From Gemmatimonadales bacterium (GTDB lineage Bacteria; Gemmatimonadota; Gemmatimonadetes; Longimicrobiales; Gaopeijiaceae), in contig REBP01000122.1 in the NCBI GenBank assembly GCA_007692665.1, positions 1 to 44,365 of the forward strand: a DNA stretch of 44,365 nt. The letters run 5' to 3'. The translations under genes were made by a program, and so were the position numbers. Positions 1 through 44,365 of this stretch are shown one piece after another. Under the pieces are notes generated by a model. The model was not told where the DNA came from, made no database searches, and saw only the letters and a program-made list of their open reading frames with translations. The first letter of the stretch is position 1. The number at the start of each line of letters is the position of its first letter.

Positions 1-799
1 AGTAGTCCCAGGTCAGCCTGCCGAAGCGCTCGCGCTCGTGGGCCTCGGCCCCCGAGGCCTTCACCAGGCGGATCCCCGAGAGCGTCTCCTGGATGTGGGA
101 GTTCACCTCTCCGGCAATGTTCAGGATCGACTGGTCCCCGCGCCGGACGCGCCGCAGGAGGGGGCCCCACACCGCTGCGATGATGGGGAGCACGACGAGG
201 GCCGCGAGCAGGAGCTCCCACGAGAGAAGCGCCATGATGAGGAGCGCGGCCAGAAGCTCGAACACCGACGAGATGATCTTCGCGAGCTCCTTGGTCACGA
301 GCGTGCGGAGCTGCTCCACGTCGTGGGTGAGGCGCGACACGATCTGTCCCACCCGGGTCCGGCCGAAGAACGACAGGTCCAGGTCCACCAGGTGCCCGTA
401 CACCTCGTTCCGGAGGTCCCGGGTCACGGCCTGCTCGATCCAGGCCACCAGGTAGTTCCTCATGAAGTCGAAGATGTTCTTGAACAGGAACACCACGAGG
501 AGGAAGAGGATGATCCCCTGGATGGCCTCGGCGGGCGGGGCACCCAGGTCCACGAACCGCCCGAGCGTGACATCCAGCCCCCAGTCCAGCCACCCGCTGG
601 CCCCCTGGTCGCCCGCGGCGGCGGCGGTCGCCCGTGCGGCACGATCGGCCGGGTCCGCGAAGAGCGTCTCCAGGAAGGGGATGAGGAGCGCGATGGAAAA
701 CGCGTCCAGCCCGGCATAGAGGAAGGTTGCCGCCACCGCCACCCCGAAGACCGGAAGGTAGGGCCGGAGGTACCGGAGAATGCGCAGGTATCGCTTCAC
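1..799 (-). CDS. ABC exporter, N-terminal transmembrane domain (partial, cut by left edge)
   Basis: The reverse strand reads from a GTG at 799 through the left edge, giving about 266 residues of a type-I (MsbA/ABCB-like) exporter membrane domain. It opens VKRYLRILRYLRPYLPVFG and runs into a long first helix. A second hydrophobic segment (GIILFLLVVFLFKN) is followed by RDLRNEVYGHL, FFGRTRVGQIVSRLTHDVEQ, further helices (LLAALLIMALLSW), and the typical ETLSGIRLVKASGAE stretch before the edge. The nucleotide-binding domain must lie outside the window. Such proteins usually export lipids, peptides or drugs; the substrate cannot be told here. The GTG lies 15 bases after the stop of the PorX-like gene, so the two are probably co-transcribed. 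No ATG is available in this frame near the start, so the GTG is the best choice. Confidence 0.85.
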   Translation of the reverse strand, partial: MKRYLRILRYLRPYLPVFGVAVAATFLYAGLDAFSIALLIPFLETLFADPADRAARATAAAAGDQGASGWLDWGLDVTLGRFVDLGAPPAEAIQGIILFLLVVFLFKNIFDFMRNYLVAWIEQAVTRDLRNEVYGHLVDLDLSFFGRTRVGQIVSRLTHDVEQLRTLVTKELAKIISSVFELLAALLIMALLSWELLLAALVVLPIIAAVWGPLLRRVRRGDQSILNIAGEVNSHIQETLSGIRLVKASGAEAHERERFGRLTWDY

Positions 800-814
800 G
801 GGATGGGGTCCGGC

Positions 815-2383
815 TCAGCGGGGGCGGGGGGTCAGGAGCGCAACCGGGACGATCATCTCCTCGGGGGAGATCCCGCCGTGGAGGAAGGCGTCGCGGTAGC
901 GGGCCTGGTATTCCCGGAGCTTCGTCGGGTAGACCATGTAGTAGTCCTCCAGGGCGATGACGTAGCTCATGCCCAGGCGCCCCGACGGGATCTGCAGATC
1001 TCCCGCCTCGGAGGTTGCGAAGACCGTGTCCTGGTTCTCGGCGCGCAGGTCCTGGCCGAACTTGTACCGCAGGTTGGACGTCGCGTCGCGCTTGGCGAAC
1101 ACCGTGGTGGGGCGGCGGCAGAGGATGGACCCATGGTCGGTGGTGAAGACGACCCGGATCCCCTGCCCGGCGGCTTCCCGGAGCAGGCCGAAGAGGACGG
1201 ATCGCTCGAACCAGGTAAGGGTCAGGTCCCGGAGCGATCGCTCGTCGCGCGCCATTTCCATGAAGACCGGCGACTCGGCGCGCGTGTGGATCACCAGGTC
1301 CATGAAGTTGAAGACCAGCGCGATGACCTCGGTGTCGCGACTCAGCGCCGTCCGGACCCGGGCGCGGAGCTGATCCCCCTCCCGGTCCGAGAACACCTTC
1401 TCGTAGTGGACGCTGACCTTGCGACCGGTCTCGCGGAGGAGCTGCTCCCGCAGGAGTTCGTCCTCGAAGGCGTTGAGGCTCCCCTCGTCGTCGAAACCGG
1501 CCCACCAGGCGGGGTGATCCTCGGCAATCCGGTCCGGGAACTGGCCGGAGAAGATCGCGTTCCGGGAGTACGGCGTCGCGGTGGGGAGAATCGAGTAGTG
1601 GAGGACTTCCTCCACGTCGAAGAGGGGCGTGAGGAGCGGGAGCATGACGCGCCACTGATCGAGACGCATGCAGTCCAGGACCACGAGGAGAATGGGGTCC
1701 CCGTCGAGGCGCGGCACCACGAAGTGTGAAACCAGGTCCGGCGAGAGGACCGGGCTCCCCTCCCGGTCGCGCATCCACTCCGGGTAGACGTCCCGGATCC
1801 AGCTTCCGAAATCGCGGCGCAGGTCGGTGAGGAGTGCCTCCACCGTTTCGAGAAGGCCGTCCTCCCCGGCTTCCTCGAGGCGAAGATGCCAGTCCACGAG
1901 CTCACTGTAGAGGGATGCGAAGTCCTCGGCCTCGTCGGCCTCGTGACGGAGTTCCCCCAGGCGTGGCCAGCGGGAGGCAAAGTCCTGCGCCACCTGCTGC
2001 TGGCGGATGGAGGACCCTTCGAGGATCCGGGTCACCGCCGACAGGACCTGGAGCGGGCTCGCCGGCTTCACCAGGTAGTCGTCCACCCTCCGTCCGATGG
2101 CCTCGGTCATGGTCCGGTCCTCTTCGGACTTCGTGATCATGACCACGCGCACGTGGGGGTCCTCCCGGCGGAGGATCTCGAGCACCTCGAGTCCGCGCAG
2201 CCCGGGCATCTGCTCGTCCAGGAGGACAAGGTCGTAGGGGGAGGTGCGCAGGAGCTCGAGCGCGTCGTCGCCGTTCGGAACGGCGTCCACCCGGTAGCCC
2301 CGCTGCTCGAGAAAGAGGAGGTGAGGCTTGAGAAGGTCGATCTCGTCGTCGACCCAGAGGATTCGGCGGGGGGCTCTTGACAT
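815..2383 (-). CDS. PorX-like response regulator: receiver plus PglZ/alkaline-phosphatase-superfamily output domain
   Basis: This 522-residue protein starts with a CheY-like receiver domain (about 5-122): acidic pair D12/D13, phospho-acceptor D56 in LVLLDEQMPG, T84 and K106 in LVKPASP. A helical stretch (about 125-215) follows. Then comes a PglZ domain of the alkaline phosphatase superfamily, with D237 in VVLDCMRLDQW, a candidate nucleophile T270 in PTATPYSRN, D416/H417 in TTDHGS and H502 in LHGGISPEE. Order and length match PorX of Porphyromonas (about 518 residues), a two-component regulator of the type IX secretion system reported to hydrolyse oligonucleotides. Enzymatic activity here is inferred from the retained putative metal and nucleophile residues. 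No cognate kinase is adjacent, and the following gene is an ABC exporter. Confidence 0.88.
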   Translation of the reverse strand: MSRAPRRILWVDDEIDLLKPHLLFLEQRGYRVDAVPNGDDALELLRTSPYDLVLLDEQMPGLRGLEVLEILRREDPHVRVVMITKSEEDRTMTEAIGRRVDDYLVKPASPLQVLSAVTRILEGSSIRQQQVAQDFASRWPRLGELRHEADEAEDFASLYSELVDWHLRLEEAGEDGLLETVEALLTDLRRDFGSWIRDVYPEWMRDREGSPVLSPDLVSHFVVPRLDGDPILLVVLDCMRLDQWRVMLPLLTPLFDVEEVLHYSILPTATPYSRNAIFSGQFPDRIAEDHPAWWAGFDDEGSLNAFEDELLREQLLRETGRKVSVHYEKVFSDREGDQLRARVRTALSRDTEVIALVFNFMDLVIHTRAESPVFMEMARDERSLRDLTLTWFERSVLFGLLREAAGQGIRVVFTTDHGSILCRRPTTVFAKRDATSNLRYKFGQDLRAENQDTVFATSEAGDLQIPSGRLGMSYVIALEDYYMVYPTKLREYQARYRDAFLHGGISPEEMIVPVALLTPRPR

Positions 2384-2438
2384 GGGCCAAAGCTACGGGA
2401 TGCCGGGGGCGGGGCCAAGGCAATGGGGGAACTTTGAT

Positions 2439-2457
2439 CTCGTTCCGGGGAAACGAG
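2439..2457. promoter_or_regulatory. Inverted repeat between divergent genes
   Basis: CTCGTT and AACGAG form a perfect 6-bp inverted repeat with a 7-base spacer in the 179-base gap between the PorX-like gene and the PA2779-like gene. A GGAAC at about 2428 just before it would suit an ECF-sigma -35 element. An operator or promoter is possible but unproven. Confidence 0.25.
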
Positions 2458-2562
2458 GACCATTGTCCGCGGTCGTCCCCGTCCTCTCCCGTTCTCCCAC
2501 TCACGCCTTCGCGCACGCCCTCGCGGCGCTTGCCTGGAAGGCCCATCCCAAAGGATGAATCG

Positions 2563-2970
2563 ATGAAGACGCTTCGATCCTTCACCTTCGCGCTTCTCGC
2601 CGGGGTCATGGCGAGCCTCTCCGTGGGCACCACTCCGGCCCTCGCCCAGGGATCCGGCGCAGTGGACGCCTCGATCACGGACGCCGCAACCCTGGAGTCC
2701 GTTCTGGTCGGCCACGAGCGGAGCGCCGACCGCAGTCGCAGCCGGCTCGCCGACCTGCTGGCCCACGAGGACGTCAGGGCCATGGCCGAAGCCCGGGGCA
2801 TCGCCATGGATCGGGTCGAGGCCCGGGCGGCCACGCTGTCGGACGAGGAGGTGAGTCGCGTGGAGACCATGGTCGACGCAGCTGCCGAGGCCCTCGACCT
2901 GAGCCGGACGATCACGATCAGCGTCTCGACGGTGATCATCATCCTGCTGCTCCTCATCCTGATCACCTGA
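2563..2970 (+). CDS. PA2779-like small exported/membrane protein
   Basis: The ATG at 2563 follows AAAGGA at a good distance, and the product has 135 residues. An N-terminal signal peptide (MKTLRSFTFALLAGVMASLS... ALAQG) leads into a charged helical segment containing VLVGHERSADRSR, VRAMAEARGIAMDRVEARAATLSDEEVSRVE. A very hydrophobic segment ends only one residue before the stop (STVIIILLLLILIT). This layout, with the MAxxRGI...RVxxLSDEEV helical core and a terminal membrane anchor, is that of the PA2779 family (DUF6627). In pseudomonads that family pairs with a TPR/C39-peptidase protein; its biochemical role is unknown. Here the next gene overlaps it by 4 bases and carries a TPR plus a barrel instead. 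An in-frame upstream ATG at 2377 exists but would bury the signal peptide. Confidence 0.75.
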   Translation: MKTLRSFTFALLAGVMASLSVGTTPALAQGSGAVDASITDAATLESVLVGHERSADRSRSRLADLLAHEDVRAMAEARGIAMDRVEARAATLSDEEVSRVETMVDAAAEALDLSRTITISVSTVIIILLLLILIT

Positions 2971-4553
2971 GTCATCGTCTGCGGAGCCGCCTCTCGATCC
3001 TGCCTCTGCTGGCCGTCGGCCTGAGCCTCCACCTGGCCGCACCCGCGGCCGGTGCCTCGGTCGCGTCCGTCCGGCAGGGAGCGTCGGCTCCGCCGTGCGA
3101 TGAGGCAGTGGAAGCCGCCGTGGGTCGGGCCGCCGCCGGCGACCTCGCGGGGGCCGGGGTCCTGCTCGAAGACGCGCTGCCACGCTGCCCGGACCACCTG
3201 GGCGTGCTTCGGGAGCTGGCGGCCGTTCGTTTCCGCGAAGGCCGCCGGGCCGACGCCGAGGCGCTGGCCCGGCGCCTCCTGGTTCTGGATCCCCAGCTCG
3301 AGTGGGGATGGGATCTCCTCGGCACGCTCCGGTACCTGGACGACGACGCGGTGGCCGCCCTCCGCGCCTGGAACCGCATCGGTCGTCCCCGGCTCGGAGC
3401 GGTCGATGTCGTGGGTCCGGCCGGAGCACCCCCGTCGCCAGGGACGCGTCTTCGCCCGGGATCCGTTGTCACGCCGGAGGACCTGGTTCGCGCCAGGCGT
3501 CGACTCGAGGCCGTCCCGACGGTGAATCGGGCCCGTGTGTCGTACCGCCCCCTCCCCGGAGGCCAGGTCCGGGTCGAAGGAACGGTGACCCGGCACCCCC
3601 CCCACACGCTCACGCGGGGTGTTCTGCCCGCCCACCTCGCCCGCGCCGTGGGGGGCGCCCTCAGGATCGAGGCCGCGGACCGGGCGGGGCGGGGAGAGCA
3701 CATCACGCTCCACGGTGCGCTGGACCGGGACCTGCGGGAGGTCGGGCTCACGCTTGCGCTCCCGGCACCGGGGGGCGCGGCTTCGGCGCTGGACTGGACG
3801 GCAAACCACCGGGTGACGAAGCTGGAGAATCGCCGAACCGAACGGACAGGCGGCCGCGCCACGGTCCGGCCCTGGCCCACGGCCCGAACCCGGGGGTCGG
3901 CAGGGTTCGGGGTGGACCACTGGCCCGGATTCGGGACGCACGCTGTGCTGGAGGGGACGGCGAAGCTTGACCTGGGGCGGGTCGTGGCCCTCGACCTCGG
4001 CGGGTCGTGGTGGACCGGGGGCTTCGGCCTCACCGAGGTCGCCCTCGGGACCCTGGTGGACCGGAGCTCGGTCCCGGGAGCGAGGGAGGCGGTCGGGGGA
4101 GAGGGAGCGGACCGGCTCGCCGTGGGCCCGGCGCTCCGCAGCCGCACGACGCTCACGGCGCTCCACGGCGTGGTGCCCGGTGGCACCCCCGACGACCTGG
4201 CACCTCGCTTCGGCGGGCGCCGAAGTTCCACGCACCCGATGCGGGCAGCGGGAAGGGTTCTCCCCCCGGGAGACGCCTGGCTCCACGGAACCGTGGAGGT
4301 CACGCATGGGTGGGCGACGCCCACGGGGATCCTCGTCGGCGGCGCCCTCTTCGCGGACGCGGTCCGGGGACTCGGAAGCGCGGCGGGTGACCCCGGCGAC
4401 CCCGGCGGCCCGGGCCCCGGAACGGTCAACCTCGGGACGGGGCTCCGCCTGGGCGTCCCCGGTGCCCAGGGGTGGCTCCGCGCCGACTGGGCGGTCGATC
4501 CCTCCACGGGCCGGTCCCGGGTCTCCGTCGCCTGGGTGGGACGGGACGGGTAG
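2967..4553 (+). CDS. Signal peptide - TPR - POTRA-like - outer-membrane beta-barrel protein (Omp85-like)
   Basis: The first ATG in this frame (3108) would remove an obvious in-frame signal peptide (RLSILPLLAVGLSLHLAAPAAGA). No ATG, GTG or TTG precedes that peptide. CTG at 2967 overlaps the upstream TGA as CTGA, imitating an ATGA coupling signal, so I place the start there (528 residues); this choice is an inference. After the signal come TPR-like helices (LEDALPRCPDHLGVLRELAAVRFREGR, then LDPQLEWGWDLLGTLRY), a POTRA-like unit (TPEDLVRARRRLEAVPTVNR with VSYRPLPGGQVRVEG), and amphipathic strands ending GLRLGVPGAQGWLRADWAV, as in the last strands of Omp85/BamA-type surface antigens. Likely location is the outer membrane, with a periplasmic N-terminus. 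It ends 8 bases before the convergent topoisomerase gene. Confidence 0.65.
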   Translation: MSHRLRSRLSILPLLAVGLSLHLAAPAAGASVASVRQGASAPPCDEAVEAAVGRAAAGDLAGAGVLLEDALPRCPDHLGVLRELAAVRFREGRRADAEALARRLLVLDPQLEWGWDLLGTLRYLDDDAVAALRAWNRIGRPRLGAVDVVGPAGAPPSPGTRLRPGSVVTPEDLVRARRRLEAVPTVNRARVSYRPLPGGQVRVEGTVTRHPPHTLTRGVLPAHLARAVGGALRIEAADRAGRGEHITLHGALDRDLREVGLTLALPAPGGAASALDWTANHRVTKLENRRTERTGGRATVRPWPTARTRGSAGFGVDHWPGFGTHAVLEGTAKLDLGRVVALDLGGSWWTGGFGLTEVALGTLVDRSSVPGAREAVGGEGADRLAVGPALRSRTTLTALHGVVPGGTPDDLAPRFGGRRSSTHPMRAAGRVLPPGDAWLHGTVEVTHGWATPTGILVGGALFADAVRGLGSAAGDPGDPGGPGPGTVNLGTGLRLGVPGAQGWLRADWAVDPSTGRSRVSVAWVGRDG

Positions 4554-4561
4554 CGACGGAC

Positions 4562-5629
4562 TCAGGGGCCGATACCGTCCGCCTGTTCCAGGAGGGCGAG
4601 AAAGCGTCGCTCGGCCTGCCGAAGGCCACGGATCTCTTCCGGCTCCACCGAGTCCAGGAAGCCCCCCAGGTTCCCCTCCAGGTGCGTGTCCACGAGGACC
4701 GGGTGAACGTAGAACTCCCGGCAGATGGCCGCCGTGTTTCCCAGCGCGGCGGCCACCAGGTCGAACGCCTCCTTCAGGTGCTTCTGTCTCCCGCGGTCAT
4801 CCTCCGCGCACGGCAGGCGGCAGAGGGCCTCGAGGAGCTGGATCGTGCCCGTCCAGGTGCGGAAGTCCCTGGCCGTGAAGTCCGCCCCGCCGGCCTCGCG
4901 GATGTATTCGTTCACATCGGCTGCGGCCACCGGGTGGCGCTCGCCGTCCTCGTCGTGGTACTGGAAGAGTTCGTGGCCGGGGATCTCGTAGCAGGCCTGC
5001 AGGATGCCGGCGAGCCTCGCGTCGTCCAGCCCGACCTCCTGGTCCTTGCCCCCCTTGCCACGAAAGCTCACCCGCGCCCCCCTGTCCGTGAAGTCGACAT
5101 GCTTCCGGCGGAGGGTCGTGAGCCCATACGAACCGTTCTTCCGGCTCGAATCGCGATTGCCGATTCGGATGCCGGTGAGGTCCAGGAGCCGCACGAGCAC
5201 CGCCAGCACCTTCTCCCGCGGCATCCCTTCGCGCCTCAGGTCCCTCCGCACCCTGCGGCGAATCCTCGGCAGCGTTCGGCCGAAGGCCGCCATCCGGTGG
5301 AACTTCCGGCGAGCGCGGATCTCGGTCCATGCGGGGTGGTAGCGGTACTGCTTCCGCCCCTCGGCGTCCCGTCCGGTGGCCTGGATGTGGCCCTTCGAAT
5401 CGGCGCAGATCCACACATCGGTCCAGGCCGGGGGAATCGCCAGTTCCCCGATGCGCGCACGCTCCGAGTCCGATGTGACAAGGCGGTCCGACGGCGTGTA
5501 GTAGCTGAACCCCTTTCCCCGACGGACCCGGCGGATCCCCGGCTCGCTTTCGGTGACATAGCGCAGCCCGGCTTCGCGGGCGAATTCTTCGGGCGGCCGG
5601 GGGGTCAGGTCGAGGGATGCGGCGTTCAT
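4562..5629 (-). CDS. DNA topoisomerase IB (bacterial, poxvirus-like)
   Basis: This 355-residue enzyme relaxes supercoils through a 3'-phosphotyrosyl intermediate. The N-terminal domain has GLRYVTESEPGIRRVRRG and IPPAWTDVWIC. The catalytic domain shows R155 in TGIRIGN, K195 in RGKGGKD, R257 in DFRTWTGT and nucleophile Y307 in CREFYVHP. The place nine residues before the tyrosine, His in the poxvirus enzyme, is N298 (LGNTAAICREFY), a substitution also known from the Deinococcus-type enzymes. Length and motif order are those of a complete bacterial TopIB. It sits 24 bases after the SDR gene, as the third member of a minus-strand run of redox and stress genes. Such genes are typical of radiation- or desiccation-tolerant soil bacteria. 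Confidence 0.95.
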   Translation of the reverse strand: MNAASLDLTPRPPEEFAREAGLRYVTESEPGIRRVRRGKGFSYYTPSDRLVTSDSERARIGELAIPPAWTDVWICADSKGHIQATGRDAEGRKQYRYHPAWTEIRARRKFHRMAAFGRTLPRIRRRVRRDLRREGMPREKVLAVLVRLLDLTGIRIGNRDSSRKNGSYGLTTLRRKHVDFTDRGARVSFRGKGGKDQEVGLDDARLAGILQACYEIPGHELFQYHDEDGERHPVAAADVNEYIREAGGADFTARDFRTWTGTIQLLEALCRLPCAEDDRGRQKHLKEAFDLVAAALGNTAAICREFYVHPVLVDTHLEGNLGGFLDSVEPEEIRGLRQAERRFLALLEQADGIGP

Positions 5630-5653
5630 GGATGGAACCCTGGAAGGCGATGT

Positions 5654-6568
5654 CTACCGGGTGGCCGTCTGCCCCGAGACGGCAAGGATCTCCCCGGTGC
5701 AGAACCGCGAGTCGGCCGAGGCGAAGAACACGTAGGCCGGGGCGATTTCGGCGGGCTGTGCCGGTCGCTCCCACGCCGTGTCGGCACCGAAGTCCTCCAC
5801 CTCGTCCTCATCCCGCGTCGAAGGGATGAGCGGCGTCCACACCGGACCCGGCGCCACGCAGTTCACGCGGATGCCCCGCTCCGCCACCTGGGCGGAAAGC
5901 GACTTCGTGAAGACGTGCACCGCCCCCTTCGAGGCGGCGTAGTCCAGCAGGGAGGCCGAGCCCCGAAGGGCCACGACGGAACCGGTGTTGATGATCGCCG
6001 AGCCCTTCTCAAGGTGCTCGAGCGCGGCGCGGGTGACCTGGAAGACCGAGAGGATGTTGGTCCTGAAGGTGCGGTCCAGCTGTTCGTCGGAGATGTCCTC
6101 CAGGCGCTCCTGCTCCCAGTGGGCGGCGAGATTGTTCACGAGGAGGTCCAGTCCTCCGAACTCGGTCACCGTGCGCTTCACCACCTCCCGACATGCCTCC
6201 GGCTCCGTCAGGTCACCCGGCAGGGCGAGCGCGCGACGGCCCGCCTTCTCGATCCAGCGGACCGTCTCGGCGGCATCCTCGTCCTCGGAGAGGTAGGAGA
6301 TGGCGACATCGGCCCCCTCCCGGGCGAAGGCGATCGCCACGGCCCGTCCGATGCCGCTGTCGCCCCCGGTGATGAGCGCCCGGCGTCCCTCGAGGCGCCC
6401 GGACCCCCGGTAGCTCTCCTCCCCGTGGTCTGCCCGGGGCTCCATCTCGGCATCGGAGCCCGGCCATTCCTGCTGCTGCCCGCCTGGCCCCCCCGCCGCC
6501 CGTTCCTCCGCCGTCGGATCCGGCGACTTGCCGATTCCCGCGCCCGCTGCTTCCGTCTCGTTTCCCAT
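5654..6568 (-). CDS. SDR-family oxidoreductase (YghA / general-stress-protein-39 type)
   Basis: This 304-residue classical-fold short-chain dehydrogenase has a hydrophilic N-terminal extension of about 55 residues (PGSDAEMEPRADHGEESYRGSGRLEGR) typical of the YghA/GsiB-associated stress subgroup. The NAD(P)-binding glycine motif is TGGDSGIGRA (68-76). N145 lies in LVNNLAAHW, S197 in INTGSVVA, and the catalytic pair is Y210 and K214 in DYAASKGA. PGPVWTPLIPS follows in the substrate region. The ATG at 6568 has a strong Shine-Dalgarno (CGGAGGAGACACC). The physiological substrate is unknown; relatives reduce aldehydes or sugars. The gene follows the FAD-Rieske gene by 34 bases and precedes topoisomerase IB by 24, so all three are probably one transcript. 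Confidence 0.93.
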   Translation of the reverse strand: MGNETEAAGAGIGKSPDPTAEERAAGGPGGQQQEWPGSDAEMEPRADHGEESYRGSGRLEGRRALITGGDSGIGRAVAIAFAREGADVAISYLSEDEDAAETVRWIEKAGRRALALPGDLTEPEACREVVKRTVTEFGGLDLLVNNLAAHWEQERLEDISDEQLDRTFRTNILSVFQVTRAALEHLEKGSAIINTGSVVALRGSASLLDYAASKGAVHVFTKSLSAQVAERGIRVNCVAPGPVWTPLIPSTRDEDEVEDFGADTAWERPAQPAEIAPAYVFFASADSRFCTGEILAVSGQTATR

Positions 6569-6602
6569 GGTGTCTCCTCCGGGTCGATGCTTTCCAGACT
6601 GG

Positions 6603-8126
6603 TCAGAGGCTCTCGAGAGGGGTGACGGCCGGCCCGTTCAGGACCTCGCCCGACACGGAGAACCGCGATCCATGGCAGGGACAGTCCCAGGATGTCTCGG
6701 CGGAATTCCATACCACCCGGCACCCCAGGTGCGTGCAGGTCGGGGAGAGCAGGTGGAGGCGGCCCTCCTCGTCCCGGTATGCCGCCACTGCGTCCCCCTC
6801 GTGGCGGCAGATGGCCCCCGCCCCGGGGGCAAGTTCCTCGGGTTCGGGGCCCGACAGCTGCCGGATGCGGTCGCCCACGAAGCGCTTCGCATCGTTCATT
6901 CCCTCCCCGATGGCTTCGCCCAGCCCGCCGGAAAGCTGCGAGCGTCCCGCATCGAAGGTCTCGGCCCAGGGATTCGTGGCACCCGTCAGGCCGTCCGCCA
7001 GGATCCGGGCGGCTGCCGTCCCCAGGGTAAGCCCCCACTTCCCGAAGCCGGTGGCGACGTGGATGGACTGGGAGGAGGGCCGCATGCGCCCGATGAGGGG
7101 GAGCCCGTCCACGGACATGTAGTCCTGCGATGACCACCGTGCCACGACCTCCCTGGCCCCGAACTCCTGCTGCGCAAAGGTCTCGAGCAGTTCCCACGGT
7201 TCCTCGTGATCCTCTGCCTGCCCGGTCTTGTGGTCGGCCCCGGTCACGAGCAGGAGAGGTTCGCCCTCCGCCCGGGGAATCGGTCGGATGGAGAGCGTCG
7301 GTTCACCGATGTTGATGGACATGGACTCCGGTGGGACATCGGCCCCGCTCATGGCCACGCAGTAGGAGCGCGAGGGATGAACGCGGGCGAAGAACCCGCC
7401 GCGGTCCAGGAAGGGAATTCCGCAGGCGAGCACGACGTGGGGCGCCTCGCACTCGGCTCCGTCCCGCGTGCGAACGAGAACGCGCTCGTCCTCGCCCTCC
7501 ACCTCCTCGACCTGGCTCCCTTCGTGAACATGGCACCCTGCCCCGTCCAGGGCCTTCGCAAGACCCAGGCAGTACCGGAGTGGGTGAAAACTCGCCTGCC
7601 GGTCGAGTCGGATACCTGCCGCGATCGGAAACGGAAGATCCGAATCGACGACCTTCTCCACGGCGAGACCCGCACGCCGCCCTGCCTCGACCTCGGCGTC
7701 GATCTCGTGGGTGCGGTCGGCATCGCGCGTGAAGGTGAGAGCCGCCCGGCGCTGGAACTGGCAGTCGATGCCGAGTTCCTCCGCGAAACCCGCGATCCGT
7801 GCCAGCGCCCACTCGTTGGCCTCCGCGTAGACCCGGGCCGCCTCCCGACCCGACCGGTCCTCGATGGAGGCGTACGAGAGCCTGTGGAGCGAGGTGAGCT
7901 TCGCCGACGAATACCCCGTGGTTCCCTCGCCCACGCGGTTCGCCTCGAGCAGGGTCACCCTCATCCCGGCTTCCTTCAGCAGGAGCCCGGTCGTGAGCCC
8001 GACGATCCCTCCCCCCACCACGATGACATCCGCCGAGGTGCGTCCGGCGAGGGGCACGTACGCCGCGGGTTCGGCGGACCGCTTCCACCAGGAGGGGTTT
8101 CGAGGATGACGGATCGGTTCGGACAT
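6603..8126 (-). CDS. FAD-dependent amino-acid-oxidase-type oxidoreductase with C-terminal Rieske [2Fe-2S] domain (YhfW-like)
   Basis: The chosen ATG at 8126 follows GGGAGG by 6 bases; longer upstream readings lack any family similarity. The protein has 507 residues. A DAO-type FAD domain begins VIVVGGGIVGLTTGLLLKEAG with the ExNRVGEGTTGYSSAK stretch after the second strand, and WSSQDYMSVDGLPLIGR with VATGFGKWGLTLG near residues 350-390. The C-terminal 90 residues form a Rieske domain, CTHLGC ... CPCHGS, with all four ligands (two Cys, two His). It is a soluble FAD/[2Fe-2S] enzyme; relatives are called YhfW or glycine/D-amino-acid oxidase-like and have no settled substrate. It heads the minus-strand run with the SDR and TopIB genes, and its promoter must lie in 8127-8305. 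Confidence 0.93.
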   Translation of the reverse strand: MSEPIRHPRNPSWWKRSAEPAAYVPLAGRTSADVIVVGGGIVGLTTGLLLKEAGMRVTLLEANRVGEGTTGYSSAKLTSLHRLSYASIEDRSGREAARVYAEANEWALARIAGFAEELGIDCQFQRRAALTFTRDADRTHEIDAEVEAGRRAGLAVEKVVDSDLPFPIAAGIRLDRQASFHPLRYCLGLAKALDGAGCHVHEGSQVEEVEGEDERVLVRTRDGAECEAPHVVLACGIPFLDRGGFFARVHPSRSYCVAMSGADVPPESMSINIGEPTLSIRPIPRAEGEPLLLVTGADHKTGQAEDHEEPWELLETFAQQEFGAREVVARWSSQDYMSVDGLPLIGRMRPSSQSIHVATGFGKWGLTLGTAAARILADGLTGATNPWAETFDAGRSQLSGGLGEAIGEGMNDAKRFVGDRIRQLSGPEPEELAPGAGAICRHEGDAVAAYRDEEGRLHLLSPTCTHLGCRVVWNSAETSWDCPCHGSRFSVSGEVLNGPAVTPLESL

Positions 8127-8305
8127 GAGGACCTCCCTTTGCCCACGGGTGGATGCTGTGTGTGATGGCCGGGAGGGGATGCATGCAACGCCCGTGCCGA
8201 CCCGGAGGAACGGCGGCTCACAGGGGGCATGGGCCTTGCAATCCTCTCCGGATGCTTCGGCGAGGCCGCCGAGGCCCACCTGTTCATCCGGAAAGGGAGG
8301 ACCCC

Positions 8306-8503
8306 ATGCAGAACGCAGACGAACGGAACCGCGACCCCGGGACCGACGACGACAAGGACGGCATCCGGGAGCGACCGGGAGACCTGAAGGACGACGGCTC
8401 GACACGGGAACGACGGCGTGACAGGGGATGGGACCCGGACGACAGGTCGAGCGAAGGGGGCACCGGGGAAGGGAAGGACCCGGCGGAACGGGAAGGCAGC
8501 TGA
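8306..8503 (+). CDS. Small highly charged hydrophilic protein (65 residues), unknown
   Basis: The ATG at 8306 has an excellent ribosome-binding site (GGAAAGGGAGGACCCC). The 65-residue product (MQNADERNRDPGTDDD...) is almost entirely Asp, Glu, Arg, Lys, Gly and Ser, with no hydrophobic core, so it is predicted to be disordered. Such hydrophilins occur among desiccation and osmotic-stress genes, which fits the neighbouring divergent FAD-Rieske/SDR operon. That role is an inference; no named family was recognised. A strong stem-loop follows 30 bases after the stop. A chance ORF is possible, but the strong start context and isolated position favour a real gene. Confidence 0.55.
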   Translation: MQNADERNRDPGTDDDKDGIRERPGDLKDDGSTRERRRDRGWDPDDRSSEGGTGEGKDPAEREGS

Positions 8504-8532
8504 AACAAGGGGTTCACCGGCTCCGTAGGGTG

Positions 8533-8572
8533 CGGCGAGGGAGGGGGATGCAGCAGGTCCTCTCTCTCGCCG
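8533..8572 (+). terminator. Strong stem-loop (14-bp stem), terminator or structured RNA
   Basis: The left arm begins at C8533 and the right arm ends at G8572. The arms pair over 14 positions, two of them G-U, around a 12-base loop (8547-8558). It lies between the stop of the small hydrophilic gene and the secreted-protein gene. There is no T-tract after it, so a factor-dependent terminator, a 3'-end stabiliser or a 5'-UTR element are all possible. Confidence 0.5.
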
Positions 8573-8681
8573 GCCGCCGATCCGGAGGGTGGCTGGAACC
8601 GCAGTCGCACGTGACCTGCACTTCCATGAACCCTGCCCGACCGGCGCACGACTCCGTGTCGCCCGTCCGAGGAGAACCATC

Positions 8682-9266
8682 ATGCATTCCACCACGACCA
8701 CCCAGTCCGGCGCTTCCCTGTCCATGCCCCGCTTCGCGGTGCTGGCATCAGCCCTCCCCCTGGCGCTCCTCCTCGGTGCGCCGCTTGCTCCCGCCGAGGC
8801 CGCAACCCTCTCCGTTTCGGACCACTCCTCGGCCCTTGCCTCGCCATCTCCGGGGTCCAGTCCGGAGCGTGCCGCCGAACTCGAAGCCAGGGCCAGGGAG
8901 ATGATGGCCCTGGTCGACCGGCAGAAGGACGCAGCACGGCTCTTCAGGGAGGCAGCCGACCTCCGTGAGGACGGCGATCCCCTGAAGGTGGAAAGTCTCC
9001 GGAATGCATCGCGCTCGAACTTCTACGCGGGCAGGACGAACCGGGCACTGAGCGATGCCGCCGAGGCGGCGCGCCTCGCCCTGCGGCAGGGTGACGTGGT
9101 CGCTGCGGCCCATGTCCACGTGGACGCCGCGTGGATCGCCCTCGAGCTGGGGGACAACTCCACCGCGGCGCAGCACGCGGAGGACGCCCGCATGCTGGCG
9201 GCCTCGCCGCTCCTGACGCGGGCCCAGCGCATGGACCTGATGATCAGGCTGGCCGAACCGGTCTGA
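8682..9266 (+). CDS. Secreted TPR-like helical protein, unknown function
   Basis: The ATG at 8682 is preceded by GAGGAGAACCATC, and the product has 194 residues. A signal peptide follows a short polar start (FAVLASALPLALLLGAPLAPAEAA). The mature part is all-helical with TPR-like pairs: ERAAELEARAREMMALVDRQK, KDAARLFREAADLRED, then SRSNFYAGRTNRALSDAAEAARLALRQGD and AAWIALELGDNSTAAQHAEDARMLA. The alternating small and large residues suggest a solenoid for protein binding in the periplasm. No enzymatic motif is visible. It ends 34 bases before an 11-bp perfect hairpin shared with the convergent kinase gene. Specific function is unknown. Confidence 0.7.
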   Translation: MHSTTTTQSGASLSMPRFAVLASALPLALLLGAPLAPAEAATLSVSDHSSALASPSPGSSPERAAELEARAREMMALVDRQKDAARLFREAADLREDGDPLKVESLRNASRSNFYAGRTNRALSDAAEAARLALRQGDVVAAAHVHVDAAWIALELGDNSTAAQHAEDARMLAASPLLTRAQRMDLMIRLAEPV

Positions 9267-9300
9267 CGGGTCGACCCGAAGGCTCGAGTCGCGAGGCAGG

Positions 9301-9332
9301 GGAGCCCGTCATTCTGCGGACTGACGGGCTCC
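9301..9332. terminator. Bidirectional hairpin between convergent genes
   Basis: GGAGCCCGTCA (9301-9311) and TGACGGGCTCC (9322-9332) form a perfect 11-bp stem with a 10-base loop. It lies just after the secreted-protein gene and includes the last four codons and the TGA of the convergent kinase gene. There is no long T-tract on either side. Confidence 0.65.
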
Positions 9333-12173
9333 TTCGCGTTCGTGGTCGGAGCCGAGGGCCAGGCGCTCATCCACCATCGCCAGGAGCTCCGCCACGACGA
9401 AGGGCTTGAAGAGGTAGGCAAACGCCCCCAGGCCAAGGAGCCGTCGGGCCTGTGCCGGGGAGGCATCCCCGCTGATCATGATGACGGTGGTATGCTGGAG
9501 TTCGGCGTGGTTCCGGATCTCGGCGAGCACCTCCTCGCCACCCATGTCGGGAAGATTGAGGTCCAGAAGCACCAGGTCGGGTCTGTGCCGGACCGCCATG
9601 CGAATCCCCTCTGCACCCACCGCCGCGGTGAGGAGTTCGACTCCGGGCCGACGCCGGAAGATCCGGCGGAAGAGCGTGAGATTCGCAGGGTGATCCTCAA
9701 CCACGAGTACCGTCCCGGACACCTCCTCGGCTGCCGTCCGCCCCGGTGCTCCCCCGGCGCCCACCTCCCCGGCCACGGGCTGGGTCGGACCCTTTCCCCC
9801 CGCTTCACCGGCCCCGGCCTTCGCCTCGGGCAGCTCCACCCGGAACTCGCTGCCGGTGCCCACCAGGCTGCTCACCCGGAGGGTGCCCCGCATGGCCTCG
9901 ACCAGCGCCCTCGACAACGGAAGCCCGAGCCCGGTTCCTTCCGGCTCCAGCTCCTCCATGCCGAGACGATCGAAGGGCACGAAGAGCCTGGCCTGCATCT
10001 CCTCCGCAATTCCTCGCCCCGTGTCTTCCACCACGATCTGCAGCCGCCCGGGCCCGGCGGGCTCGGCACCGATCTCCACGCGGCCCCCGGGCCGGTTGTA
10101 CTTGATGCCGTTCGTCAGGAGGTTCACGAGCACCTGTCGCAGGCGCCGCCGGTCGGCCTCGGCGTAAAGGGTGGTGCCGTTCTCGTGGGGCCGGACCACC
10201 AGCGTCACCCCCCGTTCGTCGGCAGCGAAGCGCACCAGGTCTGCGGCCTCTGCGATGACACCGGCCACGTCGAACCCCGTGGTGGATACCCGGATGCGGC
10301 CGGCCTCGATGCCCGTGATGTCCAGGACCTCCTCGATGAGGGCCAGGAGGTGCTCGCCGGCCCGCACCACCTGTGCCGCGTGCTCCTGCGCCGTCTCGTC
10401 GCCCGTTTCGTCGCGGATCAGCTGTCCGAAGCCGAGGACCGCCGTCAGCGGCGTTCGAAGTTCGTGGCTCATGCGCGACAGGAACTCGGTCTTCGCCCGG
10501 TTGGCCCCCTCGGCCGCCGCATGGGCCAGTTCGAGCTGGTGACTCCTGGTGATGTCACTGAGAACCCCGACGACCTCGACCTCCTCCGACCCCGGACCGT
10601 CGTCCCTGGCGTCCGAGCGAACCCTCCGTTCGTCCCGGAGCCACCGGTAGCTGCCATCACCGTGCCGGAACCGGTACTCCATGACCACCGACTCCTCCTG
10701 GCCCAGGAGCGCAGCACGGGTCCGGACTGACGCGAGGTCGTCGGGGTGGATGCGGTTGTCCCACCACAGGGGGGCCAGGGCGTCCGTCGGGTCGAGCGCC
10801 AGGATCCACTGCAGGTTGTCGCTGATCCACCGGACATTCGGGGTGGAGGGGCCGGGAGAATCGGTGGGCGCCTGCCCTCCGTTTCCCGGAGAGAGGGCGT
10901 AGCGGAACAGGATGGCCCGGCTGGAGGAAACCAGGTGCTCCAGGCGTTCCCGCACCTCCCGGGCCTCGGCTTCGCGCTCCGAAACCTCGCGCACCTTGGC
11001 CTCCAGGGACCGCCGGGAGTCGCTGACGCGCTCGGCCATGGCGTTGAAGGCCCCGGCCAGCATCCCGATCTCGTCGGTTCGGGCGAGGGTCACCCGGGTC
11101 TCGTCATTGCCCCGGCGCAGTTCGTCGGCGGCGGCGGCGAGGGCGTCGAGTCCCCGGGTGATCCGCCCCGCCAGAAACCACCCGATGCACGCGCTGGCCA
11201 GTACGAGCAGGAGTCCGGCAAGGATCAGCCAGCGGACGAGACGGTCGCTACCCTGCTGGATCACCCCGCGGGGCAGCCGGACCCCGACGACCCAGGGGGT
11301 AGGCGGTGCGGGCACCAGCGCGAGGTACGCGTTCCCGGGATCCGCACCCGACGCCCGGACCGCGCGGACCGGGAGGCCCTCGATCGGGGAGTCTCCCAGT
11401 TCCAGTGCCGGCACGCCGGCAGCGAAGTCGGTCCAGACCCCCGCATCCAGGTCCGCGAGGTACACCTGCGCGGTGGGGTCGATGAGTCCCCGCACCAGCT
11501 GGAGCGCCTCAGGGGTGGTTTCGAGCATCCGCCAGTGAATCACGGTCCCCAGGGGAGCTTCGGCGGTCCCCACCCGCGCCACCCCACCATAGAAGACGCT
11601 CTGTCGGTCGTCGGCCGCAGACGGCACCACGCCCGGGGAGAGGGGGCTGACCCATGCGTCCAGGGCCTCGACCTCCGGCGAGCCGAGGGGCGTGCCCGGT
11701 GGCGGAAGGAGGGCGGCGCTCGCGAGAAGCCGAGCCCCCGCGGTGCTCCGGATCTCGAGCACCGGGTTCCCGGGAAGATCGATCTGCCTGAAGGCCTCGA
11801 GCGCCGCCCGGCCGTTGGCGTCCGACGGCTCCGCCAGGAACGCCCGCACTTCGGGAAGCTCGGCCGTGACCCTCGTGCGCTCCTGGATCGAAACCCCCGC
11901 CGCCGAGATGGAGGCGGCGATGGGCCTCGCGGATGCCACCATCCGCTCCCCGGCCAGGACCAGGGCCGCCTCCCGGACCTGGTGCCAGGTGGCCAGCGTG
12001 AAGATCGCCACCGCCATCGCCGCCACGCCCGCCACGAGCAGGGCGATTCTCGCCCGGATCGAATTGCGCCGGGGAAGGGGGCGGACAGGGCGGCTGGAGT
12101 TCACGGGCAAAGTCCGGAATACAGGCGAGAAGGCCGGGCCCGTTGCGGTCACTCGGGGTCCGAGGCGGAACAC
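9309..12173 (-). CDS. Membrane-bound hybrid sensor histidine kinase / response regulator
   Basis: This 954-residue sensor kinase has the following order. TM1 spans about 42-63. A large extracytoplasmic sensor domain of Cache-like size spans about 64-312. TM2 (LILAGLLLVLASACIGWFLAG) precedes a HAMP domain (336-390) and a coiled coil. A PAS domain is at about 410-545 (EYRFRHGDGSYRWLRDERR, VVGVLSDITRSHQLE). HisKA contains H570 in RMSHELRTPL, and the ATPase domain carries N688 (VNLLTNGIKYN), DTGRG (717-721) and GTGLGL (746-751). An attached receiver has D871 in LLDLNLPDMGG and K923. The ligand is unknown. No response regulator gene is adjacent, so it is an orphan. A start further downstream, near the first membrane helix, is possible. 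Confidence 0.93.
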   Translation of the reverse strand: MFRLGPRVTATGPAFSPVFRTLPVNSSRPVRPLPRRNSIRARIALLVAGVAAMAVAIFTLATWHQVREAALVLAGERMVASARPIAASISAAGVSIQERTRVTAELPEVRAFLAEPSDANGRAALEAFRQIDLPGNPVLEIRSTAGARLLASAALLPPPGTPLGSPEVEALDAWVSPLSPGVVPSAADDRQSVFYGGVARVGTAEAPLGTVIHWRMLETTPEALQLVRGLIDPTAQVYLADLDAGVWTDFAAGVPALELGDSPIEGLPVRAVRASGADPGNAYLALVPAPPTPWVVGVRLPRGVIQQGSDRLVRWLILAGLLLVLASACIGWFLAGRITRGLDALAAAADELRRGNDETRVTLARTDEIGMLAGAFNAMAERVSDSRRSLEAKVREVSEREAEAREVRERLEHLVSSSRAILFRYALSPGNGGQAPTDSPGPSTPNVRWISDNLQWILALDPTDALAPLWWDNRIHPDDLASVRTRAALLGQEESVVMEYRFRHGDGSYRWLRDERRVRSDARDDGPGSEEVEVVGVLSDITRSHQLELAHAAAEGANRAKTEFLSRMSHELRTPLTAVLGFGQLIRDETGDETAQEHAAQVVRAGEHLLALIEEVLDITGIEAGRIRVSTTGFDVAGVIAEAADLVRFAADERGVTLVVRPHENGTTLYAEADRRRLRQVLVNLLTNGIKYNRPGGRVEIGAEPAGPGRLQIVVEDTGRGIAEEMQARLFVPFDRLGMEELEPEGTGLGLPLSRALVEAMRGTLRVSSLVGTGSEFRVELPEAKAGAGEAGGKGPTQPVAGEVGAGGAPGRTAAEEVSGTVLVVEDHPANLTLFRRIFRRRPGVELLTAAVGAEGIRMAVRHRPDLVLLDLNLPDMGGEEVLAEIRNHAELQHTTVIMISGDASPAQARRLLGLGAFAYLFKPFVVAELLAMVDERLALGSDHEREGARQSAE

Positions 12174-12204
12174 AAACGCCTACTTCATTCGTTCCGGTCG
12201 ATTT

Positions 12205-12236
12205 GTGTGGAGGATCTGAACGATACCCTCCCACAC
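12205..12236 (-). terminator. Imperfect hairpin after the tyrA/ABC-F unit
   Basis: GTGTGGAGG (12205-12213) pairs with CCTCCCACAC (12227-12236), with one bulged base. It lies in the 174-base gap downstream of the ABC-F gene and just upstream of the kinase start, so it could end the ABC-F transcript or act as a kinase operator. The rest of the gap is C-rich and shows no gene. Confidence 0.35.
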
Positions 12237-12347
12237 TTCCCTCCGCCATCCCCGCGCGCGCCGTTTTCCGAGCCGGACCGCCCCGGACCCTGCCCGGCTG
12301 CCCCGGCCCCCGGCCGGCCCCGTCTCTCCCCGCTCCCCCGTCTGCCC

Positions 12348-14360
12348 CTACCCCTTCACCTCCGCCAGCGCGAGCTCCACCTCTTCCCAGTCGTTCATGA
12401 GCTTCGGGAGCTCCCGGTCCACCAGTCGCGCCCGCTCGTCCTGGAGGCGCTTGACCACCTGCGGCGCCGTCCGGTCGAAGTATCCGGGCTCGAGGAAGAG
12501 CGCGTCGATCTCGGCCACGCGGGCTTCCCCCGACTCGATGCGCCCGGTGAGTTCGTCGCGCCGCCGCTCGAGGACCTTCGGGTTGCCGGTCCCCCCCGCC
12601 GGGCGGCGCGCTCCGCCCGACCCCGTCGCCTGCGCCGAGGCCTTCGCATCCCCCCCACCACCTCCCGCGCGGTCCCCCCCCTTCGACTCGGACCGGGACT
12701 CGGACCTGGCGGCCTTCTTCTCGCGCTTGGCCTTGAGCACCACCTGGGCGGCGTCCAGGTGATCGTCGCCGCACCAGTCCACGTATTCGTCGTAGGTGCC
12801 GCGGTAGTCCCGGATCCCGCCCGGGCTGATCTCCACGATGCGGGTGGCGAGTTCCCCGACGAACCAGCGGTCGTGGGACACGAAGATGATGGTGCCGGCG
12901 AAGGACTGGAGCCCTTCCACCAGCGCCTCGATGGACTCGAGGTCCAGGTGGTTCGTGGGCTCGTCAAGCACCAGCACGTTGGGGCGGTCCAGCGCGATGC
13001 GGGCGAAGACCAGGCGCGCCGCCTCGCCTCCGGACAGCGCGTCCAGCCGCTTGAGCCCGTCGTCGCCGGAGAAGAGGACGAGCCCCATGCGTCCGCGCAC
13101 GTAGCCCCGGTCCCGGTCGGGGCACGCCTCCCAGATCCAGCTCTCGGCGGTTCCGTTCCGGTTCTCGAACTGGTCCTTGTAGTCCTGCGCGAAGTAGCCG
13201 GGGTGCGTCTCGTACCCCCAGGTGACCTCGCCGGCGTCGGGCTCGAGGCGCCCCATGGCGATCTTGAGGAGGGTGGACTTCCCGATCCCGTTCGGCCCCA
13301 TGATGGCGAGGCGGTCGCCGCGCTCCACCGTCAGGTTCACCCCGTGGAGGACCTGGTTCTCGCCGAAGGCCTTCTTCACCCCGTCGACCTTGAGGACCTC
13401 CTTCCCCGAGTCGCGCTTCGGCTCGAAGCGGAAGGTGGGCCAGCGCCGGGAGGAGGGGGCGAGTTCCGTCATCTCGGAGGCCCGCTTCTCGATGACCTTG
13501 GCCTTGCTCTGGGCCTGGCGCGCCTTCGAGGCCTTGGCCTTGAAGCGGTCCACGAAGCGCTGCATCTCGGCGATCTCCTTCTCGCGCCCCGCGATGTCCT
13601 TCTCGCGCCGGCCCCGCTCCTCGTGCTTCGCCACCTGGAATTCGGAGTAGTTGCCGTGGTAGAGCTGCACGGTCTGGTAGTCCACGTCCAGGATGTGCGT
13701 GGCGACGTTGTCGAGGAAGCGGATGTCGTGCGAGATCACCACCACCGGCCCGGAGAACTCGGCCAGGAAGGTCTCGAGCCACCGGATCGACAGGATGTCC
13801 AGGTGGTTCGTGGGCTCGTCCAGCAGGAGGACGTCGGGGGCGCCGGCCAGCACCTGGGCCAGGAGCACGCGGAGCTTGAAGCCGCCGGACAGGGTGCGCA
13901 TGGGCTGCTGGTGCTTCTCGGCGGGGATCCCGAGCCCCTCGAGGATCGCGCCGGCCCGGGCCTCGGCGGTGTAACCGTCCAGCCGCTGCACCGTCTCCTC
14001 GAGCTCGCCGAAGCGGTCGGCGTCGAAGTCACCCCCGGCGGCGGTGTCGGCCAGGAGCGCCTCCTTCTCGATCATGGCGTCGTAGAGTTCCCGGTTTCCC
14101 ATCATGGCGACGCTGACGATGGACGCCTCGTCGTGGAGGAACTGGTCCTGCCGGAGCACCCCCAGCCGCGCCCGCTTCGGGATCGAGACCGTCCCCTCGG
14201 AGGCCTCGATGTCGCCGGTGAGAATGCTCAGGAGCGTCGTCTTCCCGGAACCGTTCGCCCCCACGAGCCCGTAGCGTTCGCCCGGGTTCAGCTGGAAGGT
14301 GGCCCCCTGGAAGAGAATATGGTCGCCGTAGCTCTTGGCGAGGTTCGAGACCGAGATCAT
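12348..14360 (-). CDS. ABC-F family ATP-binding protein (Uup/YdiF-like)
   Basis: This 670-residue protein has two ABC domains on one chain and no membrane segment. Domain 1 has Walker A GANGSGKT (34-41), signature LSGGFKLR and Walker B VLLLDEPTNHLD. The inter-domain linker is basic and helical (RFKAKASKARQAQSKAK). Domain 2 has GPNGIGKST, LSGGEAARL and VLVLDEPTNHLD. A low-complexity Arg/Ser/Gly stretch precedes a C-terminal coiled coil (RRDELTGRIESGEARVAEIDALF ... LMNDWEEVELALAE), as in Uup and YdiF. ABC-F proteins act at the ribosomal E site in translation or antibiotic protection; Uup also binds branched DNA. Its start overlaps the tyrA stop by 4 bases (ATGA), so the two genes are translationally coupled. 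Confidence 0.95.
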   Translation of the reverse strand: MISVSNLAKSYGDHILFQGATFQLNPGERYGLVGANGSGKTTLLSILTGDIEASEGTVSIPKRARLGVLRQDQFLHDEASIVSVAMMGNRELYDAMIEKEALLADTAAGGDFDADRFGELEETVQRLDGYTAEARAGAILEGLGIPAEKHQQPMRTLSGGFKLRVLLAQVLAGAPDVLLLDEPTNHLDILSIRWLETFLAEFSGPVVVISHDIRFLDNVATHILDVDYQTVQLYHGNYSEFQVAKHEERGRREKDIAGREKEIAEMQRFVDRFKAKASKARQAQSKAKVIEKRASEMTELAPSSRRWPTFRFEPKRDSGKEVLKVDGVKKAFGENQVLHGVNLTVERGDRLAIMGPNGIGKSTLLKIAMGRLEPDAGEVTWGYETHPGYFAQDYKDQFENRNGTAESWIWEACPDRDRGYVRGRMGLVLFSGDDGLKRLDALSGGEAARLVFARIALDRPNVLVLDEPTNHLDLESIEALVEGLQSFAGTIIFVSHDRWFVGELATRIVEISPGGIRDYRGTYDEYVDWCGDDHLDAAQVVLKAKREKKAARSESRSESKGGDRAGGGGGDAKASAQATGSGGARRPAGGTGNPKVLERRRDELTGRIESGEARVAEIDALFLEPGYFDRTAPQVVKRLQDERARLVDRELPKLMNDWEEVELALAEVKG

Positions 14361-15493
14361 GCGCGGGCCTCCAGGTAGCGGCGTCCGGTGGTCATGAGCT
14401 CGGTGAAGGCGGCCTCGTCCCGCGCCCGCACGCTCGCGGTGACCCGGCTCACGGCCTGCTCCAGGGCATCGAGGGCTTCGGTCCCATGATCATTCAGCGA
14501 CTGGATCTCGTAATAGAGATGCGGATTCTCCGATGCGACGCGGGAGGCCACCGCGAGCTGCGCGTCGAAGGTGGTGCTCGAGAGGCGCTGGAGCACCGGC
14601 GCAGCCTCGCCGCTGTCGGCCAGTGCGGTGAAGAAGGCGATGTTCACGGCGTGGGAGAGCCCCAGGACGTAGGCCACGAGGCGGTCATGCTGGTCCAGGG
14701 GCATCTCGATCTGCTCGGCGCTGGTGGAGGCGAAGAGGGCCCGGGCGTCGGCGGTGGCGCCGGGGTGGCCCGCATCGCAGAAGAGTACGTGGCGGCCCGA
14801 GAGGAGCCGCGTGTCCGGGCCGAACATGGGGTGGATGGAGGTGACCCGGCACCCGGCGTCGGCCAGCGCGGCGAGCCCCTTCCGGAGCGGCGACTTGAGG
14901 GACCCCACGTCGAAGACGAGCCCGCCGGGACGAAGCTCGGCCAGCCGCTCGAGGATCCGGGCCGACACCGCGAGGGAGGCCGACACCACGATGAGGTCGT
15001 GGTCCAGCCGGACCGCGGCCTCCTCGGTCCCGCCCTCGGCATCCCACGCCTCCACCGGGAGGAAGGCGTACCCCTCCACCGGCCCCGCGGGATCACTGAC
15101 CTCCACGCCGTACCCCTGGGTGTCGAGAAAATCGACGAACCAGCGGCCCATCTTGCCGGCGCCCCCGATGACCAGGGCCCGACGACCCGAGCCACCGGCG
15201 GTGGCGGTGACCCGGGCGTGCTCCTGCTGCTCCAGCGACGCCCGAATCAGCGCGCGCAGCACCTCCTCGGCCAGGTCGGGGGCCAGGCCCCGCTCGGCGG
15301 CCCGGGCGCGCACGCCGTCCAGCACGGCCTTCTCGCGGCTGAAGTCGCGGAGCGGCCGTCCCACCGCCAGCTTCCGGGCCCCGATTTCGGCCACGAGGGC
15401 CTGCCGCTCGGCGATGCCGTCGATGATGCCGCGGTCCACCTCCGAGAGTCGCTCCCGGAGCTCTTCGATCGTCACGCGCCCGCTCTCCCGCAT
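14357..15493 (-). CDS. tyrA: Bifunctional chorismate mutase / prephenate dehydrogenase
   Basis: This 378-residue enzyme makes 4-hydroxyphenylpyruvate from chorismate on the tyrosine branch. An AroQ-type chorismate mutase fills about residues 7-95 (LRERLSEVDRGIIDGIAERQALV, K41, R53, E54 in FSREKAV). The NAD-dependent prephenate dehydrogenase domain follows, with nucleotide motif GGAGKMG (110-116), DVGSLKSPL (195-203), IHPMFGPD with H221, and LSHAVNIAFF with H281. Fusion order and length match gamma-proteobacterial TyrA. The C-terminus is all-helical dimerisation sequence, without an ACT domain. The ABC-F gene overlaps its stop, an unusual partner with no obvious pathway link. Confidence 0.95.
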   Translation of the reverse strand: MRESGRVTIEELRERLSEVDRGIIDGIAERQALVAEIGARKLAVGRPLRDFSREKAVLDGVRARAAERGLAPDLAEEVLRALIRASLEQQEHARVTATAGGSGRRALVIGGAGKMGRWFVDFLDTQGYGVEVSDPAGPVEGYAFLPVEAWDAEGGTEEAAVRLDHDLIVVSASLAVSARILERLAELRPGGLVFDVGSLKSPLRKGLAALADAGCRVTSIHPMFGPDTRLLSGRHVLFCDAGHPGATADARALFASTSAEQIEMPLDQHDRLVAYVLGLSHAVNIAFFTALADSGEAAPVLQRLSSTTFDAQLAVASRVASENPHLYYEIQSLNDHGTEALDALEQAVSRVTASVRARDEAAFTELMTTGRRYLEARA

Positions 15494-15634
15494 TCAGGTC
15501 CCGCCGCCAGGTGCCGCTACAAGGGTTCCGGGGAGAAACTCGTGAAGGCGGGGGCTCGGGACAATCCCCCGGGTCGGTGGGAGGAGGTGCGAAGGGAACG
15601 GCCGTGGAACCGACGGGCGCGGCCCCTGTACGAA

Positions 15635-15696
15635 GGAAGGAGTCCCCCCTGTCTCCCGGAACGCCACTCCTTCCCTGTCGTCCCGGAGCACGCTCC
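15635..15696 (+). promoter_or_regulatory. 5'-UTR inverted repeats before outer-membrane protein gene
   Basis: GGAAGGAGT (15635-15643) and ACTCCTTCC (15666-15674) form a perfect 9-bp repeat. Immediately before the ATG, GGAGCACGCTCC (15685-15696) can fold as a 4-bp stem with a tetraloop, hiding the GGAG Shine-Dalgarno. This suggests translational control or growth-condition-dependent masking; it is unproven. Confidence 0.35.
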
Positions 15697-16197
15697 ATGC
15701 GTACGCTTTCCATGACCGCGCTTGTCGGTCTTCTGTCCGTTGCGGTGGGCACCGCCCCCGCACCCGTCGCCGCCCAGGTCAGCTACGGCGTGCACGCCGT
15801 CGAGGCCCGCGACGCCTTCGGGGGCGCCCGGGGGATGGGCGCGAGGGTAGGCCTCAAGGTCCCCTTCCTCCCCGTCAGCGCCTTCGCCACCGGGGAGTAC
15901 TTCCGTCCGGACTGCGGTCCGGCCCGGGGGTGCGGGCTTTCAGGGGTGTCCCTGGATGTGAACTACGCCCTCATCCCGATGCTGCCGGTCTCTCCCTACC
16001 TGACCGGCGGGTACACGCGCAGGACCTACGATCCCGGCGACGGGGCCGAGGCCTCCACCCCGGAGGGGATCCACATGGGCGCCGGCCTGGCGGCGGGGCT
16101 GGCGGGGTACGGTGTGTTCGGGGAGGCCCGCTACGAGTTCGTCGCGGCGCCCGAGCGGCAGCTCGTGGTCCGCGTCGGGATCCGACGCGGATTCTGA
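15697..16197 (+). CDS. Small outer-membrane beta-barrel protein (OmpW/OmpA-barrel-like)
   Basis: The ATG at 15697 starts a 166-residue protein with a signal peptide (MRTLSMTALVGLLSVAVG ... PVAAQ). About eight amphipathic strands follow: SYGVHAVEARD, GMGARVGLKVP, VSAFATGEYFRP, GVSLDVNYALIP, VSPYLTGGYTRRTYD, IHMGAGLAAGLAG, YGVFGEARYEFVA and QLVVRVGIRRGF. The terminal Phe is typical of barrels inserted by BamA. Two cysteines (CGPARGCG) sit in one predicted extracellular loop and could pair. Function is unknown; such eight-stranded barrels are often adhesins or structural porins. It diverges from tyrA, with 203 bases of shared upstream sequence, and converges on the DUF3618 gene. Confidence 0.75.
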   Translation: MRTLSMTALVGLLSVAVGTAPAPVAAQVSYGVHAVEARDAFGGARGMGARVGLKVPFLPVSAFATGEYFRPDCGPARGCGLSGVSLDVNYALIPMLPVSPYLTGGYTRRTYDPGDGAEASTPEGIHMGAGLAAGLAGYGVFGEARYEFVAAPERQLVVRVGIRRGF

Positions 16198-16216
16198 CCT
16201 CCCCGAACACGTTCCG

Positions 16217-16234
16217 ACCGGGTCAGAACCCGGT
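16217..16234. terminator. Short hairpin between convergent genes
   Basis: ACCGGGT (16217-16223) and ACCCGGT (16228-16234) give a perfect 7-bp stem with a CAGA tetraloop. It spans the stop codon of the DUF3618 gene and lies 20 bases after the stop of the outer-membrane protein. There is no T-run. Confidence 0.45.
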
Positions 16235-17230
16235 GCGGCCCATCTCCCCGGCCTGGTCACTCCTCCCGGAGGTGTGTTCGTCGCGCGTGCCGGCGGATCC
16301 GGACTCATCTTCCCCCACGTCATCCACCTGGTCACGGGCCTCGGCGATGGCGGCCCCCATGGCCGTGCGTCCCACCTCCCCGGCCCGCCCTGCGGCCTGA
16401 CTGCCGATCTTTCCCGCCTCGTCCTTGAGCTGGTCGGACATGCCGCCCATCTTCCGGTCCTCGTACTCGCTGGACGGGACCGCCAGCCCGCTGGCGAGCC
16501 CGAGCCCGAAGACGATGCTTCCGATGGTGAGCGGACTCTCGGCCAGCATCTCCCGGAAACCTTCCCGGGCCCGAATTCCTGCCTCCTTCGTGCTCTCCTT
16601 CATGGAGTCGGTCTTCTCCCGCATGGACTCGGTCTTCTCCCGGGCCGTGGACATGGCTTCGGACGCCTTGTCGGAGATCCGGTCGGTGAAGTCCTCCCCG
16701 TTGCCGGCTCCGTCGCTTTCCTGGTGGCCGTTGCCCTGACCCTGGCTCCTGCCATGATCCTGCCCGGACTTCCCTCCCCGGGCACGATGGAAGTCCGTCC
16801 CGGACTGCCGCGACCCCGAAGAGGACCCGGCTCCCGGCGTCGACACCGAGCGACCACTGGCCTGTTCCACGGCGAGCCACCCAAGCCCGAGCCCCATCAG
16901 CGCGATGGGGACGGGGTGCTCCCGAAGGATCCCCCCCACGTCCGGGCCGCCCCCGGATCGCTGGCGGACCCGGTGCCAGACCTCGTCCACCAGGCTTCCG
17001 ACGGAGAAGCGGTCGACCAGCTGGTCGACGGTTTCGTCCATCTCGCCCCGCGTTCTCCGTATGTCCTGGCGGATCTCGGCCGGGTCACGGTCCCTGTCCA
17101 TGTCTCGACGAACCGGCTCGCGCCGCGTCGAACCCTCCTGCACGACCCCGTCCCGGACCACTCCGCCCCGTGTCGATTCGCGTTCCATGTCGTTGCGCAT
17201 CGTGTTCTCTCTCATCGTGTCGTCCTTCAT
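16223..17230 (-). CDS. DUF3618 domain protein (envelope stress, YqjD/ElaB-associated)
   Basis: This 335-residue protein has a very charged N-terminus with near-repeats (MKDDTMRENTMRNDMERES). The DUF3618 core follows at about 50-78 (IRQDIRRTRGEMDETVDQL), then a first hydrophobic helix at 106-122 (PVPIALMGLGLGWLA). A Ser/Gly/His-rich linker comes next, then a long coiled helix (KASEAMSTAREKTESMREKTDSMKES) and a second hydrophobic stretch at 234-251. It probably sits on the inner membrane. Its ATG overlaps the stop of the holin-like gene (ATGA), so it is the last gene of a three-gene operon common in proteobacteria. The set is linked to stationary phase and envelope stress, with the exact role unknown. 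Start is uncertain among several close Met codons. Confidence 0.82.
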   Translation of the reverse strand: MKDDTMRENTMRNDMERESTRGGVVRDGVVQEGSTRREPVRRDMDRDRDPAEIRQDIRRTRGEMDETVDQLVDRFSVGSLVDEVWHRVRQRSGGGPDVGGILREHPVPIALMGLGLGWLAVEQASGRSVSTPGAGSSSGSRQSGTDFHRARGGKSGQDHGRSQGQGNGHQESDGAGNGEDFTDRISDKASEAMSTAREKTESMREKTDSMKESTKEAGIRAREGFREMLAESPLTIGSIVFGLGLASGLAVPSSEYEDRKMGGMSDQLKDEAGKIGSQAAGRAGEVGRTAMGAAIAEARDQVDDVGEDESGSAGTRDEHTSGRSDQAGEMGRTGF

Positions 17231-17766
17231 CGTGTGACCTCCTCCCTTGCCTCGGTAATCTTCTGTTCGGCCCAGCGCTTGTCCGTGCGGAGACTTTCAC
17301 GGCTCCGCTCCGGCGTGAGGCCCTCTTCCGCGATCGCGTCCTTCCCCTTCGAGACCAGTCCCCACCCGACAGCGAGCAGGAGAACGGCCAGGATGAGGGG
17401 TGCGAGCCAGACCGCGATTTCCGCGTCCACAACCTGGACGAGAGCCGCGGTCACGCCCGTGTTGAGTGCCCAGAGCGCGAAAAGCAGGCCCGCCAGCAGA
17501 AGCCCGGCGCCGGCCGCAATGGCCCCCAGGTTTCGCTTCACGGTGTCGACCTTTTCGAGCATTTCGGCGCGGACGAGCGCGATCTCCTGCCGCACGAGTT
17601 CCGACCCTTCGCTCGAAAGCTTCCTGAGCAGGTCGGGCACCGACGCCGTCGCGGCCGCGGCCGGACGACCTTCCTCCCGGACGACACTTTCCATGCCGAC
17701 CGGGGCACGCGGGTGGTCGGGCCGGTCCACCTGTCCATCCACCGGGTCCTTCGGTTGCCTGTTCAT
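17227..17766 (-). CDS. Phage holin family / YqjE-like two-helix membrane protein
   Basis: This 179-residue protein has a polar N-terminus, then an amphipathic helix (VPDLLRKLSSEGSELVRQEIALVRAEM, 43-69) typical of the PF07332 holin-III/YqjE group. Two membrane helices lie at about 81-105 and 117-137. A basic/acidic cytosolic tail (RSRESLRTDKRWAEQKITEAREEVTR) ends the protein. In chromosomal settings these proteins are not lysis genes but partners of YqjD/ElaB and DUF3618 proteins. The gene overlaps both neighbours by 4 bases (start at 17766, stop at 17227), which supports coupled synthesis of the three products in fixed ratio. No lytic enzyme or other phage gene is nearby. Confidence 0.85.
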   Translation of the reverse strand: MNRQPKDPVDGQVDRPDHPRAPVGMESVVREEGRPAAAATASVPDLLRKLSSEGSELVRQEIALVRAEMLEKVDTVKRNLGAIAAGAGLLLAGLLFALWALNTGVTAALVQVVDAEIAVWLAPLILAVLLLAVGWGLVSKGKDAIAEEGLTPERSRESLRTDKRWAEQKITEAREEVTR

Positions 17767-18323
17767 CCGTCGCTCCCCCGGCTTTCGAGGGGAGTGGAAG
17801 ACCCGTGATCACCGGCCTGGTGGCCGCCGTCCCAGGTTCCCTGCCGGTCGTGGCCGTTGCCGGACCCCGTGCCGGACCCCCTGCTGGACGCCGTGCTCGT
17901 TCCGTTTCCCCCGTTCTCCGGGGCCGAGGCCCGGAAGAGCCGTCCGCTCAGCACGCCGGCGGCGAAGGCGGTTCCGAGGAACGCGGCCGGATTCGAGCGG
18001 CCGAGGTCCTCGAGATCGTCCATGAAGGCGCCGGGGTTCTCCCGCTCCAGGTAGCCCGCCATCCGCTCGACCTGTCCGGCAGCGCGCTCCGCGAGCTCCG
18101 CCAGCTGCCGGTCGCCGTCCTCCCGAAGGGAGCTGGATGCGGCTTCCAGGGCCTTGGCGAGACCCGTCCCGCGCCGTCCCATCTGGCCGGTCCACCGATC
18201 CGCGCGCTCTTCGGCTTCGTCGCGCAGTTCGTCGGCGACCCGACTCGCCTCGTCTGCCAGCTCACCGGCACTCTCCTGCGGTGGGCCGTCCGCTGCCTTC
18301 ATCTGTCTCGTCGTATCAGTCAT
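17763..18323 (-). CDS. YqjD/ElaB-like membrane-anchored coiled-coil protein
   Basis: The ATG at 18323 has a clear GGAGG Shine-Dalgarno, and the product has 186 residues. A long charged helix (ELADEASRVADELRDEAEERADRW, then REDGDRQLAELAERAAGQVERMAGYL) precedes DLGRSNPAAFLGTAFAAGVLSGRLF. That stretch is a short glycine-rich hydrophobic helix at 113-130 with the RxNP...G..AG...GR layout of ElaB/YqjD-type ribosome- or membrane-binding proteins. The C-terminal 55 residues are Gly/Ser/Asn/His-rich and disordered. It heads the three-gene operon, with its promoter between 18324 and 18548. A GGAAGC-N16-CGACC pattern in that region (minus strand) loosely resembles an ECF-sigma promoter, which would suit envelope stress; this is an inference. 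Confidence 0.75.
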   Translation of the reverse strand: MTDTTRQMKAADGPPQESAGELADEASRVADELRDEAEERADRWTGQMGRRGTGLAKALEAASSSLREDGDRQLAELAERAAGQVERMAGYLERENPGAFMDDLEDLGRSNPAAFLGTAFAAGVLSGRLFRASAPENGGNGTSTASSRGSGTGSGNGHDRQGTWDGGHQAGDHGSSTPLESRGSDG

Positions 18324-18529
18324 GCTGCCTCCAATCGGTCGCAGTGAGGGAAATACTGCTTCCTGTAAACGGGCAAAGGACATGCCCGGGGAGGCCGCGG
18401 TGGCACGGGAGACGGCCCTGCAGGGCCAAGCCATACGCGCCGTAGTACTTGCGGCGGCATCGGCAGCATGGAGGGAGGGAAGATGGAGCGGTGTGGCGCG
18501 GGCCGGCGGCTGTAGACCTTTCGCCCGGT

Positions 18530-18563
18530 CTGTAAGGAATACAGGCGCCTGCCGCCGGGGCAG
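18530..18563 (-). terminator. Paired small inverted repeats after the PAS kinase gene
   Basis: CTGCC-GCCGG-GGCAG (18549-18563) lies just downstream of the kinase stop and is followed on the minus strand by CTGTA-AGGAA-TACAG (18530-18544), both perfect 5-bp stems. Together they could end the kinase transcript, or the second could be an operator for the downstream operon. Both stems are short. Confidence 0.35.
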
Positions 18564-18567
18564 ACGA

Positions 18568-20376
18568 TCAGGCGGTCGGGGCCACGCCGGCCAGCCGCTC
18601 CAGTGTCCAGGGCTTCGGGAGAAATGCGTGGGGGTTCTCCCGCGCCTCGATGCCCATGGCATGGGCCTCGTCGAATCCGCTGGTGAGCACGACCGGAAGA
18701 TCGGGATCCAGGCTTCGAAGCATCGCCAGCGTGTCCCAGCCATTCATCCGGGGCATGACCAGGTCGCAGAGCACCCAGGAGATGCGATCACGGTTGTTCC
18801 GGAAGACCTCGACGGCTTCGACGCCGTCTGCGGCGGAGATCGTCTCGTACCCGAGGCGGGTCAGCATCTTGATGCCTACCTTTCGCAGGAGGGGCTCGTC
18901 CTCGACGATGAGAACCGTCCCCCGTCCCTCCCTGCGGTCCGTCGCACTCCCCCCCTCCGGGGTCCACTGCGTCTCGGCGGTCACGACCCCACGCGTCGGG
19001 AGATAGACCTCCATGAGGCTCCCCCCTTTCGGGCTCCGCCGGGCGGCGATGGCCCCCTCCTGAGCGCGCACCGCACCCAGGGCCACCGAGAGGCCCAGCC
19101 CCCGGCCGAATGCCTTCGTGCTGAAGAACGGGTCGAAGATCTGTTCCACGACATCGTCGGGAATGCCCGGCCCCTCGTCCTCGACTGCGATCCTGGCATG
19201 GGGTCCCTCGTCGGGCGTCCAGCTCGCCGGGAAGCGGGAACGGACGGGAATGTCCTCGGGGCTCACGGTGTCGACGTGGATGCGGATCAACCCCCCGCTG
19301 CCGTCGAAGGCCTCGCTCGCGTTGTTCACGAGATGCGTGAGGACGCGCTGGATCTGGGCCGGGCTCACCAGCACGTTCGGTCCACGATCGGGAAACCGTT
19401 CCTCGAGTTCCACGTTCCGGGGGAGACCGGCCCGCAGCATGGGCAGCAGTCGCCGGCAAAGCTCCGAGAGATCGTGGGGGGCGCGCTCATCCCGGCTCTG
19501 ACCCAGGTAGGTGAGGAGCATGCCGCTGACTTCGGCGGCATCCCGTGCCGCAGCGAGGGCGTCGGAGACCGCATCCCTCGTCTCGGAGGCGTCAGGAAGG
19601 TCCTCCATGGCCATCTGGAGGTTGCCGGTGGTGACGGCGAGCAGGTTGTTGAAGCGGTGGGCCAGCGCCCCGGCCATGCGTCCGAGGCTGTCGGCCTTTG
19701 CCACCTGGCGAAGTCGCTCCTCCAGGTGCGCCCGCTCCCGCTCGGCCCGCTTCTGCTCCGAAATGTCGCTGACGACCACGCGGGCAAGGGGCCCGCCCTC
19801 GTCGTCGCCGGCGAGAACCGCGTGGCCCCGGACGGGCAGGGCGGCACCATCGGCGCGAACGAGCTCGAGCTCGAAGGTCCGGCGGCCCGAACCTTCGAAG
19901 ATCTCGCCCCGTTCTCCGATCCAGGTTTCGCGGTCCCCGGGGGCGACGAAGCTGGCGAACGACCGATCCACGAGGGTTTCGCGATCCTCCAGGAGAAGCC
20001 GGGCCGCCGTGAGATTGGCCTCGATGATCTTTCCGGACCGGTCCAGCGTCAGGTAGGCCACCGGGGCCAGGTCGTAGAGGTCGAGGTAGCGGGCCCGGGA
20101 GTCTTCGATCTCCTGCTTCGCCCGCAGGAGTTCCTCGTTCTGCATCTCGAGCTGGATCTGGTGCACCCTGAGTTCACGGAACATGGTCCGCACGTCCTCG
20201 AGGTGGATCGGCGACTTCTCGAGGATCACGTCGCTTTCCAGCTCCACCTGCCGCTCGGCACGGTTCCGAAGCTCGACCAGGGGTGCTCCGCGGTCGCCGT
20301 ACGGCCGGCCGGCCGTCCCCTCCGGAGGGGGTGCGGCGTTGGGCGGAGCGTCCGGTTCCGTCGCGTCGTCTTTCAT
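18568..20376 (-). CDS. Cytosolic PAS hybrid histidine kinase with C-terminal receiver
   Basis: This 602-residue protein has no membrane segment. A coiled coil (FRELRVHQIQLEMQNEELLRAKQEIEDSRARY, 66-97) leads into a PAS domain (98-210; LYDLAPVAYLTLDRSGKIIEANL). The dimerisation/phosphoacceptor helix has H240 in GALAHRFNNLLA, and the ATPase domain has N351/N352 (HLVNNASEAFD), DEGPGIP and GRGLGLS. A receiver follows with D538 in LCDLVMPRMNGWD and K588. The residue after the acceptor His is Arg, whereas most relatives carry Asp or Glu (HDFNNLL), which may lower phosphatase activity. It has no adjacent partner gene and lies upstream of the envelope-stress operon, 244 bases from its start. Confidence 0.93.
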   Translation of the reverse strand: MKDDATEPDAPPNAAPPPEGTAGRPYGDRGAPLVELRNRAERQVELESDVILEKSPIHLEDVRTMFRELRVHQIQLEMQNEELLRAKQEIEDSRARYLDLYDLAPVAYLTLDRSGKIIEANLTAARLLLEDRETLVDRSFASFVAPGDRETWIGERGEIFEGSGRRTFELELVRADGAALPVRGHAVLAGDDEGGPLARVVVSDISEQKRAERERAHLEERLRQVAKADSLGRMAGALAHRFNNLLAVTTGNLQMAMEDLPDASETRDAVSDALAAARDAAEVSGMLLTYLGQSRDERAPHDLSELCRRLLPMLRAGLPRNVELEERFPDRGPNVLVSPAQIQRVLTHLVNNASEAFDGSGGLIRIHVDTVSPEDIPVRSRFPASWTPDEGPHARIAVEDEGPGIPDDVVEQIFDPFFSTKAFGRGLGLSVALGAVRAQEGAIAARRSPKGGSLMEVYLPTRGVVTAETQWTPEGGSATDRREGRGTVLIVEDEPLLRKVGIKMLTRLGYETISAADGVEAVEVFRNNRDRISWVLCDLVMPRMNGWDTLAMLRSLDPDLPVVLTSGFDEAHAMGIEARENPHAFLPKPWTLERLAGVAPTA

Positions 20377-20419
20377 GGTTTGGGCCGTACCTCTTCAGAA
20401 CAGCGAACCGATTCCCAGC

Positions 20420-21361
20420 TCATTGTCTGTGCAGCAAGGTGCATGCCCCCGTCGGTCCGGCCGGGTCCGGAGCCTGCCGCGCGCCGGCATCTGCCTGAAG
20501 CTTCAGCTGCATCATGTGCTGGATCCGGTCGTGCATGAGCCCGGCGACCTGAACGAACCGTCGCCACGATTCCTCGTCGCACGCCGCCACCTGCCCCTCG
20601 TACGCCCGCCAGGTCTCGCCGCTCATGCGGGCGCCGAACCCGGGCGGCCGGCACCCGGCGGCCACCTTTTCGGCGCCATACGCCGCCCAGTCCGCCATGA
20701 GGAACCGCAGGTACTCGTCGAAGACCATCATCTTCTGCATCGCGGCATGCAGGTGCTCTCCCTCGAACCCGCCTTCCCAGACCCGGTCCCTGAACCGGTC
20801 CCTCGAGACGGCCCCGAAGCGGAGTTCCGACCGGTCCACGCTCTCTTCCGCCCAGTCCCAGGGCGCACGCTCCTCCCCCCCCAGTTCGGCCGGATCCACC
20901 GCGCGATCGCGACTGGCCATGTCATGCAGGACCGAGTAGTACATGGCCTGGTGAACGCGGTCGTGCATGATCTCGGTGATCTGGACGAAGTCCATCCAGG
21001 CCGAGCGATCTCCCTCGTCCTCGAGGCTGGCGCGGTAGTCGCCCCACTCCCCCCCCGAAATCCGGTCCGTGAAGGAGGGGACGAGCTCGCCATGGCCCAG
21101 TTCCTCGACGGCGTGGCGGGCGAGGTCGCTCATCATCTCGTGCATGAGGTTGTGGAAGGTCCCGAAGGCCCGCATGGCGTGGCCCCACCGGTCATCCTCC
21201 GTGATGTGCCGGGAGATGTAGTCCCGGAAATCCCCTCCGGAAATCGAGTTCATCCGGAGGTCCTCACGGTGGTCCAGCTCCCCGTCGGTCTGCCCCTGGG
21301 CAGGGGCGGCGAGGAGCAGGAAGGCGGAGGTCGCGGCGGTGAGCCAGTGGACATGGTTCAT
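20420..21361 (-). CDS. Secreted protein of four His/Met-rich helical repeats, unknown
   Basis: The ATG at 21361 starts 313 residues with a signal peptide (WLTAATSAFLLLAAPAQG). The mature chain contains four diverged copies of one unit, at about 42-85, 103-149, 185-232 and 246-290. Each has an aromatic/RDY start (GDFRDYISR, EWGDYRASL, RDRFRDRVW, ETWRAYEGQ) and a Trp or His about 15 residues later. A helix rich in His and Met follows: TFHNLMHEMMSDLARH, TEIMHDRVHQAMYYSVLHDM, EHLHAAMQKMMVFDEY and AGLMHDRIQHMMQLKL. The His/Met spacing on one helix face suggests metal or heme binding; this is an inference. The protein is probably periplasmic. It lies 100 bases after TonB and close to the oxidase operon. 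I know no named family for it. Confidence 0.7.
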   Translation of the reverse strand: MNHVHWLTAATSAFLLLAAPAQGQTDGELDHREDLRMNSISGGDFRDYISRHITEDDRWGHAMRAFGTFHNLMHEMMSDLARHAVEELGHGELVPSFTDRISGGEWGDYRASLEDEGDRSAWMDFVQITEIMHDRVHQAMYYSVLHDMASRDRAVDPAELGGEERAPWDWAEESVDRSELRFGAVSRDRFRDRVWEGGFEGEHLHAAMQKMMVFDEYLRFLMADWAAYGAEKVAAGCRPPGFGARMSGETWRAYEGQVAACDEESWRRFVQVAGLMHDRIQHMMQLKLQADAGARQAPDPAGPTGACTLLHRQ

Positions 21362-21461
21362 CTCTGCGGTCCTCTCTTGAAAATCGGGCCCTGGAGAGAC
21401 GGGGCCGGAAAAATGTGCCGGCAGTTCCGGGACCCGGGCTTCGCCGCGCCTGCGGGCCCCT

Positions 21462-22223
21462 TCACTCCTGCATCGAAATCGTGTACGGGAACCAGCTCGA
21501 CACCGGCTGCCCGTCGCGGCGAGCGGGCTGGAAGACCCACTGTGCGGCTTCGCTGATGATCTGCTGGTTGAACCGACGGTCCGAGGTAGGGGGCTCGATC
21601 CTGGTGGAGTCCGCAACGACCCGTCCCTCGGCGCTGACGAAGACCCAGACCTGGATCTCCTGGCCGCGGAGGCGGTTGTTCGTGGGCGGAATGATGAGAC
21701 CCCGGGGTGTGGGCGGAACCAGGCGGAAGCGCCCCTCGTCGGTGGTACCACCGTCCCCCTGGCCCTGGCCGGTGGGAAGACCCGCGGCGCCGGTGGTCGG
21801 ATCGGGATCGGGATCGCTCCCCTGGGTCGTGCCGGTGCCCGGCTGCGGCAGCTCCGGTGGATCCGGGGCCACCTCGGGGGTGGCATCGGGCTCGATCTCG
21901 ACCTCGATGGGAGGCGGCTCGATTTCGGAGATCACCGGCACGGGCGGGGGTACCGCCGCGTCCGGGGGGGCGGAGGAAAGCTGGAGCGCAACGAGCGTCC
22001 CCTGGGCAGCACGGTCGTCGTCTGCCCGGGGACCCGCCGCCGAGAACGGCGACTCGGGGAGCGACGCCGGGGGCCCCACGAAGAGGAGCAGGAGGTGCAG
22101 GAAGACCGAGACCAGGATCCCGATCCGCCAGACCTTCCGCTCCCGCTCCCTCCGCTCCCGGATGGAGGCCGCGTAGGCATCCTCCGGCGGGGCGCCGCCG
22201 GTGTCGCGTTCGTTGGGGGTCAT
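21462..22223 (-). CDS. TonB-family energy transducer
   Basis: The ATG at 22223 gives 253 residues; an upstream ATG at 22265 lacks support. A cytosolic tail is followed by one membrane helix at 32-50 (VWRIGILVSVFLHLLLLFVG) with the H43 typical of TonB signal anchors. A Pro/Glu/Asp-rich periplasm-spanning linker follows (IEPPPIEVEIEPDATPEVAPDPPELPQPG). The C-terminal TonB domain lies at about 180-253 (EIQVWVFVSAEGRVVADSTRI ... EAAQWVFQPARRDGQPVSSW). TonB energises outer-membrane receptors with the proton-motive force. No exbB, exbD or TonB-dependent receptor is in the window. A gap of 140 bases separates it from the oxidase operon, so it may have its own promoter. Confidence 0.9.
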   Translation of the reverse strand: MTPNERDTGGAPPEDAYAASIRERRERERKVWRIGILVSVFLHLLLLFVGPPASLPESPFSAAGPRADDDRAAQGTLVALQLSSAPPDAAVPPPVPVISEIEPPPIEVEIEPDATPEVAPDPPELPQPGTGTTQGSDPDPDPTTGAAGLPTGQGQGDGGTTDEGRFRLVPPTPRGLIIPPTNNRLRGQEIQVWVFVSAEGRVVADSTRIEPPTSDRRFNQQIISEAAQWVFQPARRDGQPVSSWFPYTISMQE

Positions 22224-22277
22224 GGAACTCCGGGAGGGCGGCGCACATCTCCGGCCCCCGCGCATCGGGTGCCGATC

Positions 22278-22295
22278 GTCGCATCCAGCCGCGAC
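22278..22295. promoter_or_regulatory. Inverted repeat upstream of the TonB gene
   Basis: GTCGC (22278-22282) and GCGAC (22291-22295) flank 8 bases, about 55 bases before the TonB start. The 140-base gap also holds a TACTAG-like element on the minus strand (around 22302-22307) that could be a -10. Possible operator; weak evidence. Confidence 0.2.
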
Positions 22296-22363
22296 ACACC
22301 TCTAGTACGACCGAACCCCCCCGGAGGTTTCCTCGATCCTGAAATGGCTGCACGGAAATGGCG

Positions 22364-24031
22364 TCAGTAGAAGCGGTACCCCGGTGACATGAACGACGCC
22401 GGGAGGTACTGGACCAGGAACGGTCCATAGGCGATCAGGATCAGGACCACCGCGGCGAGCATCCACCAGCGGAAGGAATCGAGCTTGACCTGCCACCCGC
22501 GCGTCTCCGGGGGCGTGGCCGTCACGGTGAAGGGCACGTCGGTGGGGGCCCCGCCCTTCCGCCCGAAGAAGAGGGTGGCGGCGAAGACCGCGAAGAAGAG
22601 CATGCCGCCGATGAACATGAGCGTGCCGCCGAGCCCGGTGAGCATGCCCGCCAGTTCCCACGACGGCTTGCCGTACGCGGCCTCGAGCATGTTGGTCCGG
22701 CGCGGCATGCCGTCCACGCCGCCCGAGATGAGCCCCCGGGCCATGACCAGCACACCGATGAAGTAGACCCACTGCGAGGCCAGGGCGAGGCCCCGACCCA
22801 CGAGATCCCGCCGCGTCAGGTACGGCACGAGCCAGAACGCGATGCCCATGAAGGACATGGTCACCGCCGAGCCCACCGTCATGTGGAAGTGCCCCGGCAC
22901 CCACGCCGTGTTGTGGATGGACATGTTCATGGAATAGGAGGCGTTGATGAGCCCCGTGATCCCGCCCAGCGTGAAGGTGAGCATGGCGAGGATCTGGGCC
23001 ACCAGCGCCGGGTTGCCCCAGTCCAGCTTCGCGAACCAGTTCACGAGACCGGTACCTCCGCGCCTCCGCCCCCCGATCTCCAGCGCGAACATGACCGAGA
23101 AGGCCGTGACCATGCTGGGAAAGAAGATGCCGAAGGTGAGGCCGGCATGGAGCGCCTTCATCCCCACCGTGATCCCGGGATCCGTGTACTGGTGGTGGAA
23201 CCCGGTGGGAATGGAGAGGAGGAGGAACATGATGAAGACGACCCGGGTGAGCGAGTCGCTGAAGAGCAGGCCCCCGGCGTGCTTCGGCACCATGGTGTAC
23301 CAGGACACGTAGGCCGGCAGGAGCCAGAAGTACACGATGGGATGCCCTGAATACCAGAAGAGCGTGCGGCTCAGGAGCGGGTCCGAGTGGCTGATGAGGC
23401 CCATGGACCAGGGGATCAGGAGCCCCACGACGCTCACCGCGATGCCGACGGAGGCGAGCGTCCACATGGCGTAGGTGGCCACCGAGATGAAGGCCATGAG
23501 CGGGATGCGGACCCCCGGGTTGTCCTTCCGCCACCCCAGGAGGGTGATCATGAGGGCGGCGGCGGTGATCCAGGTGCTCACCACCAGGAGCGCGAGCCCC
23601 AGGTAGAAGCTCCAGTGCGCCATGAGGGGCGGGTAGAAGGTGTAGAGGACCGAGCCCTGCCCGGTGACGATGGCGTACCCGGCCAGGAGCACGCCCAGCA
23701 CCATGGTCCCGAAGATCGTCCAGAGAAGCTTGTCGTTCACCAGCCGGCCCAGCGCCCGCGACGTGGTGAGCGACAGGAATCCGGCGGCAAAGGCGAAGGT
23801 GAAGACGATGGCGTTCACGACGCCGTGGACCGTGAGGCCCTGGTAGTACGTGCGCATCCCCGGGAAGTACTGGAGGATGTCGACGCGGGCGTAGTTCAGC
23901 GCCTGCCCCAGCCCGTTGACGACACCGATGAAGAGTGCCGCGAAGCTCAGCACGATCATGCAGAGGATGGCGCGCCGGTGGGAGTCCGGAAGCACGAAGC
24001 CCGCGGGGTTGGCGACGACGGGCGTTCTCAT
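22364..24031 (-). CDS. Cytochrome c oxidase subunit I, ba3 type
   Basis: This 555-residue protein has about 12-13 membrane helices. It is the catalytic heme-copper subunit that reduces oxygen to water and pumps protons. Low-spin heme ligand H69 (GLTVHGVVN) pairs with H383. CuB ligands are H230 with the crosslinked-type Y234 (GHPIVYFWLLPAY) and H279/H280 (GFHHQYTDP). H381 in PGHFHMT is the high-spin heme ligand. The GHPIVY layout, short loops and absence of the A-family E286 motif mark it as B-family (ba3). The ATG at 24031 overlaps the subunit II stop (ATGA); an in-frame reading extends upstream through subunit II but is spurious. It ends the operon, 140 bases before TonB. Confidence 0.97.
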   Translation of the reverse strand: MRTPVVANPAGFVLPDSHRRAILCMIVLSFAALFIGVVNGLGQALNYARVDILQYFPGMRTYYQGLTVHGVVNAIVFTFAFAAGFLSLTTSRALGRLVNDKLLWTIFGTMVLGVLLAGYAIVTGQGSVLYTFYPPLMAHWSFYLGLALLVVSTWITAAALMITLLGWRKDNPGVRIPLMAFISVATYAMWTLASVGIAVSVVGLLIPWSMGLISHSDPLLSRTLFWYSGHPIVYFWLLPAYVSWYTMVPKHAGGLLFSDSLTRVVFIMFLLLSIPTGFHHQYTDPGITVGMKALHAGLTFGIFFPSMVTAFSVMFALEIGGRRRGGTGLVNWFAKLDWGNPALVAQILAMLTFTLGGITGLINASYSMNMSIHNTAWVPGHFHMTVGSAVTMSFMGIAFWLVPYLTRRDLVGRGLALASQWVYFIGVLVMARGLISGGVDGMPRRTNMLEAAYGKPSWELAGMLTGLGGTLMFIGGMLFFAVFAATLFFGRKGGAPTDVPFTVTATPPETRGWQVKLDSFRWWMLAAVVLILIAYGPFLVQYLPASFMSPGYRFY

Positions 24032-24630
24032 GCGCCCACCTCGCCGTCGGGGGTGGCGTCGGGGGCGACGGGGGGCGTGTCCGGTTCCTCGTCGGGCGCG
24101 TCCGGGTCCTCCGGGGTCCAGTCGGCCTCCTCCACGATGACGGTGCCGTACATCAGGTGGTGCCCGGCACCGCAGTACTCGTGGCAGATGAGGAGGTGCT
24201 CGCCGGGCCGGGCGAAGACCGCCTCGACGCGGGCGATCTGTCCTGGAATCATCATGAAGTTGACCTTGGTTCCTTCCACGTGGAAACCGTGGATCACGTC
24301 GAGGGCGGTGGCGATGAAGGTCACCTTCGCCCCGGCCGGCACCCGGATCTCGCGGGGCTGGAAGGCCCACGCGAAGCCGAGGGCAACGACCTCGTACTCG
24401 TTCTCGCCAACCCGGAAGACGCCGGGGTTGTCGAAGGGCGCGGTGGTGCGGACCTGGGTGGGGTCGATCTGTCCCACCCGGTCCGGGAGGTGCATGCCGA
24501 GCCCGAAGGAGGCCCAGAAGAGCGCACCCAGGAAGACGATCAGCATGAAGATGGTGAGGGAGAGGAAGATCTTCTCGAGCTTTTCGGCGGACATCGTGCG
24601 GGGCTGGCCCCCGCGTGGTTCAGGTGACAT
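24028..24630 (-). CDS. Cytochrome c oxidase subunit II with CuA site
   Basis: I use ATG 24630, one base after the previous stop (TGACATG); a TTG at 24642 is in frame but would overlap it. The product has 200 residues. One N-terminal membrane helix (about 21-43, FLSLTIFMLIVFLGALFW) anchors a periplasmic cupredoxin domain. The CuA ligands are complete: H114 (DVIHGFHVEG), C149, C153, H157 and M160 in LICHEYCGAGHHLMYG, with E151 as the backbone-carbonyl ligand. It accepts electrons from cytochrome c or a cupredoxin. A Pro/Asp/Glu-rich C-terminal tail (about 30 residues) follows the domain and is unusual in length. The stop overlaps the subunit I start. Confidence 0.96.
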   Translation of the reverse strand: MSPEPRGGQPRTMSAEKLEKIFLSLTIFMLIVFLGALFWASFGLGMHLPDRVGQIDPTQVRTTAPFDNPGVFRVGENEYEVVALGFAWAFQPREIRVPAGAKVTFIATALDVIHGFHVEGTKVNFMMIPGQIARVEAVFARPGEHLLICHEYCGAGHHLMYGTVIVEEADWTPEDPDAPDEEPDTPPVAPDATPDGEVGA

Positions 24631-24631
24631 G

Positions 24632-24787
24632 TCAGCGTCCAAGGAATTCGAAGTACATGGCCAGCCACATTCCGGCCATGACCATGAGGAAGATCATCAT
24701 GAGGAAGAGCGTCCCGATGGGAAGGGGAATCTCGTCTTCGTCAGGACCGGATTCCTCCGGAAGATGCTCTGGGCGTTCGGGCGTCAC
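24632..24787 (-). CDS. Cytochrome c oxidase subunit 2A (single-helix, ba3 CbaD-like)
   Basis: GTG at 24787 overlaps the stop of the upstream gene as GTGA, so I choose it over longer readings. The product has 51 residues: an acidic polar N-terminus (VTPERPEHLPEESGPDEDEIPLP) and one membrane helix (IGTLFLMMIFLMVMAGMWLAMYF). This matches subunit IIa of ba3 oxidases, which supplies the helix missing from the one-helix subunit II. The stop is one base from the subunit II ATG. It is short and easily missed by gene callers. Confidence 0.8.
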   Translation of the reverse strand: MTPERPEHLPEESGPDEDEIPLPIGTLFLMMIFLMVMAGMWLAMYFEFLGR

Positions 24788-25047
24788 GAGTCCACCTCGG
24801 GGTTGGGGGTTTCCGGCGGAGGCATGAGAAACGCGTTCTGGAGGTAGCGGGCCAGGAGCCACGCGAAGGCCACGAAGAGCCCGATGAGGGCCATGGCGAT
24901 GAGGTAGCGGCCTCCCTCCACCGGATGGCCGGCAAGGAAGTCGCTGAGCGTCATCCAGATCACCAGGGACATGGCGGCTCCGGTGACGAAGAAGAAGGAG
25001 AGCACGGCCGTGAGACTGGCCGTGCCGGGCGGCTTGCGCTTCGCCAT
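24784..25047 (-). CDS. Two-helix membrane protein, first gene of the ba3 oxidase operon
   Basis: The ATG at 25047 follows CCGGAG at 7 bases, and the product has 87 residues. Two membrane helices are at about 11-31 (SLTAVLSFFFVTGAAMSLVIW) and 48-66 (YLIAMALIGLFVAFAWLLARYL), with a short polar tail (MPPPETPNPEVDS). No named family was recognised. It heads the operon, and its stop overlaps the subunit 2A start. A role as accessory subunit or assembly factor is likely from position only. An in-frame ATG at 25137 would add a proline-rich extension without a ribosome-binding site. Confidence 0.7.
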   Translation of the reverse strand: MAKRKPPGTASLTAVLSFFFVTGAAMSLVIWMTLSDFLAGHPVEGGRYLIAMALIGLFVAFAWLLARYLQNAFLMPPPETPNPEVDS

Positions 25048-25354
25048 ATGCGACTCCGGGGAGCGGTCCGGGGGAACCGGTGCGGGAGGGACGGGCACCA
25101 CGATGGGGACGCGGAGGTCGGGATCCCGGGTCGGCAAGGGGCGTGCCCCCCTCGGGGTGCCCGCAGTGGCTGGGTTTCAGGGATTTTTCGCCGTGAGGCC
25201 CGGGTCATGTTGTCTGGTTCCTTGCCACGGCCAAGGACAACTTGTCCCAGCGGCGCCGTGGGTTGCGCCCCCTTTTGCCGCGGGTGAACTTCGACGGGGC
25301 AGATCTGCGCCGCTGCTTCCCCGTTTCCAGCTCCCTCCCCTGTCCGGTTCCTCC
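25048..25354. promoter_or_regulatory. Divergent promoter region between the ba3 oxidase operon and ctaB
   Basis: This 307-base gap has no convincing gene. It holds a nested set of inverted repeats: TCCTTG (25219-25224) with CAAGGA (25232-25237), outer arms GTTGTC/GACAAC around them, and GGACAA-C-TTGTCC (25235-25247) overlapping the right arm. An AT-richer stretch (GGGATTTTTCGCC, about 25179-25191) lies next to it. This is the natural place for a shared operator controlling oxidase subunits and heme O synthase together. Confidence 0.45.
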
Positions 25355-26254
25355 GTGTCACAACCCACCACCGAGTCTGCCGCACCCGCCACTCCCTCCA
25401 GGGTCCGGGCCTACTACGAACTGACGAAGCCGGGAATCGCCGCCTTCGTCATGATCACCGCCGGCGTGGCCTACTACGTGGGCGCGGCGGGGGATGCGGC
25501 TCTGGTTCCGGTGTTCCACACGCTGTTCGGGACCGTCGTGGCCACGGCAGGCGCGCTGGCACTCAACCAGTTCCTGGAACGGAAGGTCGACGCCACGATG
25601 CGCCGGACGGCCCGCCGCCCCCTCCCCTCCGGCCGTCTGCGACCGGGAGAAGCCCTGGGCTTCGGGGTGATCCTGGTGGTGGGGGGGGTGCTTCACCTGG
25701 GGATCACGGTGGGGTGGCTCCCGGCCCTGCTGACGCTCGCTTCCGCAGTCGGCTACAACTTCGTGTACACGCCCCTCAAGCCGCGCTCCTACGCCGCCAC
25801 CTTTGCCGGGGCCTTTCCCGGGGCCATGCCGGCGCTCATCGGCTGGAGCGCCGCCACCGGCTCGGTCTCGCTGGGAGGGGTCGTCCTGTTCGGGGTGGCC
25901 TTTCTCTGGCAGCTCCCCCACGTACTGGCCCTGGCCTGGCTCCTTCGGGCCGACTACCTGCGCGCGGGGTTCCTGCTCACGCCTCCCATCGACGACGGCG
26001 GGCGAACCATCGGAAACCAGATGGTCCTCTACTCGGCCATCCTGGTGCCGGCGAGCCTGGCCCCGACGCTCATCGGGCTCACCGGATGGGTCTACTTCGG
26101 CGGCGCCCTCCTCCTGGGCGGCATCGTCCTCTGGTGGAGCGTCCAGGCCCGGGGCGCCATGTCCAATGCCTCGGTGCGAAAGGTCTTCCTCGGTTCCCTG
26201 GCCTACCAGCCCCTCCTCCTGGGGCTCATGCTCCTCGATACCGTTCGCGCCTGA
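25355..26254 (+). CDS. ctaB: Protoheme IX farnesyltransferase (heme O synthase)
   Basis: GTG at 25355 gives 299 residues. A longer in-frame reading extends into the promoter region without a signal. This UbiA-superfamily membrane enzyme attaches a farnesyl group to heme b, making heme O for the oxidase. The prenyl-diphosphate motif is N71-x3-E75-x3-D79 in NQFLERKVDATMRRTARRPLPSGRL, with Glu in the middle position where Asp is usual. The second conserved loop is YTPLKPRSYAATFAGAFPGAMPALIGW, followed by FLWQLPHVLALAWLLRADYLRAG. About eight or nine membrane helices are visible. It diverges from the oxidase operon, as expected for a cofactor-supply gene, and is followed 24 bases later by the P1 peptidase. 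Confidence 0.95.
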   Translation: MSQPTTESAAPATPSRVRAYYELTKPGIAAFVMITAGVAYYVGAAGDAALVPVFHTLFGTVVATAGALALNQFLERKVDATMRRTARRPLPSGRLRPGEALGFGVILVVGGVLHLGITVGWLPALLTLASAVGYNFVYTPLKPRSYAATFAGAFPGAMPALIGWSAATGSVSLGGVVLFGVAFLWQLPHVLALAWLLRADYLRAGFLLTPPIDDGGRTIGNQMVLYSAILVPASLAPTLIGLTGWVYFGGALLLGGIVLWWSVQARGAMSNASVRKVFLGSLAYQPLLLGLMLLDTVRA

Positions 26255-26278
26255 CACCCGAACCCGAGAGTCGCTGCC

Positions 26279-27472
26279 ATGACACGCCCCCTCCTCCTCG
26301 TCGCGCTCCTCCTCCTCGTTCCGGGCCCCGCCATGAGCCAGACTCCAGCCGATGCCACCGACAACGACCGGCCGAGGGCCCGGGACCTCGGGATCGGGAT
26401 CGGCATCTTCCAGCCCGGGGAGTGGAACGCCATCACCGACGTCGCCGGTGTGCGGGTGGGGCAGACGACGCTCATCGAGGGGGATGGGGTCCGTACCGGC
26501 GTCACCGCGATCCTGCCCCACGGCGGAGACCTCTTCCGGGACCGGGTGCCCGCCGCGATCCACGTGGGCAACGGCTTCGGGAAGCTCGTGGGGATCACGC
26601 AGGTGCGGGAACTGGGCGAACTGGAAACGCCGATTCTCCTGACCTGCACGCTCTGCGTGTGGCAGGCCGCCGATGCCATGGTGGGGTGGCTCCTGGAGCG
26701 CCCGGGGATGGAGGGCGTAGGCTCCATCAACCCGGTGGTGGGCGAGACCAACGACGGAGGGCTGAACGACATCCGAAGCCGCCCGGTGCACGCGGAGCAC
26801 GTGCGGGAAGCGCTGGAGTCGGCGGACACGGGCCCGGTGGCGGAGGGGTCGGTGGGCGCGGGTACCGGAACCCGGGCGTTCGGATGGAAGGGGGGGATGG
26901 GTACCGCGTCACGCGTCCTCCCCGAGTCCCTGGGCGGCTGGACCGTGGGGGTCCTCGTCCAGTCCAACTTCGGCGGGATCCTCACCATCGACGGGGCCCC
27001 GGTCGGCGAGGAACTCGGGCAGTTTTCCTTCCGGGGGGACGTGCGGGAGACACCGCCCGCCGAGACCGACCAGGAGGACGGCGCCGGATCCATCATGATC
27101 GTGATCGCCACCGACGCGCCGCTCTCCGACCGGAACCTCGAGCGCCTGGCCTCCCGCGCCATGATGGGACTCGCACGCACCGGGTCCTTTGCCGGGAACG
27201 GATCCGGCGACTACATCATCGCCTTCTCCACGGCGGAGGGCGTCCGCAGGGGAACCGGCGGAGGGGGCGGGGCGGCGCCCCACCCGGTGGCCGAACTCCC
27301 GAACGCCGCAACTTCGGGTCTCTTCCAGGGCGTGGTCGAGGCCACGGAGGAGGCGGTGATCAACTCCCTCCTGAAAGCCACCACCATGACGGGGCGCGGG
27401 GGCAGTTCCGCGGAGGCGCTCCCCATCGAGGCAACGCTCGAGGTGCTTCGGCGCTACGGCGTGGTGCGGTAG
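26279..27472 (+). CDS. Secreted P1-family aminopeptidase (DmpA/BapA-like, S58)
   Basis: This 397-residue protein starts at ATG 26279 with a signal peptide (MTRPLLLVALLLLVPGPAMSQ). P1 enzymes are N-terminal-nucleophile hydrolases that cut themselves into alpha and beta chains. The predicted cut is G270/S271 in AGSIMIVIATDAPL, where DmpA has its Gly-Ser. Other family landmarks are ITDVAGVRVGQTT (52-64), VGNGFGKLVG, INPVVGETNDGGLND and NSLLKATTMTGRGG near the C-terminus. Substrates include beta-peptides, D-amino-acid amides and small peptides, so this is probably a periplasmic peptide scavenger. It converges on the deaminase gene with a 38-base gap. Confidence 0.93.
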   Translation: MTRPLLLVALLLLVPGPAMSQTPADATDNDRPRARDLGIGIGIFQPGEWNAITDVAGVRVGQTTLIEGDGVRTGVTAILPHGGDLFRDRVPAAIHVGNGFGKLVGITQVRELGELETPILLTCTLCVWQAADAMVGWLLERPGMEGVGSINPVVGETNDGGLNDIRSRPVHAEHVREALESADTGPVAEGSVGAGTGTRAFGWKGGMGTASRVLPESLGGWTVGVLVQSNFGGILTIDGAPVGEELGQFSFRGDVRETPPAETDQEDGAGSIMIVIATDAPLSDRNLERLASRAMMGLARTGSFAGNGSGDYIIAFSTAEGVRRGTGGGGGAAPHPVAELPNAATSGLFQGVVEATEEAVINSLLKATTMTGRGGSSAEALPIEATLEVLRRYGVVR

Positions 27473-27502
27473 ATGCCGGAGGGAGCGGAGGACCCCGGGC
27501 TA

Positions 27503-27519
27503 CCCGCGTGTCATGCGGG
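27503..27519. terminator. Small hairpin between convergent genes
   Basis: CCCGC (27503-27507) and GCGGG (27515-27519) flank a 7-base loop that contains part of the deaminase stop codon. It lies 30 bases beyond the peptidase stop. The stem is only 5 bp. Confidence 0.35.
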
Positions 27520-28107
27520 AGACGGCGCTCCGCCGTGGCGCCACGCTTCCCTCCACCGGTCGTACCGCACGGCAGCCACCCGCGCCTCCCGCAGCACGTC
27601 GAGCCCGTCGTTCCTCCGATAGGCCTCCCGATAGAAGACGTACGAGATGTTGGCCTGTACCATGAGCTTCGCGCACATGGTACAGGGGGATGCGGTGACG
27701 AAGGCCACCTTGTCGCGGAGCTGACCCGGGGCCTTCACGAGGGCGTTCATTTCCGAGTGGATGCACCCGCACTTCCCCGGAGTCGGTGAATCGCAGTCGT
27801 TCGGAAACCCCCTCACGTTCCCGTTGTACCCGATGGCCAGCACGTTTTCCAGGAGCGGATCGGTGATGACCGTACCCACCTGCAGGCGCCGACAGGTGGA
27901 ACGCTTGGCCAGCTCCTCGGCCATGCGCATGTAGACCTCGAAGATGGGGATGCGGTCCGGCTCCCACGCCTCCACCTCGGCCTGGGTGGCGTCGTTGAAG
28001 CGGTTCAGCGGATGCGTGTTGGCGCGGACGAGGTCGCGGTAGAGGATGGGCATGAAGGCATCATCCGGAAGGCGGGGCCCGACGTCAAGGGGTGCCCCGG
28101 GATCCAT
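27511..28107 (-). CDS. Deoxycytidylate deaminase family protein (ComEB/dCMP deaminase-like)
   Basis: Starting at ATG 28107 the product has 198 residues; a second candidate, ATG 28053, gives 180. I prefer 28107 because it lies 11 bases after the bipA stop. Zinc-site residues are H117 and E119 in CGCIHSEMNALV, and C142 and C145 in ASPCTMCAKLM. The dCMP-deaminase insertion with further Cys (FPNDCDSPTPGKCGC) is present. The enzyme would convert dCMP to dUMP for thymidylate synthesis. The Ala usual between His and Glu is Ser here (HSE rather than HAE). N-terminal residues 1-50 (YRDLVRANTHPLNRFNDATQAEVEAW) are an extra helical part not in the smallest family members. Confidence 0.88.
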   Translation of the reverse strand: MDPGAPLDVGPRLPDDAFMPILYRDLVRANTHPLNRFNDATQAEVEAWEPDRIPIFEVYMRMAEELAKRSTCRRLQVGTVITDPLLENVLAIGYNGNVRGFPNDCDSPTPGKCGCIHSEMNALVKAPGQLRDKVAFVTASPCTMCAKLMVQANISYVFYREAYRRNDGLDVLREARVAAVRYDRWREAWRHGGAPSPA

Positions 28108-28118
28108 CGAGCCGCCGA

Positions 28119-29963
28119 TCAGGCGTCCCTGGCCGCCAGCGACTTCTGGACCTTCTTCCGCTTGTTGGCGTCGAGCTCCCGCTTCCGGAGACGGATGGCG
28201 CCGGGCGTGATCTCGATGAGTTCGTCGTCGGCAATGAACTCGAGGGCGAGCTCGAGGGTCAGCTTCCGCGGCGGTTCGAGCTTGACGTTCTCGTCGGAGC
28301 CGGCGGCACGCATGTTCGTGAGCTTCTTCCCCTTGATCACGTTCACGTCCAGGTCGCCCGGGCGAACGTGCTCCCCGACGATCATGCCGGTGTAGACCGG
28401 AACCCCCGATCCGATGAAGAGCGTGGAGCGCTCCTGCAGGTTGAAGAGGGAAAATGCCACCGAATCGCCTTCGCGGTCCGCCACCAGCACGCCCTTCTTC
28501 CGTCCCTGGATCGGGCCGGCCCACGGACCGTACTCGAGGAAGTGGTGGTTCAGGACCCCCTCGCCCCGGGTGTCGGTGAGGAACTCGGAGCGGTAGCCGA
28601 AGAGCCCTCGCGCGGGGATGCGGAAGCGAAGCCGGGTGGTGCCGTTTCCGTCGGGCATCATGTCGAGGAGTTCCCCGCGGCGCGGTCCGAGCTTTTCCAT
28701 GATCGTGCCGACCATGGCGTCGGGCGTGTCGATGAGAACCTCCTCGTACGGCTCGAGGCGCTCCCCGTCCGGGCCTTTCCGCTCGATGACACGGGGGCGG
28801 GAGACCTGGAATTCGTATCCCTCGCGGCGCATGGTCTCCATGAGGATCGAAAGGTGGAGTTCACCGCGTCCCGCCACCGAGAACGTGTCGGGCTGATCCG
28901 TCTCCTCGACGCGGAGGGCCACGTTCCGCTCGAGCTCCTTGAACAGCCGGTCCCGCACCTGCCGCGTGGTGATGAATTTCCCCACCAGCCCCGCGAAGGG
29001 GGAGTTGTTCACGGTGAAGTCCACGGCAAGCGTGGGCTCCTCCACCTTGATCCCCAGGAGGCGCTCCTGGTGGTCGGGGTGGGTTACGGTCTGCCCGATG
29101 TCCACCCCTTCGACGCCGGCCAGCGCCACGATGTCGCCGGCAACGGCCTGCGGGACTTCCACCCGGTCCAGGCCGCTGAAGGTGAAGAGCTTGGAGACCC
29201 GCGAACGGATCGCCTCGCCCCCCTCGACCATCCCCGGCTCACCGAGGGGAAGGAGCGTCACGCTGTCGCCCACGCGAACCGTGCCGCGCTCGATGCGTCC
29301 GATGGCGATGCGCCCCACGTAGGCCGAGTGGTCCAGCGTGGAGACGAGCATCTGGAAGGGGCCTTCCTCGTCCACCCCGGGCTCCGGAACATGCTCGAGG
29401 ATCGCGTCGAAGAGCGCCGACAGGTCCTCGCCCTTTTCGCCCAGCTTCGTGGAGGCCCACCCGTCCAGCCCGGAGGCGTAGAGGAAGGGGGCATCCAGCT
29501 GCTGGTCCGTTGCGTTCAGATCCATGAACAGCTCGAGGACCTCGTCGTGGACCTCGGCGGCCCGGGCCGGCGGACGATCCACCTTGTTCACCACCACCAC
29601 GGGCATGTGCCCGAGTTCCAGGGCCTTCCGGGTCACGAAGCGCGTCTGGGGCATGGGCCCCTCCACGGCATCCACCAGGAGGAGCACGCCGTTCACCATG
29701 CGGAGGATGCGCTCGACCTCGCCGCCGAAGTCGGCGTGGCCGGGGGTGTCGACGATGTTGATCTTCACGCCCTTCCAGTCCACGGCGGTATTCTTGGCCA
29801 GGATCGTGATACCGCGCTCCTTTTCGAGCGGGTTCGAGTCCATGACGCGCTCTTCCACGGCCTGGTTGTCGCGGAAGACGCCGGCCTGGCGAAGGAGCTT
29901 GTCGACCAGGGTGGTCTTCCCATGGTCAACGTGGGCAATGATGGCGATGTTACGAATCTTCAT
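28119..29963 (-). CDS. typA: Ribosome-associated translational GTPase BipA/TypA
   Basis: This 614-residue protein starts at ATG 29963; a longer in-frame reading to 30107 lacks support, and family length is about 607-615. GTPase motifs are G1 AHVDHGKTT (10-18), G2 [14 protein letters not shown]3 [15 protein letters not shown]4 NKVDRPPAR and the [18 protein letters not shown] region. EF-G-like domains follow, then the TypA-specific C-terminal domain ([29 protein letters not shown] and [23 protein letters not shown]), ending in the basic tail [16 protein letters not shown]. BipA aids 50S assembly and stress translation. The gene diverges from the NTPase-membrane fusion and is followed by the deaminase after 11 bases. 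Confidence 0.97.
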
Positions 29964-30114
29964 ATGAAGTCCGGGCCTCGGCGAAGGGACAGGGCCTTCC
30001 GCCGGTGAGCCCGCCGGTTCCGGGCACGATAGGGGACCACGCGAAATTGTCACCGCAAGGCTCCTGCAGGAACCCTGCGGGGGTCCAAGGGTGCGAGTCG
30101 ACGCCACCCTAGCC

Positions 30115-30131
30115 CTTTAACTTAATCAAAG
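30115..30131 (+). promoter_or_regulatory. AT-rich imperfect palindrome upstream of NTPase-membrane fusion gene
   Basis: CTTTAACTTAATCAAAG is a 17-base imperfect palindrome (outer arms CTTT/AAAG, centre T-rich) in an otherwise GC-rich gap. It ends 30 bases before the ATG at 30162. It could be an operator or contain a -10 element. A GGAGGGGG Shine-Dalgarno lies closer to the start. Confidence 0.4.
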
Positions 30132-30161
30132 ACCGCACCTTTCTGGAGGGGGCTCCGCTGC

Positions 30162-31619
30162 ATGCTCCTCGTAGGCGTCACCGGCCCCGCCGGGTCGGGT
30201 AAATCCACCACGCTGGCAGAACTGGCCATCTGGGCCGCCTCCGAGGGGCTGGGGGTGGACGGTTTCGCCCAGCCTGCCGTGGGCACGCGCACGTCCCCGC
30301 GTCGCGGGGCACAGGGGTACGACCTGGAGCGGCTGGGGCAGAACACCGACGCGGAGGCCGCCCCCCCGCGCCGCCTCCCCTTCGCCCGTCGTGACCGCAC
30401 CAAGGGGAGCGCGATCCCCTACGCCTTCTCGGCCGACGCGCTCGCCACGGCCCATGCCTGGGTTCGGACCGCCCTCGCCGAGGGGCCGCCCGACCTCCTC
30501 CTCATGGACGAATTCGGCCGGGTCGAAGCCGAGGGCGGGGGCCACATGGCCCTCTGGCCCGAGGTGGAGGCCGCGGGCCCGGACATCGTGATCCTGGCGG
30601 TGCGCGAGGGCGTGGTCCCCCAGGTGGAAGCTCGCCTGGGGCGCACCTTCGACCGTGTCGTCCACCTGGACCCCGACGCCCGCACCGACCCCGCGCCCGG
30701 GCAGACCACCCCCCTCGAGGAACTCCGCGTTCTCGTCCTGGAGCAGCGGGACTGGTCCCGCGTCGGGGTGTACGGAGCCGGTTCCGGGGGATTCGAGTGG
30801 TCCGTGGGCTCCGCGCTGCATGCCGTCCGCGTGCCCATGCGGGGGCTCGTCCTTTCCAGCACCCAGGCGGCGGTGATGGTCTTCGCCGGAGCCGGCCTGG
30901 GGCGTCGGGGCCGCGTGGTCTGGGTCCCCTTCATCGCCGCGGGCATCAAGGCGCTGTCGCCGGCAGGAAGCCGCATCCGCGCCATGCTGGCCATCACGAT
31001 CCAGGGCATCCTGTTCGGAGGAGCAACCCGGCTCCTCGGCTGGAACCCGGTGGGGATCTTCGCGGGCGGCGCCCTGGTGGGTTCGTGGGCGGTCTCGCAG
31101 GGGCTCCTGCTCCAGTATCTCCTCATCGGGAGCGACCTCCTGGTGGCCTACCAGGCCGTGGTAACCTGGGTGGTGGGCCGATGGAACGTGGGTGTCCCCG
31201 GTATCGCGCTCCTGCTCGGCGCCTGGGTGGTAAGCTGGGGGCTCGTGGCGGGGACCACCGCCCTCGTGGCGTGGCGAAAGGGCGCCCTCCCCCTCCGCCT
31301 CAGCGAGGCGCTGGACAGGGGCGCCACGGGGATTCGCTGGGAAGAGCCCGCTCCGACCTGGTCGAGCGCCATGGGGCGCGGGGCCCGGGACATTCTCCGC
31401 CCCGTCTTCTGGCTTCCGGTCCTCCTGGTGCTCGGGATCCTGCTCTCTGCCGGGGCCTCCTGGGAGCGCGCCTTCTGGATCGGCGCCCGGGCCCTCACCG
31501 TGGGCATGGTCGTCTTCTCGCTGGTCCGGGCCTTCGACGCCCGCGGGTTTGTCCAGTGGCTCCGGCACCGGGGGCACTGGGGACCCGCCGTGGCCTTCGA
31601 GCGGGCCATGCGCCGCTGA
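30162..31619 (+). CDS. THEP1-type NTPase fused to a polytopic membrane domain (ECF-transporter-like)
   Basis: This 485-residue two-part protein starts at ATG 30162 after a GGAGGGGG element. Residues 1-200 form a P-loop domain: Walker A GPAGSGKST (8-16), then LLLMDEFGRVEAEG (112-125) and DIVILAVREGVVPQVEARLG, the order seen in THEP1-type nucleoside-triphosphatases (NTPase_1). Residues about 228-460 are hydrophobic with roughly six to seven helices. These contain GRRGRVVWVPFIAAGIKALSP and MLAITIQGILFGGATRLLGWNPVGIFAGGALVG, which recall ECF S-components. The C-terminal part has two helices and the tail FVQWLRHRGHWGPAVAFERAM. Substrate is unknown. An NTP-driven transporter is an inference. The rhodanese gene overlaps its stop by one base (TGATG). 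Confidence 0.75.
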   Translation: MLLVGVTGPAGSGKSTTLAELAIWAASEGLGVDGFAQPAVGTRTSPRRGAQGYDLERLGQNTDAEAAPPRRLPFARRDRTKGSAIPYAFSADALATAHAWVRTALAEGPPDLLLMDEFGRVEAEGGGHMALWPEVEAAGPDIVILAVREGVVPQVEARLGRTFDRVVHLDPDARTDPAPGQTTPLEELRVLVLEQRDWSRVGVYGAGSGGFEWSVGSALHAVRVPMRGLVLSSTQAAVMVFAGAGLGRRGRVVWVPFIAAGIKALSPAGSRIRAMLAITIQGILFGGATRLLGWNPVGIFAGGALVGSWAVSQGLLLQYLLIGSDLLVAYQAVVTWVVGRWNVGVPGIALLLGAWVVSWGLVAGTTALVAWRKGALPLRLSEALDRGATGIRWEEPAPTWSSAMGRGARDILRPVFWLPVLLVLGILLSAGASWERAFWIGARALTVGMVVFSLVRAFDARGFVQWLRHRGHWGPAVAFERAMRR

Positions 31620-32092
31620 TGGACCTCCTCGAGGCCCTGGGCGATCCCGGCACCCGGGTGCTGGACTTCCGGCCGATCCCCGCCTTCCTCGGGGGCCACG
31701 TTCCGGGGTCGATCCATCTCCCCGAGCCCCCCGACACCGCCTCCGGGCTTCCCGACGGGCTGGCCCGGGGACTCGCCGCCGAACTCGCCGGCATGACCCG
31801 CTGGATCCTGCTCCACCCCCTGCTGCCGCCGGGCCCCGGCCTGCTCGCCACCTGGTGCGGCGCCGGACACCGCCTCCACACCATCGGGGAGATCACCCCC
31901 TTCGAGGTGGAGGACCTCCGCGCCGTGGGCGAGGTCGAGCTCGTGGATGCGGGGGGGCCGACCCCGCTCCAGGTGAAGGCCCGCCCCCGCGTCCCCGTCG
32001 CCGTCGTGGGTGCCACCCTCCCCATCCGGGCGCTCGCCGCCTCCCTTCTGCTGCGGAGGGGGACCCCCGACGTCCTCGTCCTTGTAGACTGA
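31619..32092 (+). CDS. Rhodanese-like protein, translationally coupled to the NTPase-membrane fusion
   Basis: The ATG at 31619 shares its A with the preceding stop (TGATG), and the product has 157 residues. The N-terminal half has VLDFRPIPAFLGGHVPGSIHLPEP (about 14-37), the rhodanese entry (D/R..F..GH.PGS). An active-site loop WCGAGHR follows (C80-G-A-G-H-R85, matching CxxGxR). Sulfurtransferases of this kind move sulfane sulfur via the Cys. The C-terminal 55 residues (VPVAVVGATLPIRALAASLLLRRGTPDVLVLVD) do not match the rhodanese fold and might be a separate strand-helix-strand element. The coupling suggests joint function with the membrane protein, for example transport or sensing of a sulfur or metal compound; this is an inference. 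Confidence 0.6.
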   Translation: MDLLEALGDPGTRVLDFRPIPAFLGGHVPGSIHLPEPPDTASGLPDGLARGLAAELAGMTRWILLHPLLPPGPGLLATWCGAGHRLHTIGEITPFEVEDLRAVGEVELVDAGGPTPLQVKARPRVPVAVVGATLPIRALAASLLLRRGTPDVLVLVD

Positions 32093-32162
32093 GGGCGAAC
32101 CGTACCGACGGCTCCCCCACCCATCCGCTCGATTCCGTCCACTCCGGCCACCGGATCGCCGC

Positions 32163-34277
32163 ATGACCCGTCCTTCCCGTCGTGCTCCCCGCACGCTCCT
32201 CGCCTGGACCCTCTCCCTGGTCGTCGCCACCGGAGCCATGGGCGCCGCCCCCGTGGCGGCCGCCGCGCAGTCTCCGGCGGCGCTGCCGGGGATGATCCCG
32301 GAGGACTACCACCGGCTCGCCTTCGTCAGCGATCCGCAGATCTCGCCCGACGCCTCGGAAGTGGCCTTCGTGCTTCGCCGGGTGGCCGACGACCGACGGG
32401 CGCGCGACGGATCGATCTGGATCGTCCCCGTGGAGGGGGGCGGAGAGCCCCGCCAGCTCACGTCGGGGAACCGCGATGCCATGCCCCGCTGGGCGCCGAA
32501 CGGGACCCGCCTCGCCTACCTGGACCGGGCCCGCGACCCGGAGGCGGAAGGTGAAGACGCCGCTTCCGGTACGAGGCTTCGCATCCTCCCGCGGGAAGGG
32601 GGCGTGGCTTCCACCGTCCTCCACCTTCAGCAGGGTTCGGTCACGGACTTCCGGTGGACCCGCGACGGCAGGATCCTGCTGACGCTGGACCTGGATCCCG
32701 AGGTGTCGGACCCTCGCCGGCCCGCCCCGGAGCGCGACCCGACCCGGCCGGACATGACCGTCGTCACGCAGGCGGTCTACCAGGGTGGCACGGGGTTCCT
32801 GGGACCGGAGCGCCAGCACCTCTGGCTCCTGGATCCCGTGGTGGGTGCGTTCTCGCGGGTCACGCCCGGCGATGCGCGGTGGAACGACCGGAGCGCCGCG
32901 GTCTCCCCCGACGGACGGATGGTGGTCTTCCAGCGTGACGCCTCGGGCGAGGAGTACGACGGGGCCTTCGACCGGGAGTTCTTCCTTCTGAACATCGACG
33001 CCGTGCCGGGGACCGACCCCACCCCCCTTGGGCTCCCCCGGGGACGCCCCGAGGATCCCGCCTGGGCCCCTGACGGACGCTCGATCCTGTACCGCCTTCG
33101 TCCCGGACGCTACGCCCGGTCGCATCTCCAGGTCGTGGAGGTCCCGGCGGAGGGCGAGGCTCCGCGCTCGCCCCGCACGCTGACACTGGACACCGACCTC
33201 TTTCCCCAGCACTTCTTCTGGCACCCGACCGGCCGACATCTCTACTTCACCGCCGACCACCGGGGGACGCACCCCCTCTACCGGGTGAACGCGAACGGCT
33301 CCGACGTGCGTCCGCTCTTCGGCGAGGACGGCGTCGTGTCGGATCCCACCGTCTCGGCGGACGGGCGCCGCATTGCCTTCCTCTACGAGAACGAGGTGAA
33401 TCCCCCCGAGGTCTGGGTGGCCGAGGAGGACGGCCGGAACCCGCGTCCCGTCACCTCCTTCAACCAGGCGCTCCTGGGGGAGATCGACCTGGTCCGGGCC
33501 GAGGAGTTCGACTTCCTGAACGGCGAGGGCGACCTGCTGCAGGGCTTCCTGGTGCGGCCGGTGGGGTGGAGCGCCGACACGACGCACCCGCTGGTCCTGA
33601 ACATCAAGGGCGGCCCCGGGGGGATGTGGGGGCGCCGGTGGTTCCCCGAGTTCCAGATGATGGCGGCGGCGGGGTACGCCGTGGCCTTCGTGAACTACCG
33701 GGGGAGCACGGGCTACGGCCATGCCTTCCAGAGCGCGGTCCGGCTCGACTACGGCGGCGCCGATGCCCGCGACAACCTCCGCCTGCTGGACGAGACGCTG
33801 TCGAGGAACCCCTGGATCGACCGGGATCGCCTCTTCATCACCGGGGGGAGCCACGGCGGTTTCCTGACGAACTGGATCACCACCGAGACCGACCGGTTCC
33901 GGGCGGCGGTCACCCAGCGGAGCGTGTCGAACTGGATCTCGGAAGCCGGCACGCAGGCCTACCCGCCCCGGGCCATGCGCGAGGAGTTCGGGGGGACGAT
34001 CTGGGAGAACTACGCCCTCTACTGGGAGCGCTCCCCCCTCTCGCGCGCCGACCGCGTCCGCACGCCGACGCTGATCATCCATTCCGACGGCGACGTGATC
34101 ACCCCCCTGGGGCAGGGGCAGGAGTGGTACTTCGCGCTGAAGGCGCTGGGCGTCCCCACCGAGATGGTGGTCTTCCACGGCGAAGGGCACGAGCTGTCGC
34201 GCTCCGGCACCCCGGTGAACCTGGTGGAGCGGCTCCGCAGGATCCTGGAGTGGTTCGAGCGGTGGGACACGCCGTGA
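32163..34277 (+). CDS. Secreted S9-family peptidase (prolyl oligopeptidase / acylaminoacyl-peptidase type)
   Basis: The product has 704 residues from ATG 32163 with a signal peptide (TLLAWTLSLVVATGAMGAAPVAAAAQ). The N-terminal 400 residues have WD40-like PD40 blades with many ISPDAS, VSPDG and APDGRS repeats, forming the propeller that gates the active site. The C-terminal alpha/beta hydrolase has the S9 motif GGSHGGFL with nucleophile S563, D644 (HSDGDVITPLGQ) and H676 (GEGHELSR). ITGGSHGG and FVNYRGSTGYG are S9C features. The enzyme would cleave short, often blocked, peptides in the periplasm. Its stop overlaps the methyltransferase GTG (GTGA). Confidence 0.94.
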   Translation: MTRPSRRAPRTLLAWTLSLVVATGAMGAAPVAAAAQSPAALPGMIPEDYHRLAFVSDPQISPDASEVAFVLRRVADDRRARDGSIWIVPVEGGGEPRQLTSGNRDAMPRWAPNGTRLAYLDRARDPEAEGEDAASGTRLRILPREGGVASTVLHLQQGSVTDFRWTRDGRILLTLDLDPEVSDPRRPAPERDPTRPDMTVVTQAVYQGGTGFLGPERQHLWLLDPVVGAFSRVTPGDARWNDRSAAVSPDGRMVVFQRDASGEEYDGAFDREFFLLNIDAVPGTDPTPLGLPRGRPEDPAWAPDGRSILYRLRPGRYARSHLQVVEVPAEGEAPRSPRTLTLDTDLFPQHFFWHPTGRHLYFTADHRGTHPLYRVNANGSDVRPLFGEDGVVSDPTVSADGRRIAFLYENEVNPPEVWVAEEDGRNPRPVTSFNQALLGEIDLVRAEEFDFLNGEGDLLQGFLVRPVGWSADTTHPLVLNIKGGPGGMWGRRWFPEFQMMAAAGYAVAFVNYRGSTGYGHAFQSAVRLDYGGADARDNLRLLDETLSRNPWIDRDRLFITGGSHGGFLTNWITTETDRFRAAVTQRSVSNWISEAGTQAYPPRAMREEFGGTIWENYALYWERSPLSRADRVRTPTLIIHSDGDVITPLGQGQEWYFALKALGVPTEMVVFHGEGHELSRSGTPVNLVERLRRILEWFERWDTP

Positions 34278-35869
34278 CGCCTCGCATCTCCGGCTCGTCC
34301 CCCGGCACCCCTCACGTCATCTCCACCGAGCGCCTCGAGCGCTACCGGCCCATCGTCGAGGACTTCGACGACTTCGTCGAGGCGAACCTCGCCCCCGAGC
34401 CGCTGAACCTCCGCATCCGCACGGGGCTCACCACCCCGGCGGCGCTGGATGCCGCGCTCACCGCCCAGGGCTTCGAACTGGCGCCGGTCCCCGGGCTCCC
34501 CACCCTCCGGAAGGTCGTCTCGTCGCCCCATTCCCCCGCCCAGACCCTGGAGCACTGGCTCGGTCACCTCCACGTGCAGCAGGCCGTCATGGCGCTCCCC
34601 TCGCTGGCGCTGGACCCCCGTCCCGGCGAGCGGGTGCTGGACCTCTGCGCCGCCCCCGGCGGAAAGACCTCGCACATGGCCGAACTCATGGAGGACCGCG
34701 GCTGCCTCCTGGCGGTGGACCCGAAGGAAAAGCGCCTCCGGGGCCTCATGGCAAACCTCTTCCGGCTGGGGCACACGAACATCCTGGTGGTGGCCTCGGA
34801 CGGCCGCGAACTCCCTGCGGGGGCCCTCTTCGACCGGGTCCTGGTGGACGCGCCCTGCTCCGCCGAGGGGAATTTCCGGCGCACCCGGGGCCGCCTCCCG
34901 AAGCGCGACGCGAAGTTCGTGCACTACGTGACCTCCCTGCAGGAGACGCTGCTCCGCCGCGCGATCTCCCTCACCCGGCCGGGGGGGACCATCGTGTACA
35001 GCACCTGCACCTGGGCCCCGGAAGAAAACGAGGCCATCGTGGCACGGGTCCTGGAGGATGCGCCGGTGGCAGTGGAGCGAATTCCCCTGGTGCTCCCCCA
35101 CGCTCCGGGCATTACCGAGTGGAAGGGGCAGAGCTTTCCGGCGGCGGTGCGGGAGGCATGGCGGCTCTATCCGCAGCACCTGGATTCGGGCGGGGCGTTC
35201 ATGGTCCGCCTCCGGCGCCTGGAGGACGACGGGAGCGAGGCGGCCGGGGGCGGGGGTGCGGAAGGTGCGGGCGACCGCCTCCGCCATCGGGACCCCGAAC
35301 ACGACGCCGGCTGGGGGGCCATTCCCGACGGCTTCCCCGGCGAGGAGGCCGGCCCCGCCCGGGAGCGCATCCGGGCTGCCACCGACTTCCTCCGCGACGG
35401 GTTCGGCATGGACCCGGCGGTGCTGGACGGCCTGGGGTGGATGGCCCGCGCCGACAACCTCTGGGTTCAGACGGCCGGCGAGTGGCCGGTGGACGGCTGG
35501 GGTCACGCCGGGCACCGGCCGGTTCCGCGTCCGTCGTCCGGGGGGTGGCGGGTGGTGAGCCTGGGGCTCCGGGCCTTCCGAGGGGGCGGCGCCGACGGGT
35601 TCGAGACGCCGTCCACGGCCCTCCTCACCCGCTTCGCCGACGCGCTGGGGCCGGAGCGGCGCGTGGAGCTGGACGACGAGGAGCTGCGGACGCTCCTTCG
35701 GCGGGAGCGGATCCAGCGCCCCGACGCCCCGCCGGGGCCCGTGGCGGTGTCGTGGCGAGGAAGGGTGCTGGGGCGGGGCATGTGCGGACGCCCCGGGCTC
35801 GAGCTCCAGGTGCCGCGCTCCCAGGCGACCCGGCTTTCGGCGCTCCTCGAGGGGGCTGATCGGCTCTGA
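34274..35869 (+). CDS. RsmF/YebU-type rRNA (cytosine-C5)-methyltransferase
   Basis: GTG at 34274 overlaps the peptidase stop (GTGA). The product has 531 residues. An N-terminal RNA-binding part (ERYRPIVEDFDDFVEANL) precedes the Rossmann SAM domain: motif I DLCAAPGGKT (123-132), LLAVDPKEKRLR, motif IV DAPCSAEGNFR with C195, and motif VI YSTCTWAPEENE with C245, the two Cys of NOL1/NOP2/sun enzymes. A Gly/Glu-rich linker follows. The C-terminal 150 residues (LTRFADALGPERRVELDDEELRTLLR ... GRVLGRGMCGRPGLELQVPRSQATRL) resemble the RsmF tail and PUA-like region. It probably makes m5C in 16S rRNA. Pairing with a secreted peptidase is by coupling only; no pathway link is apparent. Confidence 0.93.
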   Translation: MTPRISGSSPGTPHVISTERLERYRPIVEDFDDFVEANLAPEPLNLRIRTGLTTPAALDAALTAQGFELAPVPGLPTLRKVVSSPHSPAQTLEHWLGHLHVQQAVMALPSLALDPRPGERVLDLCAAPGGKTSHMAELMEDRGCLLAVDPKEKRLRGLMANLFRLGHTNILVVASDGRELPAGALFDRVLVDAPCSAEGNFRRTRGRLPKRDAKFVHYVTSLQETLLRRAISLTRPGGTIVYSTCTWAPEENEAIVARVLEDAPVAVERIPLVLPHAPGITEWKGQSFPAAVREAWRLYPQHLDSGGAFMVRLRRLEDDGSEAAGGGGAEGAGDRLRHRDPEHDAGWGAIPDGFPGEEAGPARERIRAATDFLRDGFGMDPAVLDGLGWMARADNLWVQTAGEWPVDGWGHAGHRPVPRPSSGGWRVVSLGLRAFRGGGADGFETPSTALLTRFADALGPERRVELDDEELRTLLRRERIQRPDAPPGPVAVSWRGRVLGRGMCGRPGLELQVPRSQATRLSALLEGADRL

Positions 35870-35883
35870 CCCCGGAAGGCCGG

Positions 35884-35907
35884 CGCCGCCACCGGCACCT
35901 GGCGGCG
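35884..35907 (+). terminator. Hairpin after the rRNA methyltransferase gene
   Basis: CGCCGCCA (35884-35891) and TGGCGGCG (35900-35907) form a perfect 8-bp stem with an 8-base loop, 14 bases after the stop. It is followed by a direct repeat TCTCCATCCG (35931-35950, two copies) before EgtB. There is no T-run. Confidence 0.5.
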
Positions 35908-35989
35908 GGTACACGGGTATCCGGGGCCAGTCTCCATCCGTCTCCATCCGTCGTCGCCTGCTGTCCGCCCATGATCCGGGAGTTTCGAC

Positions 35990-37303
35990 ATGGAATCTGC
36001 ATCCCTCCTGCCCCGTTTTCAGGAGGTCCGCCGCTTCACCACCGCGCTCACCGAGGGACTCGCCCCCGAGGACCAGGTGGTCCAGTCCATGGAGGATGTG
36101 AGCCCCACCAAGTGGCACCTGGCCCACACCTCGTGGTTCTGGGAAGTCTTCGTGCTGGAGCCGCATCTGGCCGGGTACAGGGCGCTGGATCCTGACTACC
36201 ATTTCCTGTTCAATTCCTACTACGTCCAGGCCGGGGAGCGTCACTGCCGGGCCCAGCGCGGGTGGCTCTCCCGACCCACGGTGGCCCAGGTCATGGACTA
36301 CCGGGCCCACGTGGACCAGGGGATGGAGGCCCTCCTTTCCGACGCCGACCGCATGGCGGGAGACGCGGAGCTTCGGGCGCTGGTGGAACTCGGCATGAAC
36401 CATGAGCAGCAGCACCAGGAGCTCATGCTCACCGACCTGAAGCACGTGTTCGGCGTGAACCCGCTGCGGCCGGCGTACCGGGCGATCGAGCCCGCGGGTG
36501 CGTCCCCGGCTGCCATGGCACCGCCCCTGCGGTTCGTGGAGTTTCCCGGTGGCGTGCACGAGATCGGCCAGGCGGGCGCCGGGAACCAGGCCTCGAACGG
36601 AGGCCCCTTCGCCTACGACAACGAGGGGCCGCGCCACCGCCGCTTTCTCGAGCCCTTCGCGCTGGCCGACCGCCTTGTCACGAACGGCGAGTACCTGGCG
36701 TTCAGGGCCGACGGCGGGTACCGGCGACCGGAGCTCTGGATGTCGGCAGGGTGGGCGGCTCGCGAAGCCCACGGCTGGACCGAGCCGTTCTACTGGGAAG
36801 AGCGGGGCGGCACCTGGTGGGGGTTCACGCTCTCCGGGTTGCGGGAGCTTCGCATGAACGAACCGGTGGTCCACCTGAACTGGTACGAGGCCGACGCCTA
36901 CGCCCGCTGGGCCGGTGCCCGGCTTCCCCGGGAAGACGAGTGGGAGGTGGCGGCCCGGGCCGCCCTCGAGGCCGGCGCCCCCTTCGCGGGGAACCTGGCG
37001 GAGGGCGGGCGCTTTCACCCGGCGCCGGCATCCGGGAGTGAAAGCGGGTCCGGTCCCGCCACCATCCGCCAGCTCTTCGGCGACGCCTGGGAGTGGACCG
37101 CCAGCGACTACGCCCCCTACCCGGGGTACCGTGCGGCGCCTGGTGCCGTGGGGGAGTACAACGGCAAGTTCATGACCGGGCAGTATGTCCTCCGGGGCGG
37201 GTCCTGCGCGACCTCCCGGAGTCACCTCCGCATCACCTACCGGAACTTCTTCCCTCCCGAGGCCGCGTGGCAGTTCACGGGCCTCCGCCTCGCCCGCGAC
37301 TGA
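35990..37303 (+). CDS. egtB: Ergothioneine biosynthesis sulfoxide synthase EgtB
   Basis: The ATG at 35990 follows CCGGGAG, and the product has 437 residues. EgtB is a non-heme iron enzyme that joins hercynine to gamma-Glu-Cys or Cys using oxygen. The N-terminal DinB-like domain has H46 (or H43) in KWHLAHTSWFWE and H138/H142 in MNHEQQHQELM, together the 3-His iron site. The C-terminal formylglycine-generating-enzyme-like domain has PVVHLNWYEADAYARWAGARLPREDEWEVAAR, GDAWEWTASDYAPYPGY and VLRGGSCATSRSHLRITYRNFF. It begins 14 bases before the EgtD gene, so both form a unit. Missing egtA, egtC and egtE may be elsewhere. The Cys/gamma-Glu-Cys choice cannot be read by eye. Confidence 0.95.
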   Translation: MESASLLPRFQEVRRFTTALTEGLAPEDQVVQSMEDVSPTKWHLAHTSWFWEVFVLEPHLAGYRALDPDYHFLFNSYYVQAGERHCRAQRGWLSRPTVAQVMDYRAHVDQGMEALLSDADRMAGDAELRALVELGMNHEQQHQELMLTDLKHVFGVNPLRPAYRAIEPAGASPAAMAPPLRFVEFPGGVHEIGQAGAGNQASNGGPFAYDNEGPRHRRFLEPFALADRLVTNGEYLAFRADGGYRRPELWMSAGWAAREAHGWTEPFYWEERGGTWWGFTLSGLRELRMNEPVVHLNWYEADAYARWAGARLPREDEWEVAARAALEAGAPFAGNLAEGGRFHPAPASGSESGSGPATIRQLFGDAWEWTASDYAPYPGYRAAPGAVGEYNGKFMTGQYVLRGGSCATSRSHLRITYRNFFPPEAAWQFTGLRLARD

Positions 37304-37317
37304 ACCCCGCCCGTCCC

Positions 37318-38364
37318 GTGCCCGATCTACCGCAGCCCGATACACCCCAGCCCGACGCGCCGCAGCCCGACGCGCCGCAGCCCGACGCGCCGCAGAACGT
37401 CACCGACGCCCGCCGCGTGCTCTTTCACCAGGTGGTCCGTGCCCTGGACCAGGAACCCCGGCGCCTCCCGGCCAAGCTCTTCTACGACGCCCGGGGTGCG
37501 GCACTCTTCGAGGAGATCACGCGGCTGGACGAGTACTATCCGACGCGCACCGAGCTCGGTATCCTGGAAAGCTGCCTGCCCGAGGTGGCCCGGCGGGTGG
37601 GCCCCGACGCCAGGGTCGTGGAGTTCGGCACCGGAAGCGGCGAGAAGACGGCCCTCCTGCTCGGTGCCCTCGACCGCCCGCACCAGCTCGTCCTCATCGA
37701 CATCTCGGCGGAGCAGCTCCACCAGGTCGCCGAGGGTTTCCGCCGCCGGCACCCCGGGCTCCCCGTCGTGCCCCTGGCCGCCGACTACACGCTCCCGTAC
37801 CGGCTGCCCCCCCGCGCCACGGCGAACGGAACCGCCGCCGGCGCGACGCTCTTCTTCTTTCCCGGGAGCACGCTGGGGAACTTCGAGCCCCACGAGGCCC
37901 GGGGATTCCTGGCCAACGTGGCGCATGCGGGGGGCCGCGGCGCCGCCCTCCTCCTCGGCGTCGACCGCCAGAAGCCCCGGGAGGTGGTGGAACCCGCCTA
38001 CAACGACGCGGCAGGCGTGACCGCCGAGTTCAACCGGAACGCGCTGCATCACCTGAATCGGGAACTGGGAGGCAACTTCGATCCGGAGGCCTTCGAGCAC
38101 CGGGCCCCCTGGAACCCGGTGGCCGAGCGCATCGAGATGCACCTGGTGAGCACGCGGCGGCAGGACGTCCTCATCGACCCCCGGCTCCCGGGCGAGCGGG
38201 CCTTCGGCTTCTCGATGGAGCCGGGCGAGGCCATCGTCACCGAGCACTCCTACAAGTACTCCCCCACCCGGCTGGAAGGGCTCATCCGTTCTGCCGGATG
38301 GCAGATCGAGGATCGCTGGACCGACCACCGGAAGTGGTTCGACGTCCTGTACCTGGTGCGCTGA
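37318..38364 (+). CDS. egtD: L-histidine N-alpha-methyltransferase EgtD with repetitive N-terminal tail
   Basis: GTG at 37318, 14 bases after egtB, gives 348 residues, longer than usual (about 320) because of a tail of QPDTP/QPDAP repeats (residues 6-25). EgtD adds three methyl groups from SAM to histidine to make hercynine. Family motifs are LPAKLFYDARGAALFEEITRL (50-70), DEYYPTRTE (71-79), SAM motif VEFGTGSGEKT (101-111), LFFFPGSTLGNFEP (178-191) and GEAIVTEHSYKYS near the end. No ATG is available, and an internal GTG near residue 34 would exclude the tail, so start choice matters. It converges on the DHS gene with a 22-base gap without a hairpin. Confidence 0.93.
   Translation: MPDLPQPDTPQPDAPQPDAPQPDAPQNVTDARRVLFHQVVRALDQEPRRLPAKLFYDARGAALFEEITRLDEYYPTRTELGILESCLPEVARRVGPDARVVEFGTGSGEKTALLLGALDRPHQLVLIDISAEQLHQVAEGFRRRHPGLPVVPLAADYTLPYRLPPRATANGTAAGATLFFFPGSTLGNFEPHEARGFLANVAHAGGRGAALLLGVDRQKPREVVEPAYNDAAGVTAEFNRNALHHLNRELGGNFDPEAFEHRAPWNPVAERIEMHLVSTRRQDVLIDPRLPGERAFGFSMEPGEAIVTEHSYKYSPTRLEGLIRSAGWQIEDRWTDHRKWFDVLYLVR
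37333..37392 (+). repeat. 15-bp tandem repeat, four copies, inside the egtD 5' end
   Basis: CAGCCCGACGCGCCG occurs at 37348-37362, 37363-37377 and 37378-37392 in exact copies. A diverged copy, CAGCCCGATACACCC, lies at 37333-37347. Each unit encodes Gln-Pro-Asp-Ala/Thr-Pro, in frame. Copy number may vary by slippage between strains without breaking the frame. Confidence 0.95.
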
Positions 38365-38386
38365 ACGTGAGGCCTCCAGCCACCCT

Positions 38387-39367
38387 CTAGTCCCCGAGGA
38401 GGTATCCGAAGATCAGGGGCGCCACGATGGTCGCATCCGACTTGACCAGGAACTTGGGCGTGTCGGCGTCGAGCTTGCCCCAGGTGATCTTCTCGTTGGG
38501 CACCGCCCCCGAGTATCCGCCGTACGAGACCTCGGCGTCGGTGATCTGGCAGAAGTAGCCCCAGAAGGGGGTCTCGGGTTTCTGCATGTCCTGGATGATG
38601 CTGGGCACGGCACAGATGGCGAAGTCGCCGGCAATGCCGCCCCCGATCTGGAAGAACCCCACCGACGGGGTCCCCTCGGCAGCGCCATTGTTGGCCAGGT
38701 ACCACTCGATGAGGTGGGCGAACTGCTCGGTCCCCGACTTCACGCACTGGTGGTGGGGAACCACCCCCGTCAGGACGTTGGCGGCGAACATGTTCCCGGT
38801 GGTGGAGTCCTCCCACCCGGGGGAATAGACCGGGATTCCGGCCTCCAAGGCCGCCAGCATCCAGGAGTTGGCCGGGTCGATCTGGTAGTGGGGCTCGAGC
38901 TCGCCGGAGCGGAGCAGGTCGAAGAGGAACTCGAAGGGGAACTTGCGCTCGCCGGACTCGCAGGCGGCCGTCCACCGCTGGATCAGGCGCTTCTCGATGT
39001 GGCGCATGATGTCTTCCGGGATGCAGGTGTCGGTGACCCGGTTCATCCCCCGGTCGTAGAGCGCCACCTCGTCCTCCACCGAGAGGGCCCGCCAGTCCTG
39101 GATTACCTCGTACTCGTCGTGGGCCAGGAGGTTGAAGATGTCCTCTTCAAGGTTGGCCCCGGTGCAGGAGATGGCGTGAACCTTCCCCTCGCGGATCATG
39201 CGGGCCAGGATGATGCCGATCTGGGCGGTGGACATGGCCCCGGCCAGCGACACCAGCATCTTCCCCCCGGCGGCCAGGTGGTCCTCGTAGGCCTTCGCCG
39301 CATCCACGGTCTCGCGGGCGTTGAAGTGGAGGTAGTGCCTTTCCATGAACTCGCGTACTGCACCCAT
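38387..39367 (-). CDS. Deoxyhypusine-synthase family protein (bacterial DHS-like / homospermidine-synthase-like)
   Basis: This 326-residue protein starts at ATG 39367 after GGAGCG. It keeps the DHS Rossmann fold: LVSLAGAMSTAQIG and AISCTGANLEEDI for NAD, then YSPGWEDSTTGNMF, FQIGGGIAGDFAIC and the catalytic-Lys region VPNEKITWGKL with K298. In eukaryotic DHS that Lys forms the enzyme-butylimine on the way to hypusine in eIF5A. Bacteria lack eIF5A; some bacterial relatives make homospermidine or modify other targets. Which reaction this one does cannot be decided here. No polyamine gene is adjacent. It is the last gene of the minus-strand run before the convergent egtD. Confidence 0.93.
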   Translation of the reverse strand: MGAVREFMERHYLHFNARETVDAAKAYEDHLAAGGKMLVSLAGAMSTAQIGIILARMIREGKVHAISCTGANLEEDIFNLLAHDEYEVIQDWRALSVEDEVALYDRGMNRVTDTCIPEDIMRHIEKRLIQRWTAACESGERKFPFEFLFDLLRSGELEPHYQIDPANSWMLAALEAGIPVYSPGWEDSTTGNMFAANVLTGVVPHHQCVKSGTEQFAHLIEWYLANNGAAEGTPSVGFFQIGGGIAGDFAICAVPSIIQDMQKPETPFWGYFCQITDAEVSYGGYSGAVPNEKITWGKLDADTPKFLVKSDATIVAPLIFGYLLGD

Positions 39368-39467
39368 GTCGTCTCGCTCCGGCTCGGTGAATCAGAGCCT
39401 GCAAGATAGAGCGGGGGGCGGGCGGGTTCCAGTGCGGGCGTGCCGGAGGGCGTCGGCGAGCTCGGTC

Positions 39468-41126
39468 CTAGGGCCGCTCCATGCGGAGCACCCGGCCCGA
39501 CCGGACATCGGTGAACTCGCCGTCGCGAAGCGACAGCGCGCCGTTCACCAGCACGTGGACCATCCCCTCGGCATACTGGTGAGGCTCGGTAAAGGTGGCC
39601 AGGTCCCGGACCCGTTCCAGGTCGAAGACCGCGATGTCGGCGATGGAGCCCGCCCGGATCAGGCCGCGGTCGTGCATGTGGTGCACCGAGGCGGGAAGCG
39701 ACGTCATTCCCCGGACCGCGTCCTCCAGCGTGAGCACGCCCTCCTCCACCACGTAGACGCGGATGCGGCGGGCAAAGGCGCCATTGGCCCGGGGGTGGGG
39801 AACACCCTGCTCCCAGACGGCAAACTCCCCGTCGGACGAAGCCATGGTCCAGGGCTGGCGCATGAATTCCGCCAGGTCGCGGTCGTCCATGTTGAAGGAG
39901 ACGATGCCGGGGAGGCCTGCAGCCAGGAGGTCCAGCGACGTCTCCACCGGGTCCATCCCGCGCTCCCGGGCCACGTCCTCGAGCGTCCGCCCCTCGATGG
40001 ACCGGTCCGGCCCGTAGGAGCGGAACTGGATCCGGTCGGCGCCGCCCCGGCGGTCCAGGTTCTCCCACATCTCCTCGATGATCCGCGCGCGGTCCTCGGG
40101 GTCCTGGAAGCGCTCGCGCATCCGGGCGGTCCCGCCCTCCTGGGCCCAGCGGGGGACGAGGGCGGCGGAGAGGCCGGTAGCCGAGGCGGTGTAGGCATAC
40201 TGGTCGGCGAAGACCTCGAGCCCCTCCTCCCGCGCCCGCTCGATGCGGCGCACGACGGCCGTGGAGTACCCCCACACCCGGGGTCCCAGGGCCTTGATGT
40301 GCGTGACGATGGACCGCGCCCCCGACTCCCGGGCCACCGTGATCACCTCGTCCACGGCGGCCACCAGCCCGATGGTGTAGTCGGACTCGTCGCGGATGTG
40401 GCTCGTGTACACGCCACCGAACTCGGCGGCGACCTTCGCCAGCTCCACCAGCTCGTCCGTGTCGGCGAAGCTGCCGGGCGCGTAGAAGGGCCCCGATGAC
40501 AGCCCGAAGGCGCCCGCCTCCATGCCGGCGCGCACGAGCCCGCGCATCCGGTCCAGTTCGGCGGCGGTCGGGGCCCGGTCCGCCATCCCCATGACCTCGC
40601 TTCGCACCGAGCCGTGGGGCACGAGAAGGGCGGCATTCACCCCGAGGCCGTCGGCCAGGAGGTCCGCACGCTGCGCCTCCAGGTCCACCGCTCCGCCGCC
40701 GTCGGGGTTCAGGAAGACGGTCGTGATCCCCTGCGCCAGATGCGGAAAGGCGTGGCTCCGGTCGGGCTCGGTGAGTCCCTCTGCGGCGTGCGTGTGCACG
40801 TCGATGAACCCGGGCGCCACGTAAAGCCCCGCCACGTCCAGCTCCTCGGCGGCGCTCCAGCCATCCAGACGCCCCACGGCCACGATCCGGTCGCCGCGCA
40901 CCGCCACGTCGGCCCGGACCCAGGGGTTCCCCGCGCCGTCCAGCACCCGCCCGTTCCGGAGGATCAGGTCGGCCTGCTGGCTTGCAGCCGCCGGGACGGG
41001 GGCCTGCGCCGACAGTGCGTCGGGCAGGAGAGCGGGCAGCAGGGCAGGAAGGAGGGCGCCGAGCAGCAGGGCGAGCCTGCCCGGTGCGGACGGGAGGACA
41101 CGGGGCGTTCGGGAGTTTGAGGTCAT
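39468..41126 (-). CDS. Secreted N-acyl-D-amino-acid deacylase / D-aminoacylase family amidohydrolase
   Basis: This 552-residue protein has a signal peptide containing a repeated LLPALLPALLP. The amidohydrolase begins ADLILRNGRVLDGAGNPWVRADVAVRGDRIVAVG, with metal ligands H111/H113 in GFIDVHTHA. VYTSHIRDESDY and VTHIKALG follow, then SFNMDDRDLAEFMRQPWTMASSDG, HPRANGAFAR and GSIADIAVFDLERVRD, the standard end of D-aminoacylases (COG3653). It would act in the periplasm on N-acyl-D-amino acids or related lactams and hydantoins. It follows the BtuF-like gene by 9 bases, so the two are probably co-transcribed. Exact substrate is unknown. Confidence 0.93.
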   Translation of the reverse strand: MTSNSRTPRVLPSAPGRLALLLGALLPALLPALLPDALSAQAPVPAAASQQADLILRNGRVLDGAGNPWVRADVAVRGDRIVAVGRLDGWSAAEELDVAGLYVAPGFIDVHTHAAEGLTEPDRSHAFPHLAQGITTVFLNPDGGGAVDLEAQRADLLADGLGVNAALLVPHGSVRSEVMGMADRAPTAAELDRMRGLVRAGMEAGAFGLSSGPFYAPGSFADTDELVELAKVAAEFGGVYTSHIRDESDYTIGLVAAVDEVITVARESGARSIVTHIKALGPRVWGYSTAVVRRIERAREEGLEVFADQYAYTASATGLSAALVPRWAQEGGTARMRERFQDPEDRARIIEEMWENLDRRGGADRIQFRSYGPDRSIEGRTLEDVARERGMDPVETSLDLLAAGLPGIVSFNMDDRDLAEFMRQPWTMASSDGEFAVWEQGVPHPRANGAFARRIRVYVVEEGVLTLEDAVRGMTSLPASVHHMHDRGLIRAGSIADIAVFDLERVRDLATFTEPHQYAEGMVHVLVNGALSLRDGEFTDVRSGRVLRMERP

Positions 41127-41135
41127 GTCCGAAGT

Positions 41136-42092
41136 CTAGTGACTCCCGTCCACCCACCGCCACCCGTCGTTCCGATGCCGTGATGCCACATCCCCATCCA
41201 GCCCGGCGACCTCCGACAGGATTTCGCCGAGGATCTCCGCAGACCCCACCAGCCTCGGACCGGGCCGGTTGAAGTACCGGTTCCCGTCGGCCACCGCGAC
41301 GTGACCGTCCCGTACGGCCCGGAGATCGCCCCACCCGGGGAGGGCCCGGAGCACAGGCATCTCTTCCAGGGCGCGCTCGATGCCGAACCCGCACGGAATC
41401 AGCACGACAACGTCCGGATCGGTGGCCGCCATCACGTCCCAGGACAGGAAGGGCGAGTGCGCCCCGGCCTCGCCGAGCACATCTTCGCCCCCTGCCAGCT
41501 CCACCAGCTCGGGCACCCAGTTCCCCGCCGTCATCAGGGGGTCGAACCACTCGATGGTAAGCACCCGGGGCCGGCCGGAACCGACGGACGCCGCCCGATC
41601 GCCCACCCGGCGGAACCCAGCCTCCAACTCCTGCCGCAGCGCGTCCCCCCGCTCGGGCACCCCCAGCGCCCCGGCCACGGTGACCACCGAGTCCAGCACC
41701 TCGCCCATCGTGGTCGGCGAGAGCGAGACGATGAGGGGAGGCGGATCCAGCAGCGCGCACGCCGCCGCCTCGATGTCGGCCAGGGGCACCGCGCAGACCT
41801 GGCACTGGTCCTGGGTGAGGATCACGTCGGGGGCCGCCTCGCGCAGCCGGTCCGCATCCACCCGGAACACGCCGAGCCCCTCCTGAAGCAGGGCCCGCAG
41901 GCGCTGGTCGATGGCGTAGCTCGTGCCATCCGGGTCGTACTTCGGCCAGGTGGCGAAGGGGACGGCCTCCACCCCCTCCGGGTGGTCGCACTCGTGGGAG
42001 CGAAGTACGAGCTGGTCCCGGAGCCCGAGCGCACAGACGATCTCGGTGGTGCTGGGAAGGAGCGAAGCGATGCGAGGGTGGGACCGAGACAT
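41136..42092 (-). CDS. BtuF-like cobalamin/metal-chelate-binding protein without signal peptide
   Basis: This 318-residue protein of the periplasmic-binding-protein fold opens MSRSHPRIASLLPSTTEIVCALGLRDQLVLRSHECDHP, the start of BtuF-type proteins, then VILTQDQCQVCAVP, SLSPTTMGEVLDSV, RVLTIEWFDPLMTAGNWVPELVELAGGEDVLGE and VADGNRYFNRPGPRLVGSAEIL. No signal peptide or lipobox is seen, as in the cytosolic cobalamin-binding relatives of this family. No BtuC/BtuD genes are near, so transport from this locus is unlikely. Cys pairs (C97, C100 and C111) might bind a metal. It starts the minus unit with the D-aminoacylase, sharing a 66-base divergent gap with the ATPase gene. Confidence 0.85.
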   Translation of the reverse strand: MSRSHPRIASLLPSTTEIVCALGLRDQLVLRSHECDHPEGVEAVPFATWPKYDPDGTSYAIDQRLRALLQEGLGVFRVDADRLREAAPDVILTQDQCQVCAVPLADIEAAACALLDPPPLIVSLSPTTMGEVLDSVVTVAGALGVPERGDALRQELEAGFRRVGDRAASVGSGRPRVLTIEWFDPLMTAGNWVPELVELAGGEDVLGEAGAHSPFLSWDVMAATDPDVVVLIPCGFGIERALEEMPVLRALPGWGDLRAVRDGHVAVADGNRYFNRPGPRLVGSAEILGEILSEVAGLDGDVASRHRNDGWRWVDGSH

Positions 42093-42158
42093 GGCGACCG
42101 GGGACGGAAGGGGTCAGGTTGAAGGGACCAATATGCCACGTTCCCATGACCCGTGACC

Positions 42159-44012
42159 ATGCACGACGCTCCACACGCCGCTGCGCCCGACGCCAGGCCC
42201 GCCGCTCCGCACGCCGTCAGGCCCGCCGGCACGCACGCCGACCTGCGCACCCGCCTCGCCGACCTCGATGGCAGCGGGTACCGGGGGTACCGCGCCCTGG
42301 CCGGCCGATGGGACTTCCCCGGATTCGCGCTGGTGGTGGACCATGTGCAGGGAGATCCGTTCGCCCCGCCGTCGAGGATGCGCGTCTTTCGGGATTCGGA
42401 GGCGTCGGGACTTCCCGAGGCGCTCTGCCTGCCGGGCCCCCGGGCGGAGGGTCTGGCCTGCCGGATTGCCCGGCAGTTCGCCGAGGCTGCCGGGGCCGAG
42501 GGGGGCGGTGGGGGGCCCGGAGTCCCGGAAGCGTCCTCCGGGCCGGGCGAATCCCGCGGGTCCGACCTCTCCATCACGGCGCCCGGGCAGGAGGTCCTTC
42601 CCATCTCGGCGGTGCTCGTGGCCCCGGACCGGAGCGTGGAAGCCCGGTTCACCGTACGTCTCCCGGGACGAGGCCGCCGCATCGACGGCCGGGCCGCGGC
42701 GAGGCTTCTGCTCGAGGCGCTCCCTCGTGTCGTGGATGCCGCCCTCGACGCCCGGGCGTACCCCAGCGGTGACCTCGAGCGCCACGCCCTCGTCAATGAG
42801 GATGCCCATGCGCTGAGGGAGCAGCTTCGCGCTCGCCGGCTCGTGGCCTTCGTGGCCGATGGGGCCGTCCTCCCGCGTCGCTCCGGCGTGGACGAGCGTC
42901 CGCTCGAAGGTGCCGGAGTCGTGATGTTCGACAGCCCTGCCTCCCTGCGGATCACGCTGGATCGACCGAACGCCGGGCCTGTTTCGGGCATGGGAATTCC
43001 GGTTGGCGTGACCCTCGTTACCGGTGGCGGCTACCACGGGAAGAGCACGCTGCTGCGCGCCCTGACCAGGGGAGTGTGGAATCACCGCCCTGGCGACGGC
43101 CGGGAGTGGGTCGTCACCGACCCCGATGCCGTGAAGGTCCGGGCCGAGGACGGCCGGAGCGTGGCCGGGGTCGACATCTCCCCGTTCATCGGGAAGCTTC
43201 CCGGTGTCGGCGAGGGCGAGAGCGACACCCGGAGCTTCTCCACCGCCAACGCCTCGGGCTCGACCTCGCAGGCGGCCGCCATCGTCGAGGCGCTCGAATC
43301 CGGGGCCCGTGTCCTCCTGGTCGACGAAGACACGGCGGCCACGAACTTCATGATCCGCGACCGGCGGATGCAGAAGCTCGTTCCCCGCGAGCGGGAGCCC
43401 ATCACCCCCTTCGTGGACCGGGTGCGGGAGCTGCACCGGGAGATGGGCGTTTCGTCGGTGCTCGTGCTGGGCGGCAGCGGCGATTACCTGGACGAGGCCG
43501 ACACCGTCCTCACGCTGGACGCCTTCCACTGCCACGAGGTGACCGGGCGCGCCCGGGAGGTGGCGGAGACCTGCCCCACCGGCCGCGCCCGGGAAGTCCT
43601 GTCCCCCTGCGTGCTTCCGAAACCCCGCATCCTCGATCCAGCATCCCTGGATCCATCCAGGGGGCGGCGTGCGGTCTCGGTGCGGGCCCGGGGTGCCGAC
43701 CGGGTCGCGTTTGGCAGCAGCGAGCTGGACCTCTCGGCGGTGGAGCCGATGGTGTCCGTGGCCCAGCTCCGAGGGATCGCCGAGGCAATGGGATGGATCG
43801 CCGTGGGGCTTCGGAGTGGGCGACTCGGGGGTGCCCTCCCCGAAATCCTCGATGCGGTGGAAGCGGCCATGGATCGGGCAGCCGGGGAGGGTCGTACCCC
43901 GCTGGACGCGCTCGGGCGGGGAACCGACGGGGACCTGACGGGCTTTCGGCGCCACGACCTGGCCGCCGCCCTCAACCGGTTGCGAGGGCTCCGGGTGGAG
44001 GGAGTGGAGTGA
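42159..44012 (+). CDS. ABC-class ATPase domain protein (COG3044/PF09818)
   Basis: I use ATG 42159; a GTG six bases earlier is in frame, and neither has a strong ribosome-binding site. The product has 617 residues. An Ala/Pro/His-rich tail (HAAAPDARPAAPHAVRPAG) precedes LADLDGSGYRGYRALAGRWDFPGFALVVDHVQGDPFAPPSRMRV, the signature opening of this family. Walker A is TGGGYHGKSTLL with K295. ISPFIGKLPGVGEGESDTRSFSTANASGSTSQAAAI and LLVDEDTAATNFMIRDRRMQKLV follow, then VLGGSGDYLDEADTVLTLDAF. The fold is ABC-like but not attached to a transporter; some relatives have been linked to DNA or RNA processes, but function is not settled. Confidence 0.92.
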   Translation: MHDAPHAAAPDARPAAPHAVRPAGTHADLRTRLADLDGSGYRGYRALAGRWDFPGFALVVDHVQGDPFAPPSRMRVFRDSEASGLPEALCLPGPRAEGLACRIARQFAEAAGAEGGGGGPGVPEASSGPGESRGSDLSITAPGQEVLPISAVLVAPDRSVEARFTVRLPGRGRRIDGRAAARLLLEALPRVVDAALDARAYPSGDLERHALVNEDAHALREQLRARRLVAFVADGAVLPRRSGVDERPLEGAGVVMFDSPASLRITLDRPNAGPVSGMGIPVGVTLVTGGGYHGKSTLLRALTRGVWNHRPGDGREWVVTDPDAVKVRAEDGRSVAGVDISPFIGKLPGVGEGESDTRSFSTANASGSTSQAAAIVEALESGARVLLVDEDTAATNFMIRDRRMQKLVPREREPITPFVDRVRELHREMGVSSVLVLGGSGDYLDEADTVLTLDAFHCHEVTGRAREVAETCPTGRAREVLSPCVLPKPRILDPASLDPSRGRRAVSVRARGADRVAFGSSELDLSAVEPMVSVAQLRGIAEAMGWIAVGLRSGRLGGALPEILDAVEAAMDRAAGEGRTPLDALGRGTDGDLTGFRRHDLAAALNRLRGLRVEGVE

Positions 44013-44365
44013 CGGGAAGGATGTGAGGAGGGAGGAGGGACCAGGGCCACAGCCGAGACATCCACTCCAGCCGCCACACCCGTGACACGTGCCAGCCGGA
44101 GCCGGCCGGAGCCGGGCCTGGACCGACCTTCCTCCGGCGGGACGCCCCGAGTCGACGGGTGCCCTGCTGGACGCCGCACGCCCCCACGGTGGTCGTCCCC
44201 AACTTCCATGCGGAAGTCCCCGATTCAGGCCTCGGAGGGCTTGACAGGATTTTCGGCGCCGAGGGCTCGGGACCCACACCCCCCACCTCTTTCCGCTCCC
44301 TGGCGCTCTCCGCGGGGCCCTGGGCCGACGATCCCCGCCGGGTCCACCTCGCGGGGACCCCCACC
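44013..44365. other. Right-edge region, no confident gene; possible start of a partial plus-strand gene
   Basis: This 353-base stretch follows the ATPase stop. The plus frame is open from 44027 to the end. From a GTG at 44189 it reads VVVPNFHAEVPDSGLGG, then LDRIFGAEGSGPTPPTSFRS and LALSAGPWADDPRRVHLAG, which looks more protein-like than its alternatives. No ribosome-binding site or family match supports it. A TTGACA at about 44241 has no matching -10. The rest (44013-44158) is GC-rich spacer. Confidence 0.2.

Follow-up and report, generated by a model that had tools for sequence, protein, structure and literature searches.

Introduction

The closest described counterparts of the system reported here are the ECF transporters, which are composed of EcfS and EcfT components together with a pair of ABC ATPases (EcfA/A'). 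Solitary S components such as BtuM, whose substrate is cobalamin, may also work without an ECF module. The second family concerned, the THEP1-type P-loop NTPases, is little understood, and the known structures of THEP1 and NTPCR (PF03266; 1ye8 and 2i3b) are those of single-domain proteins. In a search of the open-access literature, we found no paper linking THEP1 with ECF transporters and no description of a bacterial transporter for the molybdenum cofactor (Moco) or molybdopterin (MPT). Uptake of molybdopterin has been raised, as a speculation and for another system, in PMC12282271.

In the present study, we analysed a window, that is, the whole stretch of 44,365 nucleotides of contig REBP01000122.1 from a Gemmatimonadales bacterium (assembly GCA_007692665.1; genome G000). 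A gene on its forward strand (30162..31619) joins a THEP1/DUF2478-like NTPase, an S-like membrane domain and a partial T-like region in one chain of 485 amino acids. We suggest that this gene belongs to a system salvaging the organic part of a molybdenum or tungsten cofactor (Moco/MPT), a proposal that we consider evenly balanced between right and wrong.

Results and Discussion

The fusion gene is one open frame of 485 codons without internal stops, and all features given below lie on the forward strand. The NTPase domain occupies residues 1-194 (30162..30743), where DUF2478 (PF10649) matched at 25.8 bits (8.7e-6), above its cut-off of 22.3, and the THEP1 family NTPase_1 (PF03266) at 23.1 bits (7.4e-5), just under its cut-off of 23.9. 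The Walker A motif GPAGSGKST (residues 8-16; 30183..30209) has the GxxGxGK[ST] form, and the Walker B-like LLLMDEFGR (residues 112-120; 30495..30521) carries DExG as in THEP1 relatives. Fold, Walker A and DExG are shared with the THEP1/NTPCR and DUF2478 proteins, and the difference is that the domain is here fused to membrane domains. The membrane part, which gave zero Pfam matches, begins at about residue 195-200, as indicated by hydrophobic segments and by helices in the AlphaFold2 model. Its S-component-like domain (residues 195-375; 30744..31286) was delimited by alignment A2, AlphaFold2 and the Foldseek match to YkoE (5edl). In alignment A2, E212, R223, P225, K263, S266 and Y330 are among the residues invariant across five family members, and two of them, the lysine and serine, belong to the loop KALSP (residues 263-267; 30948..30962). 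The partial T-like region (residues 400-485; 31359..31616) stops where the T region of the relatives goes on (alignments A5 and A7). The motifs GPAGSGKST, LLLMDEFGR and KALSP and a TGATG overlap with a rhodanese gene had been accurately described in the original prediction.

The AlphaFold2 models, built from shallow alignments, have moderate mean pLDDT values of 56 and 66. In Foldseek searches against the PDB, the NTPase of a relative (L005) matched THEP1 (1ye8) and human NTPCR (2i3b) with probability 1.00. The only high-probability membrane structure for the same relative was the ECF S-component YkoE (5edl; 0.98, TMt 0.52, 186 columns, E 0.33), which was again top by probability for the window chain (0.72). 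With E-values this weak, the models support an S-component identity at the level of fold. Profile comparison (hhalign) of the S and T parts against one canonical ECF S and two CbiQ proteins gave no link, and the T-like parts were unmatched by Pfam CbiQ; the resemblance to ECF therefore lies in the fold and does not amount to a close relationship in sequence. The fusion of a THEP1-type NTPase with an ECF-S-like domain in one chain, as first proposed, is supported by Pfam, by BLAST to relatives of swapped domain order and by Foldseek, but the ECF resemblance of the membrane part holds for predicted structure and not for profiles. A partner ECF module elsewhere in the genome had also been envisaged; our search of G000 found no CbiQ/EcfT.

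The fused NTPase is THEP1/DUF2478-like and not of the ABC type. Since the ABC ATPase pair is missing, this is by definition not an ECF transporter, and it further differs from ECF systems in its single chain and varying domain order, whereas the S-like fold is shared at the level of predicted structure, and the T-like domain of the relatives may be a further common trait. The system probably works like an ECF transporter in substrate capture, and by analogy the THEP1 NTPase may power transport. Because the NTPase domain is single and the T region of the window variant is shortened, gating or trapping is conceivable instead. The S-like domain could even act alone, as may happen in BtuM, which has no fused NTPase, with the THEP1 domain trapping or modifying the imported cofactor (for instance by nucleotidylation) or sensing NTP and switching the carrier. 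This would be another mechanism for the same substrate, and we regard it as possible though fairly unlikely: much of the T-like region is missing from the window chain, which has one NTPase and not a pair, and the P-loop domains of the relatives are weakly similar to MobB models, but in the relatives a T-like domain still separates S from NTPase.

The canonical CbiQ proteins of three other carriers (G019, G049 and G051) were rejected as partners. Those of G051 and G019 probably serve nickel, judging from the genes nearby, which we take to be a NikR-like regulator and a hypD-like gene. In one contig of G051 (L051, G051:C116, 1-5058), a NikR-like regulator, a TonB receptor, an S component, a methyltransferase and CbiQ are encoded one after another, in what looks like an ECF system of the nickel type equipped with a dedicated TonB receptor.

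Searches among relatives, 298 genomes of the phylum and 154 of the order brought the number of carriers to six (G000, G001, G019, G049, G051 and G352). The earlier suggestion was to be refuted if the fusion occurred in no other genome. A congener (G001; L006/L011; SKNW01000007, a Gemmatimonadetes MAG) carries it at 83% identity with intact motifs, and the same fusion is present in G352 (L007/L030/L031), a genome from another family of the order; hence it is no chance joining. The three further carriers extend the range of arrangements. G019 and G049 have the reverse order of S-like, T-like and THEP1 parts (PF03266 3.6e-26 and 1.7e-22). In BLAST, residues 198-330 of the window protein (P0001) matched 1-133 of L003 (E 8e-17) and residues 3-127 matched 388-502 (E 5e-5), so that the two parts are swapped in position. 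In G051, the S-like and T-like proteins have a gene each, a TonB receptor gene comes next, and there is no NTPase gene beside S and T. The conserved fusion, the swapped order and the split genes establish a membrane family that is real, rare and variously arranged. The carriers span five genera of one phylum and are all draft MAGs, G001 being 75% complete and G352 having 6% contamination. No further carriers were found on plasmids, phages or viral contigs, and a scan of genome contigs yielded close relatives only. A match in G083 was discarded as CrcB-like (24 bits). A TonB receptor near the G352 fusion was rejected as a partner, being ZnuD-like and convergent.

The gene neighbourhoods gave the first indication of a substrate. 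In G051, a Moco riboswitch (RF01055; L008 1757-1898; 51.7 bits, 2.6e-9) extends to where the S gene begins, directly upstream of the S, T and TonB genes. It lacks stem P3, and the Moco riboswitch form without P3 was tied to the tungsten cofactor (Tuco) by Regulski et al. 2008 (PMC2408646). This is the only one of the six carrier loci with such a riboswitch; at the window, no match appeared even with E values as high as 10 allowed. In G049, a class I methyltransferase gene precedes and overlaps the S-T-NTPase frame, and its product is 37% identical over its full length to one encoded in an E. coli ABC-methyltransferase-modD-TonB operon, presumably Fit. The E. coli operon shares a homologous methyltransferase (37%) and a TonB receptor (about 25%), but its import relies on a binding protein with an ABC transporter, and an S-T-NTPase is absent. 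It lies on pMY504-2 (L025, 1401-7827), comprises genes for binding protein, permease, ATPase, methyltransferase, ModD (QRPTase fold) and TonB receptor, and is annotated as siderophore transport; its relatives point to molybdenum. Relatives of the G051 TonB receptor include ones beside moaA/narGHJI or modD. As a separate observation, on a P. aeruginosa plasmid (CP109682.1; L024, 7857-10381) a TonB receptor gene related to that of G051 overlaps one for a 182-aa PF00174 protein (sulfite-oxidase fold), and the pair adjoins moaA and narGHJI; this is possibly another receptor for a Mo cofactor or Mo chelate, with a binding protein.

These neighbourhoods could also be read as import of molybdate, tungstate or a Mo/W chelate and not of a pterin. 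Metal transport genes are likewise under Moco riboswitch control, the G051 riboswitch is of the Tuco-linked type without P3, and the related methyltransferase adjoins modD in E. coli. Metal import would, however, leave unexplained why moaA, moaC, moaD and moaE are missing together from five of the six carriers, including three that still have genes for Mo insertion, and we hold it to be unlikely.

This loss emerged when the Moco synthesis genes were examined, because the G051 riboswitch suggested the cofactor as cargo. In a first comparison, MoaA was missing in five of six carriers and found in six of six controls. A joined Moco-gene query over 20 genomes then showed G000, G001, G019, G049 and G051 to be without MoaA, MoaC, MoaD and MoaE, while MoaA, MoaC and MoaE were present in all 14 controls lacking the system. 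The sixth carrier, G352, has the fusion plus a full Moco pathway. Across the phylum, MoaA was detected in 358 of 395 genomes. The association of moaA loss with the system gave Fisher p values of 3.5e-5 by genome and about 0.001 by genus, which are indicative, as related genomes are non-independent and the status of the system is known for part of the 395. In the closed chromosome of a control (G005), moaC lies ~1 Mb from moaA-moaE; an assembly gap would thus have to hit two places in each carrier. MoaC or MoaE is retained by 13 of the 16 other MoaA-less genomes, and for most of these an assembly gap is the likely cause. G188 has lost moa and moe genes and has a sulfite-oxidase-like match without the S-T-NTPase system, which indicates that such losses have other routes too. 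Side by side with it, G236 and G336 (all three Gemmatimonadota) are without the system and had no detected moaA, moaC or moaE, G336 having two moeA copies; these three may use another salvage route.

Demand for the cofactor persists in most of the affected carriers, as Mo enzymes were found in four of the five without moaACDE. G019 and G049 have MsrP-like proteins (54-58%), G049 several XDH-type enzymes and G051 a NapA (46%), and all three keep MoeA. MoeA without MoaA was rejected as a marker by itself, being seen in 12 of the 16 other MoaA-less genomes. In the window genome, neither MoeA nor Mog nor MobA was detected, and there is a sulfite-oxidase-family enzyme (PF00174 1.1e-54, PF03404, motif TECAGNGR). 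This family uses Mo-MPT without a nucleotide, so import of the finished cofactor would suffice in G000. Two matches in this genome were set aside: a MoaA-like one (about 32%) is another radical-SAM protein without PF06463, and a NapA-like one covers an N-terminal stretch only, turns up in the majority of the genomes searched and, by our reading, resembles ActB of alternative complex III.

The substrate may instead be another vitamin, as in a YkoE-like transporter for thiamine or HMP, with the Moco links due to lineage or chance. YkoE is the nearest fold, the carriers belong to only five genera and G352 has kept its Moco pathway. We find this doubtful, as the riboswitch, the methyltransferase, the TonB neighbourhood and the gene loss all indicate a Mo/W cofactor. 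For the same reasons, Moco or MPT is our preferred cargo, and the sulfur- or metal-containing compound first suggested fits the evidence for this cargo.

The rhodanese-like gene (31619..32092) overlaps the stop codon of the fusion gene (TGATG). Its product matched PF00581 at 26.3 bits, above the cut-off, over residues 2-38 only, and has the loop CGAGHR (residues 80-85; 31856..31873). In the congener G001, a 54% identical protein is encoded behind the fusion, in which the loop reads CRAGHA, so that the last arginine of CxxGxR is replaced by alanine and the cysteine is retained. No rhodanese gene follows the fusion in G352; the gene is conserved within the genus only. As a partner, which had been the earlier suggestion, the rhodanese thus gains weak support: it co-occurs in the two congeneric genomes and is absent beside the third fusion. 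A role in sulfur transfer is our guess. The gene pair of this genus could also be a derived or decaying form with some other, rhodanese-linked role, given the shortened T region, the missing moeA, mog and mobA and the restriction of the rhodanese to the genus. The 83% identity and intact motifs of the congeners, and the same fusion in another family (G352), speak against this, and we think it improbable.

Returning to cofactor salvage, we propose that the window gene is one of a small group of related systems for uptake across the inner membrane. Their building blocks are a substrate-binding domain resembling ECF S components, a T-like membrane domain and a THEP1-type NTPase, which occur on one chain in either of two orders or as separate genes. 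A TonB receptor, such as that beside S and T in G051, would carry the cofactor across the outer membrane, to be bound by the S-like domain. The THEP1 domain would take the place of the two ABC ATPases in ECF systems and, by binding or hydrolysing NTP, would switch the carrier or hold on to the cargo. Genomes that retain MoeA together with Mog or MobA would import MPT; those devoid of synthesis genes, like G000, may import completed Moco (Mo-MPT). The domain composition, the relatives, the riboswitch, the gene losses and the Mo enzymes are observations; we infer the substrate, the direction, the role of the NTPase and the working of the window variant, with its shortened T region, like the others.

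Conclusion

In its most specific form, our proposal is that intact Moco or molybdopterin is imported by a single chain, in which a THEP1-family NTPase does the work that ABC ATPases do elsewhere. We put this forward tentatively and think it rather unlikely to hold in every part; it would be the first bacterial transporter for Mo salvage at the level of the cofactor and the first cellular role for the THEP1 fold. If true, some bacteria would be Moco auxotrophs that obtain a labile cofactor from others, and the question of what THEP1-type NTPases do in the cell would gain a testable answer.
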